DNA of 39,702 bases from the IMG/VR virus record IMGVR_UViG_3300042261_002392, positions 1-39,702 of that record, one strand, 5' to 3'. Below the pieces are notes generated by a model. That model saw nothing but the letters and a program-made list of their open reading frames with translations. It had not been told where the DNA came from and searched no databases. This DNA is from a virus. This document shows positions 1 through 39,702 of this stretch, piece after piece. Every line of letters begins with the position of its first letter. Position 1 is the stretch's first letter. The translations under genes were made by a program, and so were the position numbers.

Positions 1-1905
1 CTATAACGTCAAGGGCTTTCGCCCGCCCTTCCTCACAACTAATAACTGGCCCATAACGGCCAATATATCGTCGTGCCTGTACTTTTCAATAGCCAATCCG
101 AGCTTGTATGATAGCGGGAATGGCAGGTCGTACTGCTCGCCTTCCGCATGCTTCTCCAAGTACTTGCCAAGCTGTTCTTTGGGAACTTCAGCTAGCAGAG
201 CCGTTATGCCCACCAGGATGTCTGTATCCAACGCAGGAGCTTCAGCGACTTCTGGCATTACGTTGTCGTCTTCCAGGTTCACTACAGCCACCCGGGACGT
301 TTTTCCTTTGTCGATATCAATGGCAGTTTTCATATAGAGCATCGAATGCGCCAGGTGGTCTGCACGCAGCTTGCGCCACACAGCAACCTGGACTTCACCT
401 GACTGGGTGCGCCGCATCTCCTGGTCACGTTTGACAGCGGTGACCTGGTCAATCAGCAGTTCTGTTTCCACCGGGAGCCTGGGGGGCGTGCCAGGGAAGG
501 ACCATTCCCCTTCCCGAATGCTTTCCATCAGCCCATCCAAACCAGATGTCCGGTTGATGGCTACATTGGTCAGGTGATTCTTACCGTTACTTTTCCGAGC
601 TTTCCAGGTTTCCCTTTGCTCAGCATAGTCAGCCACCAGGAAACGGCCCGGGAACTTCTCCATCAACGCCACCATGCCGTGCCGGTTCGGGTTAGCATCC
701 CCCACGCCCCGCCGCACATGATAGACGTTCATAAGCTGCTCCAGCCGGCTGAAACCTTTCGCCATGGGAATCATCTCCACGTGAACAACTTTCTTGCGCC
801 GGCTGTCCTTCTCTATTTTGCAGACCACTACCTGGATTTCATTGCCCTGGTCAGCCCCCAGGTAATAAGTGGACCGGCCATCCCAGGCAGGCTCTGGCTC
901 GTAGGGTTCGTCAAAGCATGCGACCAGGATGTCATCCCTCTCCAGGCTGCCCCCTCCCACCTCGTAAGGCATGCCCAACCGTTTACGATAGAATTCAACC
1001 AGCTTTGTCTGGGGGTCACGGAAGATTTTATACAACACATCCGCTGGCGTTGTCATCATCTGGCTGACATGGAAGCCAATATGGTCGCTCGAAGCGTCCG
1101 GGCGACTGGGTACCCATCGGCCCTGACTGATGACTTCTTCGGTAAGTTCTGTATTGCAGGACATACACCCAAAGAAGACCTTTGTAGGCTTATTCGCCGG
1201 CCCTGTAATCCGCAGGTTGTTGTCCCACTCCAGCGGCTGTTCGGTGTTGCAGGACGGGCACTTCACCAGCCATTCCCGCATATCACTGTCTTGGTACAGG
1301 GAATGGATGCCAAAGTTCGCAATTGTTGGGGTGGACAGGAAAGTGGACAACTTCCATCGTGATGCGTCCATACGGTTGATGACGGTGCTGATGTTGTCCA
1401 TATTCGACAGGTCTACTTCGTCCACATATAGACTGTCAATTGGAAGCATACGGGCTTCCACGGACATCTCAGCGATGTAGATATAGCTGTTGCCAATCTT
1501 CTTGGCATGCATGGAGTTTGGGCTGCCGAGTTTACTTTTCAGGTACTCGGAGTTTGTCAGGATAGGGTCCAGGCGGGTCGTGGTGAAGTCTTGGGTGTCA
1601 GCCAGCCGGGGAAGCGTATACATCGCCCGGGCGTTCCAATTGGTCAAGAAATGCAAACATTTTACGATAGCCATAGTGGAAATGCCAGACTGGGTGGACT
1701 TGATGATTGACATCCTGCGGGCCTGGCCGATGGGGTATTTCTCAATCAGCCAGGGGTTGACAGCCTGGTAGATGTCAACGACCCACTGCCGGTTACTCAG
1801 TTCCCACTGCTTGTCCTCTAACAGGTCAACGTACATGATGCCAAACGCCAAGGGGTCCCGGAGCGCCAGGCTCTGCATTTCGTCTTGTGTGAGTTTAGCG
1901 GGCAT
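1..1905 (-). CDS. terL: Terminase large subunit, GpA-like
   Basis: DNA-packaging motor: ATPase plus nuclease that cuts concatemers and pumps DNA into the prohead. The 634-residue product has a P-loop-like segment KSTQSGIST (about 69-77) that is degenerate as in GpA-type terminases, a Walker B strand ending YVDEVD (about 160-165), two CxxC pairs (216-219 and 247-250) forming a probable zinc ribbon, and GADQG (about 350) beginning the nuclease half. An upstream in-frame ATG at 1974 exists, but ATG 1905 is preceded by AGGACT and overlaps the small-subunit stop by 11 bp, so it is preferred. The stop TAG is the first three bases of the window, so the gene is complete. Last visible gene of the minus-strand packaging operon. 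Confidence 0.88.
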   Translation of the reverse strand: MPAKLTQDEMQSLALRDPLAFGIMYVDLLEDKQWELSNRQWVVDIYQAVNPWLIEKYPIGQARRMSIIKSTQSGISTMAIVKCLHFLTNWNARAMYTLPRLADTQDFTTTRLDPILTNSEYLKSKLGSPNSMHAKKIGNSYIYIAEMSVEARMLPIDSLYVDEVDLSNMDNISTVINRMDASRWKLSTFLSTPTIANFGIHSLYQDSDMREWLVKCPSCNTEQPLEWDNNLRITGPANKPTKVFFGCMSCNTELTEEVISQGRWVPSRPDASSDHIGFHVSQMMTTPADVLYKIFRDPQTKLVEFYRKRLGMPYEVGGGSLERDDILVACFDEPYEPEPAWDGRSTYYLGADQGNEIQVVVCKIEKDSRRKKVVHVEMIPMAKGFSRLEQLMNVYHVRRGVGDANPNRHGMVALMEKFPGRFLVADYAEQRETWKARKSNGKNHLTNVAINRTSGLDGLMESIREGEWSFPGTPPRLPVETELLIDQVTAVKRDQEMRRTQSGEVQVAVWRKLRADHLAHSMLYMKTAIDIDKGKTSRVAVVNLEDDNVMPEVAEAPALDTDILVGITALLAEVPKEQLGKYLEKHAEGEQYDLPFPLSYKLGLAIEKYRHDDILAVMGQLLVVRKGGRKPLTL

Positions 1906-2785
1906 GGCTAGTCCTGTCGGACGAATGAACAGACCCTGGTTCCAGAAGAAACGTGTTCTCGTAGTCGGTGACAATCATGGCGTGTCCGCTGTTGATATGG
2001 CGGCTCAGGTCGGTGTAACGCTTGCCGCAAATGTGGCACTTCACCCCTTCCGGGTCATCGTCCAGGATGCCCAGTTCCCCAAAGGCTGGATTCCCATGCT
2101 CATCCGTAAGTGGTCCAGCGTTATCTGCTCTTGGGTCCACGACCCGGTAGGTAACTTCGATGGGTTCCAGTTCTGAACCATCCCGCTGCGCAAGGAGCCT
2201 GGTCGCAAGGTAGTCCAGTGCGTCCTGGTTGGCTTTGAGCAGGGTGTTGCCAACTTCATGGGTGACAGTCACATCAATTCCGACATTCGATTGAACAGCT
2301 TGCTGTTGCGGTTGTTCCTTTTGTGCAGTGAACAGACCAATGACGAACCGGGCCTGGGCAGCAATCACCGGCAGGACCTTCGGATTTACCCGCTCCCCGT
2401 CAGCGGTTTCCCCAGTTAGGGAAAGCTCTAGAACTTCCTGGGAGCGCTCAACCGCTGTAAGGAACTGCTGTTCCAGTTTGGATAGCCGCCATTTGGTGAG
2501 CAACTTCTTCCCATCGGCAATGGCTGCGGCCATGGCAGGGTACTCAGAAAGCCAACGTCGCAAGGTGTTCGTTTGGATGCCTAATTTCCTGGCTACCGTG
2601 TACGTGGGATGCCCAACCAAGATGAGTTCCACTGCCCGAATGACTTTCTCAGGGGTGTCTCCCTCGACTAGCTCCATGGCTATTTGCTCGACAATATCTG
2701 TCCACTCGATATCAGGCGCCGGGGTGTTAAGGTCTACTACGTTATCAGTGACAGTTACGATGGCTTTATCAGTGTCCCTTGTCAT
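1895..2785 (-). CDS. Putative terminase small subunit with HTH and C-terminal C2H2-like zinc finger
   Basis: Probable DNA-recognition subunit of the packaging enzyme, inferred mainly from its place directly before terL and from a helix-turn-helix around residues 50-85 (TVARKLGIQTNTLRRWLSEY), typical of small terminases. It is long for the family (296 residues). The C-terminal part carries CHICGKRYTDLSRHINSGH, a C-x2-C-x9-H-x5-H arrangement like Ros/MucR fingers, so it probably has a second DNA-binding element. Its start overlaps the preceding gene by 4 bp (ATGA) and its end overlaps terL. The terminase role is inference; the HTH and finger are seen. Confidence 0.7.
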   Translation of the reverse strand: MTRDTDKAIVTVTDNVVDLNTPAPDIEWTDIVEQIAMELVEGDTPEKVIRAVELILVGHPTYTVARKLGIQTNTLRRWLSEYPAMAAAIADGKKLLTKWRLSKLEQQFLTAVERSQEVLELSLTGETADGERVNPKVLPVIAAQARFVIGLFTAQKEQPQQQAVQSNVGIDVTVTHEVGNTLLKANQDALDYLATRLLAQRDGSELEPIEVTYRVVDPRADNAGPLTDEHGNPAFGELGILDDDPEGVKCHICGKRYTDLSRHINSGHAMIVTDYENTFLLEPGSVHSSDRTSHAR

Positions 2786-2976
2786 AATTCGGCAAACTCT
2801 AGCTCATGCTCCCGCACCCGCTTATTCTGCCTGCGTTCCCGAAGGATATCCCGCCACATGAAGCGAAGCCACTCAGGCCAAAGCAGGGACTGGCGACCGA
2901 ATATCCTTTCGCAGGCGGAGCAAATGGCGAACTGGTATGTGATTGGCTTCCCGCAGTTTAAGCACCTGTGAGTCAT
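2782..2976 (-). CDS. Small zinc-ribbon protein
   Basis: Sixty-four residues with CLNCG near the N-terminus and CSAC about 15 residues later, a four-cysteine zinc knuckle, followed by an Arg-rich tail (RDILRERRQNKRVREHE). Function unknown. Four-base overlaps on both sides (with the sigma-like gene upstream and the small terminase downstream) make it part of one translationally coupled packaging operon. It could assist DNA or RNA binding of its neighbours; nothing in the sequence proves that. Confidence 0.65.
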   Translation of the reverse strand: MTHRCLNCGKPITYQFAICSACERIFGRQSLLWPEWLRFMWRDILRERRQNKRVREHELEFAEL

Positions 2977-3170
2977 TCGGCTCCTTTCAATGTCATTTTC
3001 AAATTATCTATGGCAATTGACTTCGTGTAAAAGACCGCCGCAGTGGATATGCCCAGTACGTTTCCGCAGTCTTCTAATTTAAAGCCTGCCGACAGCAGGG
3101 CGACTACCACCCGTTGCCTTTCAGGCAGTCTAGCTACGGCTATTGTCAGGTCAAAGACGGTTTCATTCAT
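2973..3170 (-). CDS. Miniature sigma-70 region 4-like HTH protein
   Basis: Sixty-five residues that consist almost only of a sigma region 4-like fold: LPERQRVVVALLSAGF, then the helix-turn-helix LEDCGNVLGISTAAV and a basic-hydrophobic last helix (YTKSIAIDNLK). Region 2, which contacts the -10 box, is absent, so it cannot be a complete sigma factor. It is the first gene of the minus-strand packaging operon, directly behind its promoter, and may act as a late-gene activator or a polymerase appropriation factor (inference). Its end overlaps the next gene by 4 bp. Confidence 0.65.
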   Translation of the reverse strand: MNETVFDLTIAVARLPERQRVVVALLSAGFKLEDCGNVLGISTAAVFYTKSIAIDNLKMTLKGAE

Positions 3171-3188
3171 GTTCTTTATCCAGCTATC

Positions 3189-3217
3189 ATTATAGCAACA
3201 AACTACACAATATACAA
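3189..3217 (-). promoter_or_regulatory. Promoter of the packaging operon
   Basis: Read on the minus strand: -35 TTGTAT (3217-3212), 17-bp spacer, -10 TATAAT (3194-3189) with an extended -10 TTGC before it. It points to the gene starting at 3170 and lies back to back with the ssb promoter. Confidence 0.65.
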
Positions 3218-3230
3218 GTCAATAACTTGT
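3214..3230. promoter_or_regulatory. Inverted repeat between divergent promoters (putative operator)
   Basis: ACAAGT-caata-ACTTGT, two 6-bp arms around a 5-bp centre. One arm lies in the -35 region of the leftward promoter and the other in the -35 region of the rightward ssb promoter, so one bound protein could control both directions. The binding protein is unknown. Confidence 0.5.
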
Positions 3231-3255
3231 TTAATATAACGACTTATGATATAAT
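3227..3255 (+). promoter_or_regulatory. Promoter of the ssb operon
   Basis: -35 TTGTTT (3227-3232), 17-bp spacer, perfect -10 TATAAT (3250-3255). Transcription would start about 30 bp before the ssb start codon, which has the ribosome site AAAGGAAGG at about 3274-3282. Confidence 0.7.
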
Positions 3256-3291
3256 TAATATATATAGCATACTAAAGGAAGGTGCAGCAAC

Positions 3292-3732
3292 ATGAACGAA
3301 CTAATCAACTCCTGCCGTTTCATCGGAAGCCTGGGACAAGACCCAGAAGGCCGTTTCACTCCCAAGGGAACTCCGCTGACCAAGTTTTCTATCGCTGTCG
3401 ATAACGCCCCCATCAAAAAAGATGGGAAGACTGAGAAGAAAGACCCCACCTGGGTGCCCATCACTGCCTGGAACGAACTGGCCACCTTCTGCAATGACTA
3501 CCTGCGCAAAGGTTCACTCATCGCAGTAGACTGCGAACTCTCATACAACACGTATGAGAAAGATGGCATCAAACATACTGTGGCCAACTTTACTGCTCGC
3601 TCGGTCAAGCCCCTGGCTCGTTGGGGTAAGGACAATGGCAACAGCCCTGAAGGTGACACTGTCAGCAACAGCCGTGGCAGCAAGCCGGTTGTCACAGACC
3701 TGGATACGGACGACGACGGACTGCCGTTCTAA
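3292..3732 (+). CDS. ssb: Single-stranded DNA-binding protein
   Basis: Coats single-stranded DNA during phage replication and recombination and recruits partner enzymes. The 146-residue product begins with an OB-fold of the bacterial SSB type (FIGSLGQDPEGRFTPKGTPL, WVPITAW) and ends in the acidic tip DTDDDGLPF, the usual docking tail for SSB-interacting proteins. The middle linker is short. First gene of the rightward operon, with strong promoter and ribosome site. Start ATG is fixed by AAAGGAAGG about 9 bases upstream; the stop TAA shares a base with the next ATG. Confidence 0.93.
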   Translation: MNELINSCRFIGSLGQDPEGRFTPKGTPLTKFSIAVDNAPIKKDGKTEKKDPTWVPITAWNELATFCNDYLRKGSLIAVDCELSYNTYEKDGIKHTVANFTARSVKPLARWGKDNGNSPEGDTVSNSRGSKPVVTDLDTDDDGLPF

Positions 3733-4028
3733 TGGCCTACCCGTCCGGGATTGTGGCTATGGCAAAAGTGGTTGGGTCAGGGCAAAACCCTGACCTGGCC
3801 TTATCCGCTCTGCTTCATCTGGCGGCTGCCTGGTCTGCAATCAAGCAGTTGGAGAGCAAAGGGGTGCCTCTGGAGATATCCGGGCGCCCCATTGTTCTCA
3901 GCGCAATCGAGAGAGCCTTCATGGAAGCGTCCATGCTCAGGTCTACTGTAGTCCCCAACAACCTGCTGGATGTTTCCTGTGTGACGAAATTTGGAAGGGT
4001 AGTCGATGAAAGCAAGATTTCGTATTGA
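3732..4028 (+). CDS. Hypothetical protein
   Basis: Ninety-eight residues, no family recognised. An Ala/Leu-rich helical middle (DLALSALLHLAAAWSAIKQLE) is the only clear feature. The start codon overlaps the ssb stop (TAATG), so it is probably translated by re-initiation after ssb; the 3' end overlaps the following gene by 23 bp. Position suggests an early replication-linked accessory role (inference only). Confidence 0.55.
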   Translation: MAYPSGIVAMAKVVGSGQNPDLALSALLHLAAAWSAIKQLESKGVPLEISGRPIVLSAIERAFMEASMLRSTVVPNNLLDVSCVTKFGRVVDESKISY

Positions 4029-4206
4029 GCTGCTTGGGAACCCAAAGCTGATGGGTGTTCTTCACATAGACGTTTCAGTACCCAAAGAGACGCAGGCGGT
4101 TGCATTGGCCTTGGGTATAGGCGAAGAAGAGCAGAAGAACCTTGTGGGCCAGCGGCTCCAGGAAGTTATTCAGCTTATCGGGCTGGACAGCGACGACGAA
4201 CTGTAG
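4006..4206 (+). CDS. Small hypothetical protein
   Basis: Sixty-six residues, mixed beta then alpha, acidic C-terminus (LIGLDSDDEL). No family recognised. Ribosome site GGAAGGG lies before the ATG inside the previous gene. It ends two bases before the RNase H start codon and so is probably co-translated with its neighbours. Confidence 0.5.
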   Translation: MKARFRIELLGNPKLMGVLHIDVSVPKETQAVALALGIGEEEQKNLVGQRLQEVIQLIGLDSDDEL

Positions 4207-4208
4207 CC

Positions 4209-4712
4209 ATGCTGACAGATGTTCACATATGGACGGACGGTAGCGTGACTACCAACCCAGGACCTGCTGGTTACGCCGCAGTGTTGGTTCACAACCAAGC
4301 TGCCCGTATTGTTGGTGGGCACAATCGCCATGCAACAAACAACGTTGCCGAGACGGAGGCGGTTTGCCTGGCCCTGAGTGCGCTTAAGAAACCTTGCAGG
4401 GCGATTTTCAACACAGACAGCATGTATGTGATTTACGGCATGCAGCGTGTTCTGGAGAACATCAAGTACGGCAAGAAGCGTCTGCCCAAGACAAACACCG
4501 AAGTTTGGGAAGATGTTCGTAGTCTGGTTGGGAAGCACAGCATCATCATGCTGAAGGCGGAAGGCCATTCTGGCGACCCGTTCAACGACCTTGCTGACTA
4601 CTACGCCGGCATCTGTGCCTTCAAACAAACCAATGTGGACTTCCTGGTCGCTGATTACACGACCATTCTGGATGCGCCAAAGAAGAAGAAGGCTTTTCGC
4701 TATGCTTATTAG
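4209..4712 (+). CDS. Ribonuclease H-like protein
   Basis: Would cleave RNA in RNA-DNA hybrids, for example primers. The 167-residue product shows the RNase HI pattern: WTDGSV (first catalytic Asp), NNVAETEAV (Glu), FNTDSMYVI (second Asp), and GHSGDPFNDLAD near the end with the His and last Asp. All four acidic residues are present, so it is probably active. It overlaps the following methyltransferase by 11 bp. The tail after about residue 140 is an extension of unknown role. Confidence 0.85.
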   Translation: MLTDVHIWTDGSVTTNPGPAGYAAVLVHNQAARIVGGHNRHATNNVAETEAVCLALSALKKPCRAIFNTDSMYVIYGMQRVLENIKYGKKRLPKTNTEVWEDVRSLVGKHSIIMLKAEGHSGDPFNDLADYYAGICAFKQTNVDFLVADYTTILDAPKKKKAFRYAY

Positions 4713-5670
4713 GACTTACCAGAATGAAATAGACGGGGCCTGCTGCGCTGTTCTACGCCGGCAGTTCCCAACTTCCTATGTTGACCAGCGGAGTATTGAA
4801 TATGTCCAACGAGAAGACCTTTACCAGTACGACCAAGGCCATTTTTTCGCAGGTATCGGAGGATTCTCTCTCGGCTTTGAACGGGCTGGCCTACCAGCAG
4901 ATGTCAATGTTTGGACCGGAGGGTTTCCCTGTCAGGACCTCAGCGTTTCTGGCAAGCGTGCCGGTCTGGCTGGAGAGCGGAGTGGACTGTACTTCCAGTT
5001 CCACCGACTTGTTACAAGCCTATACCCAAGATGGGTGGTCTTTGAAAATGTCCCCGGACTTCTCAGTTCCAACGATGGGTGGGACTTTGCAATCGTTATC
5101 GGAGGACTTACCGGGGTCATACCGAGCGTTCCTAAGCAGGGTTGGGGAAACGCAGGGTTCGCAAGAGGACCCATCTACAGTGTGGCATACCGCATTCTCG
5201 ATGCGCAGTTTTTCGGAGTTCCCCAACGGCGCCGTCGTGTCTTCATTGTCGGAAGTCTTGGAGACAGCACCTGCTCCGAGATACTCTTTGAGCCAGAAAG
5301 CCTGCCAGGGGATACTCCGCCGAGCAGAGAAGCGGGGCAAGGCTATACCACCCTTTTTACGGAAGCTGCTGGAAGACAGGCTGTAGCCTACATCGCCAAC
5401 TGGCAGTCGGGTGGTGGAAAGATGGATGACAACGTGGCCGCAACCATTCGGGCTGGGGCCGAGAACAGCTACCAGTTCGTGTATGGGCAGGACAGCGGTG
5501 TACGCAGGCTTACCCCAACCGAGTGCGCCCGCCTCCAGGGGTTCGGGGATGATTGGAACTCGTGGCTCTCGGATGCTGCTCGTTACAAGCAATTTGGAAA
5601 CGCTGTTTGTGTGCCTGTTGCTGAATGGATTGGGCGACGACTTATTACAACTACCAGACGGAAGGATTAG
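4702..5670 (+). CDS. C5-cytosine DNA methyltransferase
   Basis: Transfers a methyl group from SAM to C5 of cytosine, probably to protect phage DNA from host restriction. In 322 residues: FFAGIGGFSLG (motif I, about 48-58), GGFPCQ (motif IV with catalytic Cys, about 73-78), FENV (motif VI, 114-117), QRRRRVFIVG (motif VIII), RRLTPTECARLQGF (motif IX) and FGNAV (motif X). The motif II/III-like segment (NEIDGACCAVLRR...VDQRSIEYV) comes before motif I and only about 20 residues separate motifs I and IV, a permuted layout I know from some phage enzymes. The open frame extends upstream to 4591, but ATG 4702 overlaps the RNase H stop by 11 bp and is preferred. A second reading frame runs inside it (4802-5386). 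Confidence 0.88.
   Translation: MLIRTYQNEIDGACCAVLRRQFPTSYVDQRSIEYVQREDLYQYDQGHFFAGIGGFSLGFERAGLPADVNVWTGGFPCQDLSVSGKRAGLAGERSGLYFQFHRLVTSLYPRWVVFENVPGLLSSNDGWDFAIVIGGLTGVIPSVPKQGWGNAGFARGPIYSVAYRILDAQFFGVPQRRRRVFIVGSLGDSTCSEILFEPESLPGDTPPSREAGQGYTTLFTEAAGRQAVAYIANWQSGGGKMDDNVAATIRAGAENSYQFVYGQDSGVRRLTPTECARLQGFGDDWNSWLSDAARYKQFGNAVCVPVAEWIGRRLITTTRRKD
4802..5386 (+). CDS. Overlapping +1-frame gene inside the C5 methyltransferase
   Basis: A 194-residue frame lying wholly within the methyltransferase gene, shifted +1. ATG 4802 has CGGAG 8 bases upstream, a plausible ribosome site in its own right. The product contains DGWSLKMSPDFS, SLSEVLET and near its end SQKACQGILRRAEKRGK, a basic helical tail. 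From memory, proteins ending in a similar ACxGILRRAxKRGK tail occur beside phage cytosine methyltransferases; this was not searched. Part of the pattern is forced by conserved methyltransferase codons (ENV gives KMS in the +1 frame), so translation is plausible but unproven. Role unknown. Confidence 0.45.
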   Translation: MSNEKTFTSTTKAIFSQVSEDSLSALNGLAYQQMSMFGPEGFPVRTSAFLASVPVWLESGVDCTSSSTDLLQAYTQDGWSLKMSPDFSVPTMGGTLQSLSEDLPGSYRAFLSRVGETQGSQEDPSTVWHTAFSMRSFSEFPNGAVVSSLSEVLETAPAPRYSLSQKACQGILRRAEKRGKAIPPFLRKLLEDRL

Positions 5671-5680
5671 GAAGAGCATT

Positions 5681-6211
5681 ATGGGAAGACCAAGCGCAGA
5701 TAGGACTAATTTACCTGAGAAGTACTGCAAGACATGCGGTAAACGGATTGAGATTAGGGTCTATCGAAGTGGACGTAAAGAAACTATAGACCATTTTAAC
5801 AAGCGGTTGTTTTGTGACAAAGGCTGTTATGGGTTAACGCTCAGAAACAATCCTGAAAAGCTGGGCACAAGAAGAACGCATGCAATCTCAAGTAGCATGG
5901 TACCCGCTGGACCCTGCGCTAATTGTGGTGCTCCCGATGCAAGGGATGTCCATCACATTAATAAAAACGAGCATGACAACTCACTTGAGAACCTAATACG
6001 TCTTTGTGATTCGTGTCATAGAAAAGAACACAGAGCCATACAAGGTTCTTGTATGGTTTGCGGAAAACAACAAATAGCGTGTGGTCTTTGCAGACATCAC
6101 TACAATATAGCTTATAGATATGGCGACCCTTATTACGTTGCTAAACCAGATGGTTGCCATCACAAAGACCAGTCACAGTCTACTCAGATACCCATGGCGT
6201 TAGGAGATTAA
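5681..6211 (+). CDS. HNH endonuclease (free-standing, homing-type)
   Basis: A 176-residue protein with zinc-binding pairs CKTCG and CDKGC at the N-terminus, then CANCG...DVHHINKNEHDNSLENLI...CDSCHRKEH, the HNH nuclease core with its two-His motif, Asn and final His, and a further CMVCG...CGLCRHH cluster. Such genes often move between phages as homing nucleases. Codons are visibly AT-richer than in the flanking genes, which suggests recent arrival. AGGAAGAG precedes ATG 5681, right after the methyltransferase stop; an upstream in-frame extension overlaps that gene and is not used. Confidence 0.8.
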   Translation: MGRPSADRTNLPEKYCKTCGKRIEIRVYRSGRKETIDHFNKRLFCDKGCYGLTLRNNPEKLGTRRTHAISSSMVPAGPCANCGAPDARDVHHINKNEHDNSLENLIRLCDSCHRKEHRAIQGSCMVCGKQQIACGLCRHHYNIAYRYGDPYYVAKPDGCHHKDQSQSTQIPMALGD

Positions 6212-6213
6212 GC

Positions 6214-6828
6214 ATGGCCACAGTTTCGTACCATAGCCAGCCAGGTATTCACCAAACACGGGGTGCTGTCCCCCTGGATGGCACCAAAGCAGTGTACACC
6301 GTTGGCAAGCAGTTGTGGCCCCAGGAAGTGGAACAGTGGCTGGCAGCCCGTCTCATCGGGAAAACTCTGCACGTCTGCTGTGGCAAGAGTCGCCTGGGCA
6401 ACGTGCGCCTGGATATGTTTCAGTCTGATGTTGACGTTCGGGGTGACGCTGCTCGCCTTCCCTTTTGGGATAAAACTTTCGACACCGTCCTGGCAGACCC
6501 TCCCTATTCCGGCCAGTTCCAATGGAACCACGACATGCTTAATGAGCTGCACCGTGTTGCGAGCCAGCGCATCATTTTCCAGCACTGGTTCTCCCCCGTA
6601 AACCGACTCGGGCATTTCAAGAAAGCCTATGCCTTTAAGGCCACAGAAGCGGCACTGGCTCCTTACCTGGAAGATGAAGGGGCAGTAGTACTGGTCAATA
6701 CCGACGATGGGCCGGTCATGGTTCGGGAAGAAAACAGCGACTACTTTACCGCTGTGGAAACGGCTGCCTGGAACCCCAGGTCGTACTTCGGGCGTGTGCA
6801 GGTCATCACCGTAATGGACCGTCAATGA
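6214..6828 (+). CDS. SAM-dependent methyltransferase
   Basis: Class I SAM-binding fold in 204 residues: LHVCCGKSRLGNVRLDM (motif I region, Gly-poor with CCG), VRGDAARLPFWDKTFDTVLADPPYSG with the catalytic-type DPPY, then LHRVASQRIIFQHWF. The DPPY motif is typical of N6-adenine or N4-cytosine amino methyltransferases, but the LPF-DKTFD style also occurs in small-molecule enzymes, so the substrate is open. Start ATG 6214 is chosen because AGGAG lies 7 bases upstream; a longer frame from 6154 overlaps the HNH gene. Stop overlaps the next start (ATGA). Confidence 0.72.
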   Translation: MATVSYHSQPGIHQTRGAVPLDGTKAVYTVGKQLWPQEVEQWLAARLIGKTLHVCCGKSRLGNVRLDMFQSDVDVRGDAARLPFWDKTFDTVLADPPYSGQFQWNHDMLNELHRVASQRIIFQHWFSPVNRLGHFKKAYAFKATEAALAPYLEDEGAVVLVNTDDGPVMVREENSDYFTAVETAAWNPRSYFGRVQVITVMDRQ

Positions 6829-7196
6829 TACTTAAGCTGACGAAAGCAGCACGGGTGGCGGAAGTGGCCGCTCGAAAAAAAGCACTAGCTGAATACCGCC
6901 GCACCCAGGCGGCACTATCGATTGACCGGGATAAAAACTACTGCGTGTTCTGTTACTTCGTGCTTGGGAAAGAGCGACTTCGGGAAGACATCCATCATGT
7001 GTATGGGCGTGGCAAGGAACGATGTGATTGGCGAGAGAGCTATAGAAGTTTAGTTGGGACTTGCCGGCAGCACCATCCTTTGCCCATCATGAACCCCAGT
7101 GAGAAGACTGCCTGGATTGAAGTGGTCTTGAAGCTGGCGAATGACACGCCCATCAACAAGAAGTTTGTTCACGTGAGCAATGGCTGTACCGACTAA
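6825..7196 (+). CDS. HNH nuclease-like protein
   Basis: A 123-residue protein: basic helical N-terminus (KAARVAEVAARKKALAEYRR), CVFC, then DIHHVYGRGKER, RSLVGTCRQHHP. The CxxC, double His, and C-x2-HH pieces are in the order of an HNH nuclease core; the Asn of the second position is not obvious, so activity is uncertain. Starts in a 4-bp overlap with the methyltransferase and overlaps the next gene by 17 bp. Confidence 0.6.
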   Translation: MILKLTKAARVAEVAARKKALAEYRRTQAALSIDRDKNYCVFCYFVLGKERLREDIHHVYGRGKERCDWRESYRSLVGTCRQHHPLPIMNPSEKTAWIEVVLKLANDTPINKKFVHVSNGCTD

Positions 7197-7515
7197 GACC
7201 TGGAAGAAGGTTGAGTTAGCTATAGCGGCCCTGATTGGCGGCAAGCGCAGGGGTGCAGACTTCCGGGGTGAGAACCATGGCAAATCGGACATAATATGCC
7301 CTGGTTGGTCAGTTGAGGTGAAGCATTCGAAGCGGCCTACGTTTGGGCTGATGGTTGATGCTGTGGCGCAATCTGAGACGAACCGTGAAAAACCCGGTGA
7401 CATCCCGATTGCGGTAGTCCACAAAGAAGGCACAGAATATAAGAACTCTCTGGTCGTGATGCGGCTGGACCAGTTCATAGACTTTTTCTTAGACCAGTGT
7501 GAGGAAAGCACATGA
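7180..7515 (+). CDS. Putative PD-(D/E)xK nuclease, Holliday-junction resolvase-like
   Basis: A 111-residue protein with the order Lys/Glu helix (WKKVELAIAALIGGKRRG), Asp in GKSDIICPGW, EVK in WSVEVKHSK, and a helix DAVAQSE followed by DIPIAVVHKEG and VVMRLDQFIDFF. This is the layout of small PD-(D/E)xK enzymes such as archaeal-type resolvases and some phage resolvases. It would resolve branched DNA before packaging. The assignment rests on the D...EVK spacing and fold order; a related nuclease of another task is possible. Confidence 0.5.
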   Translation: MAVPTKTWKKVELAIAALIGGKRRGADFRGENHGKSDIICPGWSVEVKHSKRPTFGLMVDAVAQSETNREKPGDIPIAVVHKEGTEYKNSLVVMRLDQFIDFFLDQCEEST

Positions 7516-7814
7516 CAACGTTTACCCCTATCGTAGTGAATGGCCGGCCTGTAGGTAGAGTCCAGAAGAATGTGTTCCGCAAAACCGTAAGTGGAAGCAA
7601 GCACTTTCTGCGTAAGCCAGAGGCGATTGCCTTTGACATCGAAAGCGTCAAAGCTGCTGAAGCTGCTGGCGCCAGCCTGGTCGTGGTACAGGACCGGGAC
7701 ACGGGAAAGACATACACGGCGTCTATCGACCAGATATGGAAGTCAGGGTTGTACCTGGACCGTGGCTTTGGTCAGCAGGTGGCCCTGCCCCTGACCTATT
7801 GGACCGTTCATTAG
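7512..7814 (+). CDS. Hypothetical protein
   Basis: One hundred residues, start overlapping the nuclease stop by 4 bp (ATGA). Looks like a compact alpha/beta protein with VVVQDRDTGKTYTASIDQIW in the middle; no family recognised. Last gene of the coupled run that begins at ssb. Confidence 0.55.
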   Translation: MTTFTPIVVNGRPVGRVQKNVFRKTVSGSKHFLRKPEAIAFDIESVKAAEAAGASLVVVQDRDTGKTYTASIDQIWKSGLYLDRGFGQQVALPLTYWTVH

Positions 7815-7828
7815 TTTACCTTTCGCTG

Positions 7829-7854
7829 GAGGGCGCATGTAACAGTGCGCTCTC
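7829..7854 (+). other. Hairpin in intergenic region
   Basis: GAGGGCGCA and TGCGCTCTC pair over 9 bp (one G-T) around an 8-base loop. No T-run follows, so it is not a standard terminator. It lies 45 bases before a tiny reading frame with a good ribosome site (7899-7931) and could structure that leader. Confidence 0.4.
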
Positions 7855-7898
7855 TGGCAATCCCTAAACAATACAAACCTGTAACAAGGAGTTGTTCG

Positions 7899-7931
7899 AT
7901 GGAACGCAAGCTGAAAGTACTCAGCAAATAA
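7899..7931 (+). other. Possible 10-codon leader ORF
   Basis: ATG at 7899 preceded by AAGGAG (7886-7891) at 7-base spacing, encoding MERKLKVLSK and TAA. It overlaps the last 11 bases of the convergent minus-strand gene. Either a real micro-peptide or the remains of a deleted gene start. Confidence 0.3.
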
Positions 7932-8280
7932 CATTCCCACAAAGTGCAGTCTGGATGACGTTCACCAAGTCATAGCATCCTATTTTTCGAGCGTCGTCCA
8001 GCACTTTGAGAGTATCGAACGCAGTTATTTTAGTGGTGAAAGGTCTGGCAGAGTCCACGATGTCAATAAGGTCTTCTTCGGTCATGGGGTCGTCCGGGTA
8101 CGCTTCCGTCCAGAAAATATGGAGCGCAGGCAGGCTGGCCATGTGGAGAAGCTGTTGAAGATGAAACAGGATACAAGGTTCCGATGTGTCACCAGATTGG
8201 AAAGTTCCATTTTGGTATGTTCTAAAATTGTCGTTGACATAATGTAGGCCATCACCAGGCTTATGGGTATAACAACGCAT
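7921..8280 (-). CDS. Hypothetical protein, lone minus-strand gene
   Basis: One hundred and nineteen residues on the opposite strand to all neighbours. AGGAGG lies 8 bases before ATG 8280, a strong ribosome site that supports the gene. A TATAAT on the minus strand at 8310-8305 could be its -10 box, without a clear -35. The product has an acidic middle (DDPMTEEDLIDIVD) and no recognised domain. Isolated antisense position suggests a cargo gene expressed on its own. Confidence 0.55.
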   Translation of the reverse strand: MRCYTHKPGDGLHYVNDNFRTYQNGTFQSGDTSEPCILFHLQQLLHMASLPALHIFWTEAYPDDPMTEEDLIDIVDSARPFTTKITAFDTLKVLDDARKIGCYDLVNVIQTALCGNVIC

Positions 8281-8336
8281 CGTTCATGCCTCCTAGTTAG
8301 ACTGATTATATCCTAAATGAAAGGAGTTTTCATCGT

Positions 8337-8546
8337 ATGACCGACTTATTTTCGAACAAAGGTTCCATGAAGTTTTTCAACATGCAGTTCTTCACCCCCA
8401 CCTGGACCCTGGTGTTTACCCCTGCGAGTTTGCAGGAAGCCATCAGTTATATGAACCGGGTGAATGATACTGAGAAGGAAGCCAACCGGGTGCTTACCTT
8501 AAGTGAACTGCAAGAACTGGGAAAGGCCGTGGCCAATGTGGCTTAA
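8337..8546 (+). CDS. Small hypothetical protein
   Basis: Sixty-nine residues after AAAGGAG. Hydrophobic aromatic N-terminal half (MKFFNMQFFTPTWTLVF) and a helical C-terminal half (TLSELQELGKAVANVA). No family recognised. Overlaps the following membrane/NMAD1-like gene by 11 bp. Confidence 0.55.
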   Translation: MTDLFSNKGSMKFFNMQFFTPTWTLVFTPASLQEAISYMNRVNDTEKEANRVLTLSELQELGKAVANVA

Positions 8547-9105
8547 TGTTCTTATTCTACTTGCCGCTCTCATCCTGGCTGTGGAGATTGCTGCCTTCGT
8601 GAAGTACCGCAGAATACTGAAGGTGGCCCTTGGGCTTGAAACAGGGAAAGTAGCAGCCTGCTTCAGCCGCAACTGGCAGAGCCTTGCGAACGGCACGTCC
8701 GGGGATATCATGCTGGAGATGGCGTGGCTGTCCGAGGCGCAGGAACTGTTCGGGCTGTTTGCACAAAAGAACCACGACTACGGCTCCATGAACCTGTCCC
8801 TTTCCTGGATGCAAGGGGTTACGGTGCGCATGGGCGACAAGGTTTCCCGGCTGTGGAACTTGGTGGGCCTGAATGGGGAGCAAGAAGCAGCGGTTAAAGA
8901 CGAGAGCCTGGTGGATACTTTCCAGGACATCGCCAACTACGCATTGATTGGGAGCCTGATGGCCAAGGGAAAGTGGCCCCGCATTCCAGCCGAGCAGGGC
9001 TTTGGAATAGACGCTATATTCCCGATTGTGGAAGGTTCGGTACTTCTACTTTCGGATGAGCAGCAAGACACCATTGTTAGGATTATAGAGGAGAGCCGGC
9101 GATGA
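8536..9105 (+). CDS. Membrane-anchored NMAD1-like (DUF1599) protein
   Basis: A 189-residue protein: N-terminal membrane segment (MWLNVLILLAALILAVEIAA), then a helical domain with LFAQKNHDYGSM, VRMGDKVSRLWNLV and DESLVDTFQDIANYALI. This trio (KN-DYG, R-GDK-xRL-NL, DES-xDT-xDxANYA) is the pattern of Nucleotide modification associated domain 1 / DUF1599, an all-alpha NTP-pyrophosphatase-like family found in phages with modified bases. ATG 8536 starts inside the previous gene; a longer frame from 8503 lacks a better ribosome site. The membrane anchor is unusual and may reflect fusion. Stop overlaps the next start. Confidence 0.72.
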   Translation: MWLNVLILLAALILAVEIAAFVKYRRILKVALGLETGKVAACFSRNWQSLANGTSGDIMLEMAWLSEAQELFGLFAQKNHDYGSMNLSLSWMQGVTVRMGDKVSRLWNLVGLNGEQEAAVKDESLVDTFQDIANYALIGSLMAKGKWPRIPAEQGFGIDAIFPIVEGSVLLLSDEQQDTIVRIIEESRR

Positions 9106-9260
9106 GAACTTTGAAGCAGGTATTGTTCCTGGAAGACCACATCGAAGGTGGCCGGGTGATTGACGAAGCTGTGCGTGAGATTGAACGTCTGCGGTGTGAG
9201 CTTGCAAATGCAAAGGTGCGCCTGGTTATGATGGAACAGGACAGCAGCGGCGCCGAGTAG
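9102..9260 (+). CDS. Small coiled-coil protein
   Basis: Fifty-two residues starting in a 4-bp overlap with the previous stop, ribosome site GAGGAGAG. Sequence is one amphipathic helix pattern (VIDEAVREIERLRCELANAK), probably an oligomerising peptide. Function unknown. Confidence 0.55.
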   Translation: MRTLKQVLFLEDHIEGGRVIDEAVREIERLRCELANAKVRLVMMEQDSSGAE

Positions 9261-9306
9261 GGTAAGTCGGGGTACGCTTTCATCAACATGTACAAAGGAG
9301 TACGCA

Positions 9307-9933
9307 ATGCGTTTCTCAATGCCAGTTCCAGAAAATTCACCGGTGACACAGACCTTTCAAGAGCACGAACAGCGACGGAAGGAGAACGGATGGGTCTACT
9401 ACAACGGTGGGATTGACTGGGGTGTCCCGGAAGGAACGCCCATCAAAGCGGCGGCTGATGGCCGGGTCATTGCTGCCCAGGCAAGCACGTCGGGGTACGG
9501 GGAGCATATTCGCATACAGCATGCCGAAACCTATGTCACCGTGTACGGTCACCTGTCGGCATATGCCTGCAACCCTGGCCAGAATGTGAAGGAAGGGGAA
9601 GTCATTGGGTACTCCGGGAACACCGGGAACTCCACTGGCCCACACCTGCACTGGGAAGTCAGAAAGGGCGGCATTCCGGTAGATGGCATGCCCCTGCTTA
9701 GAACGATTGAAGACCCCATACCGGAGTTCCCTGGAACTATCCCCACGGCTGTCTCAGTAACAGCGACTGGTGTGCGCCTTCGCAACGCTCCGTATGGCAG
9801 CATCCAGGCCCTGGCGGAAGCAGGCTCCAACTGGCATGTAATGTGCGCTGAAAAAGATGAGAGCGGCAAGGTGTGGTACCGGGTGAACGCCGAACTTTAC
9901 ATTGCGTCCTGGTACACCGAGCCGGCAGTTTAG
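9307..9933 (+). CDS. M23-family peptidase, probable endolysin
   Basis: Would cut peptide cross-links of peptidoglycan at lysis. The 208-residue protein has the LytM/M23 core: GGIDWGVPEGTP, AAADGRV, VTVYGHLS, and GNTGNSTGPHLHWEV with the HxH pair. The first zinc ligand, normally His in HxGxD, reads Asn here (NGGID), which is odd; the Asp, YGHL His and HxH are kept. The last 65 residues (VSVTATGVRLRNAP...WYRV) resemble an SH3-like wall-binding domain. No signal peptide is seen, so release needs a holin; a candidate lies at 10975. AAAGGAG precedes the start. Confidence 0.82.
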   Translation: MRFSMPVPENSPVTQTFQEHEQRRKENGWVYYNGGIDWGVPEGTPIKAAADGRVIAAQASTSGYGEHIRIQHAETYVTVYGHLSAYACNPGQNVKEGEVIGYSGNTGNSTGPHLHWEVRKGGIPVDGMPLLRTIEDPIPEFPGTIPTAVSVTATGVRLRNAPYGSIQALAEAGSNWHVMCAEKDESGKVWYRVNAELYIASWYTEPAV

Positions 9934-9988
9934 TTGTTCACGCAGACAACTGTCATCTGTTCTTTTATTCCTGTCCCCTTCCACAGTT

Positions 9989-10017
9989 TTGACGTAAAGA
10001 TATTCGTATGCCGTAAG
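9989..10017 (+). promoter_or_regulatory. Weak promoter-like element
   Basis: TTGACG (9989-9994), 17-bp spacer ending TATGC, then CGTAAG in place of the -10. The -35 and TATGC match the promoter family of this genome, but the -10 matches poorly. It sits in the 129-bp gap before the gene at 10063. Confidence 0.35.
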
Positions 10018-10062
10018 AATAGCACGTTCTAGTGAGCGAATCGCAGCAGGAGATGAAGTTCG

Positions 10063-10341
10063 ATGAAGCAGTATGTAACAACAAAGATTGATATGTACGT
10101 TACCCAAGAATACTTCGCAGGGTTCTCGGATAAGGTCATCGAGCCGCACTGGATGGCGACCAGGGAACAGCAGGTTGAGAAAGCAGGCCCGGGTAACGTC
10201 TACTTCAGGGGGTCTGGTGGTGGGTTTTGGGTCAAGGTAACTGAGCAGGATGAGCAGTTTGTCTATATGCAACGGCAGCAACCCTACGGCATCCAGAAGT
10301 ACCGAATGCCACGGGAGGACTATGAGAGGCTGACACAATGA
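10063..10341 (+). CDS. Hypothetical protein
   Basis: Ninety-two residues after AGGAG. Beta-rich, aromatic and basic (VYFRGSGGGFWVKVTEQDEQF), no recognised domain. First gene of a short coupled unit (ATGA overlaps) that ends with the holin-like gene and a terminator, so it may belong to the lysis region. Confidence 0.55.
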   Translation: MKQYVTTKIDMYVTQEYFAGFSDKVIEPHWMATREQQVEKAGPGNVYFRGSGGGFWVKVTEQDEQFVYMQRQQPYGIQKYRMPREDYERLTQ

Positions 10342-10415
10342 CAGTTATTCATGGCAGACAATGCCCGGCTGTGATAGCCCGGTGGTCATCTCCCCCACCG
10401 GTGAGAGTGAAATGA
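10338..10415 (+). CDS. 25-residue coupled small ORF
   Basis: MTVIHGRQCPAVIARW followed by a Pro/Arg tail. The start forms an ATGA overlap with the previous stop and its own stop forms an ATGA overlap with ATG 10412. Perfect overlaps at both ends argue that it is translated as a link between two genes. Function unknown; it might be only a coupling device. Confidence 0.4.
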   Translation: MTVIHGRQCPAVIARWSSPPPVRVK

Positions 10416-10783
10416 AGCGATATCCTGAATGTAGTAGTGGTGAGCTGCTAACACCGAAGGACAAGCAGGTTCTTTTCGGTGGGACGGAGCTAGACCTTCT
10501 TGAGTGGGCGGAAGGTCTGCGCCAGGAGATGGCCGACATGCGGGCCAGTCTCGGCAAAGCAAAGCCGGTGCTGGATGCCTGGAGCAAGATGAATGCACTG
10601 GTAGCATCGAAGGAGTGGAACTTCCGCCTGGAGCACATCGTACTTGAAGACGTGTGGTACGCCCATGTGTCCATTGCGGGGGTGGGCTACGAAGACTATG
10701 GTCTGTTAGCCGTGGACGCTATCAATACCCTGGCGAAGCGGGTTGAAGAAGACAGGAGCATACAGGTGGTGGTACGTGACTAA
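10412..10783 (+). CDS. Hypothetical protein
   Basis: One hundred and twenty-three residues with a helical middle (LLEWAEGLRQEMADMRASLG) and an alpha/beta end (WYAHVSIAGVGYEDYGLLAVDAI). An earlier in-frame ATG at 10361 would give 140 residues, but ATG 10412 overlaps the stop of the 25-codon frame (ATGA) and follows GGTGAGAG, so it is preferred. No family recognised. Confidence 0.55.
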   Translation: MKRYPECSSGELLTPKDKQVLFGGTELDLLEWAEGLRQEMADMRASLGKAKPVLDAWSKMNALVASKEWNFRLEHIVLEDVWYAHVSIAGVGYEDYGLLAVDAINTLAKRVEEDRSIQVVVRD

Positions 10784-10982
10784 CAAGAAGGTAACCCTGA
10801 CTGAAGACCAACGGAAAGCCTTGAACAACCTGTGGTTCGTTTACGGCAACTACGGAATGTATACAACACCAGCCGGCCACCACTTCATTCAATGCCTGCT
10901 GGAAAATGACGAAGACTGCCGGGTGTTTTACAAACCACCTGCTGAGTGCCTGGCGGCTGTGGACAAGGTACTCAATGGATAA
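10776..10982 (+). CDS. Small hypothetical protein, GTG start
   Basis: Sixty-eight residues if started at GTG 10776 after AGGTGG; an ATG at 10743 would lie 41 bp inside the previous gene. Begins TNKKVTLTEDQRKALNNLW, then compact alpha/beta with several aromatics. No family recognised. Overlaps the next gene by 8 bp. Confidence 0.5.
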   Translation: MTNKKVTLTEDQRKALNNLWFVYGNYGMYTTPAGHHFIQCLLENDEDCRVFYKPPAECLAAVDKVLNG

Positions 10983-11154
10983 ACAAGCGGCTGTTTGGGC
11001 GACTGTGCTGACGGGGGTAATGTGCGTAGTGATACCGTTGGGAACGTGGTGGATGGTAACCCACCCGGAACTGGCGAGGATAGTCGTTCTGGGGGGTGTA
11101 GCATGCGGAGTAATAGTTACGTTCTGGAAGTTTATCTACGAGCGCCACTTGTGA
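10975..11154 (+). CDS. Two-helix membrane protein, candidate holin
   Basis: Fifty-nine residues: short N-terminus MDKQAA, first membrane helix WATVLTGVMCVVIPLGTWWM, short polar turn (THPELAR), second helix IVVLGGVACGVIVTFWKFI and a charged end YERHL. Size and two-helix plan fit a class II holin, and an endopeptidase gene lies 1 kb upstream. No lysis protein can be proved from this alone. ATG 10975 overlaps the preceding stop; a longer frame from 10906 is not used. A strong terminator follows at once. Confidence 0.55.
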   Translation: MDKQAAVWATVLTGVMCVVIPLGTWWMVTHPELARIVVLGGVACGVIVTFWKFIYERHL

Positions 11155-11155
11155 G

Positions 11156-11188
11156 AAAGAGAACCCCCAAAACCGGGGGTTCTCTTTT
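11156..11188. terminator. Strong bidirectional intrinsic terminator
   Basis: AAAGAGAACCCCC pairs with GGGGGTTCTCTTT around a 6-base loop, with T-rich sequence on the right and A-rich on the left. It lies between the end of a plus-strand unit (11154) and the end of the minus-strand regulator (11203), so it can stop transcription from both sides. Confidence 0.88.
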
Positions 11189-11202
11189 GTTCACAAAGAC
11201 AC

Positions 11203-11748
11203 TTAATTTGCGCAGTGGTCCGAGCAGTACTGCAAACGCCGCAGCTCAATGAATGACCCGCAGCACTTGCACTTAGAAACAGCATAACCGTGCCGGTACA
11301 TGATGCCGGCGATGGTATCCTCGGCCAGTCCCGTAAGGACAGCCAGGGTTTCCATGGACTTCACCCCATTCTGGATGTGGCTCATTACCCGCTCCCCGTT
11401 GGTGACAGGTGACCCGGGCAGCTTCTTCTTAAAGTCAGGCCCGTAATGCTCAACTACCGCATTATGGATGGTCGTTTCACTGCACTTCAATTCCCGGGAC
11501 ATCGCTTCCAGGGAAACACCCCCAGTCATGTAACGGTCAGCAATCTCCTTGCGCTGCGCCTTTGAGAAGCGATAGCGGTACTTGTCGTCATCGTCTTCAG
11601 CGTACAGCGAACGGTAAGCGGTCACGCACTTACGGGCGGCTGAGACAGGCACATCATACATGAGAGCCAGGTCATTGATGGACAAGCCTTCCCGGTAGTG
11701 ACGTTCTGCAAGGGTCCTCCCCATTTCAGTTTCATAAAGATATGGCAT
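11203..11748 (-). CDS. HTH transcriptional regulator with C-terminal zinc ribbon
   Basis: A 181-residue DNA-binding protein with three helix-turn-helix-like segments: EGLSINDLALMYDVPVSAA (about 20-40), GGVSLEAMSRELKCSETTI (about 75-95) and SMETLAVLTGLAEDTIAGIM (about 130-150). It ends in CKCCG...CSDHC, a probable zinc site. AAAGGATG precedes the start. It is transcribed away from the large gene-free region at 11749-12819 that holds four palindromes, the usual position of a phage repressor or lysogeny regulator relative to its operators. Role as that regulator is inference. Confidence 0.65.
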   Translation of the reverse strand: MPYLYETEMGRTLAERHYREGLSINDLALMYDVPVSAARKCVTAYRSLYAEDDDDKYRYRFSKAQRKEIADRYMTGGVSLEAMSRELKCSETTIHNAVVEHYGPDFKKKLPGSPVTNGERVMSHIQNGVKSMETLAVLTGLAEDTIAGIMYRHGYAVSKCKCCGSFIELRRLQYCSDHCAN

Positions 11749-11889
11749 ATCGACATCCTTTCCCTTCTACAAACGGGGAAAGCCCAGGAAATTGCGAACC
11801 ATCAACACGGGAAAAAACAGGGTGGCCTGGCGATAATAATAAAAAGTCGGGGGGCTGATAGCCGAGCAGCTAAGCAGGCAGGAACAGCC

Positions 11890-11960
11890 TGGGGTGGTGG
11901 GGGGAGATGGATGGGGGATGAAGGTGCAAGTGGGGGGTGGGGGTAGAGAGGGTGAGGACG
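11890..11960. other. G-rich tract with many G runs
   Basis: Repeated runs of three to six G (GGGGTGGTGGGGGG, GGGGGATG, GGGGGGTGGGGG) with few C. The plus strand could fold into G-quadruplexes. Purpose unknown. Confidence 0.5.
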
Positions 11961-12014
11961 GTCGAATCCAGGGTACTTAGGGCCGCCAGGCTCCCGTTTT
12001 CCGCCCCAACATAC

Positions 12015-12133
12015 GGGGTTATAACCCCATTTTATGGCATAACCCCCCATATATGGGTATATGCTTTATATATCGCCCTCCTATTGAATGTGATATACAT
12101 TCGTTTTTAGACAGTTTTATACTATTGACTGTC
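12015..12133. promoter_or_regulatory. Cluster of four palindromes (putative operators)
   Basis: GGGGTTATAACCCC (12015-12028), CCCATATATGGG (12046-12057), GAATGT-gatat-ACATTC (12086-12102) and GACAGT-N12-ACTGTC (12110-12133). The first three are spaced about 30-40 bp apart. None shares its arm sequence with the others, so more than one protein, or replication structure, may be involved. Confidence 0.5.
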
Positions 12134-12162
12134 GGCGGGGGTTGACAAAAAAAACACAGCGG

Positions 12163-12186
12163 TGCGCACGGGGGTTGCGCACGGGG
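12163..12186. repeat. Direct repeat TGCGCACGGGG x2
   Basis: Two exact 11-bp copies (12163-12173 and 12176-12186), 13 bp apart, each holding the palindrome TGCGCA. They follow TTGACAAAAAAAAC at 12142. Confidence 0.55.
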
Positions 12187-12819
12187 CGGGGGGGCGCTCG
12201 ATGGCCGTGCTGGGCCTACGGTCCGTACGCATACACCTATCGTCTCTGAGGGTCGCCTCGGCGGGATGCGCAGATAGGCAGTACTTTACCATGCGCTAAC
12301 ACACATATTATTTGTCCAGTTTCTGGCGCCGTCAAGGTAAGCATGCTATTTGGACACGGATAATCTGATATCGCTATCTCGGACTATTTGTATCAGGATT
12401 GAAGTGGCTGAATTGTCTGAATTTACGACGGATGAAGAAACAAGGGAAGCAGGCGGAGTAAGTCCGAGTATTCCGCACGCCTCCTGGACAAACCCAGGTT
12501 TGTGGGTTCTGTTTGCAATCCCGGTGCGAGAGTGCTGGAGTGTAGTGAAAGCCATGTGTGAATTGCCCACATTGACTAGCCGATAGAACGCAACACCAAC
12601 ACAGACTGGGATACCAACCCTCACGGGAAGTAGGTTTTGAAACCGCTACACAAGGGTGCAGGATGCCACTGCCTTACCCACCAGCAAGTTTTGACCGAAC
12701 AAAAAAGGATACCAATTTCATTAGCGTACTGTGTTTCTTGTGGGTTTTTGTATGCTATGCATAACTGCATGTCATACGCAAGCACATAAGGCTTGATATA
12801 CAGCAATACGGAGGGCGAC

Positions 12820-13581
12820 ATGAAAGTAGATTTTGACAAGGTATTGGCAGTGCTGGCAGTGCGGGAACGGGAACGGATTGACTCGGGGCGCACCAAAAAA
12901 CTGACCCCATCACCTGTTGGCGGCGTGCAGTTTAGTCAAGCCAATAGCAAGTTGAACCACTTGGGTCCACACCTGGGAATTTCCAAGTGTCACGTACAGA
13001 GCTTCGATTTGCCGGCTGGATGGACATGCCCGGCGGCAAACCTGTGTTTCGCAAAAGTAGACCCAATTACTCGGCTTCGCACACTGGGTGCGTGCTGTCA
13101 GTTTGTGTGCTACGCCACTAAGGCGGAGTACCAATACGACGACACACTGTACTTTCGTTGGCGTAACTACATTGCGCTGATGGAGGCAAGGACAGCCCCG
13201 GACATGGCCGACCTCATCCTGGCAGCCTCCGACAAAACGATGGAAGTAATGCGTACACACAGCAGCGGTGACTTCTTCAGCCGTGAGTACTTCAAGGCGT
13301 GGACGCTGGTCGCTGAGGCGCTGCCGCAGGTGCGCATCTGGGGCTATACCAAGATGGCAGGGTACGTGATGGCGCAGAAGCCGGATAACTTCCGTCTGAT
13401 TTACTCGCACGGGGGAAAGTATGACACCCTGGCCGACACCATGGGGCTGCCACAGGCTTATGTCGTCGGCCTCAACGAGGCTCCCCGGTCAGACGCCCCG
13501 GTCATCTGCGAGGATGGCCAAGAGCATCAGGATTTCTGGTTCGTCTGGAATGGGAAATCCTTCAGCCTCCGTGTCCACTAG
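12820..13581 (+). CDS. GP88-like phage protein
   Basis: A 253-residue protein. SFDLPAGWTCPAANLCFAK with three Cys nearby (CHVQSF, CCQFVCYA) and later YTKMAGYVMAQKPDNF resemble the phage Gene product 88 family, whose members share a Cys-rich LPAG-CP segment, perhaps a metal or iron-sulfur site; the function of that family is unknown to me. ATG 12820 follows GGAGG; an upstream ATG at 12793 has no ribosome site. First gene after the control region. Confidence 0.6.
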   Translation: MKVDFDKVLAVLAVRERERIDSGRTKKLTPSPVGGVQFSQANSKLNHLGPHLGISKCHVQSFDLPAGWTCPAANLCFAKVDPITRLRTLGACCQFVCYATKAEYQYDDTLYFRWRNYIALMEARTAPDMADLILAASDKTMEVMRTHSSGDFFSREYFKAWTLVAEALPQVRIWGYTKMAGYVMAQKPDNFRLIYSHGGKYDTLADTMGLPQAYVVGLNEAPRSDAPVICEDGQEHQDFWFVWNGKSFSLRVH

Positions 13582-13631
13582 ACACCTCTCCATTTCACAA
13601 ACCGCTCAATAAACGATAGGAGAAATGCGCC

Positions 13632-13874
13632 ATGACAACAACCCTTTGGGAATTGGGTACACGGGGTGAATTGGTTACCGACTCACAGGATGTCCGTGAG
13701 TTATTAGAACGGGTTGGGATGCCCATGGAATACCGGGCGGATATCACAGGTGTAGTAGTCGCTGACATCTTCGGGGTCATATGGGATGCATGGTTCACCG
13801 AATCGGCGTCACCTTGGGATGTCGATGCGGTCTACCATTCCACAGAGTACTACGGGGTTGAAGTAGAGCCATGA
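13632..13874 (+). CDS. Small hypothetical protein
   Basis: Eighty residues, acidic, after AGGAG. Begins MTTTLWELGTRGELVTDSQD and ends EYYGVEVEP. No family recognised. Stop overlaps the next start (ATGA), so both are probably made together; if the next gene is toxin-like, this could be its partner (speculative). Confidence 0.5.
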   Translation: MTTTLWELGTRGELVTDSQDVRELLERVGMPMEYRADITGVVVADIFGVIWDAWFTESASPWDVDAVYHSTEYYGVEVEP

Positions 13875-14173
13875 AAATCACCTGGCACGCCAAACACCAA
13901 ATTGATGGACGAGGGCTGTCTCTCGCCTGGGTCGAGAAACGTCTTGCACAGGCTGAGGCGGCAGTGCTGAATTGTAAGTCGGCGGAGGTACGGGTGGTAT
14001 TGCAGGTACTGCCGGCTGTTCACTTTGCCCAAGATGGGTCAAACGGCGACACGATTGTAGCCTGTATCGACCGGGAAAAGCTGACGGTGAAGACTGTCAT
14101 GCTGCGGTGCAAGTATCAAATCAGACCCCAGGACGGGGTCGCCTATGTAGTACCGAAAGGATGTGTGAAATGA
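13871..14173 (+). CDS. Possible DUF4258-like small protein
   Basis: One hundred residues. The start KITWHAKHQIDGRGLSLAWV has the H-A-xx-(Q/R)-x-x-x-RG spacing seen at the start of DUF4258 proteins, a small RelE/BrnT-like fold. The rest is beta strands (VRVVLQVLPAVHF, DTIVACIDREKLTVKTVML), also as expected. Assignment is by motif only. ATGA overlaps on both sides. Confidence 0.45.
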   Translation: MKITWHAKHQIDGRGLSLAWVEKRLAQAEAAVLNCKSAEVRVVLQVLPAVHFAQDGSNGDTIVACIDREKLTVKTVMLRCKYQIRPQDGVAYVVPKGCVK

Positions 14174-14529
14174 CCGTTATTACTGCCCTCCTCAACACCC
14201 TGGCCATCCGCCGCAGTACGATGGAATGCCTGAAGGCCCAGGTACGCGCCGCTGCCGGTTCTCTGGCTGACGACCTGGACAAGGCTGAAGCCGAAGTAAA
14301 GGCCCTGGAGGCAGATGTCAAGGACAAGGCTAAGTTTGTGCCAGACAGCCAGGCGCACACATTGAAGGGGGACAGCCTTCAGCTTGTCTGGACGAAGGGC
14401 AAGAAGGCCCTGGACGAAGACCTGACGGTAAAGGCTCTCCAGGCGGCAGGCTGGACGCAGGATGCCATTGACGGCCTCTACACCACGGGAACCGGGTTCT
14501 GGAGCATCAGGAAGAAGGGGGTGAAATAA
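14170..14529 (+). CDS. Coiled-coil protein, weakly Gam-like
   Basis: A 119-residue protein: helical coiled-coil half (SLADDLDKAEAEVKALEADV), then LKGDSLQLVWTKGKKALDED and WSIRKKGVK. A coiled coil followed by a strand-rich tail recalls Gam-type host-nuclease inhibitors, but the match is loose and no claim is made. ATG 14170 overlaps the previous stop (ATGA); the longer frame from 14107 is a shadow. Confidence 0.5.
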   Translation: MTVITALLNTLAIRRSTMECLKAQVRAAAGSLADDLDKAEAEVKALEADVKDKAKFVPDSQAHTLKGDSLQLVWTKGKKALDEDLTVKALQAAGWTQDAIDGLYTTGTGFWSIRKKGVK

Positions 14530-14543
14530 CCCCAAATTTCACC

Positions 14544-14572
14544 TTGACGATGGTACATTATAATGCTATATT
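14544..14572 (+). promoter_or_regulatory. Promoter, TATGC-type family
   Basis: TTGACG (14544-14549), 17-bp spacer ending AATGC, -10 TATATT (14567-14572), followed by TATAG. Drives the gene train that starts at 14619. Confidence 0.75.
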
Positions 14573-14618
14573 TATAGCACTACAACAGAACAATAAATAG
14601 CACTACACAGAGGAACCT

Positions 14619-14753
14619 ATGCCCATCTTGACTGTAACGTTGAACGTCACCGACTGCCCGGAAGCACGGGCGTTGTTGGAACAGTTGGAGGCTTTACAGC
14701 CTACGGGTGAAGACCTCGCCAGCTACTTTTGCGACGATTGCCAGGAGGACTAA
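14619..14753 (+). CDS. Small acidic protein
   Basis: Forty-four residues after AGAGGAACCT. Beta-like start (MPILTVTLNVTD), helix (EARALLEQLEALQ) and a CDDC pair near the end. First gene behind the 14544 promoter; its stop touches the next ATG. Function unknown. Confidence 0.5.
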   Translation: MPILTVTLNVTDCPEARALLEQLEALQPTGEDLASYFCDDCQED

Positions 14754-14942
14754 ATGGACGATTTCAAGCGTACACAGTATGACCGCTCGAAGGGTACGGG
14801 TATCGGTCCCGGTGGCTGGAACTGCTACTGCTGTGGGCCTCACACCCAGGAAGGCAAAAAAATCATCCGCCGCAAGGCTCGCCGGCGCATGCGCCAGGAT
14901 GACAAGGCCCGCAATAACGACCTGGACAATACCAACAACTAA
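14754..14942 (+). CDS. Small basic Cys-containing protein
   Basis: Sixty-two residues: GPGGWNCYCCGPHTQEG then a strongly basic stretch (KKIIRRKARRRMRQDDKAR), consistent with nucleic-acid binding. AGGAGG lies in the end of the previous gene, and the start follows its stop directly. No family recognised. Confidence 0.5.
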   Translation: MDDFKRTQYDRSKGTGIGPGGWNCYCCGPHTQEGKKIIRRKARRRMRQDDKARNNDLDNTNN

Positions 14943-14952
14943 GGAGACTACC

Positions 14953-15192
14953 ATGGCCCAAACGCACGTTTCACGGTCAAAGGTCGAGCCTAACGGGTTG
15001 CATCACAAGGTGACCATCACCAGGGGGTTCATTGCCAAGTGGGATGGCAAGTGGCACCACACACAGCACACCTACTACAAGGTCAACCGCCGCACACTGG
15101 CCCGGTGGCACATGGTCATGTCCCGCATCGCCAGCATGGAAGCGACCTACACCGTCAACCCTTTCTTCTTTCTTCATTACCAGGAGGCATAA
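14953..15192 (+). CDS. Small basic hypothetical protein
   Basis: Seventy-nine residues, His- and Arg-rich, after TAAGGAG shared with the previous stop. NGLHHKVTITRGFIAKWDG and NRRTLARWHMVM resemble parts of the protein at 15672 (V-TI-R, RR-TLA), suggesting a distant duplicate. The open frame upstream to 14707 is a shadow. Function unknown. Confidence 0.5.
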   Translation: MAQTHVSRSKVEPNGLHHKVTITRGFIAKWDGKWHHTQHTYYKVNRRTLARWHMVMSRIASMEATYTVNPFFFLHYQEA

Positions 15193-15193
15193 C

Positions 15194-15553
15194 ATGAGCG
15201 AACGTGTTCTCAATATCAATACCACCGACATCAACGGCAACCCGGTTTGTGTCGACATCTACAGCCTGACCAAGGGCATGAGTACGGCTACCCTGGCGGC
15301 TGTACTGTCATCGTACATGGGTACCCTGTTCGGGGACCAGGAGCGCCAAGGGGTGCTGACTGCTCAGGCTTTCCTGGCGAGCGGTCCTCACCTGAACAGC
15401 ATCCACGGACTCATCTGGTTCGTTATCGGGATGCTAAAGGGGCTGGCCCTGTGCGAGTTCGTGGACATGCGCAATCAGGCAGCGGTGGCCATGGCTACCA
15501 AGCTGTCAAACTTCGCCACGTGGCTATGGGATACGGAGGGCTGGAAGAAATGA
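15194..15553 (+). CDS. Hypothetical protein, paralogue of the product of 17152-17535
   Basis: A 119-residue helical protein. The part from about residue 25 to 110 matches the 17152 gene in layout: a LAAVLSSYMGTLFG helix, then a helix containing HGLIWFVIGMLKGL, then VDMRNQAAVAMATKLSNF against DPRNETAVATANKVKAL in the relative. No known family recognised. AGGAGG lies before ATG 15194; stop overlaps the next start (ATGA). Confidence 0.55.
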   Translation: MSERVLNINTTDINGNPVCVDIYSLTKGMSTATLAAVLSSYMGTLFGDQERQGVLTAQAFLASGPHLNSIHGLIWFVIGMLKGLALCEFVDMRNQAAVAMATKLSNFATWLWDTEGWKK

Positions 15554-15672
15554 AGCTTAGCAAGTCAGAACGCCGGGAACGGAAACGCTTCAAGCGCAAA
15601 CACGGGATGCGCCGGAGCGGTGACAGCGTCAAGATACTTCAACAGGTTCTTATCAAGAAAGGCGGCAAGTAA
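15550..15672 (+). CDS. Small Arg/Lys-rich peptide
   Basis: Forty residues, very basic (KSERRERKRFKRKHGMRRSG), probably binds nucleic acid. ATGA overlap with the previous gene and TAATG overlap with the next. Confidence 0.5.
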   Translation: MKLSKSERRERKRFKRKHGMRRSGDSVKILQQVLIKKGGK

Positions 15673-15869
15673 TGTGGAAGGTTCAGTCAGTTTCTATCCA
15701 GAACGAAGGGGATGGCTGTTACCGGGTGACCATTCGCAGGGAACGGTGGGCCTGCAAGAACATGGTCACCTGCACCCGCCGCAGCACCTGGGCCTGTGAC
15801 ATCACCCAGGTACGCCGGTTGACCCTGGCTATGGCTGGCCAGGTCCGCTATGTCCGCTACGATATGTAA
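15672..15869 (+). CDS. Small basic hypothetical protein
   Basis: Sixty-five residues; EGDGCYRVTIRRERWACKNM and QVRRLTLAMAGQVRYVRYD. Probably related to the product of 14953. Begins in a TAATG overlap. Function unknown. Confidence 0.5.
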   Translation: MWKVQSVSIQNEGDGCYRVTIRRERWACKNMVTCTRRSTWACDITQVRRLTLAMAGQVRYVRYDM

Positions 15870-15884
15870 GTCCACAAATAGACA
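15869..15884. repeat. 16-bp palindromic site, copy 1
   Basis: AGTCCACAAATAGACA, of the form (T/A)GTCYA-N4-TAGACA. Lies between the stop at 15869 and the ribosome site of the gene at 15895. Similar sites occur at 19007 and 23855. Confidence 0.45.
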
Positions 15885-15894
15885 CGGAGGAACC

Positions 15895-16170
15895 ATGACA
15901 AAACGCACGTTTATCTGTTCTGACTGCGGGGAAGAGCTGCATCTGTCCAGCCTGTCGAGGTCCAGCGTCTTGCAGGCGAAGGCTAACACAAAAGTGGAAG
16001 CCATCGCCCGGCTGGCTGACCCGGTGTGTACGATGTGCGCCAACCAGGATAACGGCGCCCTGAATGCCTGGGCCGGCCCTTCCTATGCACGCAACGACCG
16101 GGAGCGGTTTGAGTTCTCAGGCTCACGGATGGACCCCGGTAAGCTGGCAGCATACCTTCTGAACTACTAA
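15895..16170 (+). CDS. Zinc-ribbon protein
   Basis: Ninety-one residues: CSDCG near the N-terminus and CTMC about 45 residues later give a four-Cys zinc site around a helix (SSVLQAKANTKVEAIARLA). ATG 15895 follows CGGAGG; the frame upstream to 15850 is not needed. A similar small zinc protein starts the next unit. Function unknown. Confidence 0.55.
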   Translation: MTKRTFICSDCGEELHLSSLSRSSVLQAKANTKVEAIARLADPVCTMCANQDNGALNAWAGPSYARNDRERFEFSGSRMDPGKLAAYLLNY

Positions 16171-16188
16171 GTCACCCGGCTAACACCA

Positions 16189-16217
16189 TTGACGTAGTAC
16201 AATATATATGCTATAAT
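16189..16217 (+). promoter_or_regulatory. Promoter, TATGC-type family
   Basis: TTGACG (16189-16194), 17-bp spacer ending TATATGC, perfect -10 TATAAT (16212-16217). One of the best examples of the family; reads into the gene at 16330. Confidence 0.82.
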
Positions 16218-16233
16218 AACAGCACGTTATAAT

Positions 16234-16271
16234 CACCAGAATAAATGAGCGGCGATACGATATATCTGGTG
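16234..16271 (+). other. Inverted repeat in 5' leader
   Basis: CACCAGA (16234-16240) and TCTGGTG (16265-16271) flank 24 bases. In the transcript from the 16189 promoter this would be a 7-bp stem in the long leader before ATG 16330. Could be an operator or RNA element. Confidence 0.35.
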
Positions 16272-16329
16272 TGCCACCCAAACAGCATTATCAAGCATGT
16301 CAAGAACCATGGAAAGACTGGAGAATAAC

Positions 16330-16875
16330 ATGTGCGCAACCCCTGGCTGCAACTTTTCCCCCGCTGGCAAGAGCAAGTATTGCAAGGCTCACAAGGCCCA
16401 GGTGCATCAGGCATGGCTGACCATGGTCAAAGGTCAGGCTGTGGTGCGGGATGCCCTGCATGCTGAGTTTGCCGCTCTGGTGAAGCAAGCTGACGATGCC
16501 GGCCAGACTGCCCTGGCTGCCATCGTCCCCACGCCCATGATTGTCTTCCAGTGCGCCAACATGCTGGATGACAACAGCCCGGTAGTGGACCAGCACTTCG
16601 TGGAAGGCGGCGTGTGCGGTTTCGCCTGGGTCCATGCCGGCCCTGCCAATACCAAGTTCACCAACTGGGCCAAGGAGTGCTTGAGCATGCTGTTGGGTGC
16701 GGTCAGCGTCAGCCCGTCCTACGGGGGCGGCATCAACATCAACGTTCGGATTGGCGGTCAGAGCATGGCACGCAAGGAAGCCTACGCCAACGCCTTTGCC
16801 CATGTGCTGAAGGCCGGCCTCGCTAACCTGGACCCCCGCACCCGCACCATCTATGCCAGCAGCCGCATGGACTAA
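16330..16875 (+). CDS. Hypothetical protein with N-terminal zinc motif
   Basis: A 181-residue protein. Starts CATPGCNFSPAGKSKYCKAH, a compact C-x4-C-x9-C-x2-H zinc knuckle, followed by helices and a Gly-rich strand region (YGGGININVRIGG). ATG 16330 follows GGAG at 6 bases; two upstream in-frame ATGs (16297, 16309) lack one. No family recognised. Confidence 0.55.
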   Translation: MCATPGCNFSPAGKSKYCKAHKAQVHQAWLTMVKGQAVVRDALHAEFAALVKQADDAGQTALAAIVPTPMIVFQCANMLDDNSPVVDQHFVEGGVCGFAWVHAGPANTKFTNWAKECLSMLLGAVSVSPSYGGGININVRIGGQSMARKEAYANAFAHVLKAGLANLDPRTRTIYASSRMD

Positions 16876-16886
16876 AGGAGAACTCA

Positions 16887-17159
16887 ATGGACAAGCGGTT
16901 GTTCATCGGAATATATCCTGGCGGCATCGTCTACAGCGACAGGTCACGGCAAACCGCTGGCGACTACACTCTCCTGGGGTTCCTGCCCTACGATACTCTG
17001 GAACTTAGGATTGAACCTGACTGCCCGGATGACCTGGCTGTCATCATCCGTGAAGATGCGGCCAAGATACAGGCAAAGCGTGGCCAACTCTTTCAACTCA
17101 CCGTGACTAACCAAACCGTTCTTCTTGGAAGTAAGGATAAAGGAGACACCCATGCCTAA
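16887..17159 (+). CDS. Conserved-looking phage hypothetical protein
   Basis: Ninety residues after AAAGGAG. FIGIYPGGIVYSDRS, DYTLLGFLPYDTLELRI and CPDDLAVIIREDAAKIQAKR. I recall similar IGVYP-G-VYAD / LPYDTLEL proteins in other phages and plasmids, without known function. Overlaps the next gene by 8 bp. Confidence 0.6.
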   Translation: MDKRLFIGIYPGGIVYSDRSRQTAGDYTLLGFLPYDTLELRIEPDCPDDLAVIIREDAAKIQAKRGQLFQLTVTNQTVLLGSKDKGDTHA

Positions 17160-17535
17160 CTTTGGCTCAACCGGGAGCGTTGAACTGCGGGAATACAACT
17201 ACGACACCAACCAGTATGACAGCAAGGGCGAAGTCAACCTGGGTGCGCTGGCCAAGTGCCTGAAGCCCCAGGACGTGGCTCTCATCCTCGACCACTGGGT
17301 CAACGGCGTGTGCGGTAACCCCTACGGCAACGGCCAGAAGATGGGCCGCATGTTCCAGGAAACGCACCGCACTTTGCAGGGGTGCCTGACCAACCTGGCC
17401 CTGGGTATCCTGGCCGGCATGGGGGAGGCTGACCCCCGCTACACTGACCCCCGCAACGAGACGGCTGTTGCCACGGCCAACAAGGTGAAAGCCCTGGTGG
17501 ATGACGGTACCCTGAACATCCAGCCTTTTATCTAA
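17152..17535 (+). CDS. Hypothetical protein, paralogue of the product of 15194-15553
   Basis: A 127-residue protein; NLGALAKCLKPQDVALIL, a helix with THRTLQGCLTNLALGIL and RNETAVATANKVKAL line up with the 15194 product. The pair is separated by five other genes, so the duplication is not simply tandem. AAAGGAG precedes ATG 17152. Function unknown. Confidence 0.55.
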   Translation: MPNFGSTGSVELREYNYDTNQYDSKGEVNLGALAKCLKPQDVALILDHWVNGVCGNPYGNGQKMGRMFQETHRTLQGCLTNLALGILAGMGEADPRYTDPRNETAVATANKVKALVDDGTLNIQPFI

Positions 17536-17545
17536 GGAGAACATC

Positions 17546-17800
17546 ATGACTGAGCAAGAGACGAAGGAAGCAGTGGCTGCCCTGGCTCACCAGGGTGGCC
17601 AGCCCGAAGCAATGGTCCCGGTGATGCTCAAGGCCATGCATCTGTGCCAGCACAACGGGGCTGACGTGGAGATGACCCTGCCCCACGGTGTGAGCTTCCG
17701 CCTGGGCAAGACTGCCAAAGCATGGCAGATTGTGGACCACTTCGAACTGACACAGTTCATGGGACCAGAATGGCAGGAGGTTTTCAATGACCAGCGATAG
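17546..17800 (+). CDS. Small hypothetical protein
   Basis: Eighty-four residues after TAAGGAG merged with the previous stop. Helix-rich first half, then VEMTLPHGVSFRLGKTAKAW. No family recognised. Overlaps the next gene by 14 bp. Confidence 0.55.
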   Translation: MTEQETKEAVAALAHQGGQPEAMVPVMLKAMHLCQHNGADVEMTLPHGVSFRLGKTAKAWQIVDHFELTQFMGPEWQEVFNDQR

Positions 17801-18386
17801 CATGCACACCGAAGTCATCAACGGGTACACCATCAGCATCTGGCCTGACCCGGAACCGCCCAACCCCCGTGAGTTCTGCACCCTGGGCACCCTGGCCCTG
17901 CAACATGGCCGCTATAGCCTGGCGTGGGAACACCAAGGAACGTCTGCTCGCACAATGCGCCAGCAGTGCGGTGGCTGGCAGGAAGTGCAGGAGCGCATCG
18001 TACGGGATGTGCGGCAGGCCGGCGATGAAGTGGTGAGCATCAAGTATGTGTACATGCTCGACCACAGCAGCATCCACCTGAAGACTTCGGAAGGCCGGGA
18101 CCCCTTCAGCCACGTTCATATGGGCCTGGACAGCGGATGCGTGGGTTTCGTGTACCTTACCCGGAAGGGTGTGCTGTCTACCTACCAGCGTAAGCACATA
18201 ACCCAGGGGCTGCTCGACACTGCGGCCAAGGCGATGGAGCAGGAAGTGGAAGACTACAATACCTTCGTGGGTGGCCGGGCCTGCATGTTCGAGGTCCTGG
18301 ACCCCCAGGGTGAACCCATCGAGAGCTGCGGCGGCTACTTCTCTGTAGCCCACGCAGTGGAGGCGGCGAAGGAATGCTTGCTCTAA
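17787..18386 (+). CDS. Conserved phage/plasmid hypothetical protein
   Basis: A 199-residue protein with ordered motifs NGYTISIWPDPEPPNPREF, LGTLALQHGRYSLAW, YMLDHSSIHLKT, GLDSGCVGFVYLT, EVEDYNTFVGG and CGGYFS. I recall this order (LGTM, HRYxLG, DHSGI, WDSGxVG, EVxxYDxYLxG, DSCWGFYG) from a widespread family of unknown function in phages and plasmids. AGGAGG precedes the start within the previous gene. Confidence 0.6.
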   Translation: MTSDSMHTEVINGYTISIWPDPEPPNPREFCTLGTLALQHGRYSLAWEHQGTSARTMRQQCGGWQEVQERIVRDVRQAGDEVVSIKYVYMLDHSSIHLKTSEGRDPFSHVHMGLDSGCVGFVYLTRKGVLSTYQRKHITQGLLDTAAKAMEQEVEDYNTFVGGRACMFEVLDPQGEPIESCGGYFSVAHAVEAAKECLL

Positions 18387-18571
18387 CCACCATCCGCCTG
18401 TGCGTCTGGTTGACCAACCGGGCCGGCGATGCACTAAAGCAGGCTGACTTGGCGGCTGGCCAGGAACAGGTGACCACAGCCGAAGCTTACCTGTGGCTCA
18501 CACACACCCTACAGCATGGGGCCAGGCTCTTGCACAGGCTGGCCCTGTGGCTCCACCAGTTGTCTTTGTGA
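18374..18571 (+). CDS. Small helical protein
   Basis: Sixty-five residues, mostly helices (GDALKQADLAAGQEQVTTAE; LHRLALWLHQLSL). Overlaps the previous gene by 13 bp, with AAGGA just before its ATG. Possibly membrane-associated; function unknown. Confidence 0.45.
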   Translation: MLALTTIRLCVWLTNRAGDALKQADLAAGQEQVTTAEAYLWLTHTLQHGARLLHRLALWLHQLSL

Positions 18572-18628
18572 ACAACTTTCCTGGCACTCTTACTTCACGG
18601 GCTAATCACCAACACGAAGGAGACACAC

Positions 18629-19003
18629 ATGGCCACCAAGGAAGAACTGCTCAACGAACTGTCCCACTTCACTGGTACCGAAGCCTACCACCGCTTCAAC
18701 ATGCTGTTCCGCAATGTGGTGCTGACCGATGGCGCACACCACTTGGCCAATGCCGCCCAGTGCTTCTGGTTGATGGATGCCATCGCCAGCTACCTGACCA
18801 GGCCGGCAGTGCGCCAGGAGCCTTTCCAGACCTGGACCCTGACGGTCAAGAACGAGAGCGGCACCCTGTCCTGCGACGACGGCAACGGCAACGTCCTGGC
18901 TCGCCAACGCATCCAGTACACGGACTTCCCCCTGGACAGCATCAAGTTGTACATGGCCCTGGGCGATGACAACTGGGTCATCATGCTGCCCACTGAGTAC
19001 TAA
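18629..19003 (+). CDS. DUF6876-like protein
   Basis: A 124-residue protein. LSHFTGTEAYHRFN, LTDGAHHLANAAQCFWLMDA, FQTWTLTV and YTDFPLDSIKLYMA follow the pattern I associate with DUF6876: FTGT, TDG-x4-A-xx-(A/C)-x-WLxD, FQxWxL, TDFPL. Function of that family is not known to me. AAGGAG precedes the start. Preceded by a 57-bp gap without a promoter. Confidence 0.65.
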   Translation: MATKEELLNELSHFTGTEAYHRFNMLFRNVVLTDGAHHLANAAQCFWLMDAIASYLTRPAVRQEPFQTWTLTVKNESGTLSCDDGNGNVLARQRIQYTDFPLDSIKLYMALGDDNWVIMLPTEY

Positions 19004-19006
19004 GCC

Positions 19007-19022
19007 TGTCCACATATAGACA
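19007..19022. repeat. 16-bp palindromic site, copy 2
   Basis: TGTCCACATATAGACA, TGTCYA-N4-TAGACA. Sits between the stop at 19003 and the ribosome site of the gene at 19036. Confidence 0.5.
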
Positions 19023-19035
19023 AGGAGAGAGAACC

Positions 19036-19467
19036 ATGGCGAAAAGGAAGCAGCAACTGCCCAACCTGCCTATGACTTTTGACACCCCCCTGGAAGCGCA
19101 TCAGGCCATGGTTGACTTCGCCGCTACCATGGTGAACCTGGGGTGCCGGGACATCAGCCAGGACATCGACCGCTTCGAACTGACCCACGGCGCACGGTCT
19201 TACGTCACGTGGGTCGATGGATGCAACTTCTACCTGGACATCCTTGGCCCCATCATCAAAGCTGACATCGACCTGCCCTTTCCTTTCGTGTCCAAGGAAG
19301 CAGCCTTCATGCACGCTTCGGTATTCGTCCTGGGACTGGTCGAGCAGCAAGGGTGGGGCGTCACCGCTACTGCCAACAACGTGCTCACCCTGGTGCATGG
19401 CCGGGACGCTGTAAAGGTCTGGGTGGACGGGGCAACTGTCTACCTGCATATCACGAAAGGAGCCTGA
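19036..19467 (+). CDS. Hypothetical protein with internal duplication
   Basis: A 143-residue protein made of two related modules. The first (about 16-68) has TPLEAHQAMVDFAATMVNLG ... DRFELTHGARSYVTWVDG; the second (about 86-143) ends in GRDAVKVWVDGATVYLHI. A third, single copy is the next gene (19472), so the set looks like duplication and fusion of one 55-residue unit ending in (V/M)WVD-x2-(T/N)-(V/F). Function unknown. Confidence 0.6.
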   Translation: MAKRKQQLPNLPMTFDTPLEAHQAMVDFAATMVNLGCRDISQDIDRFELTHGARSYVTWVDGCNFYLDILGPIIKADIDLPFPFVSKEAAFMHASVFVLGLVEQQGWGVTATANNVLTLVHGRDAVKVWVDGATVYLHITKGA

Positions 19468-19471
19468 CCCT

Positions 19472-19681
19472 ATGAATAAGAAGAGCGACATGGACGTAAC
19501 CCACAACAACCCCCTGGCAGCACAGCAGGCAATGGTTGCCTGGGCCAGCGAGATGGTAGCCCTGGGCTACAAGGACACCTGCCCGGATGTTGACCGCTTC
19601 GTGATGGCCAAGGGCGGGCGCACCATGGAGATGTGGGTAGACGACTGCACCGTACACATGCTGGTGAAGGGAGCCATCTAA
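19472..19681 (+). CDS. Single-module paralogue of the preceding gene
   Basis: Sixty-nine residues: NPLAAQQAMVAWASEMVALG, DVDRFVMAKGGRTMEMWVDD. Clear relative of the first module of the 19036 product. Stop shares a base with the next ATG (TAATG). Function unknown. Confidence 0.58.
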   Translation: MNKKSDMDVTHNNPLAAQQAMVAWASEMVALGYKDTCPDVDRFVMAKGGRTMEMWVDDCTVHMLVKGAI

Positions 19682-19989
19682 TGAATGCACCCGCTACCAT
19701 CAACGTTATCAACCCTGCCATCAACGAGTTCACGGCAGTCACCCGCCTGCTCGACAAGACCGGGCCAAGCCTGACCACAGCCAACAAGCTGGCCCCGGAT
19801 GAACTGAAGAACGCCCTGGCCGGCAGGTACTACAACAGCCACCGTCGCCCTGCCGCTGCGCTGAAAGACCCGATGGGTACGCTGGTCATGGCGGTTGAAT
19901 GGCAGGGGGTTGTCCGGGCTTACTACAAGACCCCTGGCTACCGCAACCTGATAGTGGTTTGGCTCACCTTAGACGGAGAGAGAATATGA
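19681..19989 (+). CDS. Hypothetical protein, first of a tandem pair
   Basis: A 102-residue protein. FTAVTRLLDKTGPSLTTANK, LAPDELKNAL, YYKTPGYRNLIVVWLTLDGE. The next gene repeats this plan. Start overlaps the previous stop; the frame upstream to 19633 is a shadow. Confidence 0.58.
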   Translation: MNAPATINVINPAINEFTAVTRLLDKTGPSLTTANKLAPDELKNALAGRYYNSHRRPAAALKDPMGTLVMAVEWQGVVRAYYKTPGYRNLIVVWLTLDGERI

Positions 19990-20312
19990 GCGCACCTGAG
20001 AAGTTCGATGTACTGGATAAGCACCAGGGGTTTCTGGCTGTGACCGGACTGCTTGGCGTTGCCGGCCCGAGTGTGACCGTAGCCAACAAACTGACCGCAG
20101 AAGAACTGACCCAGGCAGTGTCCTATACCAACTTCAACATCCGCTGGCGCCCTGGCTCCACGCTCAAGAAGGGAACCGTTGGGACGAAGGTGGCTGAAGC
20201 GGCTGAAATGCGGGGAGATGAGATGACCGGGGTTACCACTGTTCTCTACAAGGTACCCGGCTACCGCAACTTGGTCCTGGTTTGGTTAGGAATGAATGGA
20301 GAGCGACTATAA
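19986..20312 (+). CDS. Hypothetical protein, second of a tandem pair
   Basis: A 108-residue protein. FLAVTGLLGVAGPSVTVANK, LTAEELTQAV, LYKVPGYRNLVLVWLGMNGE match the preceding gene along the full length, so the two arose by tandem duplication and have diverged. ATGA overlap with the first copy. Confidence 0.58.
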   Translation: MSAPEKFDVLDKHQGFLAVTGLLGVAGPSVTVANKLTAEELTQAVSYTNFNIRWRPGSTLKKGTVGTKVAEAAEMRGDEMTGVTTVLYKVPGYRNLVLVWLGMNGERL

Positions 20313-20379
20313 GCGCACCTGTCAGCACCAACACCACCAACCAGCAAACTGTGACCAAGCATTGAGAAGGAGTGGACCA

Positions 20380-20607
20380 ATGAAACGAAATAGCAAATAT
20401 AAGCTTGACCCCTTCATGGGCCTGTCGCCGCTCGATGAATGCGAGATGGCCATCCAGGATATGAGCAAGCTAATGGGCAAGGTGTGCGCCAGCTTCATGG
20501 CCGGCTACCTGGGCAACAACACGAACCCCTACCGGGAAGGGACCCTGCAATGGAATGCCTGGAACCTGGGGCAGACTGAAGCTACTAAGGAGACACACAA
20601 TGCGTAA
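20380..20607 (+). CDS. Small hypothetical protein
   Basis: Seventy-five residues; LSPLDECEMAIQDMSKLMGK and YLGNNTNPYREGTLQWNAWN. Start chosen at ATG 20380 after AAGGAG; an in-frame ATG at 20296 overlaps the previous gene without a site. Overlaps the next gene by 8 bp. Confidence 0.5.
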   Translation: MKRNSKYKLDPFMGLSPLDECEMAIQDMSKLMGKVCASFMAGYLGNNTNPYREGTLQWNAWNLGQTEATKETHNA

Positions 20608-20857
20608 GGCTGACCACACTCGAATAGTCAAGGACATCAACGAGCGCCATCTCAAAGAAGTGATTACCCTGAAAGCAAGGGTGAGCAGCAACCGCCTGCG
20701 CATCGGTGAGCTTATCCAGGAACGTAATGCTGCCAGGGATGGGTTGGCCCAGGCGCTCTCCATACTGGGGGACCTGGTAGCCAGGGGTATCATCGACCTG
20801 CCGGCTGGCACCCTGGACGACCTGCACAAAGCGCCTCTCGTACAGCTTGACGTTTAA
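20600..20857 (+). CDS. Coiled-coil protein
   Basis: Eighty-five residues, one long predicted helix (RHLKEVITLKARVSSNRLRI; IQERNAARDGLAQALSILG). AAGGAG precedes the start. The next promoter's -35 lies within its last codons. Function unknown. Confidence 0.55.
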   Translation: MRKADHTRIVKDINERHLKEVITLKARVSSNRLRIGELIQERNAARDGLAQALSILGDLVARGIIDLPAGTLDDLHKAPLVQLDV

Positions 20858-20875
20858 CAATATATATGCTATACT
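20847..20875 (+). promoter_or_regulatory. Promoter, TATGC-type family
   Basis: TTGACG (20847-20852), 17-bp spacer ending TATATGC, -10 TATACT (20870-20875), then TATAGACACAAAGGAG as leader into the gene at 20901. Confidence 0.82.
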
Positions 20876-20900
20876 TATAGACACAAAGGAGAACCACCTA

Positions 20901-21167
20901 ATGAGCGAACTTGTCGAACTTTCCGAAGCAGATTACGCAGTACCCCTGGACCTGCCCCGCATCAATGCTGCTCTCAAAGCGTACGAGAGCCTGAGCGGCC
21001 CCATGGAAATCGCCCGCCTGTCCCTGTTCTCAAATGGAGGCGCCCACCTGAGCACCATGCAGGGTGATATGAGCGAACACTTCACCACTGTATCCCAGGC
21101 ATTGGAGTTCATGGAAGGGGCGGCCGCCGGCATGAGCGTACAGTCTGCCATGAACAATCCCGCTTAG
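20901..21167 (+). CDS. Small hypothetical protein
   Basis: Eighty-eight residues after AAAGGAG. SELVELSEADYAVPLDLPRI, then helices (ALEFMEGAAAGMSVQSAMNN). Monocistronic or last before the 21168-21534 gap. No family recognised. Confidence 0.55.
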   Translation: MSELVELSEADYAVPLDLPRINAALKAYESLSGPMEIARLSLFSNGGAHLSTMQGDMSEHFTTVSQALEFMEGAAAGMSVQSAMNNPA

Positions 21168-21534
21168 ATGCGGGCCTAACGAACCGAGGACTTTTCTGAA
21201 AAGGATACTGCTTATGAACTAACCAGCCAGCCGCAGGCGCACAAGCGGCATGATGCTGACACCAGGAACCGCACCAGGGGACGCTTTCTGTGGCGATGGG
21301 AATGTGGGTGGGTGCTGAGAGGCGGGTGCGGATGGTGTTGGCGGGAAATTGCGGGGTGCGGCTGCCCCGTCATCCCTCCGTGTTCCGCCTGTCAAATATC
21401 CCACCCACTTTTCCCCCTTCCACCCCCTCGTCCGAAAGTGCCTACCAATTCCCTCTGGAAGCCCCAGGAACAACGCAATTATCTAACGCATACTCTACTT
21501 CACGCTCTTCATTTCTCCCTACAAGGAGCCTGCC
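21168..21534. other. Gene-free gap with opposed G-rich and C-rich tracts
   Basis: No reading frame with a ribosome site. CCCGC-ttagat-GCGGG spans 21159-21174 but lacks a T-run. From about 21297 the plus strand is G-rich (GTGGGTGGG), switching to C-rich after about 21360 (CCCACCCAC, CCCCCTTCCACCCCC); the 9-bp arms GTGGGTGGG/CCCACCCAC could pair. No promoter of the usual family before the gene at 21535, which would rely on read-through or an unseen promoter. Confidence 0.45.
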
Positions 21535-21738
21535 ATGACCACCATCACCCTTACCCCCGAAGAACAGTCCTTCCTCTACGGCATCGTCACCATCGAACAA
21601 GTCGAACTGGAGAAGGCCCAGGAGAAGGCGCACTCTCTCGGCATCACCAGACACGATGCCTACCGCAATGCTCGCATCACCCTGGCTAAAAGCATCCTTG
21701 CCAAGCTCGCCAGACCTACCCGCCCTTCAGCACATTAA
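21535..21738 (+). CDS. Small helical protein, first of a tandem pair
   Basis: Sixty-seven residues: LTPEEQSFLYGIVTIEQVEL, AHSLGITRHDAYRNARITLA, KSILAKLA. The same plan is found in the first 65 residues of the next gene. AAGGAG precedes the start. Function unknown. Confidence 0.58.
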   Translation: MTTITLTPEEQSFLYGIVTIEQVELEKAQEKAHSLGITRHDAYRNARITLAKSILAKLARPTRPSAH

Positions 21739-21748
21739 GGAGACTACC

Positions 21749-22087
21749 ATGTCCTTCGTTCCTCTCACCCCCGAAGAACGGTCCTTCCTGTACACTGCCG
21801 CTACCGATGCCCGTAACCTGATGCAGGATAACCAAGAACGTATGCGCTCCCTGGGTGTCGATAGTTCTTGCTACACCGCTCGCATCGCCCTGGCTGAGAG
21901 CGTCATCAGCAAGCTGACCAACGAGCCGACTGCTATCGAAACCGAAGTTATCCACGACGCCCTGGCCCGCTACCGGGAAGCAGCGTACACCGTCTTCATC
22001 AGCGTCATCGACCGGGACCAGGACGGCACGTACTACTCTAACCGCATCCACGCCGCTGACCGCATCCGCAAGCTGCTCATCAAATAA
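21749..22087 (+). CDS. Helical protein, second of a tandem pair
   Basis: A 112-residue protein; LTPEERSFLYTAATDARNLM, MRSLGVDSSCYTARIALAES match the previous gene, and a second half (AYTVFISVIDRDQDGTYYSN, HAADRIRKLL) extends it. TAAGGAG merges with the previous stop. Function unknown. Confidence 0.58.
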   Translation: MSFVPLTPEERSFLYTAATDARNLMQDNQERMRSLGVDSSCYTARIALAESVISKLTNEPTAIETEVIHDALARYREAAYTVFISVIDRDQDGTYYSNRIHAADRIRKLLIK

Positions 22088-22097
22088 GGAGACTATC

Positions 22098-22421
22098 ATG
22101 GCAAAGTACATCATCAACTACTCACGCACTGGCCTGGCATGCCCCGACTACTGGTTCGATAACGACGACTACTGGTTCCAGTCCCATATCGTGGCCTTCG
22201 ACGGTGACCCTATCCACGTCTCTACTCAGAACGCTATCGACCGCATCCGCCTCGCCATCACCCGTGGCGAAATCGCAGCGGCTGACGTGGAAATCCAGTT
22301 CGAAGGCCAATCACTCACCCTGAGCAAAACCGGACGCATCTACCCCTGGCCCAACGGCTTCTGCGATACCAACAGCCGGCTGTCCGAAGAAATCCTACGG
22401 TCCGTCTTCAACATCCTATAG
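22098..22421 (+). CDS. Hypothetical protein
   Basis: A 107-residue protein, after TAAGGAG. Starts KYIINYSRTGLACPDYWFDN, later strands DVEIQFEGQSLTLSKTG. Its AIDRIRLAI helix resembles the HAADRIRKLL end of the preceding product only loosely. No family recognised. Confidence 0.55.
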   Translation: MAKYIINYSRTGLACPDYWFDNDDYWFQSHIVAFDGDPIHVSTQNAIDRIRLAITRGEIAAADVEIQFEGQSLTLSKTGRIYPWPNGFCDTNSRLSEEILRSVFNIL

Positions 22422-22431
22422 GGAGAACCAC

Positions 22432-22638
22432 ATGCAATACCCTTCTATCATCTTCTTCAACCACTCTTCTCCACAAGCAGACTACCTGCGTGGATGGGAC
22501 CATGCCATGCGCACTCCAGGCTCACCGCCAGCCAGCCCTTCTACCTACTGCCAGCATGGCTACGCCGACTGCATGGCCCGCAAAACTCTGCCCGCCTGGG
22601 TCACCAATGAAGAAGCTGCCGTACCTGCCACCCTGTAA
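22432..22638 (+). CDS. Small hypothetical protein
   Basis: Sixty-eight residues; DYLRGWDHAMRTPGSPPASP and CQHGYADCMARK. Pro/Ser-rich centre, two Cys and His that could bind a metal. Ribosome site GGGAGAA. Function unknown. Confidence 0.5.
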   Translation: MQYPSIIFFNHSSPQADYLRGWDHAMRTPGSPPASPSTYCQHGYADCMARKTLPAWVTNEEAAVPATL

Positions 22639-22649
22639 AGGAGCTAACC

Positions 22650-23105
22650 ATGCCTGCTATTGAACTCCGCTTCCACAAGACCGGCACTCCCCACATCTGG
22701 AATGCGCTCACCCCCATCACCCAGGATGCTGCTTACGAGTATAATGCCTACAACATCGCTATCAACTTCTTCCTTCACAATGACCCCCTGACTTCCGGTG
22801 TGGATGAGATACGATGGAACTGGAAAGACAGCTTCCAGGGTCACTACGTCAGCCGCCATAATGCCAACAGTTCTCTCATCGCCACGGACATGGACCAGAA
22901 GTTCAGGGTTCATCACTCCAATACCATCCTGAATGTGGCCGAGTACCTGCTGTTTCGTGCGCCCACCTGCACTGCCTGGGAAGTCAAAGACATGATTGCC
23001 AGCATCACTGGTGGTAGGGTCCAGGTGGAGCTATGGCGAGCCAAGAAAGCCCTGGGTAAGCATTACATCCAAATGGGTGACGGTATCTTTCGCAAGAAGG
23101 AGTAG
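22650..23105 (+). CDS. Hypothetical protein, possibly DNA-binding
   Basis: A 151-residue protein after AAGGAG. The C-terminal part TAWEVKDMIASITGGRVQVE and LWRAKKALGKHYIQMGDGIF is basic and could be a winged-helix-like unit; the N-terminal part (ELRFHKTGTPHIWNALTP) is unassigned. No family recognised with confidence. Confidence 0.5.
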   Translation: MPAIELRFHKTGTPHIWNALTPITQDAAYEYNAYNIAINFFLHNDPLTSGVDEIRWNWKDSFQGHYVSRHNANSSLIATDMDQKFRVHHSNTILNVAEYLLFRAPTCTAWEVKDMIASITGGRVQVELWRAKKALGKHYIQMGDGIFRKKE

Positions 23106-23118
23106 CCAGGGAGCAAGT

Positions 23119-23349
23119 ATGCGCAACCCATACCGCAAGAACGCCGGCTTCAAAGGTGGAAAGTTCAATCCCACTACTCAAGATTGGGTTACCATCTACT
23201 CCGCTGAAGCACAGTTGCTGGACCCGGCTGGCGGCAAGTACGTCGTGGTCTGCGAGAAGCACGGCACCCTGTGCAACTTCAAGTCATTAAAGGCTGCTCG
23301 TGAACACCTGGACGTTGTGGACTTTTGCGAAGAATGCTGCGGGAAGTGA
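23119..23349 (+). CDS. Small zinc-binding protein
   Basis: Seventy-six residues: basic start (RNPYRKNAGFKGGKFN), then KYVVVCEKHGTLCNFKSLKA and FCEECCGK. The CEKHG...C...CEECC cysteine/histidine set is a zinc ribbon of a kind I have seen in phage and bacterial small proteins of unknown function. Ribosome site AGGGAG. Confidence 0.55.
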   Translation: MRNPYRKNAGFKGGKFNPTTQDWVTIYSAEAQLLDPAGGKYVVVCEKHGTLCNFKSLKAAREHLDVVDFCEECCGK

Positions 23350-23351
23350 GA

Positions 23352-23567
23352 ATGAATATCCACTGCATCATTGGACGTTGGTCCTTCTACTTGCACGCCG
23401 GGGATGTCTATCGTGTCGCCACTGATAACGCCGGCCCTATCGACTTGAACACTGGCATGCCCAGTAACGTCAGATGGGAATGCACTGAGCATGCATGGCC
23501 CCAGTGCCAACAGCAGTACCAGGCTATCTTGTCGCATAACACCTGCTCAACCCATGACAACGCCTGA
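23352..23567 (+). CDS. Small hypothetical protein
   Basis: Seventy-one residues; NIHCIIGRWSFYLHAGDVYR, WECTEHAWPQCQQQ. Starts right behind the zinc protein stop. Several Cys/His could bind metal. Function unknown. Confidence 0.48.
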   Translation: MNIHCIIGRWSFYLHAGDVYRVATDNAGPIDLNTGMPSNVRWECTEHAWPQCQQQYQAILSHNTCSTHDNA

Positions 23568-23654
23568 TTTTATTTAGAGTAAACACCCTAACCGCCAGGG
23601 GCAGTAGGCTCATATTAATAGAGTAAGCTAAACCCACACACAAAGGAGAACACC

Positions 23655-23828
23655 ATGAAAGCAATCTTCGCTATCATCGCTGCTGTCTTTCAGCTTTTCA
23701 TTGCTATCATCGGCCTGTGCCTGAGCCTGTTGGTTTGCGTCCTGGGATTGGCTGCTGCTGCTCTCGCAGCCGTGGTCATCGGCGTCATCGGCTTTGCCAT
23801 CTATGCACTGATTATAGTCTTGCTATAA
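23655..23828 (+). CDS. Small, wholly hydrophobic membrane protein
   Basis: Fifty-seven residues, nearly all hydrophobic with two membrane spans (AIIAAVFQLFIAIIGLCLSL; AAVVIGVIGFAIYALIIVLL) and a single Lys at position 2. AAAGGAG precedes ATG 23655. A second lysis protein, a membrane-stress peptide or a superinfection-exclusion protein are all possible. The end of the gene carries the next promoter's -35. Confidence 0.55.
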   Translation: MKAIFAIIAAVFQLFIAIIGLCLSLLVCVLGLAAAALAAVVIGVIGFAIYALIIVLL

Positions 23829-23848
23829 TCGAACATCTGTGCTATACT
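23820..23848 (+). promoter_or_regulatory. Promoter, TATGC-type family
   Basis: TTGCTA (23820-23825), 17-bp spacer ending TGTGC, -10 TATACT (23843-23848). The predicted start of transcription falls into the palindrome at 23855-23870. Confidence 0.68.
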
Positions 23849-23854
23849 TATACT

Positions 23855-23870
23855 TGTCTATTTGTAGACA
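23855..23870. repeat. 16-bp palindromic site, copy 3, at a transcription start
   Basis: TGTCTA-tttg-TAGACA, a perfect 6-bp-arm inverted repeat beginning 7 bases after the -10 box. This is where a repressor would block polymerase; the best case that this site family is an operator. Confidence 0.55.
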
Positions 23871-23884
23871 TAACCGCAAGGTTT

Positions 23885-24001
23885 ATGACAGAACCTGCGA
23901 AACGCACGATAGCTACAGGGAAAATATTATTGTGTTTCACATGCACTTGGTGTGACATAGAACATTATTGCTGTATAACCATGGTATCCATACAAATATA
24001 A
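23885..24001 (+). CDS. Possible Cys-rich micro-protein
   Basis: Thirty-eight residues; KILLCFTCTWCDIEHYCC has five Cys and one His in 18 positions. AAGG sits before the ATG at short spacing. It lies in the leader downstream of the 23820 promoter. Could be a real metal-binding peptide or chance. Confidence 0.35.
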   Translation: MTEPAKRTIATGKILLCFTCTWCDIEHYCCITMVSIQI

Positions 24002-24059
24002 TCACCTGGCTCCAGTTGCGGGGCCTGCACAACATCTAAGCAAGTCAAGAGAGGAACAA

Positions 24060-24230
24060 ATGAGTATAGCTGTATACGCCACTGATGGAGGATATCTTGC
24101 GTCATACAAGTTCAATGGCACTCCATTGGTAGGGGACGTTTTATTGGTCAATGACACTCTCGTCTGCATAGAGAGCAGACGCTGGACTCAGGATGGGGAC
24201 CTGGAGGTAGTGGTAGCAGTTCTGGAATAA
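24060..24230 (+). CDS. Small beta-rich hypothetical protein
   Basis: Fifty-six residues: SIAVYATDGGYLASYKFNG, LVGDVLLVNDTLVCIESRRW. Ribosome site AGAGG. A small barrel-like strand pattern; no family recognised. Followed by a terminator. Confidence 0.5.
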   Translation: MSIAVYATDGGYLASYKFNGTPLVGDVLLVNDTLVCIESRRWTQDGDLEVVVAVLE

Positions 24231-24251
24231 ACGAAAGTAGCCCTAAGAAGG

Positions 24252-24280
24252 AAGGGCGCAATAAGCCCTTTTCTTTTATT
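24252..24280 (+). terminator. Intrinsic terminator
   Basis: AAGGGC (24252-24257), 7-base loop, GCCCTT (24265-24270) then TTCTTTTATT. Ends the unit containing the 24060 gene. Confidence 0.7.
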
Positions 24281-24297
24281 CATCGCTATGCTGTATT
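24269..24297 (+). promoter_or_regulatory. Promoter, TATGC-type family (weak)
   Basis: -35 TTTTCT (24269-24274), spacer of 17 ending TATGC, -10 TGTATT (24292-24297), then TATAG. The -35 overlaps the terminator's T-run. Confidence 0.5.
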
Positions 24298-24336
24298 TAT
24301 AGTCACACTTTATGAGCATAAGAAAGGATGAGCGCA

Positions 24337-24615
24337 ATGCCAGCACTAAGCACTACCGCAACAACTGAACCCGTGAGCCACATGCTCGACATCTTTGCCT
24401 TCCACATCCGACACCTGGCTTACGCCAAGCCGGGCGAGAGCTTCGGCCTTAGCTTTTGGGGCAACGTGTATATAGATGTTCACGTGGACAACTGCGGGCT
24501 TTTCTTCTTCCGTGAGCAGGGGAAGCCTGCCCGCTGTGTCGGCAACAGTTATGGCGCCAGCAAGGCTTACGCTGACCTGTGCGCCCAAGCCTTCGATGCT
24601 AAGGAGAACAACTAA
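24337..24615 (+). CDS. Small hypothetical protein
   Basis: Ninety-two residues. LDIFAFHIRHLAYAKPGESF, VYIDVHVDNCGLFFFREQG. ATG 24337 is placed 9 bases after AAAGG and is preferred to ATG 24328, which directly touches that site. The stop shares a base with the next ATG (TAATG). No family recognised. Confidence 0.55.
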   Translation: MPALSTTATTEPVSHMLDIFAFHIRHLAYAKPGESFGLSFWGNVYIDVHVDNCGLFFFREQGKPARCVGNSYGASKAYADLCAQAFDAKENN

Positions 24616-25139
24616 TGGAGCGCACTATCGCAGCTACATCACTCTCTGTGAGCGAAACCACCAGGCGGCGCCTGGGCTTCCTGGCCCTGGATGCGCTCTT
24701 CCTGGTCATCATTGGGGCTGTGACTGTGTGGACCAAGCAGCTTCCCACCATCGACCTGCGGCTGCTGCCCTTCTTCGCCCTGGCCACCTTCCGGTTGGCC
24801 CGAACCCTGAGCTTCAATGAGATTGCGGAACCCCTGCGTGCCCCCTTCACAGAAGTGATGGCTGACAGTTGTGGGGCCGGTTCTGACGTTCACCCCCGGG
24901 GAGGCGGCATCCAGTACGTTATCGGTTCGCTGCTCGCCTGCCCTATCTGCACCGGCACGTGGTCAGCCCTGGCTCTGTTCACTGCCTACACCGTATACGC
25001 CCCGTTCGGCAAGACCCTGGTATACGTGCTGGCATTCGCCGGTGCAAGCGAAGTTCTGCACTGGGCGGGATGTTTGTTGGAGTGGGGTGGCCGAGCCGCC
25101 CGTGTGTACAGCGGTAAGACTGCACCCGATAAGGAGTAA
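24615..25139 (+). CDS. DUF1360-like membrane protein
   Basis: A 174-residue membrane protein: spans about 20-40 (GFLALDALFLVIIGAVTVW), then TFRLARTLSFNEIAEPLRAP, then IGSLLACPICTGTWSALALF and a last span (TLVYVLAFAGASEVLHWAG). The FRLAR-L-xxEIxxPLRxP and L-x-CP-CTGxW signatures are those of DUF1360, an integral membrane family of unknown function. Translationally coupled to the gene before it. Confidence 0.65.
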   Translation: MERTIAATSLSVSETTRRRLGFLALDALFLVIIGAVTVWTKQLPTIDLRLLPFFALATFRLARTLSFNEIAEPLRAPFTEVMADSCGAGSDVHPRGGGIQYVIGSLLACPICTGTWSALALFTAYTVYAPFGKTLVYVLAFAGASEVLHWAGCLLEWGGRAARVYSGKTAPDKE

Positions 25140-25143
25140 GAGA

Positions 25144-25644
25144 ATGCAACGACCCAACTTTCCGTACTTGCTGGCATACAAACCAGTACTGATTGACAAC
25201 AAGACCCGCAAGATGTACCCCGAGTCAAACCCTGATTGGGAATGGCCCATGATGCGCACGGTTACCGTAGCCTGTGAAGTCAACCCCAAACACCTCCCCG
25301 CAGTCAAAGACTGCACCTGCGGCGTCTACCTTTCCACCGATGTCGAAGCAGTAAAGCAGTTCCTCGAACAGCCGGTCATGTCCGTGTATGGCCGGGGCCT
25401 GTTCATCGGCATCTTCCAGGTCCTGGGTAACGTTGTACAGGAAGGTGTTCTCCTTCGAGCGCAGTCAGCTTTCTTCTGGGGACTGGTCAAGCCGTCCAAC
25501 ATGGAGCAGTCGAAGTGGTTGCAGTTGGGCGCCTTGATTATCCAAGACAATCAAGATGCTGACCCTGCTATGTACACCCACATATCACTCGCCCAGGATA
25601 TTGTGGAAGAGTCATGGGACAACTACGACATCAAGCATAAATAA
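25144..25644 (+). CDS. Hypothetical protein
   Basis: A 166-residue protein. Contains CTCGVYLSTDVEAVKQFLEQ and YGRGLFIGIFQVLGNVVQEG. Start follows AAGGAGTAAGAG shared with the previous stop. No family recognised. Confidence 0.55.
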   Translation: MQRPNFPYLLAYKPVLIDNKTRKMYPESNPDWEWPMMRTVTVACEVNPKHLPAVKDCTCGVYLSTDVEAVKQFLEQPVMSVYGRGLFIGIFQVLGNVVQEGVLLRAQSAFFWGLVKPSNMEQSKWLQLGALIIQDNQDADPAMYTHISLAQDIVEESWDNYDIKHK

Positions 25645-25656
25645 GGAGTAGTAACA

Positions 25657-25818
25657 ATGTCAGATATCAAAGCACCCGCTCAGCCATACCGTGGCCCTTG
25701 CGAAGAACCCATAAAAGTTGAACCCGTGGTCATGCCTGCGGAGGCTCCAGTCCCCGTGGTCATCCCGGCCCCCGTTCCTGTCCCTGCTCACCCACTGAAG
25801 GCAGGCTGGAGTGGATGA
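25657..25818 (+). CDS. Small Pro/Val-rich protein
   Basis: Fifty-three residues; repeats of Pro and Val/Ala (PVPVVIPAPVPVPA) suggest an extended linker or a protein-docking peptide. AAGGAG precedes ATG 25657. Overlaps the GTG start of the next gene by 8 bp. Confidence 0.5.
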   Translation: MSDIKAPAQPYRGPCEEPIKVEPVVMPAEAPVPVVIPAPVPVPAHPLKAGWSG

Positions 25819-26044
25819 GACAGAGAATAAGAGCGATGACGAACTCGAAGGCGTATTCGTCTACGATGGGGAAGCCACCTTCTATATCGACATAGCTCAG
25901 ATTGTTGGGTCTGCTCTCCAGGTCATGCGCCAGCAGAATCCCGATTACCAGAATGCGGCTTACGATGTCTACGTTGACATGGAAGAGAACACCCTGTTGA
26001 TGTCCATAAAGTTTGAACCAAAGGTGCTGCCGTTGGCAGGATAG
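25811..26044 (+). CDS. Small acidic protein, GTG start
   Basis: Seventy-seven residues: DETENKSDDELEGVFVYDGE, YDVYVDMEENTLLMSIKF. Acidic, could be a DNA mimic, but there is no motif to support that. GTG 25811 lies after the Pro-rich gene's last codons. Confidence 0.48.
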   Translation: MDETENKSDDELEGVFVYDGEATFYIDIAQIVGSALQVMRQQNPDYQNAAYDVYVDMEENTLLMSIKFEPKVLPLAG

Positions 26045-26047
26045 CCA

Positions 26048-26386
26048 ATGTACCGGCTTTATATGCAGTTGCCTTTCGGAGTGACCATCCTTCACAGGAG
26101 TGAGTTCGGTTCTTACGCTGACGCTGATGCCTTTAGAAACACCCTGCCCACAGGCTTCCAGATAACGGACGGAAACATAGAAGGGATAAAGGTACCCATG
26201 AAAACAGAAGAGATAATGGCCTACGAGAAGCTGCGCCTGGATGAGATAACGTACGGCACTATGGTGTTCGTGCAGGCTGCTAATCAGCGGGGGGAAGTCA
26301 TCGGCGTAAATGGCAGGCAGTACTTGGTGCGAATGGAAGACGGCTGTATCAAGTTCTGCAAAGCGGCGGAAGTGACAAAGGTGTAG
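26048..26386 (+). CDS. Hypothetical protein
   Basis: A 112-residue protein. Second half GTMVFVQAANQRGEVIGVNG, YLVRMEDGCIKFCKAAEVT reads like a small beta barrel; the first half is alpha/beta. No family recognised. Precedes the ParB-like gene by 5 bases, so probably co-transcribed with it. Confidence 0.52.
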   Translation: MYRLYMQLPFGVTILHRSEFGSYADADAFRNTLPTGFQITDGNIEGIKVPMKTEEIMAYEKLRLDEITYGTMVFVQAANQRGEVIGVNGRQYLVRMEDGCIKFCKAAEVTKV

Positions 26387-26391
26387 TAGCA

Positions 26392-27189
26392 ATGGACGTA
26401 AAAGTTATCGACCTGGAAAAGCTGCTTGAGCGGCGGAACATCCGCACCGTGGCTGATGATGAAGTCAAAGCCCTGGCTGAGTCCATGAAGCAGACGGGGC
26501 AGGAGGTCGAAATCCGGGTCTACCCTGCCGGCAATGGCTCATACTTCGTGAAGTCCGGGCACCGCCGAGTGGCTGCCGCCAAGCTGATTGGATGGACCAC
26601 CCTCCGGGCTGTGGTTGATATGCCGCCCCAGGATGAAGTTGCCCTGGTTATCAGCCAGTTCAATGAGAACAGCCAGCGCAAAGACCTGTCCTACATGGAT
26701 AAAGCCCGGGTGTATGAACATCTGAAGGAACTGGGGATGAGCAACCGGGAAATCGCAAGGACCGTAGGCGAGACTGACCAGGGAGTTAGCATGGCCTTGA
26801 AGCTGGTGCGGGCTGACCCAAAAATCCAGAAGGCCGTGGAAGAAGGACGGGTATCTCCATCCGCTATTGAACCTCTGCTTGCCAGGCCCCTGGATGTCCA
26901 GGCTCGACTGGCGGATGCGGCCATTCAGGCTAAGACTGTACGCAGGGTAGCCGCTCTCATCGCCGCTGATGTGGAAGACGAAGAAATGGTCGTTGCTGCC
27001 TGGAGCGATGAAGAAGAAGCTGACCCCCTGGAGCAGGTCGCCGCCCAGGAACTCGAAGAAGCCCTGGCCCATCTGCGCCAGGCTGCCCTGACGCCCATCA
27101 CTGACCAGAGCTTGCGACGCAGCTCACGCCCTACCGTTGCGCAACTGGTGGAAGTGGCGCACAACATCAAGCAATACCTGGAGGAGTGA
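26392..27189 (+). CDS. ParB/Spo0J-like DNA-binding protein
   Basis: A 265-residue protein. N-terminal ParB-type nucleotide-binding region with KSGHRRVAAAKLIGW (box II-like, normally GERRxxAA), then ENSQRKDLSYMDKARVYEHL and the HTH LGMSNREIARTVGETDQGVS (about 118-137), followed by acidic helices. Could segregate a plasmid-like prophage or act as a CTP-dependent clamp/regulator. No ParA is seen in the window, so a regulatory or methylation-linked role is as likely. TGATG overlap with the next gene. Confidence 0.8.
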   Translation: MDVKVIDLEKLLERRNIRTVADDEVKALAESMKQTGQEVEIRVYPAGNGSYFVKSGHRRVAAAKLIGWTTLRAVVDMPPQDEVALVISQFNENSQRKDLSYMDKARVYEHLKELGMSNREIARTVGETDQGVSMALKLVRADPKIQKAVEEGRVSPSAIEPLLARPLDVQARLADAAIQAKTVRRVAALIAADVEDEEMVVAAWSDEEEADPLEQVAAQELEEALAHLRQAALTPITDQSLRRSSRPTVAQLVEVAHNIKQYLEE

Positions 27190-27362
27190 TGTTAGACCAA
27201 CTGCTTTACGGGGTGCCTATTCTATTAGGCGCCCTTCTTATTTGCTCTGCCATACTCAACATACCTGAAGCCAGCCTGAAAACGAACAGCGTCATGCTGA
27301 TAATCGGGATGGCCATCGTGGTTGTATCTGTCCTTCAATGGAATTGTGGGAGGACGAAATGA
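27189..27362 (+). CDS. Small two-helix membrane protein
   Basis: Fifty-seven residues: first span LLYGVPILLGALLICSAIL, second span SVMLIIGMAIVVVSVLQW, basic end CGRTK. Coupled to its neighbours by overlaps at both ends. Function unknown; third tiny membrane protein of the window. Confidence 0.55.
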   Translation: MLDQLLYGVPILLGALLICSAILNIPEASLKTNSVMLIIGMAIVVVSVLQWNCGRTK

Positions 27363-27982
27363 CTACCATCTACCTGAAAGAAGGGGTGGAGCTTCCTGCC
27401 CGGGATAGGACTGACCACTACGCCACCCCACGTAATCTGATAACAGCCACCCTGGAAGCCGTCCCTGCACACCACAGGTTCACTTCTGCTCTGGACATCG
27501 GAGCCGGGGACGGCAGATGGGGACAGGAGGTTTTACAGCAGTTCCCGAAAGTGAATATCATGGCCGGCGTTGAGATTACGGACCAGCCAAAACCAGAAGG
27601 CTTTACCCTATGGTGTCCACATGTGGACTTCCTGACATGGGAACCTCCCTGCATGTTCAACCTGATTGTTTCCAACCCGCCCTACTACATCGCTGAGGAA
27701 ATCATCCGCAAAGCCTGGACCCTGCTGGAGCCAGGGGGAGAGATGATAATGCTGCTGCGGCTGGCTTTCCAGGCTTCCATCGCTCGTTACAAGGGGCTGT
27801 GGAAAGAACTGTACCCGATTGAAATTATGGTTTGCAGTCGCCGCCCATCCTTCTATGGGGGTGGGACAAATGGCACAGACTACGGGGTATTCGTCTGGCA
27901 CAAGCAGTCAAATGGAACCCCGTTAGGGCATCCCCTATCCTGGCGCACCCGCCTGCTGAATTACGAGAAAGACCTGGAATGA
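27359..27982 (+). CDS. DNA N6-adenine-type methyltransferase
   Basis: A 207-residue SAM-dependent enzyme: DHYATPRNLI (a YxTP start often seen in phage adenine methyltransferases), SALDIGAGDGRWGQEVL (motif I) and LIVSNPPYYIAEEII with NPPY (motif IV), then LLEPGGEMIMLLRL. NPPY marks amino-group methylation, probably adenine N6. No partner nuclease is beside it, so it is likely an orphan protective enzyme. ATGA overlaps on both sides; the sequence TGTCCACATGTGGACT lies inside it at 27614. Confidence 0.78.
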   Translation: MTTIYLKEGVELPARDRTDHYATPRNLITATLEAVPAHHRFTSALDIGAGDGRWGQEVLQQFPKVNIMAGVEITDQPKPEGFTLWCPHVDFLTWEPPCMFNLIVSNPPYYIAEEIIRKAWTLLEPGGEMIMLLRLAFQASIARYKGLWKELYPIEIMVCSRRPSFYGGGTNGTDYGVFVWHKQSNGTPLGHPLSWRTRLLNYEKDLE

Positions 27983-28392
27983 ACGTATTCCAGGCAACGT
28001 TTAGCTGTAAGCCAGAGGATGTGAAGCTGACACACAGCGACTTTATCACAGAGTTCGGGGAGGATTTGTGGAAGCAGAAAATCTTCCCCTTTGTGTCCCG
28101 GCGCACTGCCTACATCTGGTTCGCCCCGGCCAGCGTCTACCAATACTGGTGGATAGACAGGCTCGCTGAGAACATGGCAAACAGACTGAACGAGACATAC
28201 AATCCGCCCCCGGAGTTCCTGGCTGTTGACCTGGAAGACCTGCCCCTGGCAGCCTGTGCTTCCTGCGGCGCTGAGATAACCAGCAAGACCCAGGAAGACG
28301 GGAACCGGTGGGGGTACACTGAGCCAATCTGCTATCCCTGCTACGGTGAGAAGAGCCTGGAAGACAGCAGGAAGCGGCAGCCAAAACCCTAG
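27979..28392 (+). CDS. Hypothetical protein with C-terminal zinc ribbon
   Basis: A 137-residue protein. Helical and aromatic first part (YIWFAPASVYQYWWIDRLAE), then CASCGAEITSK...CYPCYGEK, a CxxC/CxxC zinc ribbon, and a basic tail. Start in an ATGA overlap with the methyltransferase. Function unknown. Confidence 0.55.
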   Translation: MNVFQATFSCKPEDVKLTHSDFITEFGEDLWKQKIFPFVSRRTAYIWFAPASVYQYWWIDRLAENMANRLNETYNPPPEFLAVDLEDLPLAACASCGAEITSKTQEDGNRWGYTEPICYPCYGEKSLEDSRKRQPKP

Positions 28393-28418
28393 TCATAAAT
28401 AAGTTTTTATGCTATAAT
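28390..28418 (+). promoter_or_regulatory. Promoter, TATGC-type family
   Basis: Weak -35 TAGTCA (28390-28395), 17-bp spacer ending TTTATGC, perfect -10 TATAAT (28413-28418). Reads into the gene at 28448. Confidence 0.65.
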
Positions 28419-28447
28419 AATAACACACAACGGAGAGGAGCGCATCA

Positions 28448-29029
28448 ATGAGCAACAGTGTACCGTCGGTACTCATGTGCGTAGGACGGAAGTTCTACAA
28501 GCTGCATGAAGCAGTAGAAGAGTACAAAGAGCAGGGCGTTTCCAAACGTGTTTCCAACACAGCCATCCCCGAAGGGCTGGTTCCCTGGCGCTCGAAAATC
28601 TTCGTGGCCCACCCGGACGCAATCGTCAAGGTAACGGCTGAAGGGAAAACTCTGGCTGACCTTGCGTATACTCTGTTAGAGAACGGCTGCCTGTCGGAAG
28701 ATGACTGGGACAGCCTGGTCGAAATGGCCAACCCCTATTGGACAGGCAAAGAACTGCACTCTGAAGACTTCGTCCCCGTCTCTATGCTGGTCATTGCCAT
28801 TGCGCTTTCCAAGATGCCAGAACACGAGCAAGATGCACTGAAGCAGGAACTGGGGCTGGAGTTCTGCATGGGCATCTTCGGGTTCGCCTATTTGTCGGGC
28901 ATTGAGTATGTGGCCAAGCCCGGAGAGACAGACCTGCCAGCCAACATGAAGCACCTGAAGGGGTACGTCCAGCCCGTGGAAGTTTTCTACACTACCAACA
29001 CCGACGAAGGAGAAGACAGTGATGAGTAA
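28448..29029 (+). CDS. Hypothetical protein
   Basis: A 193-residue protein; starts SVPSVLMCVGRKFYKLHEAV and ends in an acidic tail (NTDEGEDSDE). GLEFCMGIFGFAYLSGIEYV is a hydrophobic helix. No family recognised. First gene of the unit that leads to the polymerase. Confidence 0.55.
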   Translation: MSNSVPSVLMCVGRKFYKLHEAVEEYKEQGVSKRVSNTAIPEGLVPWRSKIFVAHPDAIVKVTAEGKTLADLAYTLLENGCLSEDDWDSLVEMANPYWTGKELHSEDFVPVSMLVIAIALSKMPEHEQDALKQELGLEFCMGIFGFAYLSGIEYVAKPGETDLPANMKHLKGYVQPVEVFYTTNTDEGEDSDE

Positions 29030-29222
29030 AATCGGTGACATGCTCGACCCGATTGTCGCAGGCGGCACGAAGCGCACGGCATCCCAGTTGATTGAAGACC
29101 TGGCAAACGACGTTCTGGCCCAGGTAGACCGCATCAGCCAGGAGAAAGTGGTCCCCCGGCACGAAGTCAAGAGCGCACTGAGCCGCATCAAGTACGCAGT
29201 AGAAACCGCCCTTCGGCGTTGA
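29022..29222 (+). CDS. Small helical protein
   Basis: Sixty-six residues; TASQLIEDLANDVLAQVDRI, SALSRIKYAVETALRR. Start ATG 29022 lies 9 bases after AAGGAG; a GTG at 29019 is the alternative. The stop codon region also forms the -35 of the next promoter. Function unknown. Confidence 0.52.
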   Translation: MSKIGDMLDPIVAGGTKRTASQLIEDLANDVLAQVDRISQEKVVPRHEVKSALSRIKYAVETALRR

Positions 29223-29247
29223 CAATCGTCCCTTTTTAGGCTATAAG
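29219..29247 (+). promoter_or_regulatory. Promoter
   Basis: Perfect -35 TTGACA (29219-29224), 17-bp spacer ending AGGC, -10 TATAAG (29242-29247). Reads into the gene at 29262 with an unusually short leader. Confidence 0.75.
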
Positions 29248-29261
29248 AACAGGAGCGCAAA

Positions 29262-29927
29262 ATGCTTTTCGTCAAAACAATCGGAAAACGCAAGTGTGGC
29301 AAGCGGAAGCAGGGCGGCTCTTATCTCGTAGGGGGTGAGGGAGAACCCAGTGAAGATGGCGTGTACCCGGTCTTTACGCTCATGAACCCCCCGGTCCCTT
29401 ATCAGGTACCCGTCCATCGGGGCGCAAGGCTGGTGCATGATGACGCAATCATGGAGCGCCAGCCCATGGAAACTTGGTGGTACGGTTCTTCCAAGAACAC
29501 GGAAGAGAAGAAGTCAGGCGACGCTTGGGCCAAGGAGAAGTTCGGCATGACCGTAACCAAGCGCCTGGCCACCGGCGAGTGTGAAGGCGCCAAGCAGGTG
29601 GATGAAGCCCTGGCTGTCCTGCTCACCAAGGTGAAGCTGAACATGCAGGACAAACGATTTGTCCGTGCGCTGCAAGGGCTGGCGATGGAAGACGCCCAGG
29701 AACTGCCCCGGGTCCTGCCGCACTACGATGCCCTGCTAGCTGCTTTCCAGGGTTACCACAAAGAGCAGACCGTGGGCCGGCTGATTGACGCTCAGGCTGC
29801 TGTCTGGCGTATCGCCTACAACCTGCCCCCAACCAAGCGGCAGTCGTTTATCCCCAATCTGATTCGCTTGCTGGTTCTGCTCAACCTGGGCAAGGATGCC
29901 GCAGCAATGCAAAGAATGTTTATCTAG
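29262..29927 (+). CDS. Hypothetical protein
   Basis: A 221-residue protein. Basic N-terminus (KTIGKRKCGKRKQGGSYLVG), VYPVFTLMNPPVPYQVPVHR, and a helical C-terminal half. No family recognised; position in the replication block suggests a replication accessory role (inference). Confidence 0.52.
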   Translation: MLFVKTIGKRKCGKRKQGGSYLVGGEGEPSEDGVYPVFTLMNPPVPYQVPVHRGARLVHDDAIMERQPMETWWYGSSKNTEEKKSGDAWAKEKFGMTVTKRLATGECEGAKQVDEALAVLLTKVKLNMQDKRFVRALQGLAMEDAQELPRVLPHYDALLAAFQGYHKEQTVGRLIDAQAAVWRIAYNLPPTKRQSFIPNLIRLLVLLNLGKDAAAMQRMFI

Positions 29928-29928
29928 T

Positions 29929-29946
29929 TTTGTTCATGTGAACAAA
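29929..29946. promoter_or_regulatory. 18-bp palindrome before RHH gene (putative operator)
   Basis: TTTGTTCA-TG-TGAACAAA, 8-bp arms, ending within the ribosome site AAAGGAG of the gene at 29957. A natural binding site for the ribbon-helix-helix protein encoded there, or an RNA fold that hides the ribosome site. Confidence 0.5.
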
Positions 29947-29956
29947 GGAGTTTAGA

Positions 29957-30220
29957 ATGCCTCGAAAGCGTAAGACAAGCTACCCCATGTCAGGTCGTCC
30001 ACCCAAGAACCCCATCGAGCGGGTTGGCATTCCGGTACGGGCATTAATTACACCCATCGTAATGGATGCGCTGTCAGTAGACATGAAAGCCAACAACACC
30101 AACCTGTCTGAAGCCATTCGGTTAGCACTTTACGAGCGGCTGCTGCGCCAGGGTCTGCTCACACCCGAGCTTGAAAATGACCCTACCTGGCTAACCTTGA
30201 AAGAGAAGGGGCTTGTCTAA
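29957..30220 (+). CDS. Ribbon-helix-helix-like protein
   Basis: Eighty-seven residues: basic start (PRKRKTSYPMSGRPPKNP), strand ERVGIPVRALI, helix TPIVMDALSVDMKANN and helix NLSEAIRLALYERLL. This strand-helix-helix with an LSEAIR second helix fits Arc/MetJ-type repressors. The palindrome just upstream suggests autoregulation. Stop overlaps the next start (TAATG). Confidence 0.6.
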   Translation: MPRKRKTSYPMSGRPPKNPIERVGIPVRALITPIVMDALSVDMKANNTNLSEAIRLALYERLLRQGLLTPELENDPTWLTLKEKGLV

Positions 30221-30705
30221 TGGCTGTATGCCCTGTATGTAAGACCACCCAGGTAAAGCGTGTGAAAGGTGGGTGCCCGAAATGCGGCGCCCCCATCCAG
30301 CTTTACAAAGGCCAGTGGTTCCGGGGTGATATGGATAGCCCGGTGGCTGCCATCATCGACCACTTTGAGCAGCTTGTCTCTGCCCAGTTCTCAAAAGGCA
30401 GGGCAACTCGGGTGCCGTTCTCTATCTCTCGCAAGACAGACCGCTACCCCCGGGAATGCCTGGCGGCAAACAAGCTCCTACAGGTGACGGAGTGGGACCT
30501 GGACCTTGTGCTGGACACCCTGAACATGCTGTTCACGCACGAGAAGTTTGCCTGGAAAACCAGGTCGTCTCTGATGTTTCTGGAGAACGACTTCACCCTG
30601 GCGATGGCCATGGTCCAGGCAAGCAAGCTGGCAGAAGAACTTGCCGTTGTCAAGAACAAGTCTGTTCTGAGCACAGCGATGGCGATGGAAGATATCTTTT
30701 CCTAG
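30220..30705 (+). CDS. Zinc-ribbon replication-linked hypothetical protein
   Basis: A 161-residue protein starting CPVCKTTQVKRVKGGCPKCG, a CxxC/CxxC zinc ribbon, then a helical body (FEQLVSAQFSKGRATRV, DLDLVLDTLNMLFTHE). Sits directly before the polymerase. Could be a loader or primase-associated factor; no motif proves this. Confidence 0.52.
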   Translation: MAVCPVCKTTQVKRVKGGCPKCGAPIQLYKGQWFRGDMDSPVAAIIDHFEQLVSAQFSKGRATRVPFSISRKTDRYPRECLAANKLLQVTEWDLDLVLDTLNMLFTHEKFAWKTRSSLMFLENDFTLAMAMVQASKLAEELAVVKNKSVLSTAMAMEDIFS

Positions 30706-30707
30706 TA

Positions 30708-30720
30708 ATATGCTATGTAT
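30708..30720 (+). promoter_or_regulatory. Weak promoter-like element before polymerase
   Basis: AATATGC followed by TATGTA (30714-30719), the TATGC element and a poor -10 without a recognisable -35. Probably a weak internal promoter. Confidence 0.35.
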
Positions 30721-30739
30721 ACAGGTCGGGAGGTAGAGC

Positions 30740-32530
30740 GTGTTAAAGAACTACGAATGCGTCGTTGACCCACAGGATGCTGGCGCAGTAGCGGCTGAAC
30801 TGGACAAGGTGAAGACCTTTGCCCTGGACCTGGAAACCACAGGTCTTGACTTCAACCGCTCCACCATCCATGGCATCTCGCTGGCTACCCCTGACCGTGA
30901 ATGGTACGTGTGCCTGGGTGCAGAGAAAGCGTTCTTGCCGATGCTGAAAGACCTGGTGCAGACCCGAAATGTAGTAGGGCATAACCTGCTGTTCGATATC
31001 CACTTCCTGCGCCGCTACGGCATCGACCCTCCGCACATCATAGACACCATGGTAGGTCAGTTCCTGGTGGATGAGAACCAGGAACTGGCTCTGAAGAGAC
31101 TGGGCAAGACCAAGCTCGGCATCCGTGATGCGCTCCCCAGTTACAAGGACCTGCAACACCTGGGCAAACGCCTGACCGGGAAGCGCCTGTTGGAGCAGGT
31201 GACCATCTTTGACCTGCCCCTGGACACCCTGGCTGAGTATGCCGCCCGTGACTCACGTCTGACCCTGGACCTGTGGGACATCACTGCTTACGAACTGGAG
31301 CAGGAAGGCTTCACCAGGCAGTTCCACGAAATCGAAATGCCCTTCCTGAAGGTCCTGCTGGATATGGAAGAGACGGGATTTTATATCGACCCCGTACGCC
31401 TGGACAACATTGGGGCAGAAATGTCACAGAAGTCCAACGAAACCCGGGCCGCATGGGATGCCCTGTCCGGTGGGGTGAACCCAAACTCCCCCAAACAGTT
31501 GCAGGAGTACCTGTTCAACAAGATGAAGTACAAGTCATCCCGCATGACGGAAAGCCAGCAGTTGTCTACGGACATCATGACCATCCTGCGCCTGCTTCCT
31601 GAAGACAAGGACGGCGCCTTGCACGCCCTGGTGGAGTTCCGCCGCTACGAGAAACTGGTTGGGACGTACATCAACCCCTTCCAAGAGAAGATGTACAACG
31701 GTCGCTTATACGGCCACTTCAACCAGACCGGGACTGTGACGGGCCGGCTGTCATCGTCTGACCCATCCCTGCAAAACATTCCTGCCCGTGGGGAAACAGG
31801 CAGTCAGATACGTGAACTGTTTGCGGCCCCGGCTGGCAGCAAGTTCATGGCCATTGACTACAGCCAGATTGAACTGCGGCTGGCTGCTCACTACACCCGG
31901 GATGCCGGCTTGCTAAAAGTGTTCGCAGAAGATGGCGACCCCCATCAGCTTACAGCCACCCTGTGCAGCGTGGAGCGGTATGTTGGAAAAACTCTCAACT
32001 TCTCGAGTCTTTACGGTGCCGGCCCCAAGAAACTCCAGGACACTGTGGAGAAATCAGGCAAGCCCCGGCCTGACCTAAAGGAAGCCACTGAATGGCTGGA
32101 GAAGTTTGACCAGGCATACCCCACCATCGCCAACTGGAAGCGGCGGGTCATCGACAAGGCCCGGGAACTGGGATACGTAAAGACTATTGCTGGTCGCAAG
32201 CGTCGGTTAGCAGACATCACTTCATCGGACAGAGCGCTGCGTGGGTCAGCAGAACGGCAGGCGGTCAACTCATGCATACAGGGCAGCGCCGCAGACATCT
32301 TCAAGATGGCCCTGTTAGGTGTACACAGTTACGCCCACGAGTATGGCGCAAAAATCCTGGCGCCCGTCCACGATGAAATAACCTTCGAGGTGCCGGAAGA
32401 GAGCGTGGCTGAGTTTGGCCCCCGGGCGCAGCAAACCATGGAAGGTATTGGCAGAGACTTCAAGCTCCGGGTCAAGTTGGTGGCCGAGCCTGGGGTAGGC
32501 AGGAACTGGGCAGAAGCGAAAGGGCATTAG
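30740..32530 (+). CDS. Family A DNA polymerase with 3'-5' exonuclease
   Basis: Replicative polymerase of 596 residues. DnaQ-like proofreading domain first: DLETTG (D30, E32), HNLLFDIHF (D86), YAARDSRLTLDLW (D171), all catalytic residues kept. Polymerase: motif A AIDYSQIELR (D373), motif B R413-x3-K417-x3-F421-x3-Y425 with NFSSLYG, motif C PVHDE (544-546). The N-terminal 5'-3' nuclease of bacterial Pol I is missing, usual for phage enzymes; the RNase H gene at 4209 might remove primers. Starts with GTG 30740 after GGGAGGT. Followed two bases later by the ATPase gene. Confidence 0.95.
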   Translation: MLKNYECVVDPQDAGAVAAELDKVKTFALDLETTGLDFNRSTIHGISLATPDREWYVCLGAEKAFLPMLKDLVQTRNVVGHNLLFDIHFLRRYGIDPPHIIDTMVGQFLVDENQELALKRLGKTKLGIRDALPSYKDLQHLGKRLTGKRLLEQVTIFDLPLDTLAEYAARDSRLTLDLWDITAYELEQEGFTRQFHEIEMPFLKVLLDMEETGFYIDPVRLDNIGAEMSQKSNETRAAWDALSGGVNPNSPKQLQEYLFNKMKYKSSRMTESQQLSTDIMTILRLLPEDKDGALHALVEFRRYEKLVGTYINPFQEKMYNGRLYGHFNQTGTVTGRLSSSDPSLQNIPARGETGSQIRELFAAPAGSKFMAIDYSQIELRLAAHYTRDAGLLKVFAEDGDPHQLTATLCSVERYVGKTLNFSSLYGAGPKKLQDTVEKSGKPRPDLKEATEWLEKFDQAYPTIANWKRRVIDKARELGYVKTIAGRKRRLADITSSDRALRGSAERQAVNSCIQGSAADIFKMALLGVHSYAHEYGAKILAPVHDEITFEVPEESVAEFGPRAQQTMEGIGRDFKLRVKLVAEPGVGRNWAEAKGH

Positions 32531-32532
32531 CA

Positions 32533-33528
32533 ATGGCGGTACAGCAGTTCAGCCCTGACATCAAAGACCTGTTGGCGCAGACAGAAGAAGACTGGGGAAA
32601 CCCTATCATCAACCGGGACAACCTTGTACCCTACGGCATCAAAGCCCTGGACCTGGCGCTCTATGGCATCGACGTGGTGAATGGCGAAGTAGTTGTCATC
32701 ATGGGTGCGCAGAAGAACCGCAAGACTACCCTGTCAGCCAACATCCTGTGCAACTACATGACCGGGAAGAAGCCAGCAACCAAGCCCTTCACCGTTATCG
32801 ACAGCCTGGAAAGCGGTATGCACCCAAAGCGTTACCGGGACACCCTGATTGCCAACATGGCTACCCGCTACCTGATTGCTGCCGGACATCGCCCCAGGTC
32901 TTCCTGTCCTGTCTGCGGCGCACCCAAATGCTTGCAGCTCGGCATCAGCCCTGAGTTCCTGCGCTACAACACCAGGACGAATGAGCAGCAGAAGGCAATT
33001 GACTACGCCATTCAAACCATGATGACCTGGCCGCTCTATCTGTATGGCGCCAGCCAGATGCAGGGCAGTACCCGCAACCTTTCCATGGCTGTCCGGGGCA
33101 AGGCCCCACGCTGGAAGTTCCTGGTGGAACAGCATAATGCCAGGGTCTTCATTATCGACCACGTCCAACAGTACAGCTTTGAAGAAGGTGCATCAGATTA
33201 CGAGAAGCAGCTACGGGCTGTCTCGGAAATCAGTGACTTCGTTGCCCAATGGGGCGTGGTAGCCATGGTGCTGTCTCAGATATCCCTGACTTCCCTGCGT
33301 GAGTCCCGCAACGGAAGCGGCGCTATCAACGCATCGGGCGGCACCAAGCTCCAGCAGGAAGCCAACGTTTCATTGTCCACCACGTATGTGTCAGGCTCAG
33401 GGAAGATGAAAATCAAGATTGAAGAGAGCCGCAAGAGTGCGTCGTTTGCAGTCGAACAGCCCCTGGAGGACGTGTCCGGGGCATTCTATGGGGACGCTGT
33501 GAAACCAGGAGAAGGCAATGAAGACTAA
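32533..33528 (+). CDS. RecA/DnaB-fold helicase-like ATPase
   Basis: Probably the replicative helicase or its equivalent. In 331 residues: IKALDLALYGIDVVNGEVVV before the P-loop, GAQKNRKT (58-65), which has Arg where Walker A has Gly, a Walker B-like strand VFIIDH (205-210), and VAMVLSQISLTSLRESRNGS like DnaB motif 4/arginine-finger regions. A zinc-type insertion CPVCGAPKC lies at 125-133. The N-terminal primase-binding domain of DnaB is absent. Directly behind the polymerase and overlapping the next gene by 11 bp. Confidence 0.72.
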   Translation: MAVQQFSPDIKDLLAQTEEDWGNPIINRDNLVPYGIKALDLALYGIDVVNGEVVVIMGAQKNRKTTLSANILCNYMTGKKPATKPFTVIDSLESGMHPKRYRDTLIANMATRYLIAAGHRPRSSCPVCGAPKCLQLGISPEFLRYNTRTNEQQKAIDYAIQTMMTWPLYLYGASQMQGSTRNLSMAVRGKAPRWKFLVEQHNARVFIIDHVQQYSFEEGASDYEKQLRAVSEISDFVAQWGVVAMVLSQISLTSLRESRNGSGAINASGGTKLQQEANVSLSTTYVSGSGKMKIKIEESRKSASFAVEQPLEDVSGAFYGDAVKPGEGNED

Positions 33529-34045
33529 GGACCTGACCGTTGTGGATGTACTCTACCAGGACATCCAGCACCTGGAGAAAACAGTAGCCGAACTGACTGC
33601 GCAAATCAACCGCTTTCACAGAGTAGTCAAGGTTGATGAGCGGGAAGCGGCTGTGGCGGAGAAGGTCAGCCAGACTGAACTGGTTCGAGCCGTCCAACAT
33701 AACTCCGTCGTGGTCAGCAGCCTTCTCAACAGAATGGCCCCGGATGAGAACTCCCTGTGGGAAGATGCACAACGAGTTCTCGCCCGCAAGCAGGACACCG
33801 AGAAGTGGCGTAGATTGCAACATATTGAGTACCTGCGCCGCTGCCGGCAGGAGGTCACCCCCCAATGCGCCTGTGGAAAGCACAAAGGTATCCGCTTCCT
33901 AGACGCTGACGTAGTAGTTGATGAACTCTGCCCTGTAGCCTGGTGGGTAAAGCAGTCAAGACTGGCCTTTGAAAAAGGCATCCTACAACAGTTCCAGCAG
34001 TCCACTCCCATGGAAACATACTTATTGTCATTTATACTTACATAA
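33518..34045 (+). CDS. Coiled-coil protein with C-terminal Cys motif
   Basis: A 175-residue protein. Coiled coil at 12-45 (IQHLEKTVAELTAQINRF), helical middle, then CACGKHKGIRF and ELCPVAWW. Its start lies in the helicase gene end. Possibly a helicase partner or loader (context only). Confidence 0.52.
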   Translation: MKTKDLTVVDVLYQDIQHLEKTVAELTAQINRFHRVVKVDEREAAVAEKVSQTELVRAVQHNSVVVSSLLNRMAPDENSLWEDAQRVLARKQDTEKWRRLQHIEYLRRCRQEVTPQCACGKHKGIRFLDADVVVDELCPVAWWVKQSRLAFEKGILQQFQQSTPMETYLLSFILT

Positions 34046-34071
34046 TACCAGCCGTTGAACCTTATGAAGTC

Positions 34072-34100
34072 TTGACAATATGGGCATATAATAGTATATT
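34072..34100 (+). promoter_or_regulatory. Strong promoter
   Basis: Perfect -35 TTGACA (34072-34077), 17-bp spacer, -10 TATATT (34095-34100). Lacks the TATGC element, so it is set apart from most promoters here. Drives a single gene closed by a terminator. Confidence 0.82.
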
Positions 34101-34107
34101 TGTGACA

Positions 34108-34124
34108 GTGCAAGAGAGTTGCAC
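34108..34124. promoter_or_regulatory. Inverted repeat at transcription start (putative operator)
   Basis: GTGCAA-gagag-TTGCAC beginning 7 bases after the -10 box, so it would form either a repressor site over +1 or a hairpin at the very 5' end of the mRNA. Confidence 0.5.
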
Positions 34125-34160
34125 AGTATGTTTCGTAGGGTGTGGTGAAGGAGATAGATT

Positions 34161-34457
34161 ATGTCTTACAAAGTGTTGGGTATAGTCGACCCTAGCGAAA
34201 TTCCTGATTGGGAGCGCACGCCCCCTAAATGGAAAGGGTTGATTGACCAAGTAATTGCGCTTGAGCCAGGAACAACACTGAAGTTACTGTTTGAGAATCG
34301 GGAAGAAGCTCTTCGGGCACGTGCTGCTGTACGAGACGGAGCAAGTCTTTCCACCAGAGAAGTGACGGTTCGCACACGGGTTATCAACCAGGATGACGGC
34401 ACGGCCATTTTATATCTAATACGTGTTCGTCCTTCGGATGGCGAACCCCCGAAGTAA
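34161..34457 (+). CDS. Hypothetical protein under its own promoter and terminator
   Basis: Ninety-eight residues. Sequence SEIPDWERTPPKWKGLIDQV, then TLKLLFENREEALRARAAVR and VTVRTRVINQDDGTAILYLI: alpha/beta, no family recognised. AAGGAG precedes the start. Strong promoter, palindrome at +1 and strong terminator mark it as a separately controlled single gene. Confidence 0.58.
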   Translation: MSYKVLGIVDPSEIPDWERTPPKWKGLIDQVIALEPGTTLKLLFENREEALRARAAVRDGASLSTREVTVRTRVINQDDGTAILYLIRVRPSDGEPPK

Positions 34458-34479
34458 TACAGCTTCGTTCAAATCCTAG

Positions 34480-34507
34480 CCCCCGGTTTCCCGGGGGTTT
34501 TCTTTTT
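34480..34507 (+). terminator. Strong intrinsic terminator
   Basis: CCCCCGG-tttc-CCGGGGG (34480-34497) followed by TTTTCTTTTT. Closes the 34161 gene. Confidence 0.9.
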
Positions 34508-34513
34508 ATATCC

Positions 34514-34542
34514 TTTACTTAGTGCTTATTATATGCTATACT
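34514..34542 (+). promoter_or_regulatory. Promoter, TATGC-type family
   Basis: -35 TTTACT (34514-34519), 17-bp spacer ending TATATGC, -10 TATACT (34537-34542), then TATAG. Reads into the TTG-start gene at 34570. Confidence 0.78.
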
Positions 34543-34569
34543 TATAGTATATATTGTAGGAGGTACTGC

Positions 34570-35586
34570 TTGGACATCAAAGAAATATCAGTACAGTTCA
34601 CCGACACAGCCGGCGATGAAGTGAACACCTTCATGTCGGAAATCCAGCTTATCCCCATCGTCCAATACCTGCAACAAACCGACACCCCGCTGCCCACAGA
34701 ACTGAAGTGGGCCATCACCCGCATCCTTCAAGTAGTGACAGACCTGTTCTCTACCGACCTGCCTGAAATCGGAGATGACCCTGAAGTCGCCATGCGCACC
34801 ATCAGCCGGGACATCAATCTTTCTCGCCTGCTCCGGGAACGTGGCATCTTCAGGCTGTACAGGCTCGCCCGGCAGAGAACGGAAGAAGGGGTTCCGCTGT
34901 ATATGTGCCTGGTCAACCCCAACACCAACAGCCCGTTCAGCACCCAGGAAGAGTTCGTCGGGTGGTTCTGCGAAAGCGCAAAGGTCGCCCGGTCCCTGGC
35001 TTTCATGCGTATCGCCACCATCGACCGCTTGCAAACCGTGGGCTTCTCGCTGGAGGAAGCCTTTAGCATGATTATCACCAAGCCCTATGCTATCCGTGAG
35101 ACGTTGAACATGGTAGCGTCCTGGGAGAAGGGTGACATGCTGCGGGTGGAACCAGACGTGGTACACCAGTTGGCCGAGAAGGTCAGCCCAGGCTCATCAG
35201 ATGCGCTTGAGCCGCTCATCCAGGCTGCAAAGCTGGACCCCGAAAACGATGAGCTGCAAGACGACCTGCAAGCGGCGGCAAAGCCTATCATCGCCAGCCT
35301 GCTTTCAACCGTGGCCGACCACGAACGAGCCAAGGATGCCCTGAACTGGGTAAAGCACGACATCCTGGGTCGTCCTGAAATCAGCTACACCTGGGACGAA
35401 GAGAGCAGCGCATTGATGGTGGTGCTCATCAGGAAGACCATCGACAATGAGACTGGCGAGGAGTATATGCTTCCCCCCGTCACAGTCCCGTTTGTAGCAG
35501 ACACGATTGACCTGCCTGTGGAAATCCGCACTGACTTATTGCGCCGGCTTTCTATCAGAAACAAGGCCATGCCAGTCGTTGACTAA
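34570..35586 (+). CDS. Hypothetical protein, TTG start
   Basis: A 338-residue protein, mostly helical. No family recognised. The start is taken as TTG 34570 because AGGAGG (34558-34563) lies 6 bases upstream; an ATG at 34522 would begin upstream of the -10 box of its own promoter and is impossible for that transcript, and the next ATG (34633) has no ribosome site. Segments: EIQLIPIVQYLQQTDTPLPT, RLLRERGIFRLYRLARQRTE, LDPENDELQDDLQAAAKPII. Lies between two promoters, directly before the Rad52-like gene. Confidence 0.6.
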   Translation: MDIKEISVQFTDTAGDEVNTFMSEIQLIPIVQYLQQTDTPLPTELKWAITRILQVVTDLFSTDLPEIGDDPEVAMRTISRDINLSRLLRERGIFRLYRLARQRTEEGVPLYMCLVNPNTNSPFSTQEEFVGWFCESAKVARSLAFMRIATIDRLQTVGFSLEEAFSMIITKPYAIRETLNMVASWEKGDMLRVEPDVVHQLAEKVSPGSSDALEPLIQAAKLDPENDELQDDLQAAAKPIIASLLSTVADHERAKDALNWVKHDILGRPEISYTWDEESSALMVVLIRKTIDNETGEEYMLPPVTVPFVADTIDLPVEIRTDLLRRLSIRNKAMPVVD

Positions 35587-35607
35587 AGCCTGTTTATATG
35601 CTATACT
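35579..35607 (+). promoter_or_regulatory. Promoter, TATGC-type family
   Basis: -35 TTGACT (35579-35584, overlapping the previous stop codon), 17-bp spacer ending TATATGC, -10 TATACT (35602-35607), then TATAG. Confidence 0.82.
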
Positions 35608-35633
35608 TATAGTAACAACATAAAGGAGTGTAC

Positions 35634-36656
35634 ATGAACGAACCATTGACCGACTATTTGGGGGCCTGTCACACATTAACAGGAATGCCCATCGGGGATG
35701 CCCTGAAGCGCATGAAGGAAGTACTCCCCCCACGTGCCTATAAGGCTGTGCCTGGGGCTGTGGGCCTGACGGATATCAACCCGGCCTACCTGACGGACGT
35801 GGCCACCCAGGTGTTTGGCATCTGCGGCATCGGCTGGTCCATCAACTACAAGGGCAATGATATGTCGCTGGTTGCCCGGGAAACGACCACCCGCAACGGC
35901 AACGCTCGCACCGTATTCTCTGCCAACCTGCTGCACATGGAACTCCAGTTCGCCTATGTTGACCCCAATGGTGAAGTGAAGATGTCGGCCCCCATCCCTG
36001 CTTCTGGCGGGAGCGAGAACGACACCGAATCATACGCTACCCGTGGTGCGCTAACGAATGCAATCGGCGCCGCCTTCGCCAAGCTGTGCTGGCAGCTTCC
36101 CGTGTACCAGGGAAAGGTGGACCACAACAACGCTGCGGAACTGTATGCCAAACAGCAGGAACGCAAGAAGGCCACACTGGCATCCACCGTTTCCACCCCT
36201 GCTCCCGCTCCTGAGCCTGACCCTATCCCGGAGCCTGAGACTGTGACCGAGCCTGTGTACGTGGACGTGATGACCCAGGAGCCGCCCTTCCAGCCGACCG
36301 ATGAAGCTCAGCCAACCCCTGCTATCGTGTCTATGCAGAAACCTGAGACTGAACCAGCCCCGAAGCCTGCTGCGGTGAAGTTCCCGTCCATGCCTGAGAA
36401 GGAAGAGGACCAGGTGTTTTGGGCCGAGAACCTGGTTATCCCTGCGGGTATTGGCGTACCCCTGGCAGGGTCCGAACTCGGTATGGCTCAGAACGACGCC
36501 GCTTATGGCAGCGCCATCCTGAAGTTCCTGTCGGGCAAGTCCCCGAACGCCAAGGGTAAGGTTTTCACTCCTTCCACCCCTGACCAGGAAGCATTGATGA
36601 AGGCGGCTGACCTGCTGCTGACCAGGCGGGACAGCAAGAAGAAGGCGACCAAGTAG
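35634..36656 (+). CDS. Putative Rad52-like single-strand annealing protein
   Basis: A 340-residue protein. The first 170 residues have LPPRAYKAVPG, YLTDVATQVFGICGIGWSIN, LLHMELQFAYVDPNGEVKMS and ESYATRGALTNAIGAAFAKL: the order basic-loop, helix with FG-xx-GW, beta hairpin, then a KxA-like helix fits Rad52/Sak recombinases. After that a Pro/Glu/Thr-rich linker (about 180-250) and a short helical C-terminal unit ending in basic residues. It would pair complementary strands during recombination. ATG 35634 follows AAAGGAG; a GTG at 35628 touches that site. Assignment is by pattern only. Confidence 0.6.
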   Translation: MNEPLTDYLGACHTLTGMPIGDALKRMKEVLPPRAYKAVPGAVGLTDINPAYLTDVATQVFGICGIGWSINYKGNDMSLVARETTTRNGNARTVFSANLLHMELQFAYVDPNGEVKMSAPIPASGGSENDTESYATRGALTNAIGAAFAKLCWQLPVYQGKVDHNNAAELYAKQQERKKATLASTVSTPAPAPEPDPIPEPETVTEPVYVDVMTQEPPFQPTDEAQPTPAIVSMQKPETEPAPKPAAVKFPSMPEKEEDQVFWAENLVIPAGIGVPLAGSELGMAQNDAAYGSAILKFLSGKSPNAKGKVFTPSTPDQEALMKAADLLLTRRDSKKKATK

Positions 36657-36673
36657 GCTCGCCCCCAACCAGG

Positions 36674-36704
36674 AGGGGTGTCTGAATAAGGCGCCCCTTT
36701 TTCT
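36674..36704 (+). terminator. Intrinsic terminator
   Basis: AGGGGTG (36674-36680) pairs with CGCCCCT (36692-36698) around an 11-base loop, followed by TTTTTCTC. Separates the Rad52-like gene from the methyltransferase pair. Confidence 0.72.
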
Positions 36705-36722
36705 CTTTTAGAAAGGACTTGA

Positions 36723-37301
36723 ATGGATGAACTCTCACTTTTCACTGGAGCCGGAGGAGGCCTTCTCGCAACCAAGCTTCTCGGATGGAACCATGTTGGA
36801 TACGTTGAAATCGACAGATACTGCCAGCAAATCATCGCCGCCCGCATCCGGGATGGATATCTCAACAACGCCCCTATTTTCAGCGACATCCGTGCATTCA
36901 TTGGTGACGGGTACGCCGCAGGATATTCGGGACTGGTTGATATCATCACAGCAGGCTTCCCTTGCCAGCCCTTCAGCATTGCAGGACAGCGAAAAGGTGC
37001 AGACGATAACCGAAACCTTTGGCCCGAAACCATCGAGTGTATCCGTATCATACGTCCAGCTTTCGTTCTTCTCGAAAATGTCCATGGCCTTCTCTCCTCC
37101 GGTTACTTCGGGCAAGTCGCACAAGACCTGGCCGAAAGCGGGTACGATTTTGGGTGGCGTATTCTATCCGCAGCCGAAGTGGGAGCGCCGCATAAACGGG
37201 ACCGGCTTTGGATTGCAGCCAAAGCCAACGCAAACTACAGGTTCGCCGCCAGCCAGCCCCAGGAACAATGGTCAGAAGTTTCCTACCCCAACTGCCGATG
37301 A
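36723..37301 (+). CDS. C5-cytosine methyltransferase, N-terminal catalytic subunit (split enzyme)
   Basis: A 192-residue product with LSLFTGAGGG (motif I), YVEIDRYCQQ (II), SDIRAFIGDG (III), AGFPCQPFSIAGQR (IV, catalytic Cys), LLENVHGLL (VI) and VGAPHKRDRLW (VIII), then an early stop. Target-recognition region and motifs IX-X are missing from this frame but present in the overlapping +1 frame (36727-37887). This division matches known two-chain C5 enzymes such as M.AquI (alpha with I-VIII, beta with recognition region, IX and X). AAAGGA at 36712-36717 serves ATG 36723 at 5 bases. Confidence 0.78.
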   Translation: MDELSLFTGAGGGLLATKLLGWNHVGYVEIDRYCQQIIAARIRDGYLNNAPIFSDIRAFIGDGYAAGYSGLVDIITAGFPCQPFSIAGQRKGADDNRNLWPETIECIRIIRPAFVLLENVHGLLSSGYFGQVAQDLAESGYDFGWRILSAAEVGAPHKRDRLWIAAKANANYRFAASQPQEQWSEVSYPNCR

Positions 37302-37887
37302 CGCCAACAACGTCACTCGCACCAGCGGAGCCTACCAGTCCCTGACCCGGGCTGTGATGTGGCCAACCCCCATGAACCGGGATTGGAAAAGCGGGAAGGT
37401 GAGCAAGGAAACATCCGAGAAGAACAGCCGGCCATTACCAGAAGCAGTGGTGGCAGCGACTACGTGGCCAACCCCGGGGCACACCCCCTGGCACTCAACA
37501 AATAACCGCGGGAAAATCCGGGAGAATGTAGGGACTGAGGAAGAATACCGGGCGATGACAGCCGGCAACTTTGGCAAGCTCAACCCTGACTGGGTGGAGT
37601 GGCTGATGGGCTGGCCCATAGGCTGGACTTCCCTGGACCATTTACCTGAAGAGAATATGGCTACATGGGTTCAGGGGATGGCCGTTACGGTCAACAGGGT
37701 CTACGGTTTCTCGGGAGAGAGCATTGGCTGGTGGGACACAGACCCTGCTGACGATGAGAATACCAGCGTCCCACGGCTGGTCCCCAAAGCAGAGAACAGG
37801 GTCAACAGGCTGAAGGCCATTGGGAATGGGCAGGTGCCTGCTGTGGCAGCAATTGCTTGGAAGCTCTTATCAAACCAACCCCACTGA
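36727..37887 (+). CDS. C5-methyltransferase C-terminal subunit with long overlapping N-terminal part
   Basis: A 386-residue frame, +1 relative to the catalytic subunit, open from 4 bases after that gene's start to well beyond its stop. Residues 1-192 overlap it completely; from about 193 the frame is alone. The single part has FPTPTADDANN at its border, LNPDWVEWLMGWPIGWT (motif IX-like) and AIGNGQVPAVAAIAW (motif X). In the overlap: QQASLASPSALQDSEKVQTI, FSKMSMAFS and TWPKAG. From memory such SPSALQ / WPKAG / PTPTA proteins accompany phage C5 enzymes; not searched. ATG 36727 is 9 bases from the shared ribosome site. A frameshifted fusion of both frames is the alternative. Confidence 0.68.
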   Translation: MNSHFSLEPEEAFSQPSFSDGTMLDTLKSTDTASKSSPPASGMDISTTPLFSATSVHSLVTGTPQDIRDWLISSQQASLASPSALQDSEKVQTITETFGPKPSSVSVSYVQLSFFSKMSMAFSPPVTSGKSHKTWPKAGTILGGVFYPQPKWERRINGTGFGLQPKPTQTTGSPPASPRNNGQKFPTPTADDANNVTRTSGAYQSLTRAVMWPTPMNRDWKSGKVSKETSEKNSRPLPEAVVAATTWPTPGHTPWHSTNNRGKIRENVGTEEEYRAMTAGNFGKLNPDWVEWLMGWPIGWTSLDHLPEENMATWVQGMAVTVNRVYGFSGESIGWWDTDPADDENTSVPRLVPKAENRVNRLKAIGNGQVPAVAAIAWKLLSNQPH

Positions 37888-37998
37888 ATTATGGCTCATC
37901 ACAAACCCAACAGTGACCAGGCGGCGACAACTCAGCAGCCTCCTGGTAATCGAGCAAGACTCCTTATATTTTGAGAGACCTGCTGTGTCCGTTTATTC
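37888..37998. other. Gap at a composition boundary
   Basis: Between two convergent genes. A 27-codon frame at 37891-37974 has no ribosome site. DNA changes from the GC-rich phage style to AT-rich at about 37970, which may mark the edge of an inserted segment. No terminator hairpin is obvious. Confidence 0.4.
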
Positions 37999-39702
37999 TT
38001 ACACATCAGGTGACAACTTATATTTCCGAAGCAACCCTCTAAGGGTCACTCCATTAATTAACTCAATAGGTTTTCCCTCAGCAAAACGAGCTGCGGCTTT
38101 GGTAAAACTCCCAGTTGTTATAAGAATACCTTTGTTTGCCCCCTCCGAAATGATAACTCCAAATAAATCTCTTAAGGCTGGTTCACCGACAGGATTTACC
38201 CAGTCCTTACACTGCACTATGTATTTTCCAGAAAAAATGGCGCTCGAACTAAAGGCAATAATGTCTATACCTCCATCCCCAGATGCCTTTGTGGTTGCTG
38301 CCGATAATCCCATCGCTTGAAGAAGCCCCCTTACCTGTTCTTCTAATCCAAGGCCATTATTAATTCTGCTATTCTCGTTGGGGATGAATGAATTTTGGGT
38401 AACTTGGTTTTCAGTAATACCCGTATTTTCCACTCGCCGGATAACCAATTCCAAATCCCATAATTCTTTTTCATTTCCTGATGCATCATAAATGGCTCGT
38501 AGAATTTTTAAGGCATGGACGTCGTCTGGATATCTTGCAAGGTGCTTTTTTAAATCAGATGTAATTTCTTTTAGCAAAATCATTTTGAGGGCATTTGGTC
38601 TTCTTGTTATCGATTTACTCTCCTTTTTTACTATGGCGGAATATTCTTCGTTCGAAAAATTACTTTCAGCACTTGTAAGGTTAAGGATAAGAATTTTTGC
38701 TTTTGCCGACTTTAGATTATTGGATAATCCATGAGAAAGTGCGGTAATTAATTCATCCTTTGCTTCTTGAAGGACTTCATTGCTAAACGCAAGAATTCTC
38801 CAGGTTGGTCTCATCTCCTGTGAAATTGTCTCTATCCAGTATGTTGATTTTTCATCACCTATGGTCATGAACAAGGGATAGTAAGACAAGAGCAAAATTG
38901 CTAAGGCAAAGTGCAAATCACCATTGTCTGGCTCAGTCAGAATACGTTTTCTCAGCATCTCAATTAAATCCCGCTTTGCCTGGGTGCCAGCAATTGATTC
39001 AAGATTACCTAGTCTGGCCGATGCCTGTTGGTTATTGGGATTCAGCTTCAGGACCAAAGACAAACAACGAGCTATGTATTCAGGTTGATTGAATGCATCT
39101 GATAAAGCAAGCCACAATTGTTCGTCTTCTTGGCACCGAAGTGGATATCTATCTAATTCGTCAAGAATTATTTGGCATGCGTATGTTTTTTTATCACTCG
39201 ATATTAATTCTCTTGCTCGCGCCACTAAGTCAATATTCTTACTTTGACTTTCATCTTGAACTTCCTTACCATCATGCCCTGAAACCTTGCCGGATATGTG
39301 AATTGTATCTACTGCTATCTGCCAATCTGGAACAAATACCCACTCTAAAATAGCAAAAATATCACTAAGAACCGCTTTAGAACTCCATGGGGCTATAGGA
39401 TATATCCTTGGCCCTCCTTCCCCCAATAATCTCCAAGCTTCAAGAATAATACAAGTATTCTTATTTCCTTTATCCTGCGTCCTAAAACATGCTAACTCAA
39501 GTTCATACTCTATTGGGGTTCCATTTCCGTCTTTTTTAGGCCAAATGACGGCTACAGTTGAAGTTGATGGTCCAGTCTGACTACTTTTAAGCCTCCAAAT
39601 TTCCTTTTGAGCAAGACCCTCGGCAATTAATCGAAGTGCATCTGGACTGAATCCTGGCTCTTCAACAACGAAACATATTTTCCCTTCCATTTCTGTTATC
39701 AT
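37999..39702 (-). CDS. Large protein with C-terminal Mrr-type restriction endonuclease domain
   Basis: A 567-residue frame; its start codon is at the window edge, so the true N-terminus may lie outside (an inner ATG is at 39690). The last 110 residues form an Mrr_cat nuclease: LGLEEQVRGLLQAMGL, SGDGGIDIIAF (Asp), YIVQCKDW (Q-x-K), GILITTGSFTKAAARFAEGK and IELINGVTL. All catalytic positions are present. The middle has TPR-like helical pairs (ALSDAFNQPEYIARCLSLVL, NNQQASARLGNLESI). DNA is clearly AT-richer than the rest and on the opposite strand. Could be a type IV or Mrr-like defence protein carried by a prophage, or host flank. Confidence 0.72.
   Translation of the reverse strand: MITEMEGKICFVVEEPGFSPDALRLIAEGLAQKEIWRLKSSQTGPSTSTVAVIWPKKDGNGTPIEYELELACFRTQDKGNKNTCIILEAWRLLGEGGPRIYPIAPWSSKAVLSDIFAILEWVFVPDWQIAVDTIHISGKVSGHDGKEVQDESQSKNIDLVARARELISSDKKTYACQIILDELDRYPLRCQEDEQLWLALSDAFNQPEYIARCLSLVLKLNPNNQQASARLGNLESIAGTQAKRDLIEMLRKRILTEPDNGDLHFALAILLLSYYPLFMTIGDEKSTYWIETISQEMRPTWRILAFSNEVLQEAKDELITALSHGLSNNLKSAKAKILILNLTSAESNFSNEEYSAIVKKESKSITRRPNALKMILLKEITSDLKKHLARYPDDVHALKILRAIYDASGNEKELWDLELVIRRVENTGITENQVTQNSFIPNENSRINNGLGLEEQVRGLLQAMGLSAATTKASGDGGIDIIAFSSSAIFSGKYIVQCKDWVNPVGEPALRDLFGVIISEGANKGILITTGSFTKAAARFAEGKPIELINGVTLRGLLRKYKLSPDV

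What the first reader, a model, noticed from the sequence alone, without database searches (positions are those of the whole stretch)
36723..37887. C5 methyltransferase split over two reading frames that overlap for about 575 bp
Seen: frame 1 (192 aa) has motifs I-VIII and stops; frame 2 (+1, 386 aa) starts 4 bases later at an ATG served by the same AAAGGA, stays open through all of frame 1 and then supplies the PTPTA, motif IX-like and motif X parts. Known: M.AquI is split after motif VIII, and M.EcoHK31I has a second chain encoded in another frame. Inference: one locus makes two chains of one enzyme, with the overlapping 190 residues of chain 2 under double coding, or makes a fusion through frameshifting. 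A sequencing error would not explain why frame 2 is open over the whole first gene.
Basis: partly seen in the sequence, partly recalled or inferred. Interest (0 to 1): 0.75.

Follow-up and report, generated by a model that had tools for sequence, protein, structure and literature searches.

The report
Two-frame split phage DNA methyltransferase
A phage writes the two halves of one DNA-modifying enzyme in two overlapping reading frames of the same stretch of DNA, and hundreds of related virus and prophage loci do the same, so this is a real, widespread case of double-coded genes and not a sequencing slip.

Summary
Frame A (36723-37301, 192 aa) carries C5-methyltransferase motifs I-VIII. Frame B (+1, 36727-37887, 386 aa) is open throughout and carries the WPTP-rich target-recognition region and motifs IX and X.

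Relatives settle its nature. In loci picked by chain A alone, motif IX lies in the +1 frame in 58 of 75 non-redundant cases and in frame A in 3. In 47 divergent loci, frame B has 13 stops over A residues 43-168 against 107 expected under synonymous shuffling of A; the third frame has 258 against 279. Each frame is the other's linker: over motifs I-VIII A is constrained and B mostly just kept open; over the TRD and motif IX the roles reverse.

Most relatives keep motif X in A, as reported for M.EcoHK31I. The window belongs to a recurrent variant with X in B. There A stops soon after motif VIII, and the dead frame fills with stops (7 here). Reading A into B in silico gives a near full-length PF00145 match and the M.HhaI fold (Z 21.6).

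Best reading: a two-chain C5 methyltransferase from overlapping genes. Frameshift fusion or sequencing error is unlikely. Expression, complex formation and target site are untested.

The parts
36712..36717 (+). AAAGGA, Shine-Dalgarno-like site 5 nt before A's ATG and 9 nt before B's ATG
36723..37301 (+). Chain A, 192 aa: C5 MTase motifs I-VIII (AdoMet-binding and catalytic part)
36727..37887 (+). Chain B, 386 aa, +1 frame: TRD, motif IX, motif X; start codon not settled
36727..37301 (+). 575-bp stretch open in both frames A and B
36793..36795 (+). Alternative internal ATG for B (A codon 24), no clear SD; relatives use ATGs near A codon 24-28
36853..36855 (+). Alternative internal ATG for B (A codon 44), no clear SD
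36960..36968 (+). PCQ of motif IV in A (catalytic Cys81); invariant in A1
37129..37170 (+). WPKAG...GGVFY segment in B (B residues 135-148): strongest B-specific conservation inside the overlap, predicted hairpin
37213..37572 (+). TRD region of B with PTP/WPTP repeats (B about 163-282)
37299..37301 (+). Stop of A, 25 residues after motif VIII; six further A-frame stops follow before 37887
37573..37632 (+). Motif IX in B (GKLNPDWVEWLMGWPIGWTS)
37807..37869 (+). Motif X in B (RLKAIGNGQVPAVAAIAWKLL)

Best explanation
The locus encodes one DNA cytosine-C5 methyltransferase as two chains from overlapping same-strand frames. Shown by sequence: chain A holds the AdoMet-binding and catalytic motifs I-VIII; chain B, +1 to A, holds the target-recognition region plus motifs IX and X. 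Shown across the family: both frames are under selection, each frame serves mainly as a linker where the other carries its module, and motif X sits in A or in B in different lineages. Inferred: B is translated from its own start (the ATG 4 nt into A, sharing A's Shine-Dalgarno site, or an internal ATG near A codon 24-44); A and B assemble into one enzyme folded like M.HhaI; each chain alone is inactive; the enzyme methylates phage DNA, probably against host restriction. In the window's variant motif X is in B, so A no longer needs to run through the TRD region and ends 25 residues after motif VIII.
For: Motif IX in frame A+1 in 58 of 75 non-redundant loci chosen by chain A alone, in frame A in 3. 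B stops over A residues 43-168: 13 vs 107 expected in 47 loci (<65% identical); third frame 258 vs 279. A-synonymous changes that would create a B stop are about 0.08 of the expected rate in close pairs (3 changes for 492 opportunities; computed) vs 0.62 in flanking control genes. dSN/dSS for B in the overlap 0.36 [0.27-0.50] vs control 0.80 [0.50-1.21]. Over TRD/IX of loci with X in A: B is strongly constrained (0.08) and A only kept open, stop creation 0.05 vs 1.39 in the third frame. When X is in B, A's downstream frame fills with stops (25 of 25 loci). Motif X changed frame at least 4 times on starred branches, 15 by parsimony. Codon 2 of A is AAT 43 to AAC 1, keeping the B ATG. L179 is a natural one-frame fusion with a non-overlapped, B-like N-domain segment after VIII (hhalign P 5.9e-5; 19.5 bits vs best of 5000 shuffles 10.3). 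The A-into-B read-through matches PF00145 3-313 of 324 and M.HhaI along its whole length, Z 21.6. Paenibacillus phage Shelly annotates gp56 as 'g55 internal gene'.
Against: No expression, complex or methylation data. For the window alone an open B is not improbable. The dNN/dNS ratio of B in the overlap (0.35) equals that of control genes (0.37), so it is no evidence for B. Window-versus-subclade comparisons are too divergent to show B constraint clearly. B alone is predicted with low confidence (pLDDT 54), and in the fused model the TRD is unresolved and motifs IX/X are at pLDDT about 55-70. The non-overlapped N-domain rests on one MAG locus.
Confidence: 0.86

Rival explanations
1. Programmed +1 frameshifting near the end of A fuses A to the C-terminal half of B and makes one long enzyme; B's upstream frame is not translated.
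For: The A-into-B read-through gives a complete MTase, and single-frame relatives exist (L091, L127, L159, L179). A's stop in the window has the weak context TGAC.
Against: B is kept open over motifs I-VIII, where a frameshift product would not need it (0 vs 48 stops). A stop contexts of 25 window-type loci share no slippery motif. In relatives with X in A, a fusion would lack X or need two opposite shifts.
Confidence: 0.06
2. The window's copy is a decayed or inactive member of the two-frame family: A is truncated and B persists by recent descent.
For: The window cannot show B constraint by itself, and the phage has another C5 MTase at 4591-5670.
Against: All motifs I-X are intact between the two chains; about 20 non-redundant loci share the layout, scattered over the tree; only the frame that no longer carries a module has collected stops.
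Confidence: 0.06
3. A sequencing or assembly indel splits an ordinary single-chain MTase.
For: The read-through joins cleanly; at least one locus, L204, does look like an indel case.
Against: The two-frame layout recurs in 187 of 209 non-redundant loci, from isolates and metagenomes; the A frame after motif VIII has 7 stops in the window; B is open over the whole of A.
Confidence: 0.02

Closest known systems
M.EcoHK31I (YGGCCR), two-chain C5 MTase (Lee et al. 1995, cited in PMC3404938)
   Same: Most relatives found here have IX in the +1 frame and X in A.
   Different: Per PMC3404938 the large subunit holds I-VIII, X and the predicted TRD, and only IX is on the small chain. In the window both TRD and X are on B. 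Sequence kinship to M.EcoHK31I beta was not tested (sequence not available).
M.AquI (CYCGRG)
   Same: Split after motif VIII, with IX-X on the second chain (PMC3404938), like the window's variant.
   Different: AquI's variable region is shared between its two subunits (PMC3404938). Here all WPTP repeats are on B and the genes overlap by 575 bp.
PHROG families phrog_363 (A) and phrog_1008 (B), both labelled DNA methyltransferase
   Same: A and B match them with E 5e-56 and 3e-23.
   Different: The two families are listed separately; no note that they are two frames of one DNA stretch was seen.
Paenibacillus larvae Fernvirus gp55/gp56 (phage Shelly)
   Same: Full MTase gene with an 'internal gene' in another frame carrying WPTP repeats and IX.
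   Different: B opens later inside A; the comparative paper lists two methyltransferases without discussing double coding (PMC6070908).
Mycobacteriophage Roosevelt genes 77/76
   Same: A stops just after VIII; B carries PTP repeats, IX and a motif-X-like end.
   Different: Frame B is open only from about 180 bp before the A stop, so the overlap is short.

Membership tests
C5 cytosine DNA methyltransferase (PF00145) | Motif I, PCQ catalytic Cys, ENV, motif VIII | tested here: met
   Chain A, PF00145 6.6e-39; key residues invariant or nearly so in A1
C5 cytosine DNA methyltransferase (PF00145) | Motifs IX and X present in order after the TRD | tested here: met
   In chain B; read-through matches PF00145 3-313/324 and phrog_363 56-311/327
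C5 cytosine DNA methyltransferase (PF00145) | M.HhaI-like fold including the C-terminal helix | tested here: met
   Fused model Z 21.6, 209 residues aligned over 1-387 to M.HhaI 12-324; the TRD itself is not resolved
C5 cytosine DNA methyltransferase (PF00145) | Methylates cytosine C5 in DNA | not testable with these tools
   needs a biochemical assay
M.EcoHK31I-type two-chain C5 MTase | Motif IX on a second chain, separate from motifs I-VIII | tested here: met
   Window and 187 of 209 non-redundant loci: IX in frame A+1
M.EcoHK31I-type two-chain C5 MTase | Motif X on the large chain with I-VIII | tested here: not met
   Window: X is in B; met in 143 of 209 relatives
M.EcoHK31I-type two-chain C5 MTase | Both chains needed for activity | not testable with these tools
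   needs expression of A, B and A+B
M.EcoHK31I-type two-chain C5 MTase | Sequence kinship of B with EcoHK31I beta | not tested
M.AquI-type split C5 MTase | Split after VIII, IX and X on the second chain | tested here: met
M.AquI-type split C5 MTase | Variable (TRD) region divided between the two chains | tested here: not met
   All WPTP repeats are in B; A ends 25 residues after VIII
phrog_1008 | Profile match over the overlapped and C-terminal parts of B | tested here: met
   E 3.4e-23, B 60-303 to profile 28-281/329

The most novel reading that the evidence does not exclude
A whole subfamily of phage and prophage C5 methyltransferases is obligately double-coded: the two chains of one active site occupy two same-strand frames over 0.5-1 kb, each chain's linker being the other's domain, and the essential motif X has moved between frames repeatedly. 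The beginning of B's target-recognition part would then be a case of overprinting inside a catalytic gene.
Probability: 0.72. Interest if true: 0.8.

Novelty: new variant of a known kind. Interest (0 to 1): 0.68.

Why it matters
Long same-strand overlaps of two functional frames are rare and hard to prove. This family offers hundreds of natural replicates, with a built-in test: the A frame stays open past motif VIII only when motif X lies downstream in A. It also means that annotations often hold only one of the two chains: the records of phages phPA-G and SOVA965 list only frame B (as a hypothetical protein and as a methyltransferase), and that of ABMM1 lists only frame A. Any test of such an enzyme with one chain alone would be expected to fail.

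Tried and rejected
(1) dNN/dNS of frame B over motifs I-VIII (0.35) looked like purifying selection, but flanking single-frame genes give 0.37, so it was dropped. (2) Third-frame (+2) ratios are not a fair control for +1 for the same reason (codon-position bias); flanking genes, stop creation and single-chain MTases were used instead. (3) Folding B alone gave pLDDT 54, no usable fold. (4) No further non-overlapped copy of B's N-domain was found in viral contigs or phage records; L204 looked like one (65 bits) but is a local frameshift inside the overlap. (5) No slippery site shared by A stops. (6) A first fused alignment (A4) misaligned the repeats and was replaced by A5. (7) The paper searches found no description of this phage family as double-coded in the held library; Lee et al. 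1995 is not held. (8) Four loci without an A hit (L229, L234, L248, L249) were not followed up as possible stand-alone B genes; L229 and L234 match within the first 221 bases of a contig.

Full report
OBSERVATION. The window is a 39,702-base virus record. At 36723-37301 frame A encodes 192 aa with PF00145 over residues 3-182 (E 6.6e-39). Four bases downstream, frame B opens at an ATG and runs to 37887 (386 aa). B has no Pfam match, but phrog_1008 ('DNA methyltransferase') matches B residues 60-303 with E 3.4e-23, well into the overlapped part, and phrog_363 matches B 284-380. The third frame has 15 stops over the same stretch.

RELATIVES. A scan of IMG/VR with B returned at least 595 relatives, 80 kept. 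In most of them frame A is a longer MTase ORF with motifs I-VIII and X, while WPTP repeats and motif IX lie in the +1 frame, which is open over nearly the whole gene. To avoid selecting on B, loci were fetched with an alignment of chain A alone: after removing near copies, IX is in frame A+1 in 58 of 75, in frame A in 3, in frame A+2 in 1 and not found in 13. The sample is relatives of chain A, not all C5 MTases. In bacterial and archaeal genome contigs, 72 of 79 hits (selected with B) have IX in A+1. Named examples include Paenibacillus phage Shelly (gp56 noted as 'g55 internal gene'), Acinetobacter phage ABMM1, Stenotrophomonas phage SOVA965, Pseudomonas phage phPA-G and mycobacteriophage Roosevelt.

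IS B REALLY CODING IN THE OVERLAP? Permuting synonymous codons within each A sequence keeps protein A and codon usage. In 25 non-redundant loci (A <70% identical) frame B has 0 stops over A residues 43-168 against 48 expected (product of per-locus probabilities 1e-32). In 47 loci (<65% identical) it has 13 against 107, with the third frame at 258 against 279. Two single-chain relatives with IX in frame A (L127, L159) have as many B stops as expected (8 vs 8.9, 5 vs 7.1). B residues overlying A positions 136, 137 and 140 (W, P, G) are conserved far beyond A's shadow (z 13, 10, 10). For close pairs, dSN/dSS in B is 0.36 [0.27-0.50] against 0.80 [0.50-1.21] in flanking genes. dNN/dNS is not informative here, because control genes give the same value (0.37). 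For the window alone the evidence is weak (P 0.14 or 0.006); the family carries the case.

EACH FRAME IS THE OTHER'S LINKER. Over motifs I-VIII, A is under strong constraint (dNN/dSN 0.07) and B is kept open, with clear residue-level constraint in few columns. Over the TRD and motif IX of loci with X in A the picture reverses: B has dNN/dSN 0.08, A's residues are close to unconstrained, but changes that would stop A occur at 0.05 of the expected rate, against 1.39 in the third frame. A is thus a pass-through kept open to reach motif X. The window's type is the natural counter-test: X lies in B, A ends 25 residues after VIII, and the abandoned A frame has 7 stops (4 to 33 in all 25 such loci).

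MOTIF X MOVES. On a tree of chain A (107 rows, quick method) the window type is scattered; parsimony needs 15 changes between X in A and X in B, and strongly supported branches alone force at least 4. The window's nearest rows are of both types. That X works from either chain suggests that the two chains form one enzyme.

FUSIONS AND FOLD. L179 (an Actinomycetota MAG contig) encodes motifs I-VIII, then a segment resembling B's N-domain (FARFDEKTLSWRS...PWPRSGFVRTG), then WPTP repeats, IX and X in one frame. The segment aligns to B's profile in the right place (hhalign P 5.9e-5; 19.5 bits, none of 5000 shuffles as high). This suggests that the overprinted part of B is the beginning of the target-recognition region. 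Reading A into B of the window in silico extends the Pfam match to 3-313 of 324 (138 bits against 134.7 for A alone) and phrog_363 from 191 to 212 bits. The AlphaFold model of that chain aligns over 1-387 to M.HhaI 12-324 (Z 21.6, rmsd 3.2, 209 residues), though the TRD is unresolved and IX/X are only moderately confident.

HOW B IS STARTED. In 124 of 215 two-frame loci an ATG in frame B sits just before A's motif I, mostly with A codon 2 = AAT rather than AAC (43:1), which preserves that ATG. In part of the window's subclade B stops occur up to A codon 42 and B instead has an internal ATG at A codon 27/28, often with a GGAGG-like site inside A. The window has the +4 ATG with a shared SD (AAGGA, spacing 9) and internal ATGs at A codons 24 and 44 without a clear SD. 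Which is used is open.

COMPARISON WITH WHAT IS KNOWN. M.EcoHK31I and M.AquI are the two known two-chain C5 MTases named in PMC3404938. The majority type here resembles EcoHK31I (IX on a second chain); the window resembles AquI in its split point but with a long overlap. Strict membership in either fails on one tested feature, but the working principle is shared. The searches found no paper in the held library that describes this phage family as double-coded; the comparison of 48 P. larvae phages lists two cytosine methyltransferases without comment.

VERDICT. A two-chain C5 methyltransferase from overlapping frames, real at family level and very probably functional here; a new variant of a known kind, with unusually good material for studying long gene overlaps.

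Noticed in passing
window 37999-39702, minus strand: 567-aa ORF with TPR-like part and a C-terminal Mrr_cat restriction-endonuclease domain (PF04471, 5.8e-28), convergent with and next to the two-frame MTase; it begins at the record's last base, so it may be cut. Possible restriction partner, not tested.
   Followed up: no
window 4591-5670, plus strand: A second C5 MTase in the same phage (359 aa, PF00145 5.1e-49, phrog_116 7e-72), in one frame.
   Followed up: partly
window 27338-27982, plus strand: A further methyltransferase (phrog_799 1e-31; Pfam MTS), next to a ParB-like gene at 26392-27189.
   Followed up: no
L087, L088, L089 (Acinetobacter phage ABMM1, Stenotrophomonas phage SOVA965, Pseudomonas phage phPA-G): The annotated CDS at this gene is frame A only in ABMM1 but frame B only in SOVA965 and phPA-G, so one chain is missing from each record.
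   Followed up: partly
L091 1335-2438 (Mycobacterium phage Moonbeam gp69): PTP repeats, IX and X are in frame A (single chain), yet a B-like +1 frame with a TWPKTG motif remains open for 178 codons; perhaps a re-fused descendant of a two-frame gene.
   Followed up: partly
L204 2013-2491 (Fibrobacter MAG): A and B swap frames in the middle of the overlap, as after a single indel; sequencing error or decay.
   Followed up: partly
L018, L012, L070 and other MSWL-type loci, chain A motif VI: Motif VI reads ENS (ENSPML) instead of the usual ENV.
   Followed up: no
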